A model generated the notes under the pieces. It had not been told where the DNA came from. It was given only the letters and a program-made list of their open reading frames with translations, and searched no databases. This document shows, piece after piece, positions 1 to 64,000 of a stretch of 64,000 bases of DNA. The stretch spans positions 1 through 64,000 of the forward strand of contig NZ_VAUW01000010.1 in NCBI RefSeq assembly GCF_005771495.1, read 5' to 3'. How positions within the stretch are numbered: the first letter of the stretch is position 1; each line of letters starts with the position of its first letter. Position numbers and translations under genes: made by a program. The stretch comes from Maribacter sp. ACAM166 (GTDB lineage: Bacteria > Bacteroidota > Bacteroidia > Flavobacteriales > Flavobacteriaceae).

Positions 1-132
1 TCAGAAGCCGAGCTATCAGTCTTTCAATGGATAGAAACTTGGTACAACAGAAGAAGAATGCACTCTACATTGGGGTATAAAACCATAGAAGAATTTGAAA
101 ACGAAATGTATAATCAACAAATAGCAGTATGA
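1..132 (+). pseudogene. IS3-family transposase, C-terminal fragment
   Basis: Reading from base 1, an open frame of 43 codons ends at the TGA at 130-132. It includes WYNRRRMHSTLGYKTIEEFE, the typical C-terminal end of IS3-family OrfB (IS150-like) DDE transposases just after the catalytic core. The gene is cut by the window edge, so whether the element is intact upstream cannot be seen. The T-rich stretch at about 142-170 could contain the right inverted repeat of the element, but no partner repeat lies in the window. Confidence 0.75.
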
Positions 133-511
133 CTCTTATCTAATTGTCCACTTTTTTATTGCAAGTCTAGTGTCTACAAGAGGTTTACATTCGGTTATGA
201 ATTCGCCTCTATGAAATTGTTCAAATACGGCCTTCTTTAATAGTGAACGAATGGAAAATATAATGGCAATCAGGAAATTTGTAACCAGTTTCGCCACAGC
301 GGTAATCTATCTTTTGCCAAAAAGCAGGAAGAGAAGATTGGCCCATATAAATGGAACTTTGGTTTAAGTGTTGTCAATACTTAAAGTGCTTTTCATTTAG
401 ATAGTGAGTAGATTAAAAATGTAGTTTAAAGACTAAAAATGTTTTAAATATTAGGGCATTCAATAAGAGGGCCTTTGTTGATATAATTCGCATTAATGAA
501 CGATTAATATT
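133..511. other. Intergenic region downstream of the IS fragment
   Basis: No intact gene is seen. A 38-residue open stretch without a start codon at 268-384 (+) ends in WNFGLSVVNT, which is loosely like the last strands of a TonB-dependent receptor barrel and may be a relic. The rest is AT-rich with no recognised element. Confidence 0.4.
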
Positions 512-546
512 TAAAAAAGCCCAATCAAAAGAAGTAAGATTGGGCT
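512..546 (-). terminator. Rho-independent terminator of the TonB receptor gene
   Basis: AGCCCAATC (518-526) and GATTGGGCT (538-546) form a perfect 9-bp stem with an 11-nt loop. On the minus strand the stem is followed by a T run (complement of 512-518). It lies 22 bp past the stop of the TonB receptor gene. Confidence 0.85.
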
Positions 547-567
547 AGCTAAACTTAAAAAATAAAA

Positions 568-3500
568 TTAAAACGTAAATGCTAGTTTTGTGAATATCCT
601 TGTTCCGTCAAGACCAAATTGTGTTGTTTGCCAAGGATACTTGAACCTACCCACAAAATCCAAATTCCTATCGTTAGGTACACCACCATTATTGCTGTAA
701 GCATCAGCGAAAGTATCTGGATATACATTAAAAAGATTATTGGCCCCTAGGGTAAAATTGATTTTATCTGTAAATTCATACGAGAAACTTAAATCGGTCA
801 AGGTTTTTGCACCATATGTAGCATCATCTGCCGGATTGCTTGGATGTCTGTAGGTGACTTTCCCATAGTTCATAAAAGATAAATTGGTCGAAAATTTATT
901 GATTCTATAATTCGCAGAAGCGATAATCTTTTTTCTTGGTCTCCAACTTTCAACTCTTGAGACATCCTCTCTTGAAAAAATTGCATCTTCAAGTCCGTTA
1001 TTACTAATAAAACTTGGAAAATTGGTCCCAGTGACTTGCGTTTTATTAAAGTTAGCAGCAATGCTACCCCCTAAATAACCTTTACCCAACGCTATGTTAT
1101 CATAGCTAAATACAATATCTATACCTTCTGTTCTGGTATTGATAGCGTTCAAGAAGAAGCCTGCAGAACCAACATTGACCCCATCTAAAGTTTGATCGAT
1201 TGGGTTGGTTGGGTCTCCTGTCGGGGTTACTTGACCCGAAAGAACGATTCTTTCATCAACATCGATTTGGTAAGCATCTACTGTAATACCTGCATTTCTA
1301 CTGATACGATAGGTAAAACCGGCGCCGACATTAAAAGAAGTTTCAGGGCTTAATTCTGGAATGCCCAATGCTCTAAGTGCAGGATCGGAATTGTTCAAAA
1401 TACCGTTCTGCTGTATTCCGTTTTCGGTCAGGGTCGTTGTAATGGCCGTATAGAATAATTGGTGTAGAGAAGGAGCCCTAAAACCACTACTTAAAGAACC
1501 TCTTATATTTAGTTTTTCATTCTGTGATTTCCATCTTGAATTCAGTTTCCAACTGGTGTTAGAACCAAAATCGCTATAGTTTTCAAAACGTAAAGCACCA
1601 CCAATTAAGAATGATTTTGAAATATCATAGTTGATGTCCGTATAGATACCTAGGTTGTTACGGTAGTCATTAGATGCATTTTCTGGCTTAAACCCACCAA
1701 AGGATTCAGAACCTGTTCTGTCCGCCACATCTGGCGTTCCATCGCCGTAAGAGGCAAACTCACCTTCTTCCGTTACGAAGCGTTCTGTACGATGTTCCGC
1801 GCCAAATGCTACGGTTACAGCACTTTCATTAGCTCCTTCGAACGTACGAACCACATCAAGGTTATTCACTACGTGACTGAACTGGTGAGCTCCATTGTAA
1901 AAATCAGATGGACTACTCGCCCCAAAAGATTGATTAAAAGAATTGGTAATGTAGTAATCTATTCGGTTTTTTCCCATGGTAGAACTTAAATCAAAATTCC
2001 ACTCGTTATAAACCGTTTTAATTCCTAATGCTAAGGTGTTGTCTTTGATTTGTGGAGACATTTCTGCCAAGAAGAAATCCTGTCCTGGATAGATTTGTTC
2101 AAAACCAGTTACCCAGTAAGGTACACGAGCAAATTGCGGAGCAGAACCAGAACGATTAGCTAGGGTACCAAATGAGTAAATTTCAGTTTGGCTAGCTTCG
2201 TCCAAGGTATAACCCATGTTGTAGCTAAAGTTAGTAATGGTCATGTCTGGTAAACCAACTTGAAAACCTGCACTTGGATTTCTATCTAAAAATGCAGTTA
2301 AATCATTAGTATTGTAATCTGAAGTTTCGGAAACACCCCAGTAAGCAGCTTCATCTGCTACACTGGTAATGGCCCCTGCTCGTTGTGACCTTTTCTGGTC
2401 AAAGTAGTTCAAGGTGAAGTTGGCATACCCTTTATCCGAAATATTAACTCCGAAACCAGTCTCTATTTGATATTGCTCACCATCTCCCTTAGATGTTGTG
2501 CTAAAGCTTGTGTTTACAAAAGGTTCTGATGCCTTTTTCATAACTAAATTTATGACGCCAGCCACGGCATCAGATCCATATTGGGCAGCAGCACCGTCTC
2601 TTAATATTTCTACACGTTCTAAAGCGGCAGATGGAACAGACTTCATATCTACACCGACCTCACCACGGCCAGGGGTTACATAACTATAGACGAGCGCACT
2701 TGCATTCTTTCTTTTTCCATTGACCAAAACTAAGGTTCTACTAGGAAAAAGACCTCTTAAATCTGCAGGACTAAAATGTGCAGCAGCATCAGAAATTGGC
2801 TGTTGGGTAGCGTTGTAAGAAGGTACCTTGAACATTAATTGTTGATCAAGCACGCCTTGTCCAGTTTTGGCCAAATCGGCTATTCTTATATTATCTACAG
2901 GTACAGGCGAATCAAAAGAAGTTCTAGGCTTACCTCTACTACCGACAACGATTACATCGTCGAGTTGGGCCGCACTTTCATTTAACACTACGGTTATACT
3001 GTTTTCACCCTCTACGGTGATTTCTTTCGTTGCAAATCCAATATAAGAAACAACCACTACTGTATTTTCATTGTTTAGGGTAATCGAAAAATTACCGTCA
3101 AAATCAGTAGTCGTACCATTGGTGGTACCTTTCTCTAATATGCTGGCACCTCCTAAAGGCTTTGCATCCACATCTGTAACAGTTCCGGTAATTGTTGATT
3201 GTAGTATAAAAGAGGTCTCGATTTTAGTATCAAGTTGTTTACTGTTTTGTGCCTTTTTTACTACTACTGTACCATTCTCTGTTAACTCATAAGTAAAATT
3301 AATCGGTGAAAGACAATTTTTAAGTAGCGTCTTTACCTTTACCACTCCTTTTTTCAAATCTATTTCCGGAGCATTTTTAATTAAATCATCCCTGTAAATA
3401 AAGTTGAAATCTGTTTGTTCGTTAATCAGTTTAAAAATCTGTTTTACCGATAAAGAAATGTCTTTCTCGATTGTTATGTCCACATCCTGCGAAACTCCCG

Positions 3501-3615
3501 TATTAGGACTAAGTGCGAAGGTAAGGGCGCAACAAAAAAAGATCAATGTTTTCATAATTGTTTTTAAGAGTCTGTCTCCAAAATAGGAGGTCGATCTGAT
3601 GAGAATATTTTTCAT
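568..3615 (-). CDS. TonB-dependent outer-membrane receptor with STN signalling domain
   Basis: 1015 residues. Predicted role: energy-coupled uptake across the outer membrane, with signalling to the adjacent FecR. In order: a signal peptide (hydrophobic stretch about 22-38, with a possible alternative start at Met21), an STN domain (about 45-115), a CarboxypepD_reg-like beta domain (about 140-215, with GTTNGTTTDFDGNF), a plug (about 220-355, with RTLVLVNGKRK and VEILRDGAAAQYGSDAVAG) and a beta barrel ending in aromatic FTF. The STN domain plus neighbouring fecR and ECF sigma genes indicate Fec-type trans-envelope regulation. No susD follows, so this is not a SusCD pair, and the substrate cannot be told from the sequence. 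A perfect terminator lies just downstream. Confidence 0.9.
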   Translation of the reverse strand: MKNILIRSTSYFGDRLLKTIMKTLIFFCCALTFALSPNTGVSQDVDITIEKDISLSVKQIFKLINEQTDFNFIYRDDLIKNAPEIDLKKGVVKVKTLLKNCLSPINFTYELTENGTVVVKKAQNSKQLDTKIETSFILQSTITGTVTDVDAKPLGGASILEKGTTNGTTTDFDGNFSITLNNENTVVVVSYIGFATKEITVEGENSITVVLNESAAQLDDVIVVGSRGKPRTSFDSPVPVDNIRIADLAKTGQGVLDQQLMFKVPSYNATQQPISDAAAHFSPADLRGLFPSRTLVLVNGKRKNASALVYSYVTPGRGEVGVDMKSVPSAALERVEILRDGAAAQYGSDAVAGVINLVMKKASEPFVNTSFSTTSKGDGEQYQIETGFGVNISDKGYANFTLNYFDQKRSQRAGAITSVADEAAYWGVSETSDYNTNDLTAFLDRNPSAGFQVGLPDMTITNFSYNMGYTLDEASQTEIYSFGTLANRSGSAPQFARVPYWVTGFEQIYPGQDFFLAEMSPQIKDNTLALGIKTVYNEWNFDLSSTMGKNRIDYYITNSFNQSFGASSPSDFYNGAHQFSHVVNNLDVVRTFEGANESAVTVAFGAEHRTERFVTEEGEFASYGDGTPDVADRTGSESFGGFKPENASNDYRNNLGIYTDINYDISKSFLIGGALRFENYSDFGSNTSWKLNSRWKSQNEKLNIRGSLSSGFRAPSLHQLFYTAITTTLTENGIQQNGILNNSDPALRALGIPELSPETSFNVGAGFTYRISRNAGITVDAYQIDVDERIVLSGQVTPTGDPTNPIDQTLDGVNVGSAGFFLNAINTRTEGIDIVFSYDNIALGKGYLGGSIAANFNKTQVTGTNFPSFISNNGLEDAIFSREDVSRVESWRPRKKIIASANYRINKFSTNLSFMNYGKVTYRHPSNPADDATYGAKTLTDLSFSYEFTDKINFTLGANNLFNVYPDTFADAYSNNGGVPNDRNLDFVGRFKYPWQTTQFGLDGTRIFTKLAFTF

Positions 3616-3726
3616 AATTTTACATTTGAATTAGTTATACATTGTTTTAGTGAGCATTGTTAATTATTTCCAATTGAGAAAGACTGCTACTGTCTAAGGT
3701 TCAAGCCTTTTCTTTTTTATTCCATT

Positions 3727-4908
3727 TTATTTTATAGTTATCGTTTTATTGTTGACCTCAAAGGTTACCTCATTTTCACTTGTAGCTTCAATGAGTTTGA
3801 TTATACCCAAAAAAGAATCCGTCCTTTCCAAGACTCCAGTAAATACATAATTTTTTAATTCTGCCGATTCAAATATCACTTCTACATCGTACCATCTTGA
3901 AAGTATTTTCATGATTTCGACCAAAGACTTTTCATTGAACGTAAATACTCCTTTCACCCATGAAATTTCTTGTGAACCATCTACCGCTATTACCTTTATC
4001 CCGTTGGACTCATTGTTGATTATAGATTGCTGATTGGGATTGAGAATTTCTTCGAACCCATCTTTTTTAACAAGTACCTTACCCTCTATCAACGTAGTAG
4101 CTATTTCATGATCATCAGAATAGGCTCTTATGTTAAAATGTGTTCCTATAACGCTGATTTCCTGTCCATCGCAAATCAGCGAAAATGAAGTGTCGTTGTT
4201 ATCTGAACTTGGTGAAACTTCAAGGTAAGCCTCCCCATAGACTAATTCAATTTTACGCGTCTCATCTTTTGAGAATACTGTCGGAAACTTAAGTTTCGAA
4301 TCTGAATTCAACCAAACTTTAGTTCTGTCAGATAATTGGATGAAAAATTGTCCGCCTCTAGGAACTGTTAAATAATTATAAGTCTTCGTATTTAGCTTTG
4401 AAGCTTTCTCTGTGTTTTTGTAAACTAATTTTTCACCATTGCTCGTCAACTTATCCGTTGCATATTTCTTGCCTTTTTCAAGAGTTATTTCATTTCCGTT
4501 ATCCAAGGTCAGTATCGCTTTATTAGAACCAGATTCTATCTGTATTTTATAATCTACAACCTCAGTCTCTATATTATTTGATTGTATATTGAAGGTAATA
4601 ATGCCAAACAAAATTAATACCGATGCAGCTACTGCTAATTTTTTAAACAGCTGGATTCTTTTTTTACGCTTCTGTCTTTCAACTTTTTTGGCGATTACTT
4701 TTTTGGCGTTTTCCACATTATAGTTCTTCATGAATGCATTGGTTAAATATTCAGTTCTAACGTATTCATTGAACGTATTACTGTTTTTATTGTTTTTTAT
4801 CCAACTATATAACTGGTCAAGTTCTTCATGGTTAATTTCCTTGTTCAAGAACTTAACAATTAGTTTTTGTGCTTTTGACTCCTTCATCATACTTTTATTA
4901 CGTATCAT
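3727..4908 (-). CDS. FecR-family anti-sigma factor with DUF4974
   Basis: 393 residues. An N-terminal cytoplasmic helical region (1-85) would bind the sigma factor. One membrane helix follows at about 89-107 after a Lys/Arg-rich stretch (RQKRKKR). The periplasmic FecR domain contains LTVPRGGQFFIQLSDRTKVW, and a C-terminal DUF4974 region (about 320-393) should contact the STN domain of the receptor. The start may instead be Met7 or Met8. It is transcribed toward the TonB receptor gene with a 111-bp gap and is divergent from the ECF sigma gene 82 bp away, which is the usual ECF/FecR/TonB arrangement in Bacteroidota. Confidence 0.9.
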   Translation of the reverse strand: MIRNKSMMKESKAQKLIVKFLNKEINHEELDQLYSWIKNNKNSNTFNEYVRTEYLTNAFMKNYNVENAKKVIAKKVERQKRKKRIQLFKKLAVAASVLILFGIITFNIQSNNIETEVVDYKIQIESGSNKAILTLDNGNEITLEKGKKYATDKLTSNGEKLVYKNTEKASKLNTKTYNYLTVPRGGQFFIQLSDRTKVWLNSDSKLKFPTVFSKDETRKIELVYGEAYLEVSPSSDNNDTSFSLICDGQEISVIGTHFNIRAYSDDHEIATTLIEGKVLVKKDGFEEILNPNQQSIINNESNGIKVIAVDGSQEISWVKGVFTFNEKSLVEIMKILSRWYDVEVIFESAELKNYVFTGVLERTDSFLGIIKLIEATSENEVTFEVNNKTITIK

Positions 4909-4990
4909 TGTTGCAAACCCCTCTACTTATTTTCACTTTTTTTTTGAATTAGTGATAAAGTTTTATAGTTTACTGAAATTCAAGTATTAA
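4909..4990. promoter_or_regulatory. Divergent promoter region between fecR and ECF sigma
   Basis: These 82 bp separate the divergent start codons of the FecR and ECF sigma genes, so both promoters and any autoregulatory site must lie here or inside the gene ends. The stretch is very AT-rich. I cannot assign -33/-7 elements with confidence. Confidence 0.5.
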
Positions 4991-5560
4991 ATGGGTTTTA
5001 AAAATCACTTTTTTTTAGCCCAAAGATTAAAATTGGGAGATTCCAAGGCCTACGATTTTTTGATGGAAGATTTTTATCAAAATCTTTGCCTTTATTCATA
5101 TTCATTGATACATGACCATGAAAAAGCTGAAGATATTGTACAAAACGTTTTTGTTGAACTTTATGTTAAAAGGACAAATATAAACCCAAAGCTTTCCTTA
5201 AAAAATTACTTATATCGTTCTGTATATAATGGGTTTATTGATCAGTATAGAAAAAACAAACCCGTTATTAATTTAGAAAAAAAATATTTAGAAGCTTTGG
5301 ATCATGTCGTTGAGAATGATTCAGAGAACTTAGAAGAACTATTAGGCAAACTTCAACAAGAAATAGACAGTTTACCTAAAAAATGCAAACAAATTTTCTT
5401 ATTGAACAAGAAGGAAGGCCTGACCCATATTGAAATATCAGAGTATTTAGGAGTTTCAATTAAAACTATTGAAGGCCATATGACGAGAGCTTTTAAAATA
5501 TTGAATAAGAAATTAGGTGCTAAGATGGATGCACTACTCTTTTTATTATTTAAATTTTAA
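4991..5560 (+). CDS. ECF RNA polymerase sigma-70 factor
   Basis: 189 residues. Region 2 (about 10-80) includes the EKAEDIVQNVFVELY helix and the YLYRSVYNGFIDQYRKNK promoter-melting segment. Region 4 (about 115-175) includes LPKKCKQIFLLNKKEGLTHI and the recognition helix GVSIKTIEGHMTRAFKIL. Length and domain order fit the Bacteroidota FecI-like family. It is divergent from the FecR gene, so it probably drives the TonB receptor operon under FecR control. No terminator is evident downstream. Confidence 0.9.
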   Translation: MGFKNHFFLAQRLKLGDSKAYDFLMEDFYQNLCLYSYSLIHDHEKAEDIVQNVFVELYVKRTNINPKLSLKNYLYRSVYNGFIDQYRKNKPVINLEKKYLEALDHVVENDSENLEELLGKLQQEIDSLPKKCKQIFLLNKKEGLTHIEISEYLGVSIKTIEGHMTRAFKILNKKLGAKMDALLFLLFKF

Positions 5561-5760
5561 TTGAAATATCAATTTTAGACAAACTACCCCATTAAAAAAA
5601 TGCTAATTTTCTTACATTCTACACAACTAATACAACACTTCACACAATTGCATACTTCAAATCTATAGTCAATTACTAGATTAACAAAAAAACATACATC
5701 ACATATCAAGCTACTCCCCCTTTCTATAAGAACTGTCTTTTCATAAAAAATAAGTAACAC
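5561..5760. other. AT-rich gap after ECF sigma
   Basis: About 200 bp with no gene, hairpin or repeat that I can support. Confidence 0.4.
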
Positions 5761-5865
5761 ATGAATTCACTTATCTACTATGTCGCGATTGCAGCCATAA
5801 TTTTTAGCGTATACGTTATTATTTTCATTGTAACAGGGCTACTAAGAAATCGATATAATCCATAA
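5761..5865 (+). CDS. Possible 34-residue single-span membrane peptide
   Basis: ATG at 5761 opens 34 codons ending at TAA 5863-5865. The product is one hydrophobic helix (about 6-28, YYVAIAAIIFSVYVIIFIV), then LLRNRYNP with two arginines, so the C-terminus would be cytoplasmic by the positive-inside rule. It stands alone after the ECF sigma gene. It could be a genuine small membrane protein or chance. The well-formed membrane segment and charge placement favour it, but no homolog is recognised. Confidence 0.35.
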   Translation: MNSLIYYVAIAAIIFSVYVIIFIVTGLLRNRYNP

Positions 5866-6049
5866 ATATGATACTGCCTATTTCAAACCATCATTGTTTT
5901 AGAATAGTTTTAAACGTTTAAAATAAGACAATACCTAGTTTAAAGTTTTTGTCTTCAGACCATTTAGTATTAAAATCAGTCTATTGTTTGTGTGAAAAAG
6001 TATAGGCACAGGTCATACTAGACAACTACATACGGAACCAAAATACAAA

Positions 6050-6091
6050 GAAAAAGGGTACGATTACCGATGGTAACCGTACCCCTTTATG
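6050..6091 (-). terminator. Terminator of first DUF285 gene
   Basis: GGGTACGATTACC and GGTAACCGTACCC form a 13-bp stem with one wobble pair and a short loop. The minus strand continues into a T-rich run (complement of AAAGAAAAA). It may act in both directions. The same hairpin is repeated after the second paralog at 7818-7856. Confidence 0.8.
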
Positions 6092-6121
6092 CCTTATTTA
6101 AGTACTTATTCTTTAATTATA

Positions 6122-7516
6122 TTATGGACATGTTCCCCAAACGGGCTCTTGACTAGAATCCATTCCTGAAAATTCAGATGGTCGTGAGCCTATTTCTGTT
6201 ACGCACCAAGCGCTAAGGTTTTGATCGAATGCGTCTGCATTGTAAAACATATAACTCATATAGGTAACCTTCGAGGTATCCCAAGCACCAATGGGTTGGT
6301 TAAAACTAGTTGCACCACGGAACATCTCGGACATATCGGTAACATTCGACGTATCCCAATCCTCAATGGGTTGATTAAAACTAGTTGCAACATAGAACAT
6401 ATACTCCATACGGGTAACATTCGATGTATCCCAAGCCCCAATGGGTTGGTCAAAACTATCGGCATAAGAGAACATCTGACTCATATCGGTAACCTTCGAG
6501 GTATCCCAAGCCCCAATGGGTTGATTAAAACTATCTGCAAATCTGAACGTGTTACGCATATCGGTAACATTCGAAGTATCCCAGGTACTTATATCTTGAT
6601 TAAAAGTAGAACGATTATAGAAAAGTTCACTCATATCTGTGATTTTAGAGGTAATGACCTTAGAAAGGTCCGCACCGTCAGTAACAAGAGCTTCCAATGC
6701 TTCTTTATTCTCCACAACGGTATAGGTTTCATTGTTAAACCTATAATCTCCTGCCTCAACCCCTACTAGTGCTTTTAGAGTAATTCCATTTTCTGCTACA
6801 TAAATTATAGAGCATCCACTACTATTCACATCGGTATCGGCCACCGTATTGGGGCAAAGGTCGATCACATCGGGTACACCATCTTCATCGGTGTCTACCG
6901 TATTATAACAGGTAATCGTAGTAGCTGTAAGGCTTTCCCCGTCATCTAATATTCCATTGCGGTTGTCATCTATAAAAACTTGAATAACAAGACCACCTAA
7001 AGCGCAGTCTTCTAAATCAGCGCTGCTGACGCTAATCGCTGTAGGGCTACCGTCAATACCATTCTCACCGTCCGTACCATCAGCTCCGTTGCAAATAGTA
7101 TCTTGGGTAATAATCGCTTCTGCGGTATCTAACGCACCATTGCCGTTGCTATCTACATAAAAAGTATAGGTTTTGCCACCGTTTGAGCAGCTCGTACTTT
7201 CATTAAATATAACGCCAATCGAATTACCGTTGACTCCGTCCGATCCATCATTCCCATTTGTTCCGTCTGTTCCATTACACAGCTCAAATTCAGAAATCAA
7301 AGCTTCTTCAGCGTCTAATGTACCGTTGGTATTTGTATCCGTAAAAAAACGAATTTGGGCACACCCGTTAGCTAGAACAATTTGTTCCATACTAATGGCA
7401 AGACCGGCTTCACCGTCTAAACCATTCGCACCGTCGGCGCCGTCGGCAACTTCGTCTACCGTACAGGACGAAAAAATAAGTAAAAGGGAGGCAAAAAATA
7501 ATGGGGTACGCTTCAT
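6122..7516 (-). CDS. DUF285 (BspA-like) repeat surface lipoprotein, paralog A
   Basis: 464 residues. A lipoprotein signal ends at the lipobox IFSSC (Cys18). Next come short collagen-like Gly-Asp-Gly linkers alternating with three EF-hand-like DUF7151-type units ([39 protein letters not shown]), then a thrombospondin type-3 calcium motif ([16 protein letters not shown]). The C-terminal half has about six DUF285 repeats of roughly 33 residues built on [20 protein letters not shown]. The family is associated with surface exposure and binding; the ligand here is unknown. Residues 1-290 are nearly identical to the downstream paralog, while the repeats differ. Confidence 0.85.
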
Positions 7517-7594
7517 ATAATGTGTTTTTTAATTTGAAAATTGATGTAGTTACCATCTAAGGTGTTAAAAAAACCTATAGACTGGTTGATATAA

Positions 7595-7607
7595 CGTACT
7601 ATGTACG
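7595..7607. promoter_or_regulatory. Inverted repeat in conserved leader, copy A
   Basis: CGTACTATGTACG (5-bp arms, 3-bp centre) lies 79 bp upstream of the start of paralog A and is kept exactly in the leader of paralog B. It may be an operator or part of a promoter, but conservation could also simply reflect recent duplication. Confidence 0.35.
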
Positions 7608-7817
7608 ATAAATATTACAATTTATATCAGAAAATAATTCTAGCTAAAACGTTTCGTTTGTTCGGAAAATTTAGGTGAAGAAAAAACACCTGTTACGATG
7701 ACCGAAATAAACAGAGCCTGCGACATCAATCACTTTTATGTAAACTACTGTTGCTCAAGAATTAAATGAATATTTAAATCGGCATACAGGTGTTAAAGAG
7801 CTTACCCAACAACAAAG

Positions 7818-7856
7818 AAAAAGGGTACGATTACCGATGGTAACCGTACCCTTTTT
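7818..7856 (-). terminator. Terminator of second DUF285 gene
   Basis: This is the same GGGTACGATTACC / GGTAACCGTACCC hairpin as at 6050-6091, with T-rich flanks on both strands. It sits 34 bp past the stop of paralog B. Confidence 0.8.
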
Positions 7857-7889
7857 ATGCCCTATTTAAGTACTTATTCTTTAATTATA

Positions 7890-9293
7890 TTATGGACATG
7901 TTCCCCAAACGGGCTCTTGACTAGAATCCATAGCTGAAAATGAATTTGGTCTTGAGTCTATTTTTATTGCGCACCAACCGCCTAGGTCCTGATCGAATGC
8001 ATCTGCTTGGGAAAACATAGCTCTCATATCGTTAACATTGGAAGTATCCCAAGTACTAATATCTTGGTTAAAATTATTAGCTATATAGAACATAAAACTT
8101 ATATTAATAGCATTCGAGGTATCCCAAGTACTAATATCTTGGTTAAAAGTAGCAGCATTACTAAACATAGATTTCATATCACTAACATTAGAGGTATCCC
8201 AAGCCCCTATGGACTGGTTAAAAGTATTAGCATGATTGAACATAGATTTCATAGTAGTAACCTTCGAGGTATCCCAAGCCCCAATGGACTGGTTAAAAGT
8301 ATTAGCATGATAGAACATAGATTCCATATTGCTAACATTCGAGGTATCCCAAGTACTTATATCTTGGTTAAAAGTAGTTTCATTATAGAAAAGCCATTTC
8401 ATATCCGTGATTTTAGAGGTAATGACCTTAGAAAGGTCCGCACCGTCAGTAACAAGAGCTTCCAGTGCTTCTTTATTCTCCACAACGGTATAGGTTTCAT
8501 TGTTAAACCTATAATCTCCTGCCTCAACGCCTGCTAGTACTTTTAAGGTAATTCCATTTTCTGCTACATAAATTATAGAGCATCCACTACTATTCACATC
8601 GGTATCGGCCACCGTATTGGGGCAAAGGTCGATCACATCGGGTACACCATCTTCATCGGTGTCTACCGTATTATAACAGGTAATCGTAGTAGCTGTAAGG
8701 CTTTCTCCGGCGTCCAATATTCCATTGCGGTTGTCATCTATAAAAACTTGAATAACAAGACCACCTAAAGCGCAGTCTTCTAAATCAGCGCTGCTGACGC
8801 TAATCGCTGTAGGGCTACCGTCAATACCATTCTCACCGTCCGTACCATCAGCTCCGTTGCAAATAGTATCTTGGGTAATAATCGCTTCTGCGGTATCTAA
8901 CGCACCATTGCCGTTGCTATCTACATAAAAAGTATAGGTTTTGCCACCGTTTGAGCAGCTCGTACTTTCATTAAATATAACGCCAATCGAATTACCATTG
9001 ACTCCCTCCGTTCCGTTGGTTCCATCATTACCGTTTGTTCCGTCTGTTCCATTACACAGCTCAAATTCAGAAATCAAAGCTTCTTCAGCGTCTAATGTGC
9101 CGTTGGTATTTGTATCCGTAAAAAAACGAATTTGGGCACACCCGTTAGCTAGAACAATTTGTTCCATACTAATGGCAAGACCGGCTTCACCGTCTAAACC
9201 ATTCGCACCGTCGGCGCCGTCGGCAACTTCGTCTACCGTACAGGACGAAAAAATAAGTAAAAGGGAGGCAAAAAATAATAGGGTACGCTTCAT
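7890..9293 (-). CDS. DUF285 (BspA-like) repeat surface lipoprotein, paralog B
   Basis: 467 residues. It has the same architecture as the neighbour: lipobox IFSSC, Gly-Asp-Gly linkers with one extra three-residue step (NDGTNGTEG), three DUF7151-like units, a thrombospondin type-3 motif and about six DUF285 repeats. The repeats keep the WDTSNV core but carry different residues at the DMxxMFxxAxxF positions (for example MESMFYHANTFNQ against [13 protein letters not shown]). The last 13 residues, including [11 protein letters not shown], are common to both copies. This is a diverging duplicate, perhaps changing the binding face. Confidence 0.85.
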   Translation of the reverse strand: MKRTLLFFASLLLIFSSCTVDEVADGADGANGLDGEAGLAISMEQIVLANGCAQIRFFTDTNTNGTLDAEEALISEFELCNGTDGTNGNDGTNGTEGVNGNSIGVIFNESTSCSNGGKTYTFYVDSNGNGALDTAEAIITQDTICNGADGTDGENGIDGSPTAISVSSADLEDCALGGLVIQVFIDDNRNGILDAGESLTATTITCYNTVDTDEDGVPDVIDLCPNTVADTDVNSSGCSIIYVAENGITLKVLAGVEAGDYRFNNETYTVVENKEALEALVTDGADLSKVITSKITDMKWLFYNETTFNQDISTWDTSNVSNMESMFYHANTFNQSIGAWDTSKVTTMKSMFNHANTFNQSIGAWDTSNVSDMKSMFSNAATFNQDISTWDTSNAINISFMFYIANNFNQDISTWDTSNVNDMRAMFSQADAFDQDLGGWCAIKIDSRPNSFSAMDSSQEPVWGTCP

Positions 9294-9372
9294 ATTTATT
9301 TGTTTTTTAATTTGAAAATCGATGTAGTTACCATCTAAGGTGTTAAAAAAATCTATCGACCGGTTGATATAA

Positions 9373-9385
9373 CGTACTATGTACG
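9373..9385. promoter_or_regulatory. Inverted repeat in conserved leader, copy B
   Basis: CGTACTATGTACG again, 80 bp upstream of paralog B and inside the leader shared by both duplicated genes. See copy A. Confidence 0.35.
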
Positions 9386-9426
9386 ATAAATATTACAATT
9401 AATATAAGAAAAATAATTCTAGCTAA

Positions 9427-9727
9427 AGCGAGTAAAAAACAGTAGTAAATCTACCAATATTATATATTTTCTATACCAGAAAAGTTATTCGAGAGTTTGA
9501 GAATAAGGCAAGCGGTAATTTGGTCGAATACCCTTTAGTTCGGAACCGATAATCTCGTACACCCTAAAAATTAAAAAAATTCTTTAAGAACTCGTTGCAG
9601 CTAGTATAGAAAGGGAGGTGATTAATTGAATGGACGACCAACTTCGGAAGAGATTTTGAAAATCCAATCTTACAACGTTGCCACTAGGACGAGTTTTAAA
9701 ACCTGCCGTATAAAATATTTATATGCA
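9427..9727. other. Gap between DUF285 paralog B and the UvrA2-like gene
   Basis: About 300 bp with no recognised gene. An unusually strong Shine-Dalgarno-like AAGGGAGGTGATTA at 9611-9624 (+) precedes a TTG-started 39-codon frame at 9626-9745, which overlaps the end of the opposite-strand gene. Its product is not recognised. Confidence 0.3.
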
Positions 9728-12274
9728 TTAAGAGTGACCGCTTAATATTCTCGATAAATAAAATGCTGTTTTACTCTGTTTGTTTTTTGCGACTATTTCT
9801 GGTATGCCTGCTGCTACCATTTTCCCTCCTTCTTCTCCTGCTCCAGGCCCCATGTCGATAACCCAATCACTTCCAGCAATTACCTGCATATCATGCTCCA
9901 CTACAATTACGGTGTTGCCGGCATCAACTAATCTTGCCAGGTGAAGTTGTAATTTTTCTACATCGGTTGGATGCAAGCCCGTTGTTGGCTCGTCTAAAAT
10001 ATAAAGCGTTTTTCCTCGGTTCAACCGTTGTAGTTCTTTTGCCAGTTTTATACGCTGCGCTTCTCCACCAGAGAGTTCTGTTGCTGGTTGACCTAAGCGT
10101 AAATAACCCAAACCTACCTCTTGCAATACCTTAAGGGGACGCATTACGCGGTCTTCTTTCTCAAAAAATTTTGCTGCGTCATTTACGGTCAAACCAAGAA
10201 CCTGAGCTATATTTTTTTCATGATAAGTGACTTCTAAGGTTTCAGGATTATAGCGCGTGCCTTCACAAACAGGGCACGGAGCATAGACACTGGGCAAAAA
10301 CAAGAGTTCGACCATCACAAAGCCTTCGCCCTCGCAATTGGGACAACGGCCCTTTCCGATATTAAATGAAAAGCGACCAGCCTGATAATGACGCGATTTA
10401 GCTAATTTTGTTGTCGCAAATAATTTTCGCACCACATCAAACAAGCCCGTATAAGTAGCCAAGTTGGAGCGTGGTGTTCTACCAATTGGTTTCTGATTGA
10501 CCACAACCATGCGTTTTATGTTTTCTGAACCCGCGGTAATCTCACCACCCTGCGTTGCTACAACTTCCTGTTTCAAGAGATCTTCCTCTTCTTCTTCTTT
10601 TTCTGAAGAAGAGCCGTTTCTTAGTTGGGTGGACATTAGCTCTACCAAAACCTGACTCACCAAGCTGCTTTTACCCGAGCCTGAAATACCAGTAACACTC
10701 GTTAATACACCTAAAGGAAAAGATGCCTCAAGGTTGATTAAATTATTTTTGGTAACTCCGCTTAAGTTGAGCCATCCAGAAGGCTTTCGCGGTTTGGGTT
10801 TTTTAAAAGGGAGGTCGTTAAAAAGATGTTCCCTGGTTTTAGATCTTGAAATATCTTTTAAACCTACTGGAGGACCACTATATAAAACCTCACCACCACC
10901 TTCGCCAGCATCAGGACCTACATCTACTAACCAATCGGCATGGCGAATCACATCTAGTTCATGCTCGACGACAAAAAGCGAATTCCCGCTAGCTTTCAAT
11001 CTATCCAACGTTTTGAGTAAAGCTTCGGTGTCAGCGGGATGCAATCCTGCAGAAGGCTCGTCTAATACATACACCACTCCAAATAAATTACTACGTACTT
11101 GGGTCGCCAATCTTAAACGTTGATGTTCACCAGGAGATAGGGTCGGTGTGCTTCGCTCCAAAGACAAATAACCCAGCCCTAATTCTAACAAAACGTCTAC
11201 TCTTGCAACAAGATCTTCGGCAATACGTTGTGCAACGAGTGCTTTCTCTTCGTAGCTTTTGGTCAATTTATCTAAACCCGGCGCCGAGCCATTTCCATAA
11301 GGAGAGAAAATAGCATGTAATTTTTTCAATGGCAACCTCGAAATATCAGCAATATCATAACCAGAAAAAGTGACGGAAAGAGATTCTGGCCGTAAGCGTT
11401 TGCCATGACAGGTAGGACATTCACTGCTGATCATATATTTAGACACACGCTTTTTCATCAACATACTTTGCGTATTTGCAAAAGTGTACAATACCAATTT
11501 TTTGGCACCCGTGTAGGTTCCCATATAACTTGGTTCCCGCTTATTTTTAATGGCACGTTGCACTTCCTCCTGATCTAAGTTTCGGTATACCGGTACCTTA
11601 GGTTTTTCGTCTGTAAATAAGATCCAGTCACGATCTTTTTGTGGGATATCTTTCCAAGGAACATCAACATCATATCCCAGTGTGACTAAAATGTCGCGAA
11701 GATTTTTACCCTGCCATGCCTTGGGCCAGGAATCTATGGCTCCTTCCCGAATGGTTAAGGTATCATGGAGAACCATGCTTTTTTCTGTGACTTGGTACAC
11801 GCGACCAAGTCCATGACATTCTGGGCAGATGCCTTCTGGAGTGTTGGTTGAAAAAGAATCTGCATATAAAAGAGGCTGGTTCGGTGGATAATCGCCTGCG
11901 CGGGAATATAACATACGTAACAGGTTAGACAATGTGGTCACGGAGCCGACCGAGGATCTGGTGGTTCCTGAACTGCGTTGCTGCTGTAAGGCAACCGCAG
12001 GAGGCAAACCTTCGATCTCATCGACTTCTGGAATTGGCATTTGATGAAAAAGTCGCCGTGCGTATGGTGACACAGATTCAAGATATCTTCGTTGAGCTTC
12101 GGCATACAAAGTGCCAAAGGCAAGTGATGATTTACCTGAGCCAGAAATTCCGGTAAATACGACCAAAGCATCACGGGGAATTTCAAGACTTACATCTTTA
12201 AGATTATGTTGTCTTGCTCCACTTACAGAAACGAAGCCTTCTTTTTTGCTTCTTTTGTCATGTGTTAGTTCCAT
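9728..12274 (-). CDS. UvrA2-like excinuclease ABC subunit A paralog
   Basis: 848 residues, shorter than canonical UvrA (about 940). Two ABC ATPase halves are seen. The first has Walker [10 protein letters not shown] (42-50), signature [11 protein letters not shown] and Walker [14 protein letters not shown]. The second has Walker A at 529-537, signature [11 protein letters not shown] and Walker [14 protein letters not shown]. Zinc-type CxxC pairs include CPECHG (150-153), CPTCHG (286-289), CPNCEG and CPVCEG. The first CxxC follows Walker A about 100 residues earlier than in housekeeping UvrA, which fits loss of the UvrB-binding domain as in UvrA2/DrrC-type proteins linked to tolerance of DNA-binding drugs. 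A Lys/Glu-rich insertion (EKEEEEEDL) lies near 560. The gene stands alone. Confidence 0.85.
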
Positions 12275-12310
12275 ATGTTCGAATATACCAAGAATCGACT
12301 GATACAGCTT

Positions 12311-12548
12311 TTAAGTTCGAAGGTTTTTCAATCCTGTCCGGAATTCAATCTGCAACAGTTCAAAATCTAGGTAAGACTTCTTTCTTGAATAGCATTTAGA
12401 AGTGCTTTGACCTTACTTTCTTTTTTTCCAGAAGTCTGACTCCAATATTAACGACTTCACTCATGTACTTTAGCCTTTCTTCTGACATTCGACTATCGAT
12501 AAATTGGTCGAAGTAATTTCCCCTAGAAATTGAAATGTTTTTACTCAA
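12311..12548 (-). pseudogene. Decayed ParD-type antitoxin gene
   Basis: From a TTG at 12546-12548 the minus strand reads SKNISISRGNYFDQFIDSRM, then SEVVNIGVRLLE. This matches the start and ribbon-helix-helix region of ParD (CC2985-type) antitoxins. The frame stops at 12396 after an A-rich run. The missing C-terminal segment continues in a second frame (ESKVKALLNAIQERS, to 12367) and then a third (YLDFELLQIEF, to 12311). No parE toxin follows; the UvrA2-like gene begins at 12274. Two frameshifts and a TTG in place of ATG mark it as a relic. Confidence 0.6.
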
Positions 12549-13190
12549 CGGTGCAAAAATTAGTGTAAATATAATTTTGAAAATAGCACAAAACACAGTT
12601 GGTTATCCACTAAGTAGCTACCAATATTTTCACAGTTTCATTAAAAATGGTACTCATAACCCAAGTTCAAATAAATCTAACTAGGTTGATTAGACCTTTT
12701 AAAGGTTTTGAACAGTCAAAATTGAAAAAAAGAACAGAAGATTCATAGTCTTAACACGTTTGTTTTCTAAGGCTTTTATGAAATAAGATAGGTTTATCGA
12801 AACATATGGGTGGGATTGAATATTGAGATTGTATTGAATTTTTCTTAGGTAAGCCATGTAGGTTTTCCTATTTGTTAATGAACCTCTCTGTTTATATTCT
12901 TTGCCTCCTTTCAGTATTTCAATTCATAGGATCACCTCAGCTTAGAGCGCTAGTAAAGGAAACGTGCAAGCAATTCAATTTGTTTTACTGTGTAAATTTA
13001 AAAAAACTATTCACAGAGGCTATTACGCAAAATTCGTTCTAACATTCAAAAACTACGCTCCCTTTCTATAATTTTTTTTCGAATTAGCAAGCTTGATATC
13101 AAACACTTGCATCCGCCGCTTCAACAATAGCAACCCTATCAACCGGCAAGTTGCTTATAAAAGAATACCTTTAAATTTAAATGATTAAAA
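12549..13190. other. Long intergenic region
   Basis: About 640 bp of AT-rich sequence between the parD relic and the kinase gene. I see no coding frame, strong hairpin or repeat beyond a weak CTGTG/CACAG inverted pair near 12989-13016. Confidence 0.4.
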
Positions 13191-15080
13191 ATGGTCAAGC
13201 ACATACATATTGTTAATGCCATCTCTGATTCCTTAATGATTTTAAATGCGGATTGTGAAATTATTCTCACTAATGATTCATGGGACAAATTCAATAAAAA
13301 TAGTGCTAGAAAACTTAAAAAGTCGAAGACAGGACTGACCTATTTAAAAATACGCAAAAAAGCAACCCTTGAAGATAAGGAAAGGGAACAGCAAGCTCAC
13401 AAAGGTATTTTGTCTGTAATTAATGAGGAGGTTGACCATTTTGAAATGGAATATCCTTGTCATAGTGCCGACGGACCACAATGGTTTTTGTTAAGGGTTG
13501 CTAAAATAAAAGAAGTGACGCCGATGGTGCTGTTGACTCATATTGATATCACGGCCGTTAAAAACAGTGAGGAAAAGCCTGATGAAAATTTTAGTGACAT
13601 CGTGGCGGGTGTACAACAGGAAAAGATATATAGGGAAGGCGAAACACTTTCAATGAGTGTATCTAATATTATTAAGCAAACTGCAGATTCCTTTATAGTT
13701 ACCGATGAAGATGTTGTAATTATATATACAAATAATGCAGCGATAGAACTTTCGGGTTACAGTAAAGAAGAATTGCAGGGTGAAAAACCTACTATATTAA
13801 ATTCCGAAAAACATCGTACTAAATTTTATGGAAATCTATGGAAAACGATTGGTGCGGGAGAGGTTTTTAAAAGTGTAATAATGCACAGAGAAAAAAATGA
13901 TGAATTGTATCATGAAGAGACAACTATTACTCCCATAAAAAATGTAAAAAATGAGATTACCAATTTCACGCTTAAGGGTAGAGACATTAGTGCACGGGTT
14001 TTGACATTAGAATCTTTAGAGTATTGTAAAGACAAGTTTCGTGCTATATACGAATATTCAAGAGACGCGATAATTATTCATGATGGAAGGAAGTTTTTGG
14101 ACTGTAATATAGCGACTTTAAAAATGTACAACGTTGATGAGAAGGAAGATTTTTTGGCAATGAAGCTGGAAGATTTACTCTCTAGTTTCTTACCAAATGG
14201 TCAGCCGATTACTGAGCTAATAAAGGAGCAATTCGATAAGGTTTTAGTAGCGGGAACCATTGATTTTGAAGCGATTTCTAAACGAATGGACGGAACAACT
14301 TTTGATTCGGAAATATTGTTCACTAAAATAGAGCTAAACAAAAAGACGATTATTCAAATAATAGTACGGGATATTTCGTCACAAAAAATTACCAAGGAAA
14401 AACTCATTCAAGCAAGGAAAAATTTTAGGGCATTGGCCTCACGGATTGAAAGAATTAGGGAAGAAGAAAAAACGCTCATCGCAAGGAACATTCATGACGA
14501 TTTAGGGCATTATTTAACGGCCCTTCTTATGGATCTGCACCATATCAGTAAAAAACCGGAGTGTCAGGGTAATGACATAGCAGTTGAACTACAATCAATG
14601 ATCAGCTTAACCAACAGTTCTATCGAAACAGCCGAACAAATAGCGGCCAACCTTAGGCCAGGAATATTGGATCAACTCGGGCTTAGTGCAGCCCTTGAGT
14701 GGCAACTGGAAAAGTTTATGAAAAGAAACGAAATGAAAATCAATGTCAATATCGAACCACATGACAAAGATCAGCTTGATCAGGCAAAAACAACAGCCCT
14801 ATTTCGTATTTTTCAGGAAATACTGACCAATATTTCACGGCACGCCAAAGCAACTAGCTTAAACGTTGTTTTGAAAAATAACAATAAAAACATCCAGCTT
14901 TTTGTTAGTGACAATGGTATAGGGGTAACAAATAAAAACATTGATAGTATAAATTCGATGGGATTGCTCGGAATGAGAGAAAGAACTAATATTGTAGGGG
15001 GTGAGTTTTTAATTTTTTCCCCTAAACAAGGCGGAACTGAAATAAATGTCACAATCCCCAAATCAAGATATACACTATAA
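13191..15080 (+). CDS. PAS-domain sensor histidine kinase, NarX/DegS (HisKA_3) type
   Basis: 629 residues with no membrane segment, so probably cytoplasmic. There are three PAS-like regions (about 5-125, 155-270, 285-395), a linker coiled coil, the HisKA_3 dimerisation domain with ARNIHDDLGHYLTALLMDL (phospho-His435) and an HATPase_c domain (about 530-628) with DNGIGV and GLLGMRER. It should autophosphorylate His435 and pass phosphate to the response regulator encoded next, whose ATG overlaps this stop codon by one base (TAATG). Such overlap supports co-translation and a cognate pair. The signal is unknown. Confidence 0.9.
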   Translation: MVKHIHIVNAISDSLMILNADCEIILTNDSWDKFNKNSARKLKKSKTGLTYLKIRKKATLEDKEREQQAHKGILSVINEEVDHFEMEYPCHSADGPQWFLLRVAKIKEVTPMVLLTHIDITAVKNSEEKPDENFSDIVAGVQQEKIYREGETLSMSVSNIIKQTADSFIVTDEDVVIIYTNNAAIELSGYSKEELQGEKPTILNSEKHRTKFYGNLWKTIGAGEVFKSVIMHREKNDELYHEETTITPIKNVKNEITNFTLKGRDISARVLTLESLEYCKDKFRAIYEYSRDAIIIHDGRKFLDCNIATLKMYNVDEKEDFLAMKLEDLLSSFLPNGQPITELIKEQFDKVLVAGTIDFEAISKRMDGTTFDSEILFTKIELNKKTIIQIIVRDISSQKITKEKLIQARKNFRALASRIERIREEEKTLIARNIHDDLGHYLTALLMDLHHISKKPECQGNDIAVELQSMISLTNSSIETAEQIAANLRPGILDQLGLSAALEWQLEKFMKRNEMKINVNIEPHDKDQLDQAKTTALFRIFQEILTNISRHAKATSLNVVLKNNNKNIQLFVSDNGIGVTNKNIDSINSMGLLGMRERTNIVGGEFLIFSPKQGGTEINVTIPKSRYTL

Positions 15081-15715
15081 TGATATTAAAAATACTGTTA
15101 GTTGATGATCATCAAATAATAAGACAAGGATTAAAAAATATAATTGATGACAACTTTGCTCAAGTGCAGTATGGTGAAGCAGGGAATACGCCTGAAGCCT
15201 TAAAATTAGCAATTGAACAACCTTGGGATATTATTCTAATGGATATAAATATGCCTGGAAGAAATGGTCTTGAAGCCATTAAAGAATTAAAACGTAATGG
15301 TATAAAAACTCCAATATTGGTATTAAGCGTATATCCGGAAGATCAATTTGCGTTGCGAGTAGTCAAGGCAGGTGCTGCTGGTTATCTCACTAAAAACACA
15401 ACCCCTACATTATTGGTCAAAGCCATTAAGACTATACTCGACGGCAAACAATATATAACAGAAGCTATGACTAGAATACTGATTTCACATGTCAGTAAAA
15501 AAGATCAAAAGAATGGCCATTTCACGTTATCGAATAGGGAATTAGAGGTGTTGCAATTAATAGGAAAAGGCCTATCTGTATCGCAAATTGGTGATGAACT
15601 ATCATTAAGTGTAAAAACAATAAGTACCTTCCGATCCCATATACTTGTAAAAATGAATATGAAATCTAATGCGGATATGATTCTGTACGCCATAAAAAAT
15701 GATCTTGTAGACTAA
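15080..15715 (+). CDS. NarL/FixJ-family response regulator
   Basis: 211 residues. The N-terminal receiver has acidic VDDH, phosphoacceptor Asp55 in IILMDINMPGRNG, the switch residue in LVLSVYP and Lys in YLTKN. The C-terminal LuxR-type helix-turn-helix (about 145-208) has LSNRELEVLQLIGKGLSVSQ and VKTISTFRSHILVKM. It is a complete DNA-binding regulator. It overlaps the kinase gene by one base and is almost certainly its partner. Target genes are not evident. Confidence 0.92.
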   Translation: MILKILLVDDHQIIRQGLKNIIDDNFAQVQYGEAGNTPEALKLAIEQPWDIILMDINMPGRNGLEAIKELKRNGIKTPILVLSVYPEDQFALRVVKAGAAGYLTKNTTPTLLVKAIKTILDGKQYITEAMTRILISHVSKKDQKNGHFTLSNRELEVLQLIGKGLSVSQIGDELSLSVKTISTFRSHILVKMNMKSNADMILYAIKNDLVD

Positions 15716-16259
15716 CTACAATTGTTCTCTTTTTTTAATGAAATACCATTTTGTTAATTCTATTTTTTAGCATTAGCCACAGCTGTTAAATTCGATGGTT
15801 GAAACATCCCTTTTTTTCAACGGAATCAAGGTTTTATCCCTCGACTTGATCTTATCTGTTTTGCTGATAACCGATAGATAAAGCAGACAGCTCGCACAAT
15901 AGAACCTGTACCTCGAACAGGCAAGTATGCCTCCCGATAACTTTGTGATCGTGCCGATTCTTTCTACTGGCCAACCCAACCTGCTTTAAATAGGGACAAA
16001 TAGACTCCATAAATCATCAGTAGTTCTTTTCCTACCCCGAAAGCATTTAAAATAGACTACAAAACACATAGGACAAACACCTATACTTTTTTAAGCCTTT
16101 CCCCTAACTGTGAATCGCCAATACAAATCTAAATTTGCAGAGTAACAACGATATATGAACAATGTTCAAAAGAAATATCAACGTTCATAGAATTAGTAGT
16201 CAATTAGGATCGGCAATTATTAGGTTTTGGAGAACTTTAAGAAAACAAACGCATATAAT
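15716..16259. other. Intergenic region before the phosphorelay operon
   Basis: About 540 bp with no supported gene. A 68-codon minus-strand frame at 15773-15979 has no recognisable domain and is not called. The promoter of the operon starting at 16438 (or 16260) probably lies in the right half. Confidence 0.4.
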
Positions 16260-16406
16260 ATGCTATACCTAGAAAACGCCATCTTACTTGCAAAAATCCT
16301 ATTGAAAAATTATAAAAATAGTATCGAGTTCAATGGCCTTCCTGTAAGTTCGATACACTTGTTAATATCACGCGGAGACAAAAAACATGAAGATGTGATA
16401 CGGTAA
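16260..16406 (+). CDS. Possible 48-residue leader protein
   Basis: ATG at 16260 to TAA at 16404-16406. It begins with an amphipathic, Leu/Lys-rich helix (LENAILLAKILLKNYKN) and ends with ISRGDKKHEDVIR. It stops 31 bp before the hybrid kinase start in the same direction, so it could be the first gene of the operon. No family is recognised, and it may be chance. Confidence 0.3.
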   Translation: MLYLENAILLAKILLKNYKNSIEFNGLPVSSIHLLISRGDKKHEDVIR

Positions 16407-16437
16407 TGTTTTTAGCTAATTATTAAAGCTGAGAAAT

Positions 16438-18411
16438 ATGGAAAAAAACAAGCACAACGCACTCCTGATTAAAAAAAACAAGGAACTGACAGAGCAGCTG
16501 TTATCGGCGAATAAAATATTGAAGCATAAGAGCCACTTATTAGAAATAGAGGTTTACTTACACAAGAATGCTCTGGAAACCCTTAAAATAAGTACAGACA
16601 AACTTAACAACCTAAAACAGGAAAACGACTCGCTTTTTGATTCAGAAAAGCGATTGAAGTTCTTACTTAAATCTACTGCTAGCATAACATATACCTGTGA
16701 AACAAAAGAACCTTTTGGGGCAATTTATATCAGCGAAAATATACATGAAATTACTGGTTACACACCTCAAGATTATATCCGGGATCCTAATTTTTGGGCA
16801 TCAAACGTTCATCCAGACGATAAAGAGCGGGTTTTAAGTAGACTCTCAAGTTTTTTTGCAAAAGAAAAGTACAGGCATGAATACCGCTGGAAATACAAAG
16901 ACGGCGAGTATCGTTGGATGAGCGATGAGTTAAAAATTATATATGATAAAACGGGAAAACCTATCGAGATGGTTGGTAACTGGAAAGATATCACCCTACG
17001 AAAAAAGTTGGAAAGTGAACTCATAAAATCCAAAATAGCAGCTGATAAAGCAAATAGGGCAAAATCACAGTTCCTGGCCAACATGAGCCACGAAATACGT
17101 ACACCAATGAATGCTATCATTGGCTATTGCCAAGTTCTGGGAAATGATAGAACCTTGACCAATGATCAAAAGACAAGCGTTCATCATATTAACAAAGGCG
17201 GGGAACATCTACTGGGAATCATAAACGATATACTGGATATGTCTAAGATAGAGCTGGGAAAGGTCACATTGTCACTTAACGCATTTAATTTTCATAACCT
17301 GCTAAAGGACATCCATGAGATGTTACGTATAGTGATGGCAGACAAAAACCTACAATTCTCAATCGATATAGGTTCAGATGTGCCAGAAATCATATATAGT
17401 GATGAAAGCCGTATTCGCCAGGTACTATTTAATTTAATGGGAAACGCAGCAAAATTCACCAAAAAAGGAAGCGTGCGTTTGGTTGCCTATTTAAATGAAA
17501 ATAAGATTATGATCGAAGTGTCAGACACGGGGATTGGTATACCCGAAGATGAACAAGAACTTATTTTTAACGCATTCGAACAGACCGATCAGGGTACGAA
17601 AACAGCCGGGGGCACCGGTCTTGGTTTGACTATTGGTCAACAGCTAGCAAGGTTAATGAATGGTCAGCTAACTGTAAAAAGTAAAATAGGATTTGGCTCT
17701 ACATTCTATTTTTCGTTTGAATACACGGCTGTTAAGGGTGAACAAATTGAAAATAAATCAACAAAAAAAAAGGTGCTTAGGTTAGCCGAAGGGCAGACTG
17801 AAATGCGTGTTCTTGTGGTTGATGATAATACTGAAAATCGAGACATTATAAAAAGACTTCTTCAACCGATTGGCTTTAAAATAAAAGAGGCTAAAAATGG
17901 TAAGCAGGCAATTGATCTTTATACCCAATGGGGACCCCAAGTGATACTTATGAATACCATAATGCCCGTTATGAACGGAAAAGAAGCAACGATAAAAATA
18001 AGACAACTAAAGGATGGGAAAGATCCCACAATTATTGCCGTAAGTGCCGGTGCTTTTGATGACAAAGGGGAAGACCTACTTGAATTAGGTGCAGATGCTT
18101 TTGTACGCAAACCTTTTATGGAAACAGAATTACTAGAAAAAATAAAGCAATGTGCGAAAATTGACTATGAATATGAGCCAATCGTTACATGTACAGAAAA
18201 TAAAAAAGAGCTAATTGATGCAAAAATAGAACTAAAGGCTTTGTCCGATGAACTAAGGGACAACCTTAAAAAAAGTGCAACTGAAGGGGATATCGACGCC
18301 ATTGAAGCACTTATCGACGACATTAAAGTGGTCAACCTGCCATTGGCAAAATATATTCAAAGATTAACAGGTGATTTTAACTTAGAAAAAATACAGCAAT
18401 TATGTTATTAG
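16438..18411 (+). CDS. Hybrid histidine kinase (PAS-HisKA-HATPase-receiver) with degenerate receiver
   Basis: 657 residues, soluble. In order: N-terminal coiled coil (1-70), a PAS_3 domain (about 73-198), HisKA with [19 protein letters not shown] (phospho-His218), HATPase_c with DTGIGIP and GGTGLGL, a receiver (about 455-575) and a C-terminal helical tail. The receiver keeps the acidic pair (VVDDN) and the conserved Lys (VRKP), but the phosphoacceptor position reads [12 protein letters not shown], with Asn506 in place of Asp. It therefore probably cannot be phosphorylated there and may act as a structural or regulatory module. It heads an operon with two more kinases and a single-domain regulator. 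Confidence 0.9.
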
Positions 18412-18483
18412 TGTGTTTTTGTAAACTAAAATAGACGGGCAATCGAAGCCTAAAGCACACTAAAAAACAATACAAGCAAAGAC

Positions 18484-19692
18484 ATGAGTCATACCATACT
18501 TATAATTGACGATATCCCAGAAAACCTAAAAGTGCTTTCTAGAATCCTTAAACCCGAAGGTTATAAGGTAAGAATCGCTAATAATGGGGAGCAAGCCTTA
18601 TTGAGTATTAAAAACAACGCACCAGACATCATATTACTTGATATTATGATGCCAAATATGAATGGATTTGAAGTGTGTGAGAGGTTAAAGAGCGATGAAA
18701 AAACAGCTGACATACCTGTCATATTTATTAGTGCTTTATCAGAAACCGCAGAAAAAGTTAAAGCCTTTGAAATGGGCGGGGTAGATTATATTGAAAAACC
18801 ATTTATAGCAAAAGAAGCAATTGCCAGAATAAGAACGCATTTAACCCTTAAAAAACAACAACAGGATCTTAAAAAAGCGTTGCAACATTTAAAACAAATG
18901 CAGGTACAATTGGTACAGTCTGAAAAGATGTCCTCATTGGGTGTGCTTACCGCTGGTATTGCCCATGAAATAAACAATCCGGTAAACTTTATTAATGGAG
19001 GCGTGATTGCTTTGGAAATGAGTTTTAATGACCTTAGGATGATCATGCAAAAGTACGACTCAATAAATTCAACCGACACTGGCACCCTTAACGGCGTTTT
19101 AAAGGAAATAGAACTCCTTAAATCGAAATATGAATACGACGATATTAAAGAATTGATACCACAACTAATAGATGATATCAAACTAGGGGCGACTCGTACT
19201 TCGGAAATTGTTAAAGGACTGGGAGTCTTTTCAAGAATCGATGTAGGTGAAATGGTAGAATCTGACATTCATGCAGGACTTGAATCAACATTGAAAATTT
19301 TACAGGTCAAATACAAGAATGGTATTGAAATAAAAAAAGAATACGATCCTACATTGCCTGTTATAAAATGCCATCCCGGGAAGATCAATCAGGTCTTTTT
19401 GAATATTATAAACAATGCCATAGCGGCTGTTGATGGTAATGGAACAATTACCATCAACACCAAAACATTTAAGAATAAAATAGATATCAGTATAAAAGAC
19501 AACGGGAATGGAATACCGGAAGAAATATTTCAAAAGGTTTTTGATCCATTTTTTACCACTAAAGATGTAGGATCCGGGTTGGGATTATCAATATGTCATA
19601 GCATAATTGAATCACATAACGGAAAAATCAGTATTGCAAGTACAATGGGAGAAGGCACTGAATTTACAATCAGTATTCCTAAGATAAAGTAA
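18484..19692 (+). CDS. Receiver-histidine kinase (REC-HisKA-HATPase)
   Basis: 402 residues. An N-terminal receiver with intact phosphoacceptor Asp53 (IILLDIMMPNMNG) is joined by a coiled coil to a HisKA-type kinase with GVLTAGIAHEINNPVNF (phospho-His161), then HATPase_c with DNGNGIPEE and GSGLGLS. Such proteins receive phosphate on the receiver and in turn adjust their kinase output, as intermediate nodes in a relay. It lies 72 bp after the hybrid kinase gene and 6 bp before the next kinase gene, so all are likely co-transcribed. Confidence 0.9.
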   Translation: MSHTILIIDDIPENLKVLSRILKPEGYKVRIANNGEQALLSIKNNAPDIILLDIMMPNMNGFEVCERLKSDEKTADIPVIFISALSETAEKVKAFEMGGVDYIEKPFIAKEAIARIRTHLTLKKQQQDLKKALQHLKQMQVQLVQSEKMSSLGVLTAGIAHEINNPVNFINGGVIALEMSFNDLRMIMQKYDSINSTDTGTLNGVLKEIELLKSKYEYDDIKELIPQLIDDIKLGATRTSEIVKGLGVFSRIDVGEMVESDIHAGLESTLKILQVKYKNGIEIKKEYDPTLPVIKCHPGKINQVFLNIINNAIAAVDGNGTITINTKTFKNKIDISIKDNGNGIPEEIFQKVFDPFFTTKDVGSGLGLSICHSIIESHNGKISIASTMGEGTEFTISIPKIK

Positions 19693-19698
19693 ACAGTT

Positions 19699-22482
19699 AT
19701 GGAAGCAGAAAAACTTAACATACTTTACGTAGATGATGAACCAAGTAACATTCGTGTTTTTGAAACGAATTTGAAACGTCATTATACAATTTTCACTGCG
19801 CTATCTGGTGCTGAAGCACTAAAAATACTTGAGAAAAATCATATAAGGCTAATTATTACGAACCAACTCATGCCAAACATATCGGGCATGGAACTGTTAA
19901 AACAGGCCACGTTAAAATGGCCCGATATAAAAAGTATCATGGTAACGGCATACGCTGACATCAATATGGTAAAAGAGGTAAGCAGCGAAATAGGGATATT
20001 CAGTTCTATAAATAAACCTTTTGATTTTGGTGAAATGAAAGCACTAATAGACGGGGCGCTTCAAGTGTACCAAGTACATAACGATGAAAAGAAAGCTTTG
20101 CTATTAATGGAAGAAAAAGCAAATAAATTTCATAATATATTTAAAGCGATAAGTGATGTTTTTATTCGGGTGAATAATGACGGCATCATTGAAATGATAT
20201 CACCGTCCGTTTATGAACTTTTTGGCTATAGACCTGAAGAAGTAATTGGAAAAAATAGTGTGAACGTTTTTATGGATAAAGAAAATGCAACCAACGATTT
20301 TCTTCTAATAAAGGAAACGAGATCTTGCAATAATTTTGAAACAGATCTTTATGCCAAAGATAAATCACGCTTACATGTGTTGGTTAATTTCAGGATACGT
20401 ACTGATGAATTTGATAGGCCCATTGGCATAGACCATTTGATAAGAGATGTAACGCAATTTAAACTACAGCAAAAAACACTTGTGGAAAATGAGCTTAAAC
20501 TCAAAAGCTTTTTCGATATCGCACCGGTGGGTATAATCTTAAATGATATGCAAGGGCATTTCATCGAAATAAATCGAGAGTTTTCAAAGTTTACAGGATA
20601 TTCTATCAATGAACTGAATAAACTTTCTTATTGGGAGTTAACCCCAGATGACTACAGAGTACAAGAACAAATACAGCTCGATTCGTTGGCAAAAATAAAT
20701 AGTTTTGGCCCTTATGAGAAAGAGTATATTCATAGAAACGGACAGCGGTATCCCGTATTGATAAATGGAGTGAAAATAACTGGTAAAAATGGTGAAGACT
20801 TAGTCTGGTCAGTAGTTAAGGATATTACCCGGCAAAAGAAAGCTGACGATACTATTGAAAATCAGCGAGAACGACTTGCATTGGCAGTTAATGCAGCTCA
20901 ATTGGGTATATGGGACTGGGACATTAGTAACAATAGCCTTATTTGGGATGATACTGCATATAGTTTGTATGGCCTAAATAAAAGTGATTTTAGAAAGCCT
21001 TATGATATCTGGGTTTCTCAAATTCATTTTGAGGATAAGACCTATATCGATGCAGAAATTCTTCTAGCTTTAAACGGTGACAAAAGCTTCGATACCGAAT
21101 TTCGGGTTATTTGGCCTGATTATTCTGTACATCACATTCATGCTACTGCCAAGGTGATCCGTGATGATCAGGGCACGGCTATTCGCATGATTGGAACGAA
21201 CAAAGATATTACAGAAAAAAAGGAAGCCAAAATAATGCTAGAGGCTTTACGAGAGGTACAAGCATCATTTATTACAACGTGTAGCTCTCAAATACCTTTC
21301 GATAACCTATTGGATGTTTTGTTGCACACAACAGCTAGTGAATACGGTTTTATTGGTGAAATAGTGGTGGATAAAAACAAAAAACCTACCCTTGAAATAC
21401 AAGCTATAACCAATGTATACCCGAACGAAGAAAAAGGCTCGTTTTACAAAAAAATAACCACTGAAGAATTGAATTTTAAGAACCTTGATGCTCTTTTAAA
21501 ACAAGTAATTACAACTGGTAAACCAATAATTTCCAACGAGCTTTATACTGATCCATATAGCGAGGAGCTTTCTGAACATCATTCTAATCTGGGTAGCTTT
21601 ATGGGTATGCCATTATACAACAACGATAAATTAATCGGTATGGTGGGAGTGTCCAATAGACCTGGGGGCTATAATGATTCGTTCATTGATAAACTAGAGT
21701 TGCTATTAGCCACATGTGCTAACTTGTTCATAGCGAAGCAAAATTTAGCAAATAAGCAAAAGATTCAACAAGAATTAGTTGCCTCAGAAACCATGCTCAA
21801 GACCAAGAACAAAGAATTAGAACAATTTGCCTACATCGCCTCTCACGACTTGCAAGAACCTCTAGACACCGTAAGTTGTTTTGCTAAATTATTAGAAGAA
21901 GAGTATAAAGGCAAATTAGATAGCAATGCCGATCGTTATCTTGATTTCATTCAGCAATCTACCAAGAGAATGAAAAGCTTAATTACAGGCTTACTTGAGT
22001 ATTCGAGAATAGGCGGTAAAAGAAAATTGGAAAAGGTGAATTGCAATAAATTACTGGCATTTATAGAAGAAGACCTGCACGTTCTTATTCAAGAAAAAGA
22101 AGCGGTTATCACTTGCGAAGAACTTCCAGAATTACTGGCCTACCCTATTGAAATGAAACAATTGTTCCAAAACCTCATTAGTAACGCTTTAAAATACAGC
22201 CAACACAATGTTCCCTCCATTATTCATATTTCTACCAAAAAGCTAAAAGATGGCTGGCAATTCAAGTTTATGGACAACGGTATCGGCATTGAAGAAGAGT
22301 TTAAAGAAAAGATTTTTATCATTTTTCAACGCTTACATAACAAAGAAGACTATGAAGGCACTGGTATCGGCCTTGCACAGTGTAGAAAAATTGTTACAAT
22401 GCACAATGGGGAAATTTGGATGAAATCAAATCTAAATGCAGGAAGTGCATTTTATTTCACGATTAAAACAAACGAACAATGA
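19699..22482 (+). CDS. Receiver-PAS-GAF histidine kinase with degenerate receiver
   Basis: 927 residues. In order: N-terminal receiver (1-120), PAS (about 145-265), PAS (about 270-390), PAS_3-type (about 395-515), GAF (about 520-680), HisKA with IASHDLQEPLDTVSCF (phospho-His716) and HATPase_c with DNGIGIEEE and GTGIGLA. The receiver phosphoacceptor position is LIITNQLMPNISG, Asn55 in place of Asp, although VDDE and the conserved Lys (NKPF) remain. No membrane segment is seen. Its stop overlaps the start of the next gene by four bases (ATGA). Confidence 0.9.
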   Translation: MEAEKLNILYVDDEPSNIRVFETNLKRHYTIFTALSGAEALKILEKNHIRLIITNQLMPNISGMELLKQATLKWPDIKSIMVTAYADINMVKEVSSEIGIFSSINKPFDFGEMKALIDGALQVYQVHNDEKKALLLMEEKANKFHNIFKAISDVFIRVNNDGIIEMISPSVYELFGYRPEEVIGKNSVNVFMDKENATNDFLLIKETRSCNNFETDLYAKDKSRLHVLVNFRIRTDEFDRPIGIDHLIRDVTQFKLQQKTLVENELKLKSFFDIAPVGIILNDMQGHFIEINREFSKFTGYSINELNKLSYWELTPDDYRVQEQIQLDSLAKINSFGPYEKEYIHRNGQRYPVLINGVKITGKNGEDLVWSVVKDITRQKKADDTIENQRERLALAVNAAQLGIWDWDISNNSLIWDDTAYSLYGLNKSDFRKPYDIWVSQIHFEDKTYIDAEILLALNGDKSFDTEFRVIWPDYSVHHIHATAKVIRDDQGTAIRMIGTNKDITEKKEAKIMLEALREVQASFITTCSSQIPFDNLLDVLLHTTASEYGFIGEIVVDKNKKPTLEIQAITNVYPNEEKGSFYKKITTEELNFKNLDALLKQVITTGKPIISNELYTDPYSEELSEHHSNLGSFMGMPLYNNDKLIGMVGVSNRPGGYNDSFIDKLELLLATCANLFIAKQNLANKQKIQQELVASETMLKTKNKELEQFAYIASHDLQEPLDTVSCFAKLLEEEYKGKLDSNADRYLDFIQQSTKRMKSLITGLLEYSRIGGKRKLEKVNCNKLLAFIEEDLHVLIQEKEAVITCEELPELLAYPIEMKQLFQNLISNALKYSQHNVPSIIHISTKKLKDGWQFKFMDNGIGIEEEFKEKIFIIFQRLHNKEDYEGTGIGLAQCRKIVTMHNGEIWMKSNLNAGSAFYFTIKTNEQ

Positions 22483-23045
22483 CAAATAAATTAAAACGTA
22501 TTTTACTTGTAGATGATAGTCGAGAGTTTAACTACCTCAACAACTATATAATAAAGAAAAATGGCTGCACAGACCACATACAAGTTGCTGAAAACGGTCA
22601 GCAAGCCCTAGATATATTGAATTTAGGAATTAAGGAAACGAATCTGTTTCCAGACTTAATCTTGCTTGATTTAAACATGCCCTGCATAAATGGGTGGGAG
22701 TTTATGGAAGCGTTTAAAGAACTAAAATTCGATCAAAAAGATGAAATTATAATTGTGATTCTTTCTTCATCCATAAACCCTGAAGACAAAACAAGAGCAG
22801 AAAAGATAAAGGAGGTATCTGGGTTTGTGAATAAACCCCTAACCCCCGAAAAATTTAATATTTTACTAAAAGAGCACTTTAATAGTACACCGGGTCATAC
22901 TGATAAGTTTTCCTCAAATAAAAAGGGTAACGCTCATCAGTTTATGCCGTCTTTGAGCATTAGTGATTTATACAGAAAATTGAATTTTTTACAAGAAAAT
23001 AATGTGGCAAAAAAAAATAGGAAGCCTTTATTCTTTAGCTATTAA
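22479..23045 (+). CDS. Single-domain response regulator (Rcp1-like)
   Basis: 188 residues. A receiver (about 5-140) with VDDSREF, phosphoacceptor Asp64 in LILLDLNMPCINGWEF, Ser in ILSSS and Lys in NKPL, then about 50 residues with no output domain. The long loop before the phosphorylation site resembles phytochrome-partner (Rcp1) regulators. It overlaps the preceding kinase gene (ATGA) and probably receives or shuttles phosphate from it. Its Asp is intact, unlike the receiver of the upstream kinase. Confidence 0.88.
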   Translation: MTNKLKRILLVDDSREFNYLNNYIIKKNGCTDHIQVAENGQQALDILNLGIKETNLFPDLILLDLNMPCINGWEFMEAFKELKFDQKDEIIIVILSSSINPEDKTRAEKIKEVSGFVNKPLTPEKFNILLKEHFNSTPGHTDKFSSNKKGNAHQFMPSLSISDLYRKLNFLQENNVAKKNRKPLFFSY

Positions 23046-23128
23046 ATTTTAAAAGATAGCCTCAAAAAAACGGTCTTATTTATCTAACAGTAGTGCTTTT
23101 TCTTCGAATTAATTTTATGACATTTATT

Positions 23129-24055
23129 ATGAAACACCTTAGTTGCATCGTATTATTATGCTTCACTTTCCTCAGTTTTGGACAGGTGAAAATAGGCAAT
23201 AACATCAACACCATTGATGGTGCATCTATATTGGAGCTTGATAGCCAGACCAAGGCATTTGTTCCTACGCGCATTACCAATCTACAAATGAAAGGAATGA
23301 CACCCTTAAAAGGGGCATTGGTCTACAATATCGATTACGACTGTATATTCACTTTTGATGGTGCAGCATGGAAAAGCCTTTGTAATTCTGGCATAGTGGT
23401 CACTACCGCTATCGCTGGGCCGACCAATAACGAAGCCGGTGATATCTGGATCGATGATACATTCAATCAAGTGAGTGTTTGGAATGGTTTCGCATGGGTT
23501 CTCATAAATACCAACCCGAAAAGTGGCGTAGGGCAACCCTCACCTACTACGGTAACAGATCCTGTGGCCGGCGATATTTATGTAGATCGCACCACTGGCG
23601 GTATGTTCGCTTACAATGGTACGACATGGACTGAAAACAGTATATCTAGTGTTGGGGCCGGCCTTAGTATTTCCCCATCGGGTAATATAGAACTTGGAGG
23701 GGAGTTGACCCACCCTACCGTTATTACTACGAATGCCACGAACACTTTGGCCATTGAAGGGCTTACAGAAGTAACCGACAACACCATAAAGCTACTTGCT
23801 GTCGACGAAACCACCGGAGAACTGCACACTACGTTAGCTAGTTCGTTTATGAAAAGGGAAGAGCTCATTATCATAGCGGTTAACGGACAGCAGGAATTTT
23901 CCACTCCCTTAGCGTTTACCGATCTAAAAAATATAGCTGTCTACCGTAATGGTATAAAAATAGATTTTACCGCTTCAGGAAGCAACCTTATAAAACTGGA
24001 AACCAATGTTATATGCTTTGAAAGCGACGAAATTAGAATCGTTCAATTTTTCTAG
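23129..24055 (+). CDS. Secreted tail-fibre-like protein 1
   Basis: 308 residues from the ATG at 23129; in-frame ATGs at 23093 and 23117 are less likely because MKHLSCIVLLCFTFLSFGQ forms a standard signal peptide. Two related units follow (AGDIWIDDTFNQVSVWNGF and AGDIYVDRTTGGMFAYNGT), of the kind found in phage tail fibres and flavobacterial surface proteins. The last 60 residues (VYRNGIKIDF ... DEIRIVQFF) resemble the end of the next gene product. No T9SS C-terminal domain is recognised. First of four same-strand genes encoding exported proteins; function unknown. Confidence 0.75.
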   Translation: MKHLSCIVLLCFTFLSFGQVKIGNNINTIDGASILELDSQTKAFVPTRITNLQMKGMTPLKGALVYNIDYDCIFTFDGAAWKSLCNSGIVVTTAIAGPTNNEAGDIWIDDTFNQVSVWNGFAWVLINTNPKSGVGQPSPTTVTDPVAGDIYVDRTTGGMFAYNGTTWTENSISSVGAGLSISPSGNIELGGELTHPTVITTNATNTLAIEGLTEVTDNTIKLLAVDETTGELHTTLASSFMKREELIIIAVNGQQEFSTPLAFTDLKNIAVYRNGIKIDFTASGSNLIKLETNVICFESDEIRIVQFF

Positions 24056-24108
24056 AAATCATTAAAATTTTATTAATTATTATTAACTATTACCCTAAAT
24101 TAAATATT

Positions 24109-24810
24109 ATGAACAAAAAGACGTACCAAAATGCATTCAAAACCGGAGTTTTGGCTCTGACACTGCTTACCTTCGGAATAGGTAGCGCACAACAAGTAGT
24201 GGGCGACGCCACCAAACAAGGTGATGTTGTTCCCGGTACTACAGCAACTGCCGGAGCCGTTCGTGTGGTCGACAACAAGGGGACTATTAAGTACCTGCAA
24301 TCCAAAAACGGAATTACCATGCTCTCGAATACGACCGACGATGTAACCACAACGACCTGGCAGTTGGGTGGCGCACTTACAGATGACACCTTTATCGACG
24401 TTGATGGAAATATTTTTGGTCTTGATGGTATCGAGTTGATAGACATCGCGACCGAGAGTGCTTCTTCAGATGCCACGACTGCGTCAAGCGCTGGTACAGG
24501 CACTGGTTACACTATTTTAGTACGGGACGAAGCGACCGGGGCAACTAAAAAGTTATTGGCCACGGATCTAATACAAAGCGGACAGGAAAGCTTTACGGCC
24601 ACAGCGGCGCAAGCGGCCTATCCATTAACGGGCAGCCCGGTATTACCGGCCTTCAGTCAAGTATGGGTTTATAGAAACGGGGCGAAACTAATCGCCAATG
24701 TTGATTATACCGTTGCAACATCTACAGTTACCTTAGTGCCAAATACGACAGTTCCTAATGATTGGGCGGTCTATGACGGTGACGTAATCGAAGTACAATT
24801 TGTGAAGTAA
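24109..24810 (+). CDS. Secreted tail-fibre-like protein 2
   Basis: 233 residues with a signal peptide (about 1-28, ending GIGSAQQ). The body is low in charged residues and rich in Thr, Ala and Gly, as in extended beta structures. The C-terminal 75 residues (VWVYRNGAKLIANVDYTV ... GDVIEVQFVK) form a domain shared with the preceding protein and common at the ends of phage tail-fibre proteins. It begins 53 bp after the preceding gene and is followed by a strong hairpin. Probably a cell-surface or secreted fibre component; partners likely encoded next door. Confidence 0.75.
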   Translation: MNKKTYQNAFKTGVLALTLLTFGIGSAQQVVGDATKQGDVVPGTTATAGAVRVVDNKGTIKYLQSKNGITMLSNTTDDVTTTTWQLGGALTDDTFIDVDGNIFGLDGIELIDIATESASSDATTASSAGTGTGYTILVRDEATGATKKLLATDLIQSGQESFTATAAQAAYPLTGSPVLPAFSQVWVYRNGAKLIANVDYTVATSTVTLVPNTTVPNDWAVYDGDVIEVQFVK

Positions 24811-24819
24811 GTTTCTATT

Positions 24820-24860
24820 GCATAGCGCTGTTCATGATTTTTTGACTAGCGCTATGCTTT
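24820..24860 (+). terminator. Hairpin after second tail-fibre-like gene
   Basis: GCATAGCGCT (24820-24829) and AGCGCTATGC (24848-24857) form a perfect 10-bp stem with an 18-nt loop, followed by TTTATT. It is likely a terminator or transcript-processing hairpin that lowers expression of the two downstream genes relative to the two upstream ones. Confidence 0.65.
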
Positions 24861-25023
24861 ATTACTCTATTTGTTACTACATAAATTTTACGATTTTACG
24901 ATTAAAGAAAAATCAACCCTAGTGCTTTCGTGTTTTTAGACTTCCCTAAAACAAAATTTTTCTATTTAAATACTCGTAGCCATTATTAGAACACGTACCA
25001 AATATCGCTTAAGTACTCTTGCC

Positions 25024-26598
25024 ATGCTCCTATTTTTACAAATTGGGATATATGCACAAGAGAAAATGGTCATTGACCAGAAGGGTACGCTAGTGAATGT
25101 CAGGAATACTATCGTAACTACGGCTGCGACTACCCCTAACGCTCCCCTACAAAATGATATCTGGTTCGATACTACCGCCGAGGTCACTAAAATATATGAT
25201 GGCAGCACTTGGCTGACCATAAATTTAAATGCCCTGGCCAATAAAGAAGACAGCGCCAATAAATCTACGGATACGAATTTAGCCGATGATACCAATACCA
25301 AGTTCCCAACAGAACTCGCAGTAAAAACGTATGTCGATGCACAGCTGGTCACATCAGACGATGACGATATTACGGGAGTATCATTCGACGGAACCAATTT
25401 GAAAGTAGACGAAGGGGAAACCTCGTTCAGTGCAGACCTATCCGGTCTGCGAGATAGTGATTGGTTTCAAGCAAATAGTAACAACACTGCAACCAATATC
25501 AATCAGGATATCTATACCATGGGAAATGTTGGTATAGGCACGAACAATCCACAACGGGGACTTCATATTGCAGGTGAAAACTCGGTTTTACGATTATCTC
25601 GTTCAAGTGATACGGCAGCGATGATCTTTGATCGATACTCGGGTAGTATGAGCAATACCTTGAAATCCTTTCAATTCGGAATGAACGCCTCAGGTGCCGG
25701 AGTAGGTGAATTCTTTTTCGCCGACTATAATGAAAATATAAGCGGTGGTTCCTATACCCGAATGATGACCTTTACCGATGGCAACGAAGTCATACGCTTT
25801 AACCAATATGGTACTGGTAATTTTAGCTCTACCGGATTTTCATATATTCTTGGAGTTGACACTGATGGTGATATCGTCGAAGTCGATTTAAGTAGCTATG
25901 ATTCAGATGCATCTGATGATTTTTCAGGGGATTATAATGATTTAATCAACCAGCCTACTAACAGCACTGTTTCAGGTACTGAAGGCTCTATCTTTTTTGC
26001 GGATACCGATGGTACGCCAACAGAGAACAATGCCGCACTATTTTGGAATGCCAATGATACCAGGCTTGGTATCGGCACCAACAATCCGACCCAGAAACTA
26101 GAAGTGAACGGTACTATAAAAGCCCTAAAAATTTTCAATGGAGATGGTACGCAGGGTAGCCCATCGTACGCGTTCAATGACGATACGGATACAGGTATTT
26201 TCAACGCAGCTACAAATGAAATAGGTATTTCAACTGGTGGCCAAGAGGCTATGAGAATAGATGCCGAACAACGGGTAGGAATCGGGACCAAAACACCAAA
26301 CTCCACACTACATACCAATGGTTCCTTTTCCACAGCCATTATTAAAACAACAGGAGATTTGACCTTAAACGAGACCCACCACACTGTTATTCTGGGTGAA
26401 GATCATGATATCACCCTACCAAGCGCTTCTCAATGTAAAGGACGAATTTATATTATAAAAAACCCGACGAAGCATGATTCGTCAATTAGCGATTTCCTAA
26501 ATAACAAGGGTGATGTTGATAATACATTAAAAAAAGAAGGTCTACTATGGCTACAGAGCGACGGTTCTGATTGGCAAGAACTAACGACTACAAAATGA
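25024..26598 (+). CDS. Secreted tail-fibre-like protein 3, start codon uncertain
   Basis: 524 residues from the first ATG, but that start gives a signal peptide with no basic n-region (MLLFLQIGIYAQE). The same frame is open back to 24970 and encodes IRTRTKYRLSTLA directly before it, a good n-region, so translation may begin at ATT 24985 or a neighbour, or the ATG has been lost. The body has the YDGSTW unit, the AVKTYVDAQL coiled motif and repeated VGIGTNNPQRGLHI / LGIGTNNPTQKLEV / VGIGTKTPNSTLHT units, typical of trimeric tail-fibre stalks preceding S74-type tips. No S74 peptidase is recognised. The stop overlaps the next gene (ATGA). Confidence 0.75.
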   Translation: MLLFLQIGIYAQEKMVIDQKGTLVNVRNTIVTTAATTPNAPLQNDIWFDTTAEVTKIYDGSTWLTINLNALANKEDSANKSTDTNLADDTNTKFPTELAVKTYVDAQLVTSDDDDITGVSFDGTNLKVDEGETSFSADLSGLRDSDWFQANSNNTATNINQDIYTMGNVGIGTNNPQRGLHIAGENSVLRLSRSSDTAAMIFDRYSGSMSNTLKSFQFGMNASGAGVGEFFFADYNENISGGSYTRMMTFTDGNEVIRFNQYGTGNFSSTGFSYILGVDTDGDIVEVDLSSYDSDASDDFSGDYNDLINQPTNSTVSGTEGSIFFADTDGTPTENNAALFWNANDTRLGIGTNNPTQKLEVNGTIKALKIFNGDGTQGSPSYAFNDDTDTGIFNAATNEIGISTGGQEAMRIDAEQRVGIGTKTPNSTLHTNGSFSTAIIKTTGDLTLNETHHTVILGEDHDITLPSASQCKGRIYIIKNPTKHDSSISDFLNNKGDVDNTLKKEGLLWLQSDGSDWQELTTTK

Positions 26599-27758
26599 TA
26601 TCGAAGTTTTATATTTTTATGGTATTCGTAAGTTGCATTTTCAACTGTTCTTCGGTAAAATGCCAGAATACACTTCGCAATTTCGGGAACCTTAAACTTT
26701 TAAATGAGGCCCAGATGGGGTTTCATGTAAATCTGGTCAATGATGGTACATTTGATGAAAACTCGGGGCGTGTAGGCTTTTTTGGCGAAAACGGGTTTCT
26801 GACCGTTTCGGGTGCGTTTCGTCCAATTTTTTATGATATGGAGGTTATGGTCGCCGATGATCTTATGCTTGAAGTCGGTGTTGGGGTAACCAATAACCTG
26901 AACCTTATTCTGGGAGACATCAATACACCAAGATCATTTTTAGATGTCAATTTAGACTTTATCGACCAAGCCTTCTATTCAGGGCTGTCAGATACTACAA
27001 AAATTGATGGCTACGCTTCACTTACACATAAAAAAGATTTCACCTTTCCCGTAGGTTATGGCAACGAATTCAAACCCTTACAGTTACTTTCAGAAGATAT
27101 AAATGCCAGCGCAAAGTGCGCTTACTTTCAAGAAGACCCCAACTACCCAACAAGCATTATGTCATCCTATCCTACTGAAAAGCGCACGGCTAAGGTAACA
27201 GCCGTGAGTCCGTATGAGTTTTGGGATTTAGAAGCTATAGTACCTTCAAGGGTACGACTATTCTGGAATCAGAACAGTCGCTTGGAAAACGTTGTAGAAC
27301 AACTAAAAAACTTACGGGTGGTCGGTTGGCACATAGAAAAAGATACTTGGGTAAGTCTGGGCATCACAATGGTTTCAGGAGATCTGCAATCAGGCACTAT
27401 TACCTCAGCTATTTTTGACCCCCAAGAGTATGGTGCTATTACGTTTGGTAGCCTAGACAACAAGGCTGTTGCAGATTTAGGAAACTATCTTTTAACACCG
27501 AACGGCGATGGCGTTAATGACGTTTTATATTTAGATGCAATTTCACTTTCCCCGGGCAATAATTCGCTTCAAATCTATAATCGTTGGGGGCGATTGGTCT
27601 ATGAGGCCGAAGATTACCAAAATAATTTTGACGGATTTGCCAATGTAAATTGGGTAATCGAAAGAAACAGAGGGCTTCCCGAAGGGGTCTATTTTTACAT
27701 TTTAAAATTGCATGATATCAATTTTTCACATCAAGGGTATTTGGCCATCTACAGGTAA
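26595..27758 (+). CDS. T9SS type-B sorted surface protein ending the tail-fibre-like cluster
   Basis: 387 residues from ATG 26595, which overlaps the previous stop (ATGA); the upstream in-frame ATG at 26571 lies inside the preceding gene and precedes a hydrophilic stretch. The signal peptide is MISKFYIFMVFVSCIFNCSS, followed by a beta-rich body. A C-terminal gliding-motility type-B domain (about 305-387) has LTPNGDGVNDVLYL, IYNRWGRLVYE and PEGVYFYILKL, marking export through the type IX system. It is the only one of the four genes with this domain, so it may anchor or escort the fibre-like proteins. Confidence 0.85.
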   Translation: MISKFYIFMVFVSCIFNCSSVKCQNTLRNFGNLKLLNEAQMGFHVNLVNDGTFDENSGRVGFFGENGFLTVSGAFRPIFYDMEVMVADDLMLEVGVGVTNNLNLILGDINTPRSFLDVNLDFIDQAFYSGLSDTTKIDGYASLTHKKDFTFPVGYGNEFKPLQLLSEDINASAKCAYFQEDPNYPTSIMSSYPTEKRTAKVTAVSPYEFWDLEAIVPSRVRLFWNQNSRLENVVEQLKNLRVVGWHIEKDTWVSLGITMVSGDLQSGTITSAIFDPQEYGAITFGSLDNKAVADLGNYLLTPNGDGVNDVLYLDAISLSPGNNSLQIYNRWGRLVYEAEDYQNNFDGFANVNWVIERNRGLPEGVYFYILKLHDINFSHQGYLAIYR

Positions 27759-28123
27759 CACCACAGTCTTAGCTCCCTTTTTTAAAACGTTGATGTTAAG
27801 AATCACTATGTGCGTTCAACCCATTTTAAAAAATGAGCCCTGCGATAAGCCTAACAACCACCCTTTGGCAAGCCTTTTATTTCAAGAAGTTTTAAATGTA
27901 GGTTCGGATCTCTGTACAGATCGCAAGAAGCCTTCCACAAATAGAGGCCCTATTTCATGCATTCACAGCATATTTAGAGTTCATTTAAACTATAGGTTTT
28001 CTTGGTCTTCATCAGTTTCGTTTAATTTCAGAACTGGTAACAAAGGAAATTTATTAGTACATTATATAGTTAAAGTTCAATCGGTCAGAATCTAATCAAC
28101 AAAACGACAGATTCAAATAATAA
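27759..28123. other. Intergenic region before ECF sigma
   Basis: 365 bp. A frame overlapping the preceding gene end (27712-28095) has no domain and is rejected. The region must hold the ECF sigma promoter. A TGTGAC-N16-GTA site like those downstream is not present; the closest match is GTAAC-N15-GTA ending near 28060. Confidence 0.4.
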
Positions 28124-28741
28124 ATGTCAGTACTCAAAACGCTTATTTTAGTATTTGTAGGCTCCAAAAAGGAATCGTACCTCACCTTGGCAAAAAAGAT
28201 GAGCGATGGGGAGCTGGTCGATAAAATAAATGCCTCAAAAGACAGTCAACTTTTTGGTATTCTTTATGACCGTTATGGTAACAAGGTCTATAACAAGTGC
28301 TTTAGTTTTGCTAAAAATGATAGTGATGCAAAAGATCTCACACAAGAAATTTTCCTAAAAGTCTTTTTAAAATTACAACTTTTCAATAGTGATAAGGCAT
28401 CTTTCTCCACATGGTTGTACGTCATGGTCTATAACTTTTGCATTAATTACGTGAACAGGGACAAAAAGAAAGAAAACAGGTCGGAACCTCTGGATGCCCA
28501 TGAGTATCATTTAAGTGAGGAAAACGTTGAAATCGATGAGATAAACACCTTAAATGCCGAAAAACTTACCAAGGCTCTTGAATTATTAGCCCCTGAAGAA
28601 AAATCACTTTTACTATTAAAATATCAAGATGATGTTTCTATCAAAGAATTACAAGCTTCCTTTGACGTTGGTGAAAGTGCCATAAAAATGAGATTGAACA
28701 GAGCCAAGGCAAAAGTTGTAAAAATTTATGATACACTTTAA
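28124..28741 (+). CDS. ECF RNA polymerase sigma-70 factor, probable envelope-stress type
   Basis: 205 residues; a start at Met26 (MSDGELVDKI) is also possible and would give a more usual length. Region 2 has FGILYDRYGNKVYNKCF, DAKDLTQEIFLKVFLKL and FSTWLYVMVYNFCINYVNRD. Region 4 has LEKLAPEE-like LELLAPEEKSLLLLKYQDDV and the recognition helix VGESAIKMRLNRAKAKV. No FecR or membrane anti-sigma gene adjoins; instead a 59-residue protein starts 2 bp after the stop. It may direct the TGTGAC-N16-GTA promoters found downstream. Confidence 0.9.
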   Translation: MSVLKTLILVFVGSKKESYLTLAKKMSDGELVDKINASKDSQLFGILYDRYGNKVYNKCFSFAKNDSDAKDLTQEIFLKVFLKLQLFNSDKASFSTWLYVMVYNFCINYVNRDKKKENRSEPLDAHEYHLSEENVEIDEINTLNAEKLTKALELLAPEEKSLLLLKYQDDVSIKELQASFDVGESAIKMRLNRAKAKVVKIYDTL

Positions 28742-28743
28742 AT

Positions 28744-28923
28744 ATGAAAGAGAATATTTTCAAACAAATAGAAACAGATAAGAAACTTCCAGAAGAAGCA
28801 AAAGAGGAATTGGTATCAAATATCGAGACGGCTAAATTATTCCAAAGCTTTACCGAACTTTTTGGTACTGAATATTTATCCGTTTTAAAAGACTTCTTCA
28901 AAAATGATAAAAAGGAAGAATGA
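28744..28923 (+). CDS. Small helical protein coupled to the ECF sigma gene
   Basis: 59 residues, ATG 28744 to TGA 28921-28923, beginning 2 bp after the sigma stop. Charged and helical throughout (KKLPEEAKEELVSNIETAKL), with no membrane segment. Its core EELVSNIETAKLFQSFTELF aligns with DLRNTVLSDIEDAKLLMHLT of the 63-residue protein encoded at 29043, so the two are paralogs. Tight coupling to a sigma factor that lacks an anti-sigma neighbour makes a regulatory role (soluble anti-sigma or sigma partner) plausible but unproven. Confidence 0.75.
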   Translation: MKENIFKQIETDKKLPEEAKEELVSNIETAKLFQSFTELFGTEYLSVLKDFFKNDKKEE

Positions 28924-28967
28924 TTATAGCATTAGCGCTTATTCTAAATAACAAATAAACGTTTTGA

Positions 28968-28992
28968 TGTGACCTTTTCATTTATCTGGGTA
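28968..28992 (+). promoter_or_regulatory. Candidate ECF promoter, site 1 (TGTGAC-N16-GTA)
   Basis: TGTGAC at 28968-28973, 16 bp, then GTA at 28990-28992, ending 50 bp before the start of the small protein/MscS unit. The same elements with the same spacing recur at 30108 and 31089. This is read as the -35 and -10 of an ECF-type promoter. Confidence 0.6.
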
Positions 28993-29042
28993 ATAAGCTA
29001 TAAGAAGGCTGCAATCGTTTAATTCCCCAAAAGTGTGAACGT

Positions 29043-29234
29043 ATGGGTAAAGAAGTTATTTTTAAAAGAATGGGGCTTCCTTTAAAAGAAGTTCCTTCAG
29101 ATTTAAGAAACACGGTTTTATCTGACATTGAAGATGCCAAACTTCTCATGCACCTTACAAGGTTTTTCTCTTCAGCGTTTACATTGACGGCAAAACAGAT
29201 TTATAAAAACCTAAAGCAACATAAAAAACCATAA
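29043..29234 (+). CDS. Small helical protein upstream of MscS, paralog of the sigma-coupled protein
   Basis: 63 residues. Contains SDLRNTVLSDIEDAKLLMHL, matching the core of the 59-residue product at 28744, then a basic tail ending KNLKQHKKP. No membrane segment or known domain. It starts 50 bp after candidate promoter site 1 and ends 11 bp before the MscS gene, so both are probably on one transcript. It may act with the sigma factor or the channel; this is inference. Confidence 0.7.
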   Translation: MGKEVIFKRMGLPLKEVPSDLRNTVLSDIEDAKLLMHLTRFFSSAFTLTAKQIYKNLKQHKKP

Positions 29235-29245
29235 ACCACAATAAA

Positions 29246-30082
29246 ATGGAAACAATTACTACTTGGAAAGAGTTGACTGCAAACACTATTAATGAGATGG
29301 GAAGAACCATCATGGAAGCCGTTCCGAACATCTTTGGTGCGGTATTGATCCTATTGATCGGATGGCTGATAACCAAAATCATTATTTTGGTGCTAAAAAG
29401 GGTTTTAAAATTCGTTAAGGCCGATAAATGGACAAATGCCCTGAATGAAAAAGTATTGTCCGGAAAAACCTCCTTAAAATTCGATATTTCAAAGGTGATA
29501 CTGATTTTTGTTAAATGGATATTATTCCTAGTGTTCCTCATCGCAGCCGCCGATATAATGAAATGGGAAATTGTCTCACAAGAAGTTGGTAATCTAATGC
29601 ACTACCTTCCAAAATTATTTAGCGCCATAGCAGTGTTCATGGTCGGCCTGTATATAGCGAATTTTGTAAAGAAAGCCATCAAAGGGGTATTCGACTCCTT
29701 TGATCTTAGAGGTGCCAAACTCGTAAGCACCTTGGTATTCTATATCATTGCCTTCATCATTACGGTTACCGCCTTAAACCAAGCAGGCATCGAAACCGTC
29801 ATTATTAGAAACAATACCACTTTGATTCTTGGAGGCTTTGTAGCGGCCGTGGCCATCTCATTTGGTCTTGGCTCAAAAGATATTGTCAAAGATATTATTA
29901 GAACATCCTACGCACGTAAAAAATTTAAGATCGGGCAAAAAGTTACCTACAAGAATGTATCTGGTACTATTGAAGCATTAGAATCTCTTACCATGGACAT
30001 ACGAACCGAACAGGGGCTACTAGTTGTACCGATACATAAAATCATGGAAGAGGAAATACTGGTTACGGAAGATTCCAAGTAA
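29246..30082 (+). CDS. MscS-family mechanosensitive ion channel protein
   Basis: 278 residues. Five hydrophobic segments are seen: about 28-50, 87-107, 120-140, 163-182 and 193-215. The last is Gly/Ala-rich (GGFVAAVAISFGLGSKDIVK), as in the pore-lining TM3 of MscS. A short cytoplasmic beta domain (KFKIGQKVTYKNVSGTIEAL, then IRTEQGLLVVPIHKIMEE) follows and ends early, so this is a compact form without the full C-terminal barrel. Role: inner-membrane release of solutes on osmotic downshift. It shares a transcript with the preceding small protein, behind candidate ECF promoter site 1. Confidence 0.88.
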   Translation: METITTWKELTANTINEMGRTIMEAVPNIFGAVLILLIGWLITKIIILVLKRVLKFVKADKWTNALNEKVLSGKTSLKFDISKVILIFVKWILFLVFLIAAADIMKWEIVSQEVGNLMHYLPKLFSAIAVFMVGLYIANFVKKAIKGVFDSFDLRGAKLVSTLVFYIIAFIITVTALNQAGIETVIIRNNTTLILGGFVAAVAISFGLGSKDIVKDIIRTSYARKKFKIGQKVTYKNVSGTIEALESLTMDIRTEQGLLVVPIHKIMEEEILVTEDSK

Positions 30083-30107
30083 TTTGAAAATTATTTTTTG
30101 TTTAAAA

Positions 30108-30132
30108 TGTGACCTTTTGAAAAATTGGTGTA
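30108..30132 (+). promoter_or_regulatory. Candidate ECF promoter, site 2 (TGTGAC-N16-GTA)
   Basis: TGTGAC at 30108-30113, 16 bp, then GTA at 30130-30132, ending 41 bp before the GIN-domain gene. It shares the longer TGTGACCTTTT with site 1. Confidence 0.6.
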
Positions 30133-30172
30133 AAAAGAATAGACAAGTAATAATCTTTTAAATATTTAAATA

Positions 30173-31003
30173 ATGAAAAAACACGTACTCTTCTTTGCAA
30201 TAGCTTTAATAAGTGTGTCATTGGCGGCACAAAAGAAACCGAAAATTAAAGGAAATAAGGAAGTAACCCAGGTTATTAAGGAAATTCAAGGTGAATTCAA
30301 TGCATTAGAAATAGACGATGCATTGGAAGTCACCATAACCCAAGGCAACAATAATGCCTATGCCTTGAACATAGACAGTAACCTTGTTGACATTCTTCAG
30401 TTTTCCGTTACCGATAGCATATTGAAAATATATACTTCAAATAACATCACAAGCAGTAAAAAGTTGAAGATCAACTTAACTGTTGTTGAAATTGAACATT
30501 TAATTTTGAAGAACGATGCTAAAGTAAATGGAGAAGGCAGGTTCACAGCTAAAAAATTCTATCTTAATGCGTACAATTCTAGTCGGATAAAAAATTTGGA
30601 TGTTAGAGCTGATGATGTGACCATTACATTGCACAGGGATGCCGGAGGCGACATAAAAGTGAAGTCGGAAAATACGACCATAGTGATGAATGATAGAACG
30701 GATTTAAAGGCTGATGTCATTGCCGACAAGGTAAGAGTTACGTTGAACAACTCAGCTGACTTAGACCTTAATGGTGATGCGGACTATGCAAGCTTCAATT
30801 TGAAGAAATCCGGGAATTTAAATGCTAGAAAAATGAAGATCAGTTCTGCCGACCTTTACACTTCAAACAACTCTGATGTATATATTAATGCGTCTAGAAA
30901 CTTAGAAGTTTATGCTCAAGGTAAGAGCAATGTATATGTTTACGGAAATCCCGAAGTACAGATTAAAGGGTTGACAGATAAATCTAAGATTATAAAAAGG
31001 TAA
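30173..31003 (+). CDS. GIN-domain (DUF2807) secreted protein
   Basis: 276 residues with a signal peptide (1-19, ISVSLAAQ). The rest is the right-handed beta-helix-like DUF2807 'head GIN' domain, with short repeating strands such as LILKNDAKVNGEGRF, NLDVRADDVTITLHRD and KSGNLNARKMKISSADLY. The domain is found in many Bacteroidota envelope proteins, sometimes described as putative autotransporter adhesin; its activity is not established. It has its own candidate ECF promoter (site 2) and is followed by a strong terminator, so it is monocistronic. Confidence 0.85.
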   Translation: MKKHVLFFAIALISVSLAAQKKPKIKGNKEVTQVIKEIQGEFNALEIDDALEVTITQGNNNAYALNIDSNLVDILQFSVTDSILKIYTSNNITSSKKLKINLTVVEIEHLILKNDAKVNGEGRFTAKKFYLNAYNSSRIKNLDVRADDVTITLHRDAGGDIKVKSENTTIVMNDRTDLKADVIADKVRVTLNNSADLDLNGDADYASFNLKKSGNLNARKMKISSADLYTSNNSDVYINASRNLEVYAQGKSNVYVYGNPEVQIKGLTDKSKIIKR

Positions 31004-31044
31004 GCACATACTGCATATTTTTAACTCCCTACAACTAAGGTTCG

Positions 31045-31074
31045 AATGCCTCTCTTATGGGAGGCATTTTTTTT
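31045..31074 (+). terminator. Rho-independent terminator after the GIN-domain gene
   Basis: AATGCCTC (31045-31052) and GAGGCATT (31061-31068) form a perfect 8-bp stem with an 8-nt loop, running into eight T residues (31067-31074). Confidence 0.9.
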
Positions 31075-31088
31075 AATCTAACGTTTTT

Positions 31089-31113
31089 TGTGACTTTTTT
31101 AAAAGTCTGTGTA
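31089..31113 (+). promoter_or_regulatory. Candidate ECF promoter, site 3 (TGTGAC-N16-GTA)
   Basis: TGTGAC at 31089-31094, 16 bp, then GTA at 31111-31113, immediately after the terminator of the GIN gene. It should drive the LapA gene 270 bp downstream; the space between holds a coding relic. Confidence 0.55.
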
Positions 31114-31129
31114 TACATAGTATAACCAT

Positions 31130-31382
31130 AAAACATACACGATTGAAAAATAGAAAATATCAAAAATAGCTGCAAAAGTTTGGTCGAAAAAGTAGGTCAC
31201 CTAGAAGATGCTCTATTTAATCATACCGATAAGAATTTGGAAAAAGCATTGAACAAACTGAACAACGACTTTTCAACGACCATATCTTTATTTCCAAACT
31301 TGAGGTCTCGTATGAGATACAGGTTTCACATGTAAGAAAGCAGCATAATCACGCTACTTTGGTTGTCAAAAAAAATTATAAA
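31130..31382 (+). pseudogene. Unidentified coding relic between ECF promoter site 3 and lapA
   Basis: Frame 1 reads CKSLVEKVGHLEDALFNHTD and LEKALNKLNND without a start codon. Near 31282 the coding appearance moves to another frame, HIFISKLEVSYEIQVSHVRK, which stays open into the LapA gene. A single frameshifted ancestral gene would explain this. I do not recognise the family, and the call rests only on codon-like composition and continuity. Confidence 0.3.
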
Positions 31383-31589
31383 ATGAAATTCAAAACTATT
31401 CTAGCCCTATTATTTGCAGTTATAATCGTGATTTTTTCGTTACAAAACGCAGAGGTTACCGATGTTAAATTTTTACTTTGGAAATTATCAATGTCCCGGG
31501 TTCTTATCATCTTAGGTAGTTTCGGGGTCGGTGTTCTTGTTGGTATCCTTGCCTCTATGAAACGTCAATTAATCAACACTAAAAAATAA
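31383..31589 (+). CDS. LapA-domain (DUF1049) small inner-membrane protein
   Basis: 68 residues from ATG 31383; an upstream TTG at 31359 is possible but adds only a basic stretch. It has two membrane helices (MKFKTILALLFAVIIVIFSL and VLIILGSFGVGVLVGILASM) separated by QNAEVTDVKFLLWKL, the LapA/DUF1049 pattern (lipopolysaccharide assembly protein A domain). In Proteobacteria LapA works with LapB at the inner membrane in LPS control; no LapB is seen here. It ends 5 bp before an unknown gene, forming a two-gene unit behind candidate ECF promoter site 3. Confidence 0.85.
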   Translation: MKFKTILALLFAVIIVIFSLQNAEVTDVKFLLWKLSMSRVLIILGSFGVGVLVGILASMKRQLINTKK

Positions 31590-31594
31590 TAATC

Positions 31595-32038
31595 ATGGCC
31601 AAGATACTTTCCGTAGAACTGCAAAAAATACCTAAATATATTAACGTAGGAGATGACATCAACGATTTAACCGTACTAACAACAATACAGTTCCATGAAC
31701 TGGATCTAAAGCTAGAAATGCCTTATTGCTTACATGTTTTCGTTTATGATATTCATGGAGCTTTAGATGCCCCCCTTGTTATACCTAATTGGGACGAAAG
31801 CGTCGTTGTTTCGATCGCTTTAGGTAGAAAAGATGATCTTCTAGGTCAAGAAGCGACCATGATAAAAGCAACTGAGGCGAAAATGACGATAGAGACTCCT
31901 ATGGCGCTTACTTTAGGTAGATTTAATAAGGAGATGTCACCAATTAGCAGAAAATTAGAAGTATTTGCTACTATGGCTCCAATCGTTGGAAGGGCTTCCA
32001 AATATTCTGAGCCGTTTACCTCACAGATTACCTATTAA
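31595..32038 (+). CDS. Hypothetical protein following lapA
   Basis: 147 residues with no signal peptide and no membrane helix. The sequence alternates strand-like stretches (TVLTTIQFHELDLKLEMPYC, VVVSIALGRKD, KMTIETPMALTLGRF), suggesting an all-beta cytoplasmic protein. I do not recognise a family. It begins 5 bp after lapA and is probably co-transcribed with it, so it may share the envelope-stress context. Confidence 0.7.
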   Translation: MAKILSVELQKIPKYINVGDDINDLTVLTTIQFHELDLKLEMPYCLHVFVYDIHGALDAPLVIPNWDESVVVSIALGRKDDLLGQEATMIKATEAKMTIETPMALTLGRFNKEMSPISRKLEVFATMAPIVGRASKYSEPFTSQITY

Positions 32039-32545
32039 ATAGGCACTCTTAGAACTTAGAACATGTTTAAAACCCCACTTTGAGGATATGAATACATCAT
32101 TCAGCTTAGCCAGCACTTTCTAATGATAGATATCGAGGTGGCTATACCCATATATTTATAGAACGATGCGATAGAAAATCGTGTGGGCGAATTAAAACAA
32201 AATTCGAAGTTTAAATAAAGGATGAGGTACGACACTATTTTGATTAGGTAAACAGTTCATAGTTGGGTTATATAAGTAATGTAAGGTTTTTGCAACGCTA
32301 CGTTAGCGTACTGACATGAGCAAAGTAACATTGAATAACACTAAAAAAGAGTTTGTAGTACGGAACCGATATTTAATAGATGATTCTATTTTAGGACTGC
32401 CAAATTACTTCAAATTATCAAATTAAGAATTCAGACCAATAGGAAGAGCTAACTGAAAGCGATAAAGTTAATATCCTAAGTGGTGTTTGGGATTATCAGC
32501 AAGGTGAAACTATGAAATTCAGTGAATTTTTCTTTAAGGAAACTA
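32039..32545. other. Intergenic region with no gene
   Basis: About 500 bp between convergent genes. It contains a short perfect inverted repeat, ACGCTA-CGT-TAGCGT (32295-32309), without a T run. A few short gene-like frames (for example NDAIENRVGELKQN near 32162) look like relics but cannot be identified. Confidence 0.35.
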
Positions 32546-34225
32546 TTAAACATACGATATATCCATCACCTTTTCGATTCTATTGAACAGGTCTTCGGGA
32601 TCAAAAGGTTTAAAAATAAAACCGTTCATGCCACTTTTAAAAATCTTGTTCTTCACTTCAAGGAATACCGAGGCCGATAGCGCCAAGATTGGTAAAGTGG
32701 TATTGAATTTTCTGATTTCCTGGGTGGAAGCATAGCCATCCATTATGGGCATTTGAATATCCATTAAGACTACATCGTAATTGTTTTCCCGTACCATATT
32801 TACGGCCATTAGACCGTCAAAAGCTACATCTACAACTAGATTGGCCTTTTCTAATATCTGTCTGCCGACCATAATGTTGATTTTGTTATCCTCTACCAGC
32901 AATATTCTTCTGCCCTTTAGATTTCGCTCTTTTTTAAGGGTGTTCTGATCTACCTGCCTGTTTGAAGCCGGTTTTAACTCTAAATCAAAGTAAAAGCGAC
33001 TTCCGACCCCGACATCACTTTCTATTTTTACTGTAGATCCCATGGCTTCCACTATACTTTTAACGATTGGCAAGCCAAGTCCGGTACCTCCATATAAACG
33101 ATTTGTACTAATAGAGGCCTGGGTAAATGGCTGCCATATTTTTTCTTGTTGTTCTTGAGTAATACCAATTCCGACATCTATGATTTCAGTACGCATAAGC
33201 ACATTTCCATTTATGTGCTTATGCCTTATTATTTTTAAAGTCACATTTCCTTTTTCGGTAAATTTTATGGCGTTAGAGACCAGATTGTTGATTACCTGAT
33301 TGAAACGCACGATATCTAACCAGACATTTGGAAGTTCTTCATCAATCTCCAAGTCTAAAGCAATCCCTTTACTTAAACAAGCAGGCTCATGTATCTTTTT
33401 TATCTGCTTTACAGCTGCCAATATGTCTGTGGGAATTAAATCGAGCTCGATTACGCTAGTTTCCATTTTGCTGAAATCCAACACATTGTTTAGTAAATTC
33501 AGCAATATTTTCCCCGAATAGTTCAGTGCCTCTATATTGTCCCGTTGGTCTTCTCTAGGGTTAGTATCGCCTAAGATATGGGAGAGCCCAGTAATCGCAT
33601 TCAGCGGAGTTCGAATCTCATGGCTCATCATGCTCAAAAACCTAGACTTGGCATTTGATGCCTCAATGGCATCTTCCCATTCATTATGTATGTTCGAATA
33701 AAATCGAGCGTTGATGAAAGAGAAAAATATCAATTGATAGGTAACTAGAACTATATTGGTAAAAATGGAAATAGGATAAATATACTTTCCTGCGAGTAAA
33801 GCATCCATCTTTGTATTTGTAAATAGGTTAAAATCCGTAAAATACAGAAGAAACCAAAGTGCAATTGACAGCACTGGAAAAATTACGATATAGTTTTTTT
33901 CCCGTCTAAACGAAAAAAACACAAAAGGTAATGCCATGGCAAACATCAATATAAATTCCACACTGCCGGCCTTTCCGACGAACGAAGAAGTTATGGCAAC
34001 GCTCAAATTAAAAGCGATTATATAGATGATACGCGCCAGAGTAAGGTTTCCTTTTTTAGAAATAATAGCAGAAAACACAAAAAGAGGTACCGTTGCCCCA
34101 ATATAATTGCTCAGCTCCAACATATTCAAGCTTCTAGCTAGAATACACCAAATCACAGAAATGACCGAGGTCAATAGAGAAAGTGTAAAGACAATTTCCA
34201 CTCTACGTTTAGAGAATTCAGGCAT
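32546..34225 (-). CDS. Membrane hybrid histidine kinase (6TM-HisKA-HATPase-REC)
   Basis: 559 residues. The N-terminal 180 residues hold about six membrane helices with short loops, a 7TM/MASE-like sensor. Then come HisKA with [19 protein letters not shown] (phospho-His202), HATPase_c with DVGIGITQEQQ and GGTGLGLP, and a C-terminal receiver with VEDNKIN, intact Asp489 (VVLMDIQMPIMDG) and Lys in FKPF. No HPt domain is present in it or beside it, so its phosphate would have to go to a separate HPt protein. The gene stands alone and its signal is unknown. Confidence 0.9.
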   Translation of the reverse strand: MPEFSKRRVEIVFTLSLLTSVISVIWCILARSLNMLELSNYIGATVPLFVFSAIISKKGNLTLARIIYIIAFNLSVAITSSFVGKAGSVEFILMFAMALPFVFFSFRREKNYIVIFPVLSIALWFLLYFTDFNLFTNTKMDALLAGKYIYPISIFTNIVLVTYQLIFFSFINARFYSNIHNEWEDAIEASNAKSRFLSMMSHEIRTPLNAITGLSHILGDTNPREDQRDNIEALNYSGKILLNLLNNVLDFSKMETSVIELDLIPTDILAAVKQIKKIHEPACLSKGIALDLEIDEELPNVWLDIVRFNQVINNLVSNAIKFTEKGNVTLKIIRHKHINGNVLMRTEIIDVGIGITQEQQEKIWQPFTQASISTNRLYGGTGLGLPIVKSIVEAMGSTVKIESDVGVGSRFYFDLELKPASNRQVDQNTLKKERNLKGRRILLVEDNKINIMVGRQILEKANLVVDVAFDGLMAVNMVRENNYDVVLMDIQMPIMDGYASTQEIRKFNTTLPILALSASVFLEVKNKIFKSGMNGFIFKPFDPEDLFNRIEKVMDISYV

Positions 34226-35310
34226 AGTTTTGAAAGATTAATTTATGTTAATATAAAAGCGAATAAACTTCCTCGATACAAGCATACGAGGTATTCAATA
34301 GAATATTTTTATCAATGAATACCTTGAATTTTTAAACTTCCTTTTCTCATACGAAATAAGCTTTGGGGAATTGAACCCTCATAGATTTAATGTGTTTTTT
34401 AATGTTCATACTGGTTGAATATTACATAGTATAGATATTTTTAATTTTCTGAAACATCAATACTCGTACGAGTATTATGTTCTAATCGTGGTCCTTATAA
34501 CCATAAGATTGTCAACAGTTAAATTCTTTAAAATTTCTTTTGACGAAGCAAATAATAGGGCGACTACCCTATGAATTAGTTTTTGTCGGCCAAGCGAGTT
34601 TAAACTATGAGTCGTGTTTGTGAAAATGATGTGCCTTTTTCTATAATAAATTTGTCCATTATCAAGTATCGTATTTATTCTATTACATTAAAGAGCAATA
34701 TTCTTAAAAAAGTAAGAAAATTCCTATTTTATGTTGTTACATGACGTTAAACGTGTGTGAAAGTATCGATAAGCGAAGTGTACTATTCGATGAATGACTA
34801 TTCAATTAGAATTTTTCTTACCTACTATTAAATTACCAATCATTTTAAAAAAGAGTAATTAGGTGAAATTAAAGGGAATTATACATAGATTTTTAGGATA
34901 ATCGTTCCTTACCAATACAATTTTGATTTCCGGATAAAATTTAACATCCGTGGAAATGATTGAAAACTTATTGATAATACGTTTATCAAAGGCTTTAACG
35001 GTTTGTTCCCTTTTCAGAAAAGTATACTTGATCCTTACGCTTAATTATAGTCCTTAAAAATCATTTAAATAGTGAAAAGCTTCTCATACAAAGTACGAAT
35101 CCCGTGATCGAACATACAAATAAACCTATGTTCACTTAATTGAACTTATTAAAAACCCCAATCGTTTTTCTTCAAGGTCCGAAGAATCAGATTAGTTGGT
35201 ATATAAGTTTAAGATTTTTTGAAAGAAACAAACCCATGTACCATTTCTACAGCTCCTACCCAAAATTTAACAAAACCAATAAATTTGACGAATTTTAATT
35301 AAAAACGAAT
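34226..35310. other. Long non-coding region
   Basis: About 1.1 kb, very AT-rich with no supported gene on either strand. The only notable element is the perfect 18-bp palindrome at 34459-34476. The remainder has frequent stops in all frames and looks like decayed DNA. Confidence 0.45.
34459..34476. promoter_or_regulatory. Perfect 18-bp palindrome
   Basis: AATACTCGTACGAGTATT is a perfect palindrome 234 bp upstream of the membrane hybrid kinase start and in a gene-poor region. Its length and symmetry fit a dimeric repressor operator. No second copy was noticed. Confidence 0.4.
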
Positions 35311-35751
35311 TATGAAAACGCTGAACATATTAAAAGGCAGATTGATCGACTAGAACTGGATTCTCATCAAATAAAAATGCTAATGTTAAGCGAAACTGAT
35401 ACAGCAAATGGAAATTTGATTTCCGAAAGCGACCTTAGAAATGAGGACTCTAAATGGATTGGGCTCGCAATATTTTCGACACAAACTACTAAAAAGACAA
35501 AGAAATATATTTTAAATTATTGGAATAAGCGGAATAAAATCAACCAAGACGCTCAAAAATTGAACTTAGCGATTAAAGAGCAGACAAAATTACCACAACT
35601 TTCTGAAATGGAGAAGTCCACAGACTTGAAGAATACTAGAACTGTTATAATGGTACATTATAGCATTCTCTACCCAATTCAAAAACCCCAAATACTAATA
35701 ACCGGATTTTAGAACAATAGGCAGTAACCTTAAAACCTCTTAAAGGTAAAA
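35311..35751 (+). pseudogene. Degraded RelE/ParE-type toxin-antitoxin locus
   Basis: The frame open from 35311 reads EHIKRQIDRLELDSHQIKML, NGNLISESDLRNEDSKWIG (antitoxin-like, ending in the usual acidic tail and Trp), then runs directly into KKTKKYILNYWNKRNKINQD, EMEKSTDLKNTRTVIMVHYS and PQILITGF, which fits the body of Bacteroidota RelE/ParE toxins. A TAG at 35710 replaces the expected Trp of the conserved WDNRQ-type end: the codons after it read NNRQ, stop, P, stop, NLLK. The first ATG is at 35377. The antitoxin start and the toxin start appear lost by deletion or frameshift, so the locus is inactive. Confidence 0.55.
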
Positions 35752-36192
35752 TACGGCGGTACAAAGTAGAACTGCCTGTAAAAAGCTACAATCTAGGCCT
35801 AAAAAGTTCTAATTAGCCTATCTACACAGAACTTATAGTGTTCAATCTCACCTTTATTTAAACTTTGCTATACTTACGAATGTTTTACAAATAGTAGTCG
35901 TTTAAGTAAAGCCAAAGTGTTCCATAAGCGTATATTTAAAGAAAAGAGCATTGAGCTTCATTGCGCCCATCTCGTTAACTATTTTTGTGCTTATTGGTAC
36001 TTATTTCTTTGACTGACTTCTTAAAAATACGGCGGACGAACTTTCGAATTATTTGAAAAAATAAAGTTATATCCAGCATTAGCGAAAGATGTTGTTACGT
36101 ATTGCTCCACAATAATAACTTCGAGAAACAGAATTACCTTTCTCCTTTTTATAAATCTGAATTCTGTTATAAATATAAAATGTTCAGATAGT
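35752..36192. other. Gap before the PorP/SprF gene
   Basis: About 440 bp without a gene. AACAGAATT (36126-36134) and AATTCTGTT (36159-36167) form a 9-bp inverted repeat 25 bp past the stop of the minus-strand porP-like gene. It may be a weak terminator, though the T run is short. Confidence 0.35.
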
Positions 36193-37080
36193 TTACAGCC
36201 TAAGATTCATCATAATCTCATGGGTAGCATTAGCTATATTTCTTACGTTACTGCTATTTGCAAATTCATAGGCATATCCTATCTGTACTACTTTAGTGAC
36301 ATTAAATATGAATAGACCACTGATACTTTCATTGATACGATAGGCCGCCCCGAGTTCAAAATTTTCACTGAACGAAAATCTACCCGTAAGATCAACAGAC
36401 AAAGGTGCTGCAGCCACATATCTGAACAATACCGTTGGTTTGAACACTATACTATTTCTCAATTGAAAATTATACCCACCAGCAAGGTATATGTGTTGCC
36501 GGTCCGTTCCTGTTCGTGCGATCCCATCTTCTTGTTCCAATCGATTATTACTTAAGATTTTTGGTGCGGACAGAGATAAAAAATAATCTTCGTGCTTTAA
36601 ATAGACTCCTGTTCCAAAATTGGGATTAAACCTACCTTTCAGTTTCATTAGGTTAGGGTCTGCCTGTACACCGTAAGTAACCAGACCATCAGTATTTGCT
36701 TTGTAGGAATTAAAACCGGCCTTTACCCCAAAATATAAATCGTGCTGATATGATAATTTAAGATGATACGAAAAATCAGCTACGATGGAAGTCTGCCTTT
36801 CTATAAATGTCTTATCACTAATAATGGATAGTCCCAAGCCAATATTCTTACCAACTGGTGTTCCAAAAATAAAACTTTGGGTCTCGGGTGCGCCCTTTAT
36901 ATTGTTCCACTGGCTTCTTACGTTTATACCTACGTCAGTGGTGTTATTGGCTCCTGCATAAGCAGGGTTTATAAGATTCATATTATATATGTACATTGTA
37001 TAATTAGGATCTTGCTGTGCGAATGCCCCGGTAACGGTTAAAAAGCTAAGGGCTAGTACTGTTTTATATATAAATTTCAT
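36193..37080 (-). CDS. PorP/SprF family type IX secretion membrane protein
   Basis: 295 residues. A signal peptide (1-21, TVTGAFAQQD) precedes the PorP/SprF family hallmark YNMNLINPAYAGANNTTDVG and a predicted outer-membrane beta barrel ending with an aromatic/Leu strand (IMMNLRL). SprF-type proteins help specific large T9SS cargo, typically encoded next to them, reach the surface. It lies 19 bp downstream of the large type-B cargo gene and in the same direction, so the two form an export pair. Confidence 0.9.
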   Translation of the reverse strand: MKFIYKTVLALSFLTVTGAFAQQDPNYTMYIYNMNLINPAYAGANNTTDVGINVRSQWNNIKGAPETQSFIFGTPVGKNIGLGLSIISDKTFIERQTSIVADFSYHLKLSYQHDLYFGVKAGFNSYKANTDGLVTYGVQADPNLMKLKGRFNPNFGTGVYLKHEDYFLSLSAPKILSNNRLEQEDGIARTGTDRQHIYLAGGYNFQLRNSIVFKPTVLFRYVAAAPLSVDLTGRFSFSENFELGAAYRINESISGLFIFNVTKVVQIGYAYEFANSSNVRNIANATHEIMMNLRL

Positions 37081-37099
37081 TTTATTGACTTCTTATTTA

Positions 37100-40000
37100 T
37101 TAATAATTGATGAATATCCAACCTTTCAAGGGATCAGTACCATTGCCCAAATTGACTATATATAAATAGGAACCGGTAGGAAGCAGGGTACTGTTTGCAT
37201 TGTGTCTTCCAGTCCAATCATTTTGATAGTTATTGGCGATAAAGACTTCATGGCCCCATCGATTATACACACGAACTACGTTATTTGGATAATTATTAAT
37301 ACCAGGTACTATCCAGGTATCGTTTATACCATCTCCATTTGGCGTAAAAGCTTCTGCTGGTATTAAAAATGGTTCAACAGTAGTAGGAAAACTATCACTA
37401 GTATCTAAAACCCCATCATTATCATCATCGGTATCGATGCTATTAGGAATACCATCTTGGTCAGAATCTAATGGGAAATCATTAGCATTTTTAGCGTTTG
37501 TTCCTTCGGTAATTTCAATCTCGTCAGAATACCCATCATTATCATCGTCCAAGTCTTCATTATCCCCTGTACCATCATCATCTGTATCTTCAAATTCATC
37601 AGCATTGTTAGGGAAAACATCTTCGTCGTCGCTAATGCCATCGCCATCCGCATCCCTTTGCGTTTCCGAACAGCCATTTTCATCTACAGGTTCTCCTGTT
37701 GGTGTGTTAGGGCATTCGTCTTCACTATTTATGACACCATCATTGTCATTGTCACATTCCCCAGCATCAACAATCATCCATTCATAGGTATCTATTATAT
37801 TTTGTCTGGCTTCGGCACCTTCGCAGTATATAGAACTTCCACCGTTAAAGGATACGCTATTTTGAAGTCCTAAAGCACTCCATCCATTTAATAAGGCATC
37901 ATAATTAATTGAAGACAAGCCAGCTTCAAAGAATATATTTTCCATAAGTGTTACATTTGAAACATCCCAACTACCTATATTTTGGTCAAAATCAACGGCA
38001 CCTGAAAACATTTCTGCCATATCAGAGACCTTACTCACATCCCAAAAACCTATGTTCGAGTTTAAATTTGCAGCGTTTGCAAACATGAAAGACATACTAT
38101 CTACCAAGCTTAGGTCAGGAGCATCTACCGCTGAAATAGTAAGGTTTAAACATCCATAAAAAGCTACGCTCATGGATTTCCAAGAGCCAGCACCCCATTG
38201 CTCTAAACGCAATAGTTTCTCCTTGTCACCATCATTATTAAAATAAATTCTAGGAAAATCACCTTTAATTTGAACCGTATATGTACCTGCCCTACCATAA
38301 TCGTGAGTAGCATTACCAGTAATGCCAAATTCATCAAAAATACCGTCACCATCCCAGTCTACATCGTAGTTGTAACCAGCGCCTGTTGTTGGTATAGTTA
38401 TGGAGGTGTCATCTGAAGCTCCTAGGTTATCGGTTTTCCAGGTGGTGACAAAAGCACCGGTAGTATACCCATTTTCGTTAACTCCCAAATTAAGGTTTAT
38501 GGTAAATGATGCAGGGGAGGCGTCTTCTGCATTGTCATTATCTATGGCGGCTAACGTAAAGCTCTGAATATTAGCGGTAGTTCCATCAGGGTCAAAGGTA
38601 AGACCGTCAGCTTCAATCTTGGTAAGAACGGTATTGGCTGTTACAACAGTGCCATTTGACAAGCTTAATAATCCATTTTCAGGTAATGATATTATTCTGT
38701 AAGAAACTACGGTACCATCGATATCCGTTCCAGTTGGATCATCTAACAAAGTGATTCCTGCGGAAAGTTGTATTTCTGCCGTGTTAACAACATCGTTTGT
38801 CGACGGAGCGGCGTTAACAGTTAATGTTCCAGTTTCCTTCGTATTTAAACATTTATTATTATCATGGGTCACTACAACAAAGTAAACTGTTCCATCTAAT
38901 CCGGCAACATCATTTACGGTAAGCGTATCTGTAATTTCACCGTTATAGTTGGCATCGCTGGCTAAAATTGCAGCACCATCAAATTCTGGATCTCCTACAA
39001 ACCACTGATAGTTTATACCACTACCCACATCAATAACGGAGATATCTGTATAATCTGGAACCGTGTTAGGTACGGTACCCGTAAAGGACTGCGTACTCGT
39101 TGCACTAACAGCAATGCTAAATGTCGTTGAATTACCAGAAGTGACCAGTTTGTCTATCGGTGTCTGGTTAATTACATATTCAGTGGCGGTAACAATGGCT
39201 AGCGATGAAGCCTGTACTTGACTACTCCCTCCGTTGTTAGGTATCCCATTGGAATCAACGGTTCCTTCATCATTATCGGACAAGTTGTTGCTTGATGTCA
39301 AATCGGTAAGGGTGTAGTTGCCCGATCCTTCTAAAGCATCTGCACAACCATCATTGTCCGAATCGGTATCAAGGTAATCCGCAGTTCCGTCCATGTCGGT
39401 ATCTATGGAGCTACAGACTTCTGTTAGTCGGACATTGTCGTACAATAGAGTCGCATATGTTGTAGCCCCTATTACTGGGCTATTCTCCCCGCCTAAAATA
39501 AGTCTTTCATAATGTTGATCAACTGAGAACGTAAATGTAAACTCGTCCCAGTCGAACATAGCAATGTCAATATTTACCCTCACTAGTTCTACTATGTCTC
39601 TGTTCTGAAATTCTTGTGCCAAACTTGGCTCTGCAGAAATGGTATTAGGTGTGTTTAGTGGCAAGAGTATTTCTTCTTTTAAACCATAAACTACAAATTC
39701 GCCGTTATAGGCACCACCGAAATTAGAAGATTCGTTCATGGCTCCAAGAGCAATGCGCATGGTGTAAGTACTGTTCTCGACTAAGGGAGATGCTAATTGG
39801 TTTGCGATGTACTCTGTATAGCCTCCTCCTTTCTGACTTAACGAATTTAAAAAACCATTACCATCATAAGCGGGTGGAGGAGAAAAGCCATCGTACGAAT
39901 AAACTCCATCATATAAATAGTCTGATGTAGCAATGTTCGCTTGACTCCAAAAATCACAATATTCATTTATTTGACCAAGGCCATTAGGAGGTGTAGTATA

Positions 40001-40342
40001 TTCTTCAAATGATCCGTTGTTGATATAATCGAAAGACGTATTACAATACCCTTCATTGTAATCAAGGACACCGTCATTGTCATTGTCGAGATCAAGGTTA
40101 TCCGTAACACCATCGCCATCAACATCTTGTGCCGTTACTACGTTAGAGAAAACAAAAATAAATGCCAAAGATAATAAAATTGAATAACGATAAATTTCTT
40201 TTTGCGTAGGAGACTTGACCCTGAAAAAAAATGATGGTGCGTAGCGGCTATATTGTGTGGTTATAAATTGTTGCAAAGCAGAAAAAATTATATTTTTAGA
40301 GCTTATTTCTTGTTGATTTTGGATAGCGTTGAATTTATACAT
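37100..40342 (-). CDS. T9SS type-B cargo: thrombospondin type-3/DUF285 surface protein
   Basis: 1080 residues. The export signal is unusual: about 50 basic and polar residues precede the hydrophobic core (about 54-70, FVFSNVVTAQ), so an internal start at a later codon is possible. Calcium-binding thrombospondin type-3 repeats (DVDGDGVTDNLDLDNDNDG) are followed by a carbohydrate-binding-like region, cadherin/Ig-like segments and about three DUF285 units (DVSKVSDMAEMFSGAVDFDQ, 720-790). A second run of type-3 repeats comes next, and a gliding-motility type-B domain closes the protein (LIPAEAFTPNGDGINDTW, VYNRWGHEVF). Paired with the PorP/SprF gene 19 bp downstream. Confidence 0.88.
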   Translation of the reverse strand: MYKFNAIQNQQEISSKNIIFSALQQFITTQYSRYAPSFFFRVKSPTQKEIYRYSILLSLAFIFVFSNVVTAQDVDGDGVTDNLDLDNDNDGVLDYNEGYCNTSFDYINNGSFEEYTTPPNGLGQINEYCDFWSQANIATSDYLYDGVYSYDGFSPPPAYDGNGFLNSLSQKGGGYTEYIANQLASPLVENSTYTMRIALGAMNESSNFGGAYNGEFVVYGLKEEILLPLNTPNTISAEPSLAQEFQNRDIVELVRVNIDIAMFDWDEFTFTFSVDQHYERLILGGENSPVIGATTYATLLYDNVRLTEVCSSIDTDMDGTADYLDTDSDNDGCADALEGSGNYTLTDLTSSNNLSDNDEGTVDSNGIPNNGGSSQVQASSLAIVTATEYVINQTPIDKLVTSGNSTTFSIAVSATSTQSFTGTVPNTVPDYTDISVIDVGSGINYQWFVGDPEFDGAAILASDANYNGEITDTLTVNDVAGLDGTVYFVVVTHDNNKCLNTKETGTLTVNAAPSTNDVVNTAEIQLSAGITLLDDPTGTDIDGTVVSYRIISLPENGLLSLSNGTVVTANTVLTKIEADGLTFDPDGTTANIQSFTLAAIDNDNAEDASPASFTINLNLGVNENGYTTGAFVTTWKTDNLGASDDTSITIPTTGAGYNYDVDWDGDGIFDEFGITGNATHDYGRAGTYTVQIKGDFPRIYFNNDGDKEKLLRLEQWGAGSWKSMSVAFYGCLNLTISAVDAPDLSLVDSMSFMFANAANLNSNIGFWDVSKVSDMAEMFSGAVDFDQNIGSWDVSNVTLMENIFFEAGLSSINYDALLNGWSALGLQNSVSFNGGSSIYCEGAEARQNIIDTYEWMIVDAGECDNDNDGVINSEDECPNTPTGEPVDENGCSETQRDADGDGISDDEDVFPNNADEFEDTDDDGTGDNEDLDDDNDGYSDEIEITEGTNAKNANDFPLDSDQDGIPNSIDTDDDNDGVLDTSDSFPTTVEPFLIPAEAFTPNGDGINDTWIVPGINNYPNNVVRVYNRWGHEVFIANNYQNDWTGRHNANSTLLPTGSYLYIVNLGNGTDPLKGWIFINY

Positions 40343-41782
40343 CTAGAAAGAATAAATTATTTTTTGCTTGTAAAGCACAGGGTTAGGTATTGAAAAAAAA
40401 TAAAGGCATTATCAGAAATCGTACTTTAAAGTTCAGCAGTGTAGTGTTCATTTTATAGCTTAAGCGATTTAACACTAGGATCAAAAGATTTGAGGTTTAG
40501 GTCAAAAAAACAATTACAGTTGTGATAATTTTATTCTCCGCAAAAGAGATCGTAAAGCAGGCTTATATATCTCCAGTAAGTGACTATCAAAGAATATGAA
40601 CTTTCTAAATAATTCTTTTGTGATATACTTCCTTCCTAGAAGGAATTTTTCATTGAGACCAACTTCGATAAGTGAAGTGTTTTGACTTATAGCCAAACTG
40701 CTGTAGTTCATTTAGATTAAGTTTGAATAGAAAGATACCTTTCTAAAGAATTTTTCTACCGTAAATCCCCTACTGTTATAAAATACCATAAGAACTATGA
40801 TTACTAAAAATGTTCTCTTTTGAAAAAACAAAGTAGGATAAATCATTATTTGATAAGAATTAGATTACAATACTTGAAAGGTAAATATCAATATAATTAA
40901 AATCTATATTCGTATTTTTGTTGTGATAGTCAAAAGAAATAGTTGTGAAAAGGTCGATTAATGATGCGAAACAATCGACTAAACATATGTTATGATGTTC
41001 AAATTATTTTTACTTTAAATGAGCAAACTTAAATAAGATGCGCAAAGGATAATTTTAAAGGGTGTGATACTAAATTAAAAATAAAATCTTTCCTATCCGA
41101 AAATTACTATGAGCATCATGGTAGGGATTTAGCTCTCAAGGAGTATTAAAATCAAATACTTCTTTCTCATGTATGTACACCATCAACCATTCTGCAGAAT
41201 ACAAAAGTTTTGTTTCGCATAAAATTTTATCTATTAGTCTCTTTACCTAGACAATAGCGTAACAAATTACTGATAAAGTAACGCCGATAAAAAACATCAA
41301 ATTAACCAGAAGCTATATTATAGCAGTTGTTGACTTTAATCATATTTCATATTTAACTCTATTCATTAAATAGATAAACCAGACTCAAGTTAGAACACGT
41401 TGTCGGCGAACTGAAAGGAAATTAGATAGTTTCTATTTGAAATTTTAGCGTCTATTATAGAAGTGGTTTTAATTATTATTTCAACTCTTTACTAGAAGCC
41501 AATTCTGAAAAGAGTTTGCAATCTTCAGATGATTACTAGGCCTATTTCGTACCATTTTAAAATTGGTAAATGCGGTCGAAAAATTTATTTATTGAAACAA
41601 AAAATACAGCCAAAAACCAAGTTTTACTTAGCACGCCTCTTTACCCTCATTTCTACAGCGTAATCTTTAGAAAATATTTCCAATAAAATGCAATAGAGCA
41701 CGTTTATTTCCGTTAAGAAGTTATTTCCCACAACAAAGTAGGTTTAGTATTACTCCTAAAATGTTTAAACGGCAGCCAACAC
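40343..41782. other. Long non-coding region between divergent surface-protein genes
   Basis: About 1.4 kb, very AT-rich. A 65-codon minus-strand frame at 40514-40711 shows no domain. The region must hold the divergent promoters of two T9SS cargo genes, but I cannot assign them. Short gene-like fragments near 41395-41600 suggest decayed coding DNA without a recognisable family. Confidence 0.4.
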
Positions 41783-44700
41783 ATGACCAATTATTATTTA
41801 AAGCTTGCCTTTTTGGCAGCTATTTTCCAACTATTTACTTGGAACAGTAACGCTCAAGTAAGTACCACATTTCAACAAACAGATTTTGACACTTGTGGGG
41901 AGTCTTTGCCGACATCTGAATTGAATTTAGGAGACCTTGTAATGTCAGAAGCCTTCGCTACTGATTTTGCATTTGGCACCTATACTTTTTTTATTCAGGC
42001 ACCTTCCAATTTTCAAATCAACGCAGCCAATACTTCGTTTACTGGTACCGATATTACTAGTGCTACCGTGGCCCAATCTGCCGGTGATGTAACCAAACTA
42101 GAAATTACGCTAACCGTAGCGGCCGAAACATCGGTAGATATTTTGACCTTAGAAAATGTACGGATTCAACATATTTCAGGGACTACCACAGACGGAATTA
42201 TTAACTATGATTTAGGTGCTAATCAAAATAACCTTAATGGTTTAGCCGATGGGGACACCTTGGCTACCGTTACATTTAACGCATTAAGCGAAGGAAATGG
42301 TGTAGATCAGAATATATGTGCCTTGGCCGATGCACAAGACATTAATATTACCGGAGCTACCGTTACCCAAAGCAGAACCTATGCATGGCAAAAACAGGAA
42401 AGTGGGTTCTGGGACCCTATTCCAAATTCTAATACGGAACAATTAGCCGTAAGCAATGCTTCTATTTCCAACGGGGTAAACAGGTACAGACGTATTACTA
42501 CCTTTATGGTAAATTCAGAAACCTGTACCCTGACCAGTACCATGGCGACCATTACAGTAAATGAAATTTATCCGGGCAGTATTACCGAAGGAACAGGTCA
42601 GAATATTTGTGCTACCGAAACTCCCGCTCAATTGAGTACTTCTGCTGATGTGGCAGTTACTGTTGGCGGAACAGCGACCTATCAATGGTATAAAAATGAT
42701 AGTAGTACCTGGGAACTTATCAGTGAAGCGAACGAAACCTTTTATCAGCCAAACGCTTTATCCACAACCACCAAATTTAAAAGAAGAATCACCAATGTAC
42801 TCAACGGCCTGAGCTGTTTTGAAGAAACGCTACCGGTGACCATTACCGTAAATTCTACCGTAGCAGGTGGTATTGCTGTTGACCAAGAGGTTTGTACGCT
42901 AAATGATTTACAGGTATTGACCATAAACGGCGGGAATAATAATGGCACCTACCAATGGCAGAAAAATAACTCAGAAACCTGGGAAGACATTCCCGGCGCT
43001 ACCGGAATCAACTATAACGCAAGTACTAATCTAAATCTGGGAGTATCCGAATTTAGAAGGGCTACTACCGTTTCTGGTGCTAATTGTGAGGGTGTAAGTA
43101 CCGTAGCGACTATCACCTACACTAATTTTTCAGAAGGAAGTATCGCAGGTACACAGACCATTTGTAACGGAGAAACCCCAAGCCTTTTCAATTCCACCGA
43201 AAATGCCAGTGGAACAGGTACGATTAGCTACCAGTGGGAACAATTTGATGGTGCTAATTGGGGTCTTCTTGACGGGGAAAACGGTACTACCTATCAGCCT
43301 GAACCTTTACAGCAGACCACTACTTTTAGACGTAAAGATGCTATTGAATTAAATGGTTACACCTGTACGGAAACGACCAATGAACTAACGGTTACGGTAA
43401 ATTCTACGGTTATTGGTGGCACCACTACAAATCAGAATATCTGTGCCCTGAACGAATTGCAATTGCTAACGGTCAACAGTGGGGAAAATAATGGTACCTA
43501 CCAATGGCAGAAAAATAATTCTGGCACTTGGCAGGATATTGAATTTGCTACCCAGAGTACATATGATGCGAGTACTAATGTAAATCCAGGAGTAACTGAG
43601 TTTAGAAGGGTTACTACCGTTTCCGGTGCCAGTTGTGAAGGCATTAGCACCGTCGCCACCATCACCTACACCAATTTTCAGATAGGTAGTATTTCCAGTG
43701 GACAGACCATTTGTTACAATGAAACTGCGAATACCTTAAATTCCGATACTAACGCTAGCGGTACGGGTACCATTAGCTACCAGTGGCAACAATTTAACGG
43801 GACCAATTGGGTGACCGTTACCAACCAAACCGGAACCGCGTATGCGCCAGGAAGCTTGCAGGAAACTAGTTCCTTTAGAAGATTAGATGCTATTGAACTC
43901 AACGGATTTACCTGCTCAGAAACCACCAACGAAATTACGATACAAGTACTTGCAGAAGTCCTTGGTGGCGATGCATCTGCCAACCAGACCATCTGTAGCG
44001 ATGAGACGCCATCTACAATAACGATTACTAATGGAACTACGACCGGATCAAACATTAGTTACCTATGGCAATCCAAAACATCTGGCAATTTTGCCAATAT
44101 GGAGGGCGAAACTGATGCCAGCCTTACCTTTTCAACTGCACCATCAGCAACGACAAACTACAGAAGACAGACTATCGTCTCTAACAATGCAAAAGTATGT
44201 GCAGCAGTTTCTACTGAAAGTACCGTTATTGTAAATACCATTACTGCCGGTGTCATAGGTATTAACCAAGATGTATGTGCCGGAGAAATTCCTGAAACGA
44301 TAGTAAGCTCAAGCAACACTTCAGCCGAAGGAACTGTATCCTATAAATGGGAATCCTCTACGGATAGTGGTGCTAATTGGAGTTCCATTTCTGGGGCAAC
44401 TGGTGCTACATTTACTTCGGGCGTATTGGAGACTACTTCGAATTTTAGAAGATTGGATTTCAGTCTTTTGAATGGTAAGACTTGTACGGCATACACGAAT
44501 GAAATTACCATAACCGTTGCAGGTGCTATCGATGGTGGCGACGGTTCAGCAGAACAGACAGTATGCGAAGGACAATTGCCAACCACAATATCTGTCACCA
44601 ATGGAACGCCTGCAGGCACAGGAATCACCTTTCAGTGGTACAAATCAACAGACGATACTAATTACGCAATCATTACCGGAGAAACGGGAGAGACCCTTTC

Positions 44701-47700
44701 ATTTTCCTCAGGAATTTCAGCATCTACCTTTTTCAGGAGAGCAATAACCTTATCTAACAACGAAACCACCTGTACGGCGAATAGTTCGTCTACTTTCGTG
44801 ACACTTCTTTCTTTATCCGAAGGAAGTATTGGTCAGACCCAAACGGTTTGTGGAGGCGCCAATGTTCCGCCGCTAACCAGCACGGCCGATGCGGTTTCGA
44901 ACGGAGCAATTACCTATTCGTGGCAAGATTCATCAAATGGTGATACCTGGTCTGCTATAGCAAATGCTACACAGGCTACATTTACACCCCCTATTACGGA
45001 GGACATTCAAACCTATTTTAGAAGAAGGGCAACAGCTACTTTGCAAGGAACAACTTGTGACGTATTTACGCAACCTGTTATTGTTTTTGTAAACCGATTT
45101 GAGGATGCGGCCAACCATCGTATCACTTTTTCTAGCAACACAACTGCTCCTTTTGAAATCTGTAATCAGGCCGATCCAGATGCTTTTGCAACCAATTTTG
45201 ATTTGATTGCTTCAGGTGATTTAAGCTACCAATGGCAAGTATCCAATGATAATATTAATTTTTCAGATATTGGCCAAGCAACTAATGTTGTATATGACGC
45301 ACCTGCGGTAACTGAAGATATCTATTATAATAGAATTACCACATCTACCCTAAATGGAGTTTCTTGTATTGTTACCAGTAATACGCTAGAATTTATAAAT
45401 GCAGGCAATGCCACCGGCGGCAGTATTGAAACGACCAATATCATTAGTGGAGACCCAAGCTTGGAGGTTATTTGTAGGGGAACTATTCCAAGCCCTATGC
45501 AGCAGAGTTCTGCCGCAATGGGAAGTACATTATCCTATCAATGGTTTTCAGGTGGAACGCCATTAGCCGGTGCAACAGGAATAGACTATACCCCAACCGT
45601 TGCCATTAACGCAACATCAAGATTCGTACGTACCACCTACAGCGAAAATATAAATGGAAATACCTGTGAGGTAAATAGTAATGCAATAACGGTCTTGGTA
45701 CCGCAGGGCAATGCTATTGGTGACGACATTACGCTTTGTACTGGCGAAACGCCACCAACCTTAGGGGATGTTAGCCTTATTGAGGGTGAGGCCTTTTTAG
45801 ACTTTCAATGGTATGATTCTACTGATGGCTCTGCATTCGGAATAATTGATGGGGCAACATATGCTACCTATTCCCCAAATTCAGCGCTTACTGAAGATCT
45901 ATATTTTCGTAGAGGTTATATAGCGACCGTTGAAGGCGTACAATGTGATTCAGAAAGATTCAGTAATACCATTCAAATTTTTATAAACGATGTGGATGGA
46001 GGTATTATTTCCGAAGACCAACAAATCTGTTTTGGCGAAGATCCAGGACTATTAAAATCTAGTGCTGACGGAACGGCTAGAGGAGTATTGAGTTATCAAT
46101 GGTACTCTTCGGAAGATAATGCGACGTGGGATGTTATTATTGATGCTAAAAATAGCACCTACGACCCTGAGGCAGGTGATTTTCCAACACGTTACTTCAA
46201 AAGAACGGCTATTTCCTCCCTTAACGGTGTGGATTGTACTATGGATAGTACTGTGATTATGGTAGCCGTAGCGGAAGAAATTGAACCAGGGGTTCTAAAT
46301 AGCGACCAAACGGTTTGCGAAGGAGTTGCTCCTGCTGCTTTAACGGTTACCGGTGGTAGTTCATTTGGTGACCAAAGTATTAAGTGGTATTCATCCGTAG
46401 ACGGTATGATTTATAATGATACAGGTGTGACTACGGCCTCCTACTTGCCACCGGTACCCACGCAGACTATGTATTACAAGAGAACGATAACCCGAACCTC
46501 TCTGAACAATCTTACCTGTTCGGTAGAAACTAATGTAGTGAAGGTAACATTGAACAAAGTGGATGCTGGAGCTATTGTAGGAAATCAGTCGGTATGCGAG
46601 GGTAGCCAACCAGATGCTCTGGTTGAGGTGAACGTTTCCACTGGTGCGGGTCAACTTACTTATCAATGGCAGTCATCACCCGACAATCAAGTCTATGTTG
46701 ATGTTGCTGGGGCCAGGCAACCAAATTATGTGCCGCCAACTTCATTGACGACATCCACCTATTTTAAAAGAGTGGTGACCAGTAGTTTGAACGGGGTTTA
46801 TTGTACCGATGATACAGCGCCAGTTTTGGTGACCGTAATACCGTATCCTATTATAAATAATGATGCAATCATAGCAAATGATATTACGAATGTAAGTTGC
46901 TATGAAGGTAGTGATGGTAGCATCGTCATCCCTAATGGAAGAATTACAGGGGGTAATACGGCCCAAAAACAGATCAATACCGTAACTCTTTTTGGAACAC
47001 CCGAATTTGATAGTACGTATAGCATCATTATCGATACTATTGTATATGAGCATCAGGTTACTTTGAACGGAACGAACCAGAACCAGACCAATGACGAGAT
47101 TGTTCAGGCCTTGGTTTTAGAAATCAATCAAGCTACAGGGAATCGATTGAGTCCTGTACTAGCATCAGCGAATGCAAATGAACTTGTATTAACCGCAAAA
47201 ATCGCCGGTATAGGATTTACTGCTTTTGCAAGTACCAACAGTACTACCAATGCCGGAGCTTCAAGTGTCATTACACAAGAAAACCAAGTAGCCAATACGT
47301 ATGAATGGGTAAAAGCCGGGGATAATTCCTTTACAGCTTCATCCCTAAGCATCCATAATTTAAAAGTAGGCGTTTACTTTTTAACCGTTTATAATCAATT
47401 TTGCGATGTTACCTCAGAAGCATTCTTGGTCTCGGAACCCGATGAATTGATCTTGGATATTGCCGATACCTGTAACACAGCACTTACCGCAAACAGTACA
47501 GGAGGTATCGCACCATTTACCTTTACATTAACCAGACCTGACGCAACAACATCCGTAAGCACTTCCAACAATCCGAATATGACCTATAAGGGTCTTACTG
47601 GTGGGGCTACCTATACCGTCTCCGTGAAAGGAGCTACGTGTACCATTGCCGAATCAGCATCGGTCACCCTACCTTTTGGATTGCAGTTCGATGCTGCGTC

Positions 47701-49852
47701 CGTCGTAGTGGAAAATGTAACCTGTTTCGGTCAAAACGATGGCAGCATCAGTTTAAACAATGGAACCACTACCGTAACAGGAGGCACCCCTTCTTATAAT
47801 TTTGTTTGGACAGGCCCTGATAATGCCACCTATAACACACAGAACATTGACAACCTGGCTCCTGGCGTGTATGTATTAAACGTAACCGATCAGATTGGTT
47901 GTTCTGCAACATATACAGCCAACATCGCCTCAAAATCCCTATTGGAGATTGACAACGTACAGGTAATAAACCAACAGTTGAGATGCGCCGGTGATACCGA
48001 TGCGGAAATTGGCATACAAATCAATTCTGATAATAGTGCACAACTACAGATTAATTGGTTCAAAAACGGGACTAGTTTTGCCACCAATAGCACTAATCTC
48101 ACCAATTTAGAATCGGGTAGTTATGAAGTGGTGGTTACCGATACCAACAGCGACCCTAATGCACCTTGCACTGCACGCCAGACTATTGTCATTACGGCAC
48201 CGCAAGTTTTTAGCGCTAGCGAGGTAGAAAGTAATTCAGCACAGTGTTTTGACACCAATGCCCAAAGAAGTTTCACCTTCAATGTACGTGGTGGTACAGC
48301 ACCTTATGAATACAACGTGGATGGAAATACTGCCGTGCTGTTCTCAACTTTACAGACTACTATTTCTGGCCTTTCGAATGATAACCATGAAATTACTGTC
48401 ACTGATTCAAACCAATGTACAGTGCAGACTTTTAATATAGAACCATCAGAACCCATAGTGTATAACGGCACAAAATCAGTTACGATAGCTGCTTGTGAAA
48501 CCAGTTATGCCTTTAACTTGGATACTGGTTTGGTAACCGGAGGAACTCCATTTCTGGATGCCAACAATGACACGTATTATTTATACGAGTGGAGAGGCCC
48601 TAATAATTTTATTGCCCAAGATATCACCAGTTTTGAAGCGATAACAGGAAGTTATTTCTTGACTATTTTAGATAGTAATAGCTGCGGATCAGTAGAGGTA
48701 GAATTCCAGTTCAGTCCTACATATGACCCTATAACGGTTAGTAAAACCATAACTCCCGTAAGTTGTGGGGCAGATGATGACGGTGCAATTTCAATTAACA
48801 TTGATGGGGGCAACAGGCCCTACTCTATAGTCTGGGAACAGGAAGAACCCGGTACTAGCACCGACCCTAATCCAGTATTTACGCCTTTAGGAAAGAATGT
48901 AACCCAACTTAATAAACTTCCAGAGGGTAGGATACGACTAACGGTTACCAGTAATATTCTTGGCTGTGATGCCGCTAACACCTCGTACAGGTATCAGGAA
49001 TTGATAACGATCAACAAGACGGAATCACTTCGTTTGGTCGATGGACCATATTATGATGATGCCTTGTGCTCTGATACGCCAGGAAATATTTCAGTTACCA
49101 TATTCGATGCACAGAACGGTGAGTTGAGTTTTTATTATGAAGGTGCTTTGGTGCCTGCTGTTGAAACAGCACCGAATACCTATTCTTTACAGATTGCAGA
49201 CCCAGTTAAAAATGCAACCCTTAACGTAGTAAACAATTTGGGATGTGGATTTAGCACTCCACTAAGCGTTGCCGTAACGGAGCCCTCTTTTGAGTACAGT
49301 TCCACGGAATTCGATATCACCGGCCTGTTATTGACCAGGGAAGATATACGGTTTTTGAATACCTCGGTAATGGAATTTGACCAAGCTGTTTGGGATTTTG
49401 GAGATGGTAGTCCATTAGTAACGGTAGAACCAGAAGCAGATGGTATGTTGACGGTGCATAATTTTGATTTTCCAGGAGTTTTTGATGTAACCTTACTGAT
49501 TTTTAATGCCCAAGGCTGCAGTAGGGAAATTATGCAAACCGTTCAAATTGGTTCAGGGTATGATGTTATGTTCCCAAATGTATTCTCGCCAAATAACGAT
49601 GGTATCAACGACTATTTTCAAGGAGAATTTACAGGAATCTCCTCTTTTACCTTCCAGGTTTATGATATGTGGGGAAATCTTATTTTCACTACTGCCCATG
49701 ATTATAATGACCTACCCGAAAACTGGGGCTGGGACGGAACCTATACCGATGGGAAAGCCTATGAAAACCTATCCTTCAGGTTTATATTCGTAGGAACCAC
49801 AGGAGACAACCAACAAATAACCGAAACTGGCGAAGCCACAATATTAAGATAA
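41783..49852 (+). CDS. Giant SprB-like adhesin with Ig-like and SprB repeats, T9SS type-B sorted
   Basis: 2689 residues. Signal peptide 1-25 (WNSNAQ). A beta region (about 26-170) precedes some seventeen Ig-like modules of roughly 85 residues (about 175-1690), each with a pattern of QxIC, G-x-x-YQWQ, W-x-x-I, T-x-FRR and NGxxC. SprB repeats follow (about 1700-2480, for example ENVTCFGQNDGSISL), one of them split by a 90-residue insert (about 1733-1826). A PKD-like domain (about 2505-2590, VWDFGDGSP) and a type-B C-terminal domain (2595-2689, FPNVFSPNNDGINDYF, YDMWGNLIF) end the protein. SprB-type adhesins move on the surface in gliding cells. Its stop overlaps the start of a PorP/SprF gene. 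Confidence 0.9.
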   Translation: MTNYYLKLAFLAAIFQLFTWNSNAQVSTTFQQTDFDTCGESLPTSELNLGDLVMSEAFATDFAFGTYTFFIQAPSNFQINAANTSFTGTDITSATVAQSAGDVTKLEITLTVAAETSVDILTLENVRIQHISGTTTDGIINYDLGANQNNLNGLADGDTLATVTFNALSEGNGVDQNICALADAQDINITGATVTQSRTYAWQKQESGFWDPIPNSNTEQLAVSNASISNGVNRYRRITTFMVNSETCTLTSTMATITVNEIYPGSITEGTGQNICATETPAQLSTSADVAVTVGGTATYQWYKNDSSTWELISEANETFYQPNALSTTTKFKRRITNVLNGLSCFEETLPVTITVNSTVAGGIAVDQEVCTLNDLQVLTINGGNNNGTYQWQKNNSETWEDIPGATGINYNASTNLNLGVSEFRRATTVSGANCEGVSTVATITYTNFSEGSIAGTQTICNGETPSLFNSTENASGTGTISYQWEQFDGANWGLLDGENGTTYQPEPLQQTTTFRRKDAIELNGYTCTETTNELTVTVNSTVIGGTTTNQNICALNELQLLTVNSGENNGTYQWQKNNSGTWQDIEFATQSTYDASTNVNPGVTEFRRVTTVSGASCEGISTVATITYTNFQIGSISSGQTICYNETANTLNSDTNASGTGTISYQWQQFNGTNWVTVTNQTGTAYAPGSLQETSSFRRLDAIELNGFTCSETTNEITIQVLAEVLGGDASANQTICSDETPSTITITNGTTTGSNISYLWQSKTSGNFANMEGETDASLTFSTAPSATTNYRRQTIVSNNAKVCAAVSTESTVIVNTITAGVIGINQDVCAGEIPETIVSSSNTSAEGTVSYKWESSTDSGANWSSISGATGATFTSGVLETTSNFRRLDFSLLNGKTCTAYTNEITITVAGAIDGGDGSAEQTVCEGQLPTTISVTNGTPAGTGITFQWYKSTDDTNYAIITGETGETLSFSSGISASTFFRRAITLSNNETTCTANSSSTFVTLLSLSEGSIGQTQTVCGGANVPPLTSTADAVSNGAITYSWQDSSNGDTWSAIANATQATFTPPITEDIQTYFRRRATATLQGTTCDVFTQPVIVFVNRFEDAANHRITFSSNTTAPFEICNQADPDAFATNFDLIASGDLSYQWQVSNDNINFSDIGQATNVVYDAPAVTEDIYYNRITTSTLNGVSCIVTSNTLEFINAGNATGGSIETTNIISGDPSLEVICRGTIPSPMQQSSAAMGSTLSYQWFSGGTPLAGATGIDYTPTVAINATSRFVRTTYSENINGNTCEVNSNAITVLVPQGNAIGDDITLCTGETPPTLGDVSLIEGEAFLDFQWYDSTDGSAFGIIDGATYATYSPNSALTEDLYFRRGYIATVEGVQCDSERFSNTIQIFINDVDGGIISEDQQICFGEDPGLLKSSADGTARGVLSYQWYSSEDNATWDVIIDAKNSTYDPEAGDFPTRYFKRTAISSLNGVDCTMDSTVIMVAVAEEIEPGVLNSDQTVCEGVAPAALTVTGGSSFGDQSIKWYSSVDGMIYNDTGVTTASYLPPVPTQTMYYKRTITRTSLNNLTCSVETNVVKVTLNKVDAGAIVGNQSVCEGSQPDALVEVNVSTGAGQLTYQWQSSPDNQVYVDVAGARQPNYVPPTSLTTSTYFKRVVTSSLNGVYCTDDTAPVLVTVIPYPIINNDAIIANDITNVSCYEGSDGSIVIPNGRITGGNTAQKQINTVTLFGTPEFDSTYSIIIDTIVYEHQVTLNGTNQNQTNDEIVQALVLEINQATGNRLSPVLASANANELVLTAKIAGIGFTAFASTNSTTNAGASSVITQENQVANTYEWVKAGDNSFTASSLSIHNLKVGVYFLTVYNQFCDVTSEAFLVSEPDELILDIADTCNTALTANSTGGIAPFTFTLTRPDATTSVSTSNNPNMTYKGLTGGATYTVSVKGATCTIAESASVTLPFGLQFDAASVVVENVTCFGQNDGSISLNNGTTTVTGGTPSYNFVWTGPDNATYNTQNIDNLAPGVYVLNVTDQIGCSATYTANIASKSLLEIDNVQVINQQLRCAGDTDAEIGIQINSDNSAQLQINWFKNGTSFATNSTNLTNLESGSYEVVVTDTNSDPNAPCTARQTIVITAPQVFSASEVESNSAQCFDTNAQRSFTFNVRGGTAPYEYNVDGNTAVLFSTLQTTISGLSNDNHEITVTDSNQCTVQTFNIEPSEPIVYNGTKSVTIAACETSYAFNLDTGLVTGGTPFLDANNDTYYLYEWRGPNNFIAQDITSFEAITGSYFLTILDSNSCGSVEVEFQFSPTYDPITVSKTITPVSCGADDDGAISINIDGGNRPYSIVWEQEEPGTSTDPNPVFTPLGKNVTQLNKLPEGRIRLTVTSNILGCDAANTSYRYQELITINKTESLRLVDGPYYDDALCSDTPGNISVTIFDAQNGELSFYYEGALVPAVETAPNTYSLQIADPVKNATLNVVNNLGCGFSTPLSVAVTEPSFEYSSTEFDITGLLLTREDIRFLNTSVMEFDQAVWDFGDGSPLVTVEPEADGMLTVHNFDFPGVFDVTLLIFNAQGCSREIMQTVQIGSGYDVMFPNVFSPNNDGINDYFQGEFTGISSFTFQVYDMWGNLIFTTAHDYNDLPENWGWDGTYTDGKAYENLSFRFIFVGTTGDNQQITETGEATILR

Positions 49853-50856
49853 TGGTCAAAAGACTTCAACAAATAACATTCATTCTATTTTTTATAGCCT
49901 TGGGTGCAAAGGCCCAAGATAAATTCATTTATAACTTAAGTAAGGTTCCAGTATCCTTGAACCCAAGTTTTCATGCCTTCAAAGAAAAGACAAAAATTGG
50001 GGTATTGGGAGAATTGGCGAGCCAAAACCAAGGAAACCAATCACAACATAGGTATGCATTTGGCTCTACCTTTTTTGAGGAGTATAATTTTCAATTGGGG
50101 GTTGACCTTTTTAGCAATAACTTAAAGAATAGTGGGTTTAATTATACCTCTGCGTCTATGAGTTACATGTATAAACTACGCTTACCAAATGATTGGTTAT
50201 TGTATCCTGGGATAACAGCGGGCTATAGTAATTATAAGTTCGATTTCAACAATCTGACCTTTCAAGACCAAATAAACATATTTACAGGTCAAATTAGTGC
50301 AAATACTATTGACCCAACTGCATCATCGCGAAATGTTGGATATTTAGATTTGGGAGCTTCTGTATTGATGCATAACGATATTAATATGCTTTTTGGGCTG
50401 TCCGTCAAACATTTGAACCAGCCTAAATTATCTTCTGAGGAAAGCGAAAACAACGTAAACTTGAATATGCTGGTATCCGGTCAATTTGGGTATGAATTGG
50501 ACATCAACAAATACAATCAGTCTAAACTTCCAGAATATTCTTATCTGTATTTTTTCAATACCGTTTCCCTTCAAGGTTCCAATAGTAGATTAGATTTTTA
50601 TCAGGACCTGCAATTGGGGAATATAAGTCTTGGAGTCAACGAACACTTTAGTTTTTTAGAATCGGCAACGTTTTCAGAGGTTGGTATAGCCACCAGTATT
50701 ACCTTAGAAACTTTTGAATTTGGCGTAAACTATAGAATGCCATTTGGTAGCGAAGCAAAAATGTTTCTTCCCAGAGCGTTAGAACTGTTTCTTGTGTTTG
50801 ATATATCCCGATTCAAGGAACGCGGCAGAAAAGATTACAGCAAGTTTTATGAGTAA
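49852..50856 (+). CDS. PorP/SprF family protein partnered with the giant adhesin
   Basis: 334 residues. A signal peptide (1-22, IALGAKAQD) precedes YNLSKVPVSLNPSFHAFKEK, the position of the PorP/SprF 'NPA' motif (here NPSF), then a series of amphipathic beta strands. The last part is unusual: after the barrel a basic tail (RFKERGRKDYSKFYE) replaces the usual aromatic terminal strand. The ATG overlaps the giant adhesin stop (TAATG), as expected for an SprB/SprF-type pair in which SprF is needed for surface display of its partner. Confidence 0.85.
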   Translation: MVKRLQQITFILFFIALGAKAQDKFIYNLSKVPVSLNPSFHAFKEKTKIGVLGELASQNQGNQSQHRYAFGSTFFEEYNFQLGVDLFSNNLKNSGFNYTSASMSYMYKLRLPNDWLLYPGITAGYSNYKFDFNNLTFQDQINIFTGQISANTIDPTASSRNVGYLDLGASVLMHNDINMLFGLSVKHLNQPKLSSEESENNVNLNMLVSGQFGYELDINKYNQSKLPEYSYLYFFNTVSLQGSNSRLDFYQDLQLGNISLGVNEHFSFLESATFSEVGIATSITLETFEFGVNYRMPFGSEAKMFLPRALELFLVFDISRFKERGRKDYSKFYE

Positions 50857-51074
50857 CCTATTTTTTCTGACGGATACTAAACCCAATTTTTTTGTTACAG
50901 TATATTTGAAATTATCTTAAAATGATTGGTGCCAACACATTGAAAACAATAGTCTTTCTTACCCTAGTTAGAATTAATAAATGTACTAACATCATGTCAT
51001 ACATTTTCAGATTTCCTTCAGGTGGAAGATTTAATATCCACTCGGATTAATTTGGTTTGCTTCACTCCAAATCT
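50857..51074. other. Gap after adhesin operon
   Basis: About 220 bp without a supported gene or hairpin. Confidence 0.35.
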
Positions 51075-51438
51075 TTAAAAATAGGAAATCGTATAATCAT
51101 CCTTCTTTTCTATTTTACCACGGCATTTGTCAAAAATTTCTTCAACTCCATGCTTACAATCCAACATTTGCAGTTGCACATGTAATCTCTTTATCTTGGC
51201 TGTTATAATTTCCAATTATAGCTAAATATGTGGCTGGCTTTCAGCATCTTTGGGTTCAATTCCAATGGTTTGCAAATTGCCCCAGTGAGCATTATTTCTT
51301 CCTTTTTAAGTACGCTGTTCCGTGCTAGTTTAGACAAAGTCCTTTCTAATTATTTTAGCCTTATTAAGACAGAATGTATCCTTCTCCGAAAATGTATACC
51401 TACATTTTTGTAAGCTTCCCTGAAAATAGAACAGTCAT
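51075..51438 (-). pseudogene. Probable decayed MerR-family regulator
   Basis: On the minus strand ATG 51438 reads MTVLFSGKLTKM, as in MerR helix-turn-helix starts, and VGIHF continues in another frame, then EGYILS. Stops and frameshifts follow through the middle. From about 51215 a 43-residue open end reads EIITAKIKRLHVQLQMLDC then FDKCRGKIEKKDDYTI, which fits the dimerisation helix and metal-loop end of MerR proteins (C-x-G ... DxxI). The match is by eye and partial. Confidence 0.4.
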
Positions 51439-51521
51439 AATTCTAATTTATTAACTTTAAATTCAGGGGAGCAATAAATTCAAAGTTGACTTAGAACAAC
51501 ATTAAATGTATAATTAAAGCA

Positions 51522-54167
51522 TCATTTTTGCTGTTCCAAAAATGTCACTAGCGAAGTAAACTCCTCATAACTTAAAGAATTGACCAACCCAACTGGCATC
51601 ATGGAATTTTCCAATTCCTTTCTTTCAGCAATGTCCGATTTCATTAGTTGAGTTGCTACGCCGGCAATGTTCGTCAACGTAAGCTCATTTGCCGATTCTT
51701 CTGTAACGAAGCCTATATAAAATTGCTCGTTCTTAGTTTGTATCTGTACGGTTGAAAACCCTTGCGAAATCGAGGCATTTGGTTTTAAAATCGACTCGGC
51801 GATTTGTTCCCTGTTCATAATAGATCCTATTTGTCCCATAAACGGGCCCTTCATTATCTCGCTACTTTTTAAGCTATGACAGGTATAACATGCTTGGGTC
51901 TTGTAAAGTTTGGCACCTAGTTCAAAATCTCCCTTGATTTGCTTTATAGCCAACATGACATCTTCTATAGATGTTTCCCCCACCTGTCCTTTTTTGTTCT
52001 TTATCTTTTCGAGATCAGCAATGGGCTTATCTTCTTTCGGTAAAATGGGCGCTATGGTTCCGAATTCAGCCACTTCCAAACGATACTTTGTATTCAGTGC
52101 AGCATAGAAATCTTTCCCATCCTCAGGGGCCTTTTTCCATTCACGGACCATAAATGTCCGAATTACCTCTGTTGATTCCCAGGCTTCGGTCTTATAATAA
52201 GGCCCTTGTGTGTCAGGTCTGGTGCTCCACCACCATGATGTATCATAGGGAGCTTCTTTATGAAAAATACGTGCCAGAGCATTCATCAGTTTTTCCTTTT
52301 GAAGGTCATCAGTTGTACTTTTATAAGCCTCAATTATTCCTTTAACCGCCTTTGACTCGTGCATATACCTCAATGCCCAAAGTGCCAATTCTTGATTTTC
52401 TGTGCCAATAGCCTTGATACAGTCGTCCATGGCATTTAGCTGAACAAGTGCCTTGACGGCCAAATGAGGCAGAACAATGTCTGAATTGGGACTAGCATGT
52501 GGGCCTTCTAAACCCGGTTCTGGAGCTACAAATGAATCTGGTACGGATATATCCATCAATGCCGTTACCGCTTCCTGTTTTCCCAAACGCCCAAGTCCAA
52601 TAATCGCCGATGCTACAGTTCTATCTGATTCTGCGTGTAGCGCTTCTAAAAATGGAGCTACTGGAACCCCTTCAATATGCTCCTTTCTATCACTTAGTGC
52701 CCTAAGGGCAAATTCTTGTACTGAGATGTCTTTCGACAATGTAATGAGTTCATCGATCCCTTTTTTACCGGTTAGTTGGGCATAGGTAAAAATACCCGCG
52801 GCACGTACTTCTAAGGGCTGTTCCTCGTCCTTTGCAATTTCTAGGGCATTAATCGCACCTTTTCCCCTTCGTAACAATTCGTATTGTGCACTCAAGCGGG
52901 TTTTTGCGTTGGTTGATTTTAACAAGTCTGCAACGCTCTTTGTCCAGAAAAAATCTTTTATTTTGGGAAAAGCAGCATATTGGAGTCCGGTTGGGGTTAC
53001 CCTGACCACATAGCCTTTATCGGGGTTTCCCGAATATCCTGCACCGTCCCATGCCGAAAGGTACATGGCTCCAGAAGCATCGACATCGACATCTGTGATC
53101 TGCGGTAATTTGATAAACTGTTCCTCATCTTGCTTAAAACTGGCACCATCTTCATTAAGCCTATGCATGTATAAATAACTTCTGCCCCAATCGGCCATCA
53201 TAGGAGTTTTGTTATAATGTTTTGGCCATCGGCTATCGTCAAGAAAAAGGGCTCCGGCACCCGAACCGCCACCCACGTCAACAAGGGCTGGCAATGTTTC
53301 TTCAGTAAAATGTTTGAAAAGAACGGGATACCCGTATTCGCCTGTTTGTATTTGGTGAATAAATCTGACGTTCCACCCTCCACCATCGTTGGTATTACCT
53401 CTTGTATAAATATTCATGAACGGGTCAATGGCTACATCGTATATATTACGTAGACCATGGGTATATACTTCCATTTCCGTACCATCGGGGCGTACGCGTA
53501 CGATGCCTCCTCCGAGCATAGTCAATTGAGTGCCATCGCGATCAGTAGCATTATGGAATCCGAAATCACCCACGGCAATATAAATCCACCCATCAATTCC
53601 CATTTGTATTCCATTGGTCGCATGATCTGTTCCTCTTTCTCTTAAATAGGTAGGATTGCTGATATCCTTAATCAAAACTTTTGGAGAACCATCGGCGATA
53701 CCATCCCCATCTTTATCCTCAAAAACAACCAAATCCATATTTTCAGCTTTTTTAGTACCAGCTGAAAATCTTGTGTAGAGCACAAATACTTGGTCGCCAA
53801 TGGGTAATATCCCCCTGGGGTTGTCGACTTGCGCAAAATTAGTATGAGAGTCAAGAATGCCGTCGTGATCACAGTCAACTAAACGTTTGATATAGCCCTT
53901 TCCCATTTCCTTGCCTAAAGACCCTATCATATCAACTCCTACATATACCTCACCAGTAGGAGCCACGGCCATACATGCTGGACTTGGTGTAAGATTGGGA
54001 CCTGAAAATGTGGTAATATTCAAGTCTTCAGGCCAGTTTAGTATCCCCGCCAATGAGTCGATTGAAGGATAATTCACAGGTGCAGCACTCTTATGACAAG
54101 GTGCTTCATTCTTACAACCATTAAAAATTAATAAGGATATCAGTAGAAAGCCAATCTTTTTGAGCAT
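51522..54167 (-). CDS. PVC-type heme-binding CxxCH lipoprotein (dehydrogenase-like propeller plus cytochrome c)
   Basis: 881 residues. Lipobox LIFNGC (Cys18) predicts membrane anchoring. A six-bladed, sorbosone-dehydrogenase-like beta propeller (about 45-400) shows repeated PTGEVYVG, DGWIYIAVGDFGFHN and RVRPDGTEMEVYTHGLRN units. HEAT-like helical repeats (about 410-640) and a C-terminal cytochrome c domain with ACYTCHS (heme Cys760, Cys763, His764) and a candidate axial Met in ENSMMPVG follow. Such proteins occur beside carbohydrate and aldose oxidation genes in Planctomycetes and Bacteroidota; the exact reaction is not established. It is at the downstream end of the polysaccharide locus, on the same strand as the lyase-like gene. 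Confidence 0.85.
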   Translation of the reverse strand: MLKKIGFLLISLLIFNGCKNEAPCHKSAAPVNYPSIDSLAGILNWPEDLNITTFSGPNLTPSPACMAVAPTGEVYVGVDMIGSLGKEMGKGYIKRLVDCDHDGILDSHTNFAQVDNPRGILPIGDQVFVLYTRFSAGTKKAENMDLVVFEDKDGDGIADGSPKVLIKDISNPTYLRERGTDHATNGIQMGIDGWIYIAVGDFGFHNATDRDGTQLTMLGGGIVRVRPDGTEMEVYTHGLRNIYDVAIDPFMNIYTRGNTNDGGGWNVRFIHQIQTGEYGYPVLFKHFTEETLPALVDVGGGSGAGALFLDDSRWPKHYNKTPMMADWGRSYLYMHRLNEDGASFKQDEEQFIKLPQITDVDVDASGAMYLSAWDGAGYSGNPDKGYVVRVTPTGLQYAAFPKIKDFFWTKSVADLLKSTNAKTRLSAQYELLRRGKGAINALEIAKDEEQPLEVRAAGIFTYAQLTGKKGIDELITLSKDISVQEFALRALSDRKEHIEGVPVAPFLEALHAESDRTVASAIIGLGRLGKQEAVTALMDISVPDSFVAPEPGLEGPHASPNSDIVLPHLAVKALVQLNAMDDCIKAIGTENQELALWALRYMHESKAVKGIIEAYKSTTDDLQKEKLMNALARIFHKEAPYDTSWWWSTRPDTQGPYYKTEAWESTEVIRTFMVREWKKAPEDGKDFYAALNTKYRLEVAEFGTIAPILPKEDKPIADLEKIKNKKGQVGETSIEDVMLAIKQIKGDFELGAKLYKTQACYTCHSLKSSEIMKGPFMGQIGSIMNREQIAESILKPNASISQGFSTVQIQTKNEQFYIGFVTEESANELTLTNIAGVATQLMKSDIAERKELENSMMPVGLVNSLSYEEFTSLVTFLEQQK

Positions 54168-54557
54168 AATAAGGGTTTATGGTTATAATGGAATACTATA
54201 TAAAATTGAAACTGCAATTTAATGTAATGTGCTGCGAAGTTGCATGCCCCTTTCCTTTTTTTAATTGGAATAAATTTATTTACTACCCCTTTTCCTTTAA
54301 AAAAACTTTGTAATGGCGTTATTCAATTACCAAAATATTTTATTTAATTGTAAATATACCTCGTACTTTTTGCTATTTTAACTAGACAATTTGTTTAACT
54401 AATGTATAGGCTACCGAATACGGTTTTAGCGAAAAAAGCATGGAATAGACCTAAAATTAGGGCTTTTGCAAAACTCACAATCCGAAGGTCACTGGTTCGA
54501 TTACACTGCCAATACGTGTAGATATCACTTTACCCCAGGTGAATTTAATTAAAACTG
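54168..54557. other. Intergenic region with tRNA-like relic
   Basis: About 390 bp between two genes of the polysaccharide locus. Apart from the tRNA 3'-end-like relic at 54473-54510 I see no gene. The promoter of the cytochrome gene should lie near 54170-54300. Confidence 0.4.
54473..54510 (+). pseudogene. tRNA 3'-half relic
   Basis: CTCACAATCCGAAGGTCACT is followed at once by GGTTCGATTAC. This matches the order anticodon loop, variable loop, T-stem and the invariant T-loop (TTCGAxT) of a bacterial tRNA. The T-stem no longer pairs fully (ACTGG against ACACT) and no acceptor stem or 5' half is present. It may be what remains of an integration (att) site, since tRNA 3' ends are the usual targets. 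Confidence 0.35.
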
Positions 54558-54596
54558 AAAAAGGAACAGCTGTAATATATACAGCCTGCTCCCTTT
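54558..54596 (-). terminator. Terminator of the lyase-like gene
   Basis: On the minus strand AAAGGGAGCAGGCTGTA pairs with TACAGCTGTTCCTTT around a short TATAT loop (15-17 bp, two bulges), followed by a T-rich stretch. It lies 11 bp beyond the stop of the gene at 54608. Confidence 0.75.
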
Positions 54597-54607
54597 AAGT
54601 CTCGGTT

Positions 54608-57256
54608 TTAATCAATATTTTCTTTGTCCATCCAATATAACAAATAAGGAATGTTGTAGGCGTGTGTCCAACCAAATACACGTAAACCTTGGTTAGTTTG
54701 CCAGTTGGTAAATCGACCCTTACTTTCAGGAAGGTTTGAGATTTTTAAGAGATCATCACTATATGCTTTTGCATCGTCATATTCTTCTGATGGTTTTTTC
54801 AACTCACCTATCTTTAAAACCTCTGCCCTTGATAAGGCTTCATTTAAATATCCTTTTTCACCACTGAATTCATAGCCAATAAGCAAAGGATATATTGTAG
54901 CTAAATAAGACTCCATTTCATGATTTAATGGAGGTACATCCCGAACCCATCTGGCATGGTCCAATAGTGCTTTTCTTACTTTCTCATCGCCTGTTATTTG
55001 TTGATATTTATAGAGCCCTTGAGCTACATATGTTTGACTATATCCATATCTATCTAATAACAGATTTCCTCCCTGTCTTTTTTGAAACTCTAGCATTAAA
55101 CCGACTCTCTCATCCAACTCATTTTTATACTTCTGCTGTTTGGTTGCATCATAAAGCTCCACAAGATTAAGTACGGACAAATACAGTCTTCTCCCTCTTA
55201 AATCATGCTCACCCCATATTCTGTTTAAATACGTATCACCAGTCATTCTTGCAACTTCAAGTGCCCTATGGTCTGCTGAAATATAATATGAAGCAATCCA
55301 ACCCTGGACCCAAACATGTGCACTTAATAGCGCGTACCAATGCTCGTTAGCATGCCTTCTACCTATTCCTAAATAAGGTGTTGATTCTGGTTCGTCTTCA
55401 TAGTTCCAAAAGTCAATTGCATCATTTATCTCCCCGTAATACGTACGCTTTTTAGGCCAATGAATATTATCTACATCCATAGTATGCCGACTCATAGCCT
55501 GTGCCATATTGAAATATTTAGGATCTCCTGTACGCATAAAATTGGTCCATAACATAAAATCTACAGTCGGCTCATTATTAGTCCATTGTACCCACCGGTC
55601 GTTAAAGAAATAACTCTTTCCATCGCCATAATTGAACATACCGTACCAAGGTTCATGCTTTTGATTGTAGCCCCACCATTGATATCTATATTGTAAAGCA
55701 TTCTCAAACTCTAGATGTTTGGTTGACGCAGGCGCCATATTTCCATAAACCTTAGAGTTTGTATACCATTCAGGTTTTGCATGTGCCACAGGACTATTCA
55801 GAACGTAATCCATTTTTTGTCCAACTTCTTCCTTTGTATCATTATCATGAAAATAATAGATAAATTCTGTAGTCTTAGTAATCCCTTGGGCAAAATTCCC
55901 TAGCATTCCACCATCAGGTTCCGTATTATGCCTTGCAAAATTCATAGGGCCGTTTTCCAATGGCCATATACTTCCAGTAAGTAAACCGGAAATCGGATCT
56001 ATTTTAATTCCTTTTGGATATTCTTTTAAAAAATTCTTTATACCTACACCTATACCCCTTTGTCCATCAGCAACATTCACCCATCCTTTTGCCCGTTGAG
56101 ACTTAGCTACGTTTTCCTCACCTTTTGAAATGGTAGCTTCAAATTGAAAACTACCTTTCTTTTCTTCGGTTTTCTCTTTTTTAAATCCATCTCCATAAAG
56201 GCTTCTTAGGCTTGTGCTCTTTACTCTATCAGGCCCTTGTTGTAAAAGTTTCACGACTTTATTGTCATTTAATGAGACATCTTTCGTTATTTTTTTGGCA
56301 TCATCATTTTGCCAATCACCTTCGGTAATGGGTATCGAAACGTTAACGTTTTCATTTAAATGGTACTTTAATTGAATTCCACTTGCAGCTATTTCATCAT
56401 TTGGTTGTGTCCATCCAATATCCTTTTCAGTTTTTTCAGATATAATACTCGTATTCTGAGTGGCAATATTATAATGCTCTCCTTTTTTAATTTTATGTTT
56501 ATCAGGTACGCCCGTATACGTTAAGGTGTGCAGTACCTTAACATAACTTTTTCCAGCATAGGCGTGCAACCACATGGTGAAAGGTGAAAGGTTGTTATCT
56601 TCCCTATTGTATGTATACGTCCCCTCTACCTTAAAAATATCATGCATAGGACCAGAGCCCTTTTCCCTAAAAACTTCATTGATAACCGCTTTGGATGCAT
56701 CAATCCCCGCATCATCCAACAAATCCAAAAAGGAACCTCTATTCTTCTCAGGAGAAGTAGCTATAAGTTCACGCTCTTCAAATTCTCCATTTTTGTTTGA
56801 ATCTAAATAAACTTCATCGAGAAAACCATTACCCATTTTATGAATAGAGAAGGAAAGTGGCCCTGTGTTCACTTCGATTCCACCTTGCGGTCTCATATTG
56901 TTAGTTGATACAATTTTTTCTTTCGAAAGAATCGGTACAATTGAATCACCGTATTCTAACACATACTCCGATCCTTCTTCAGAAAAGAAGAAAACCCACA
57001 CCCATTTTACACTATCATCTAATGGGCCCCAATTAGCTACCTCAGTTGTTTGACATGGAATCTCAATTCCATCAGAAGTTAATAAACGTAAATGGTCTAC
57101 AGAATAAAGCTCACCTTTTGGGAATGGTATGCCCAAGGTAACTGGCGCTCCTAACTTATTATTCTCAATAGTAATATCGACTCGTTTTCCAGCTTCTTTA
57201 GTTGCGCAAGATTTCAATAAAAAACCCACGATTAGAATGGTTATTAGTAGTCTCAT
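54608..57256 (-). CDS. PcRGLX/YetA-like (PL26-type) polysaccharide lyase family lipoprotein
   Basis: 882 residues. The signal ends at a lipobox-like FLLKSC (Cys17). The N-terminal domain has LGAPVTLGIPFPKGELYSV and WGPLDDSVKWVWVFF, the pattern of the PcRGLX/YetA-like N-terminal domain, followed by a beta-sandwich region (about 90-480). A C-terminal alpha/alpha toroid-like part (about 500-880) has YRYQWWGYNQKHEPWYGMFN and RRHANEHWYALLSAHVWVQG. PL26 members are exo-acting rhamnogalacturonan lyases; here the polysaccharide may differ, so the substrate is not claimed. It sits in a SusCD locus, just after a truncated permease relic. Confidence 0.65.
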   Translation of the reverse strand: MRLLITILIVGFLLKSCATKEAGKRVDITIENNKLGAPVTLGIPFPKGELYSVDHLRLLTSDGIEIPCQTTEVANWGPLDDSVKWVWVFFFSEEGSEYVLEYGDSIVPILSKEKIVSTNNMRPQGGIEVNTGPLSFSIHKMGNGFLDEVYLDSNKNGEFEERELIATSPEKNRGSFLDLLDDAGIDASKAVINEVFREKGSGPMHDIFKVEGTYTYNREDNNLSPFTMWLHAYAGKSYVKVLHTLTYTGVPDKHKIKKGEHYNIATQNTSIISEKTEKDIGWTQPNDEIAASGIQLKYHLNENVNVSIPITEGDWQNDDAKKITKDVSLNDNKVVKLLQQGPDRVKSTSLRSLYGDGFKKEKTEEKKGSFQFEATISKGEENVAKSQRAKGWVNVADGQRGIGVGIKNFLKEYPKGIKIDPISGLLTGSIWPLENGPMNFARHNTEPDGGMLGNFAQGITKTTEFIYYFHDNDTKEEVGQKMDYVLNSPVAHAKPEWYTNSKVYGNMAPASTKHLEFENALQYRYQWWGYNQKHEPWYGMFNYGDGKSYFFNDRWVQWTNNEPTVDFMLWTNFMRTGDPKYFNMAQAMSRHTMDVDNIHWPKKRTYYGEINDAIDFWNYEDEPESTPYLGIGRRHANEHWYALLSAHVWVQGWIASYYISADHRALEVARMTGDTYLNRIWGEHDLRGRRLYLSVLNLVELYDATKQQKYKNELDERVGLMLEFQKRQGGNLLLDRYGYSQTYVAQGLYKYQQITGDEKVRKALLDHARWVRDVPPLNHEMESYLATIYPLLIGYEFSGEKGYLNEALSRAEVLKIGELKKPSEEYDDAKAYSDDLLKISNLPESKGRFTNWQTNQGLRVFGWTHAYNIPYLLYWMDKENID

Positions 57257-57500
57257 TTATATAATATTTTTTCACTATACTTTTCAGATAGGAACCCTGC
57301 CGGTATTGACATAATACCGTATGCTAGAATGAAAGTGAACGGTAAAACCCAGTGGAAGTAAGGCTTAAATTAAAACTATCCTTAACATCTACAATAATCG
57401 AATTAAGTATGTTCGTACTGAACGATATTACAAAAAATACGAGCATTACCAATCCAATAATATGGTCATACCCTTTTGCAGTAGGCTTACTATTTTCCAT
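57253..57500 (-). pseudogene. Truncated FucP-type sugar MFS permease (N-terminal relic)
   Basis: ATG 57500 reads MENSKPTAKGYDHIIGLVML then FFVISFSTNILNSIIVDVKD, a first transmembrane helix in the style of FucP/GluP sugar:proton symporters. The frame hits TAG at 57324-57326. One base shifted, LPFTFILAYGIMSIPAGFLS continues the second helix and conserved loop to a TGA at 57253-57255 that overlaps the ATG of the lyase-like gene. Normal members have about 400 or more residues, so over 80 percent is missing. A deletion seems to have brought the lyase gene directly behind the relic. Confidence 0.65.
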
Positions 57501-57560
57501 TATTAGTTTGGTTGGTTATTTTAATTATAAATGATACTGAGAAAGTTAGCGACCTACTAG

Positions 57561-58448
57561 TTACTTACTACCCAACATCGGAAACATCTGCTTAATTTCT
57601 TGGTCTGTTGGCTGTTTCCCATATTCGCAAATTTCAAAAAACTCAACTTGTTTCACGTTAGAGACATCAACAGTAGGATACCATTTCTTTACAGCTTCCA
57701 AAGTACTTGCATCAGGTTTTCTATTCATCCATTTTGCCTTTAGCCAAGCCAAACGCTCTGTTTCACCCGATGGGATTGTAGATGGATCAGTTCCATTGGT
57801 CCAAGGACCCCATTCAAACATTTGCGACTCATGCGCTGCCAACCCCTTTACTTTCGTATCAATAACATCATCAATTATTACTGCAATATCCTTTTGAAAA
57901 GGATAGGGTTTTTTAAAATTATCATTCATGTAAAGAAATACTGGATTCTTTTTAAGCGGCGGGGTATCTGGAGCAACATTGGGCACAATGTTCATGTACG
58001 CAGCATCTTGCACAACCGATCCCGCATTCCTATGATCTGGATGATAATCATTTGGTCTAAGTCCTAGTACAATATCCGCATTCCAATTTCGAATTCTTCT
58101 AATGACATCAAGCCTTAAAGTCAATGTGGGAAATAGTTCACCATCATGATTATCTAGTACTTCATATTCGGCAATGCCCAAAGCTTTGGCTGCGTCTTTT
58201 GCCTCTAGCCTACGCCTTTTCGCTAAGGGCCCTCCTCCCATACTTTGATGACCTGCATCACCATTGGTAAGCGCCAAGAATTTCACATTATGTCCCATTT
58301 TAGCAAATAATGCCGCTGTCCCTCCAAACTTTGAATCACAGTCATCTGGATGTGCGCCAATTGCCAATATGTTCAATACCTTTTTCTCTTGTGCCTTACT
58401 TGTTGTGAATGCTAAGCAAAGGAAAATAAATAGTGCTAAGTTTTTCAT
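57561..58448 (-). CDS. PIG-L family deacetylase
   Basis: 295 residues. A signal peptide (1-19, AFTTSKAQ) indicates export. The catalytic zinc motif AHPDD (32-36) and the second His cluster DYHPDHRNAG (about 132-142) are complete. The family removes N-acetyl groups from amino sugars or related amides using a divalent metal. Here it lies between SusD and the lyase-like gene on the same strand, so it may deacetylate an acetylated polysaccharide or oligosaccharide taken up by SusCD. Its own start is 197 bp from the SusD stop, so it may have a separate promoter. Confidence 0.88.
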   Translation of the reverse strand: MKNLALFIFLCLAFTTSKAQEKKVLNILAIGAHPDDCDSKFGGTAALFAKMGHNVKFLALTNGDAGHQSMGGGPLAKRRRLEAKDAAKALGIAEYEVLDNHDGELFPTLTLRLDVIRRIRNWNADIVLGLRPNDYHPDHRNAGSVVQDAAYMNIVPNVAPDTPPLKKNPVFLYMNDNFKKPYPFQKDIAVIIDDVIDTKVKGLAAHESQMFEWGPWTNGTDPSTIPSGETERLAWLKAKWMNRKPDASTLEAVKKWYPTVDVSNVKQVEFFEICEYGKQPTDQEIKQMFPMLGSK

Positions 58449-58645
58449 TGTATAATTTATATTTAATTAGGTAAAAAATTTATAATCGTTTTTCGCATCA
58501 CTTCATTTAAAGCAACTTTTAACTACGGTATTTTAAAATACTTTTGGTTGAGAAGAACCCATAGTGCCATAAGTAGTAAATTCATAGTATGGGTTCAATC
58601 AAACTAACTCAAACAATTAAACTCTTTCAATACCATTCATGACAA

Positions 58646-60040
58646 TTAATTTTGAACAAAATTTGAATTGATGTCCATTTCACGTTGAGGTATAAAATAT
58701 AGATCTCTTATATCACCAGGATTAATAACATCTGACTCAGCTTCAATTAATTTATCATTTACAACCCCAAACCTTTTAAGGTCTGCCCAACGATGATTTT
58801 CAAACGCAAGTTCTACTTGTCTTTCTTTAAGTAATTTGTCTTGAAAAGAACCTGGTGTAGCAGCGTCAATATCATCCAAACCAGCTCTAGTCCTAACATC
58901 GTTTATCAATTCATAACTCTCAGGTGATTCCCCTAAGGCTTCGGCAAGCATTAACAGAACATCTGCATATCTAAAAACCACAAAATTATTGTCGGAGTCA
59001 TTTTCTGTCGGCGGGTTACTTTCGTATTTCCTTACATAATTCTGTTCTATGACCTCTTCATCAACGTTAATCCAAGAAGTACCCATAGAAGGCTCAAAAC
59101 GAAGGTCCCCTTCCTCAAAAGCGCTTACCAGTGTCTCCGTTGGTCTATTTCTTCCAAATCCCTGCCCAGTCTGTAAATCACCGCTAGGGGAAAATTCATT
59201 CGTTAATGTAGTTCCCTGACCTATACCACCACTACTAAACTGTACTTCAAATATCGACTCTACATTATTCTCATTACCTATACCCCATAAATTGGCATAA
59301 TTTGGCACCAAATCATAGTTGTAATTATTGATAATTCGTCGTAAAGTAGTTTCAGCATCACCAGTATTACCGAGTGTTAACTGAACTTTTGCTAGTAGCG
59401 TGGCAGCCGCACCTTTGGTTGCCCTACCTAAATCACTTGATGGATAAGAAATAGGCAGACTACCTTCAGCAGTAGCTAAATCTGATACCAATTGTGCATA
59501 CACAGTGGTCGCATCTACTTGGGTAAGACCATCACCAGGAACAAATGGAGTTAATTGCAATGGAATATTGCCAAAGGCAACAGCTAAATGATAATACATT
59601 AAAGATCTTAGAAAAATTGCCTCGCCTATTATTCTATTCTTGAGACCTTCCTCGATATCAACTACCTTTTCTATCCTTTTGAGAATAACATTACAGTTCG
59701 CAATTATCCGGTACGATCCGCTCCAAGCAGCATCTATCTGTTCATTTAAAGGATCTTCGGTAAATTGGTTGATTTCAGTATATTGTCTAGCCAAGCCTGT
59801 TGCATCAGGGCCTTGATCGGTGTTGTCAGAACGCATTTCAAACAATGCCCAATAGGCTCTATTATAGACGCCTGTATCTTGCAACCCTGCATAACTTGCA
59901 TTTATGGAAGCTACAAAATCATCTGCAGTATTAAAGAAATCAGCCTCATTCCTGTTGGAAATTGGCGCTAAGTCCGTAAAATCCTCGCTGCATGCTGATG
60001 TGACGCATATTGTTAAGAATACTATGATTATTTTTTTCAT
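58646..60040 (-). CDS. SusD/RagB family nutrient-binding lipoprotein
   Basis: 464 residues. Lipobox ICVTSAC (Cys17), then the SusD N-terminal segment (DFTDLAPISNRNEADFFNT), a TPR-like helical region (AIFLRSLMYYHLAVAFGNIP is the typical conserved helix) and the C-terminal RagB/SusD signature (LLKERQVELAFENHRWADLK, RDLYFIPQREMDIN). It forms the lid of the SusC barrel at the cell surface and captures oligosaccharides. It starts 16 bp after the SusC stop, so the pair is co-transcribed. Confidence 0.95.
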   Translation of the reverse strand: MKKIIIVFLTICVTSACSEDFTDLAPISNRNEADFFNTADDFVASINASYAGLQDTGVYNRAYWALFEMRSDNTDQGPDATGLARQYTEINQFTEDPLNEQIDAAWSGSYRIIANCNVILKRIEKVVDIEEGLKNRIIGEAIFLRSLMYYHLAVAFGNIPLQLTPFVPGDGLTQVDATTVYAQLVSDLATAEGSLPISYPSSDLGRATKGAAATLLAKVQLTLGNTGDAETTLRRIINNYNYDLVPNYANLWGIGNENNVESIFEVQFSSGGIGQGTTLTNEFSPSGDLQTGQGFGRNRPTETLVSAFEEGDLRFEPSMGTSWINVDEEVIEQNYVRKYESNPPTENDSDNNFVVFRYADVLLMLAEALGESPESYELINDVRTRAGLDDIDAATPGSFQDKLLKERQVELAFENHRWADLKRFGVVNDKLIEAESDVINPGDIRDLYFIPQREMDINSNFVQN

Positions 60041-60056
60041 CTTTTACAGTTTTAAA

Positions 60057-63000
60057 TTAAAAAGTTAGATTAACACCCATGGTAAAAGATCTTGTTAGTG
60101 GATAGGCACCATAATCTTCTCCAGGAGTCAAGCTATTATTGGATATGTTACTAACCTCTGGATTATATCCTAAATAATCCGTAATTGTAAAAAGGTTAGT
60201 CCCTGTAATATAAAATCTCAGTCTATCGATACCACTTTCACCTAATAATTTCTCGGTAGGTACTGAGTAGCCTAGCGTAACATTTCTTAGACGAAGAAAA
60301 GAGCCGTCTTCTACTTGAAAAGAAGAAGGTCTGTTGTTATTTCCATGGTTACCAGTCTCCCTATCAGCTCTTGGTATTTTTCCATTTCCTGGATCAGAGG
60401 CTGAACGCCATCTATTATTAAATACGGCATAAGAATTAAAATTTGCCTCCCCATTTTTCATGTGACGTGAGGTTAGATTTAAAATCTCGTTTCCTTCAAC
60501 TCCTTGAATTAAAAAGCTGAAATCAACATTTTTATACCTGAATTGGTTATTAATCCCCCATGTAAAATCAGGAAAATAACTTCCGGTAACGGTTCTATCA
60601 TCAGGCGTTATTTCACCATCTCCATTAATATCCTTGAATCTAAAATCGCCCGGAGCAGCATTAGGAGCCTGAGTATCTGTAGGTGCGTTATCAATATCAG
60701 CTTGCGTTTGATAAACACCATCCATTACATAACCATAATAACTACCTATTTGATCGCCTACCCTAGTCACATGCCTAACACCAGCACTACCAGCTGAAAA
60801 TATAGGTTCGTTACTTTCATTAAGAGACAGTACTTCATTCTTATTTGTAGAGAAATTTAAGTCCGTGTCCCATGAAAACTCTCCAACAAAATTCTTAGTA
60901 CTTAGTGCTAATTCAAATCCACTGTTCTCTACTTCTCCTAAATTTTGTAGCGTTGTCTGAAATCCTGAAACCGAAGAAATACTAACATTTAATAATAAGT
61001 CTGAAGTCTTCGTAGTATAATAATCGGCCAATAAAAAGACCCTATTATTGTACAGACCTAGCTCCAAACCTATATTAGTTTGTTGCGACTTTTCCCACGT
61101 TAGTTCGGGGTTGGGAATGGTACTTTGTATCAGTCCGTTCACCTCGTTTCCAGCAAGGTTGTAATTATCTGGGGAAAGAAGCCCGATTGCTCCATAATTT
61201 GGAATTTCAAAGTTTCCTGTTTCACCCCAACTAAATCTAAATTTTAATTCTGAAATAGCATCTACGGATTGTAAAAATGACTCTTCATTTAAACGCCATC
61301 CTGCAGAAAAAGAAGGAAAATAACCGGTTTGATTATCAGAACCAAATCTAGAGGAACGGTCAGAACGTATCGTACCGGTAAATAGATATTTATCTTTGAA
61401 CGCATAGTTTACTCTAAATAAAGACGAGGCTAAAGTCCATTGTTCCTGTATTGAATTACCTGCAAATACTTGACCTCCACTTATAGTCGTTACCAAATCA
61501 TCTGGGAAATTGTCTGCCAAAACTTGCTTTATAGTAATATTATCTTTCTGAGCAGTATACCCGAGAACAGCATTTATAAAATGATCATCGAATTCTTTTT
61601 CCCAATTCAACGTATTCTCCCACACCCAGTTAACCTCAGTAGAAGAAGTTGCTTGCGCATATGACTCACCCTCAGTGGCATTTCTGTACAATAATGTATT
61701 CGCTCTGTAAAAGTCTTGATTATATAAATTTATATATGTACCACCAAAAGTCTTAAAGGTTAACTCGGGTAAAATTTCATAGGACAACCCTAAGGATGCT
61801 CGAGTCTGAAACTGAAAAATTTTATCGTCAATGCCTTCAATAATGGCTAAAGGATTACTCGCGGTGGTTGTTGCTCCGCCTATGTAGGATTGGTTGTTCA
61901 GTTGATTTATCGTACCATCTGAATTGTATGGAGCTACCGTAGGAGAATGTACCAGTGCTGAATAAATAATACCAGGTGGTCTAGCAAAATAGGGTGCAGA
62001 TGCAGGTACCCTTTGGTTTTCCGTGATTGTTGGGGCTACCCTAAGGTCTAAGTTCAATTTATCAGTAAGCTGAGAATTTAAGTTTAACAAGATATTGTAA
62101 CGCTCAAATTTGGCTTTTTCGACAACACCAGTTTGCTTATAATATCCTACCGATGTAAAGAAACTTGTGTTGTTCTTTATTGGTGAGGCATATGAAAAAT
62201 TATAATTGTTAACAATACCGGTCTTAAAAATAGCATCTTGCCAGTCTGTATCAGTACCGTCCCAATTGATAAAGGATTCTGGCATTTCATAATTGGCATT
62301 CCCCCTATCGCCAGGTCCAATAGGATCATTAATTGATGCACCTTCTACTGAAGACAGGTAATTATTATTTCTTGCGTCTCTCGTAAAATCTATTAGTTCT
62401 GGGGCATTCATTAAATCAATTTTGTTGGCAACATTTTGCATACTGACAAATGAGTCAAATGAAAATCGTCCCTCATCCGTAGAAGATGCCTTTTTTGTAG
62501 TGATTAACAGCACTCCATTTCCTCCTCTAGACCCATAAATTGCTGCCGCCGAAGCATCTTTCAATACTTGTATTGACTCAATATCATTTGGATTTAAGGT
62601 TGCAAGTGGGTTTACTGGCGGTGGCTGAAAAGCTGCTCTTCTCCGGGCCACCCCTCCATTAACACCTACCGAGGTAAGGTTTCTAGATATTGGAATTCCG
62701 TCTATCACAAATAATGGGTCATTGCCTGCAGATATCGAACCTGAACCTCTGACTCGAATGTTTGGGCTTGCGCCTGGCTCACCAGAAGTTTCTTGAACTT
62801 GAACACCAGCTACTCGACCAATAATAGCGCTCTCTGGACTTAAAGACGGTACCTCAACAATCGTTTCTTGAGAAATCGAGATAACAGATCCCGTTACTCT
62901 TTTTTTAGCTAAAGTTCCATAACCAACCACTACAACTTCTTCTAAAGCTGCTGCATCTTCAACAAGACTTATCGTAATAGAAGTTTGACCTGAAACATCT

Positions 63001-63584
63001 ACTTCCTTGGATTTGTATCCCAAATAAGAAACTTTAATTCTGGAAACACCTGTTGGCAATGCTATTTCGAAATTTCCATCAAAGTCAGTTGTTGTTCCAA
63101 CAGTTGTACCTTTGGCTATAACCGTTGCTCCCGGCAAGGGTATTCCGCTCTCGTCTAAAACGGTTCCTACAAGACTTATCTGTAAATCAGGCAGTTCTAC
63201 CTTTTTAACAGGAACGAAGTTACCCAGATTAGCCTTTTCCTTTTTCTTTATCACAATTTGGCTAGAAAGTATTTCATACCCCAAATCTGTACCATTGAAC
63301 ACCTCTTTCAAAACATCTTCAATACAAAGATTATTTTTTCTAATTGTCACTGTACGATTTAAATCTACTTCAGATGCCTCGTAAAAAAATTTATGCCCTG
63401 TTGTATTTGTTATTGTTTCAAATATGTACCCTAGATTCTTATTTTCAGTACTAATGGTTACAATGTTTTCCTGTGTGCAGTTACTTGCATTAGCGTAGCT
63501 AAAAAATAGCGACATACATAAAAAGAACATTAAGCTCTTAGGAAACTTTAGAGCTTTAGCACATATAGTTTTCTGTTTTTTCAT
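60057..63584 (-). CDS. SusC/RagA family TonB-linked outer-membrane protein with STN domain
   Basis: 1175 residues. In order: signal peptide (about 1-33), an STN domain (about 38-110), a CarboxypepD_reg-like domain (about 137-210, with GTTVGTTTDFDGNF), the SusC linker EEVVVVGYGTLAKKRVTGSV, a plug ending VLKDASAAAIYGSRGGNGVL and the barrel, ending in aromatic GVNLTF. With SusD it imports oligosaccharides across the outer membrane using TonB energy. The STN domain and adjacent fecR gene indicate FecR/ECF regulation sensing the transported glycan. Confidence 0.95.
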   Translation of the reverse strand: MKKQKTICAKALKFPKSLMFFLCMSLFFSYANASNCTQENIVTISTENKNLGYIFETITNTTGHKFFYEASEVDLNRTVTIRKNNLCIEDVLKEVFNGTDLGYEILSSQIVIKKKEKANLGNFVPVKKVELPDLQISLVGTVLDESGIPLPGATVIAKGTTVGTTTDFDGNFEIALPTGVSRIKVSYLGYKSKEVDVSGQTSITISLVEDAAALEEVVVVGYGTLAKKRVTGSVISISQETIVEVPSLSPESAIIGRVAGVQVQETSGEPGASPNIRVRGSGSISAGNDPLFVIDGIPISRNLTSVGVNGGVARRRAAFQPPPVNPLATLNPNDIESIQVLKDASAAAIYGSRGGNGVLLITTKKASSTDEGRFSFDSFVSMQNVANKIDLMNAPELIDFTRDARNNNYLSSVEGASINDPIGPGDRGNANYEMPESFINWDGTDTDWQDAIFKTGIVNNYNFSYASPIKNNTSFFTSVGYYKQTGVVEKAKFERYNILLNLNSQLTDKLNLDLRVAPTITENQRVPASAPYFARPPGIIYSALVHSPTVAPYNSDGTINQLNNQSYIGGATTTASNPLAIIEGIDDKIFQFQTRASLGLSYEILPELTFKTFGGTYINLYNQDFYRANTLLYRNATEGESYAQATSSTEVNWVWENTLNWEKEFDDHFINAVLGYTAQKDNITIKQVLADNFPDDLVTTISGGQVFAGNSIQEQWTLASSLFRVNYAFKDKYLFTGTIRSDRSSRFGSDNQTGYFPSFSAGWRLNEESFLQSVDAISELKFRFSWGETGNFEIPNYGAIGLLSPDNYNLAGNEVNGLIQSTIPNPELTWEKSQQTNIGLELGLYNNRVFLLADYYTTKTSDLLLNVSISSVSGFQTTLQNLGEVENSGFELALSTKNFVGEFSWDTDLNFSTNKNEVLSLNESNEPIFSAGSAGVRHVTRVGDQIGSYYGYVMDGVYQTQADIDNAPTDTQAPNAAPGDFRFKDINGDGEITPDDRTVTGSYFPDFTWGINNQFRYKNVDFSFLIQGVEGNEILNLTSRHMKNGEANFNSYAVFNNRWRSASDPGNGKIPRADRETGNHGNNNRPSSFQVEDGSFLRLRNVTLGYSVPTEKLLGESGIDRLRFYITGTNLFTITDYLGYNPEVSNISNNSLTPGEDYGAYPLTRSFTMGVNLTF

Positions 63585-63637
63585 AATTAATTTAGTCTAG
63601 TTAGTATTTGTTTCTTTTTGTCAGGAATTGATTCAAA

Positions 63638-64000
63638 TCATAGGCTTACTTGTTTTTTAATAATAATTATTCTACCTTTTTTCGTGTAACTAAAATGTGT
63701 GTGAGTTTGTATTGTTTTTAAAATAAAATCAATACCCTCCTTATCAAACATACCAGTGAACTTTCGTTCTCCGAGCATTTCATTTTCATTGATAATTTGA
63801 ACATTGAATTGACGTTCTAATTTTTTTATTATTTCAGACATTTGTTCATTCTGAAAAGCTATTACGCCATTGACCCATGATATGTAGGGGGTTACATTAA
63901 CATCTTCTATGATAAATGACTTGTCTAAAATTTTAGAATTCGTGACTTTTTGAGATGGTTTCAGCATTGCTAAGTTTTCCCTCCTAAAACTTTTCTCATT
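63638..64000 (-). CDS. FecR-family anti-sigma factor, C-terminal part (cut by window end)
   Basis: The frame is open to base 64000 (121 codons including the stop), so the gene continues outside. Visible parts are the end of the FecR domain (MLKPSQKVTN, then PYISWVNGVIAFQNEQMSEI) and the DUF4974 C-terminal domain (FTGMFDKEGIDFILKTIQ, IIIIKKQ). It precedes the STN-containing SusC gene by 53 bp on the same strand, as in Bacteroidota ECF/FecR-controlled glycan loci. The sigma gene should lie just beyond the window. Confidence 0.9.
   Translation of the reverse strand, partial: NEKSFRRENLAMLKPSQKVTNSKILDKSFIIEDVNVTPYISWVNGVIAFQNEQMSEIIKKLERQFNVQIINENEMLGERKFTGMFDKEGIDFILKTIQTHTHFSYTKKGRIIIIKKQVSL

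Follow-up and report, generated by a model that had tools for sequence, protein, structure and literature searches.

Genes and promoter-like sites of the locus

The window analysed here is the 64,000-nucleotide stretch of the Maribacter sp. ACAM166 genome running from position 1 to 64,000 of contig NZ_VAUW01000010.1; the features under study are collected in Table 1. An ECF sigma gene had been read at 28124 from the sequence alone. Domain searches agreed (Sigma70_r2, E 2e-15; Sigma70_r4_2, E 1.7e-8), and the protein carries sigma region 2 and region 4 with no region 3, the domain composition of an ECF (group IV) factor. Its best PDB relatives were SigW and sigma-E. The curated cut-offs of the NCBIfam SigW, SigX and sigma C models were not reached; among the best 25 of 92 NCBIfam rows, only the general superfamily TIGR02937 reached its cut-off, and the best row scored 83.8 bits against a cut-off of 198.

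Structure prediction for the small protein returned one long helix (pTM 0.39). Open reading frames of 40–95 aa starting at the sigma stop (−20 to +70) were found at 130 of 138 sigma loci, a count made without a similarity filter and including a few unrelated frames. From its position, sm1 is a candidate anti-sigma factor of the adjoining sigma. No T9SS component was matched among the genes downstream of the three promoter-like sites (sm2 and dcp are without a family match).

Table 1. Coordinates of the genes and putative control elements in the window
Feature	Position	Strand	Remarks
ECF sigma factor gene, 205 aa	28124..28741	+	L3 loop around residues 87-96, one extra residue
sm1, 59-aa helical protein	28744..28923	+	family without convincing Pfam or NCBIfam match
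Putative promoter site 1	28968..28992	+	TGTGACCTTTT-N11-GTA; upstream of sm2-mscS, between sm1 end (28923) and sm2 start (29043)
sm2, 63-aa paralogue of sm1	29043..29234	+	32% identity to sm1
mscS, MscS-type mechanosensitive channel	29246..30082	+	family match confirmed
Putative promoter site 2	30108..30132	+	TGTGACCTTTT-N11-GTA; upstream of GIN gene, between mscS end (30082) and GIN start (30173)
GIN gene, DUF2807 / head-GIN domain protein	30173..31003	+	family match confirmed
Terminator-like hairpin	31044..31069	+	3' of GIN gene, between GIN and site 3
Putative promoter site 3	31089..31113	+	TGTGACTTTTT-N11-GTA; upstream of lapA-dcp, between GIN end (31003) and lapA ATG (31383), 269 bases upstream of lapA
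lapA, LapA-domain protein	31383..31589	+	family match confirmed
dcp (label coined here), 147 aa	31595..32038	+	no family match; kept beside lapA in Maribacter genome G411 and Flaviramulus

The sequence-only reading had placed TGTGAC-N16-GTA in three intergenic regions (28968, 30108 and 31089, forward strand), with a longer sequence common to two copies. All three elements were present at these coordinates and on this strand, and sites 1 and 2 do have the longer sequence in common. The −10 boxes read GGGTA, GTGTA and GTGTA. TGTGAC-N16-GTA was matched 3 times in the window against a mean of 0.34 per shuffle, and none of 100 shuffles reached 3. Genome-wide, this short form is not rare (16 matches, against 17 for the reversed-pattern control). 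The longer form TGTGACNTTTTN11GTA occurs exactly 3 times in the 4.92 Mb genome, each time inside the same 2.1 kb of the window, and the reversed control gave 0. Allowing up to one mismatch yielded 17 matches in the genome against 13 in the reversed control, which puts near-copies elsewhere at chance level. The hairpin 3' of the GIN gene precedes site 3 and thus fits a separate lapA unit. A hairpin resembling it was also readable in L089, one of the other loci.

Conservation of the locus in Maribacter and related genera

Thirty-six genus members, including the window's genome, were searched for the sigma. A match at E 1e-20 or better was found in 32 of the 36, and in two of these 32 (G402, G428) the match was weak or broken. 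At 32 of the 33 fetched genus loci the sigma has an MscS relative as neighbour. The full order sigma-sm1-sm2-mscS-GIN-lapA-dcp was found among these 33 loci only in G411:C23, whose sigma is 75% identical to the window sigma. Exact GTGACCTTTTN11GTA occurs in G411 (4.7 Mb) in 3 copies, all at the sigma locus and at the same three intergenic places as in the window. A fourth G411 site with one mismatch lies 3' of dcp; the genes that follow it encode a protein with a weak AAA resemblance, under the Pfam cut-off, and one of 238 aa. One G411 site has a −10 that reads CGTGTA. Scattered matches to this pattern with up to one mismatch numbered 12 in the window's genome (reversed control 18) and 9 in G411 (control 9). 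G411 also encodes a second sigma (48% identical) of the common Maribacter type.

Flaviramulus (L186) carries sigma-sm-mscS-GIN-lapA-dcp in one row. Its sigma is preceded by a GTGAC-N17-GTC site whose −10 (GCAGTC) is weaker, and no GTGAC was found in the intergenic stretches inspected at that locus. In Croceitalea dokdonensis, the sole exact copy of the GTA-type site in the genome separates GIN from a sigma-sm pair.

The window, the 33 genus loci and 49 further loci were scanned with GTGACCTTTTN11GTA, a copy being defined as GTA at that spacing with no mismatch or with one in the T run or the sixth base. Copies ahead of module genes were found at three loci only: the window (3), G411:C23 (4) and the second Croceitalea dokdonensis locus (1). 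GTA stood at N16 in 8 of these 8 sites. Exact GTGACCTTTTN11GTA was matched 3 times in 27 further genomes, against 12 in the reversed control, and only the Croceitalea match lay at such a sigma locus.

The window pattern was also considered as a family-wide motif and rejected: exact TGTGACNTTTTN11GTA occurs in 39 of 397 family genomes, and no module protein was found within 1.5 kb of 29 such places in other genomes (L030-L058). In related genomes the window form is present in G411 and Croceitalea dokdonensis, and the family norm is GTC at N17.

The sister promoter GTGAC-N17-GTC

The sigma-small protein-MscS module recurs across Flavobacteriaceae and some Weeksellaceae. From at least 80 loci, 49 (L143-L191) were taken; 31 (L192-L222), less closely related and largely of other phyla, were omitted. 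An MscS relative adjoins the sigma in 41 of the 49. All 5-mer/3-mer dyads with spacings of 13–19 were counted upstream of the sigma genes, and GTGAC-N17-GTC ranked first. GTGAC-N16..18-GTC was present upstream of the sigma at 27 of the 34 loci outside the Maribacter-Flagellimonas-Muriicola grouping, 24 of them with N17. Among 138 unique sigma genes, the N17 form precedes 69 and the N16-18 form 74; shuffled sigma upstream regions averaged 0.22 over 50 rounds and never exceeded 1. The consensus of the 69 sites is GTGAC(C/T)TTTT-N10-GTGTC(T/A)(T/A)A, which by its letters has the conserved −35 and GT-containing −10 of an ECF promoter. For those of the 69 that come from Maribacter, the site and the opening codons of the sigma reading frame overlap.

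A site before the sigma gene would fit autoregulation; it was found in these 69 of 138 family genes and not before the window's sigma gene. That the latter lacks an exact copy had been noticed earlier; a matrix scan of the window likewise gave no comparable site upstream of it. Fifty-six sigma-promoter sites from other genera went into the matrix; the C/A position was omitted and spacings of 16–18 were allowed, a design chosen knowing the window sites. The three window sites ranked 1–3 (26.2, 23.7 and 21.7); the next distinct place in the window scored 9.8, and an alternative spacing of site 3 scored 10.6. Best scores over ten shuffled windows were 10.9–21.2, so that site 3 alone lies only just beyond chance.

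Across the 397 family genomes, GTGACY-N14-GTGTCWWA was matched 541 times, against about 23 matches for the reversed control; 134 genomes have at least one match and none has more than 15. Presence of the sigma was scored with model A2 at E 1e-45, with at most seven candidates scored per genome, and the sigma was found in 128 of the 397. The GTC motif was present in 117 of the 128 genomes with the sigma and in 17 of the 269 without a sigma match (odds ratio 158; Fisher p 1e-67, a value that is too small since the genomes are related). The exceptions are these 17 genomes and the 11 sigma-bearing ones that lack the pattern.

Genes behind GTC-type sites

Eighty-five different sites were read, from 30 fetched loci and from 60 stretches of 10 genomes. 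The 10 genomes were chosen for their many sites and sites at the sigma gene were skipped in these stretches, which makes the target classes a non-random sample. An open reading frame follows 82 of the 85 sites, in 67 cases within 150 bases; 7 sites lie inside long open reading frames. Forty-five of the 82 frames were classed by representatives: DUF2853 (9), LysM and LysM/BON (7), the sigma itself (5), M48 peptidase (5), aquaporin (4), OmpA (4), GIN (3), MscS (2), dodecin (2), DUF937 (2) and DUF3078 (2); 37 fell outside any class. One representative of each class except the sigma was scanned against Pfam, and the BON match lay below cut-off. In Maribacter, GTC-type sites precede a further kind of MscS and OmpA genes. 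With MscS, aquaporin, LysM, OmpA and GIN among the genes behind the sister promoter, an osmotic or envelope role of the circuit is likely.

Absence of the common sigma from the window's genome

GTC-type sites were counted in the window's genome, Croceitalea and 26 other Maribacter genomes. The count left aside nine of the other 35 genus members: G402 (broken sigma), G408 (97% complete, no sigma match) and seven that are less than 93% complete (G404, G405, G406, G415, G419, G425, G428). The 26 genomes and Croceitalea have 1–4 sites each, and in G401 and G424 the sole site is that at the sigma gene start. The same search of the window's genome gave 0. No sigma of the common type was found there, the single match at 1e-20 being the window's own. 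G411 encodes both an OmpA protein and an MscS found behind Maribacter GTC-type sites, at 94% and 92% identity. The OmpA found no match at E 1e-40 in the window's genome (assembly 99.96% complete, 4.58% contamination), where the MscS is represented only by a 46% relative; G411 also has one such relative, at 48%. Loss of the common sigma and of these two targets from the window's genome is likely.

GTGAC at the first codons of sigma genes in other Maribacter genomes was initially set aside as plain coding sequence, and this was then revised. It lies at −294 from the FSTW tryptophan codon (other genera, −273 to −316), and this position together with GTGAC-N17-GTC suggests an ancestral promoter. 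At 20 loci with a GTT −10, codons 2–16 look to be under purifying selection (pN/pS 0.067), so the presumed ancestral promoter appears to have become coding there. The test comprised 42 loci selected for an open frame beginning GTGAC, some rows being near-copies; their fixed GTG start is therefore by construction. The GTC group gave a pN/pS of 0.32, inflated by outgroup row L185.

L3 loop insertion and the −10 base

The three GTA-type sigmas have an extra residue before FSTW (FNSDKASFSTW, YNAVKASFSTW and YNPDKAAFSTW, versus, for example, FKGKSKFSTW). No extra residue was found in the other readable loops of the 138 sigmas (L121 is broken and has no loop), nor in SigW and sigma-E in three PDB alignments. 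In the predicted model the loop that holds the residue connects helices 66-86 and 94-118. The three sigmas form one clade (support 100/98; 137 rows) in a tree whose bootstrap had not settled and in which the Croceitalea row is a long branch. GTC-type sites lie near the closest sister sigmas of this clade (G138, G135, G256, G179 and G353); in G138 and G135 such a site is already in place between sm1 and sm2, as is one before GIN in G138.

Lin et al. (PMC6372665) report that the flipped master base of the −10 is set by the L3 loop of sigma-2 and that exchanging loops exchanges specificity. In that work the ECF L3 loop is residues 63-72 of E. coli sigma-E, and readers of C, T, A and G are known. 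As in those swaps, the loop in the present case goes with the −10 base; unlike them, it is a natural insertion in one clade, comes with a C-to-A change and one base less of spacing, and is known by comparison only. The promoter letter and its switch protein, the sigma, appear to have changed in step. Since three sigmas of one clade represent one evolutionary event, the link of loop insertion and base change is suggestive and not proven.

Interpretation and alternatives

We consider the three elements, at a probability of roughly 85%, to be −35/−10 promoters of the ECF sigma encoded at 28124, in a circuit derived from the family module. The assignment to this sigma, at first marked as inference, gained support from synteny in G411, the sister promoter before sigma genes, the co-occurrence across genomes and the joint difference of loop and base. 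An envelope or osmotic stress regulon, as suggested at the outset, fits the genes behind the sister promoters. Its proposed compactness stood for the window's lineage, where the regulon is confined to the locus, and for that lineage only.

The sites may be promoters of the window sigma and serve a general envelope, stationary-phase or cold response instead of an osmotic one. GIN/DUF2807, LapA, OmpA, M48 and dodecin are not specific to osmotic stress, and we regard this version as a serious contender to which we give somewhat less than even odds; the recurrence of two MscS kinds, aquaporin and LysM proteins behind the promoters speaks against it. It is unlikely that a different ECF sigma encoded in this genome, or several of them, use the sites as promoters. 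The overlap of ECF regulons is a subject of PMC9723704. The window's genome does hold many other sigma-like genes, as a search with the window sigma gave 27 first-look candidates, one of them (its own) passing E 1e-20. Against this, exact sites were found only beside a window-type sigma in both the window's genome and G411, the −10 base differs jointly with this sigma's L3 loop, and the sister promoter tracks the presence of this sigma's family.

An operator for a transcription factor such as a CRP/FNR-like protein is highly improbable: TGTGA is the CRP half-site, but no site has the TCACA arm 6 bases on that completes the palindrome TGTGA-N6-TCACA, the second box (GTA/GTC) is conserved and keeps a constant distance, like that of ECF promoters, and the sister motif co-occurs with the sigma. 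Chance repetition of AT-rich sequence, to which the control-level genome count of TGTGAC-N16-GTA would point, is already contradicted by the three longer copies, 3 of 3 at this locus, by G411 and by the matrix ranks, and its probability is negligible.

The three sites are thus very probably the window sigma's own promoters, and the steps beyond promoter recognition are proposed from gene content. The sigma would be kept inactive, perhaps by the small protein encoded directly downstream, and would be released upon envelope or osmotic stress. Free sigma with RNA polymerase would then transcribe sm2-mscS, the GIN gene and lapA-dcp; a rise in sm2 would feed back negatively, MscS would serve as a pressure valve, and the envelope would be where GIN and LapA act. 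The origin probably lies in the Flavobacteriaceae sigma/small protein/MscS module, with GTGAC-N17-GTC before the sigma gene (putative autoregulation) as well as before genes of osmotic and envelope function. In the lineage of the window, the loop would have gained one residue, the targets would have come to carry GTA at N16, the promoter of the sigma gene would have gone and the regulon would have become confined to the locus.

Relation to known systems

The circuit resembles E. coli sigma-E and B. subtilis SigW in its two-domain ECF sigma, its two-box promoter with a GTC or GTA −10 (SigW reads a CGTA −10) and, as in these autoregulated factors, stress genes as targets. Unlike theirs, its neighbour is a helical protein of about 60 aa and not a recognisable membrane anti-sigma, the operon includes MscS, and L3 has one extra residue. 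In Flavobacterium psychrophilum, the start-site map of PMC9723704 includes an ECF promoter class, SM6, with a CGT box in the −10 region and T9SS targets. It is likewise a flavobacterial ECF-type class, and its type IX secretion and Band-7 targets lie beside a sigma/anti-sigma pair (PMC9723704). No T9SS component was matched behind the window sites and their −10 boxes lack CGT, and 'mechanosensitive' and 'GTGAC' occur 0 times in the main text of that paper; the SM6 regulon is different from the window circuit.

Toastrack (DUF2807/DUF4097/DUF2154) neighbourhoods with an operonically linked sigma have been described, with a proposed relay of membrane signals to transcription (PMC11237479, relevant passages). 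The DUF2807 protein beside a sigma at the present locus is of this kind, and the pairing as such is therefore not new; unlike the present account, those passages name no promoter motif, MscS or small protein. In the open-access literature (subscription papers and supplements were outside the scope), no paper was found that describes the motif or a sigma-small protein-MscS operon. What is new is the family-wide regulon, the C-to-A change and the finding that the window's genome lacks, probably through loss, the common sigma and two targets.

Read most broadly, the locus may be a natural switch of promoter alphabet, in which a sigma paralogue gained a residue in its −10-reading loop, its promoters passed from GTGAC-N17-GTC to GTGAC-N16-GTA, the insulated circuit outlasted the common sigma and parts of its regulon, and the 60-aa proteins are a new class of soluble anti-sigma factors; on this our opinion is evenly divided. 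The promoter code, the sigma, the candidate regulator and the target list are directly testable in many Flavobacteriaceae genera, and the locus offers a natural case in which a sigma loop and a promoter base seem to have changed jointly.

5' end of the sigma factor gene

The ECF sigma factor gene of the Maribacter loci L090-L119 starts with GTG and encodes the N-terminal residues VTFLKKLCLII. Its first codons seem, as judged from sequence, to be a former ancestral GTGAC-N17-GTC promoter that turned coding. Codons 2-16 gave a pN/pS of 0.067 across 20 loci, which were chosen for an open frame starting GTGAC (GTG start by construction) and in which the -10 element reads GTT. The gene starts with ATG in the window and in G411:C23, a second Maribacter locus with the same gene order, and its 5' end lacks GTGAC in both. 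A relative with internal stops (L121, genome G402) is apparently a pseudogene.

Other promoter sites and neighboring genes

The distance from site 3 to lapA is 269 bases in the window versus 103 in G411, and the window interval holds a 51-aa ORF without assigned family. Downstream of the fourth G411 site come a protein with weak AAA-like character and one of 238 aa that appears to be anchored in the membrane; in the window, dcp is not directly followed by either.

Coordinates of intervals at promoter sites
Feature	Sequence	Positions
Site 3 to lapA	window	31114-31382
Fourth G411 site and proteins	L089	5365-8546

Several GTGAC-N17-GTC sites occur in series downstream of the sigma factor gene in L241 (G179) and L266 (G353), near short stretches resembling the small candidate anti-sigma factors. 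One gene in L367 (G260) is a candidate for the primary sigma factor, its sequence reading like RpoD, and has a GTC-type site 109 bases upstream; if it does encode RpoD, the sigma circuit would be coupled to housekeeping transcription.
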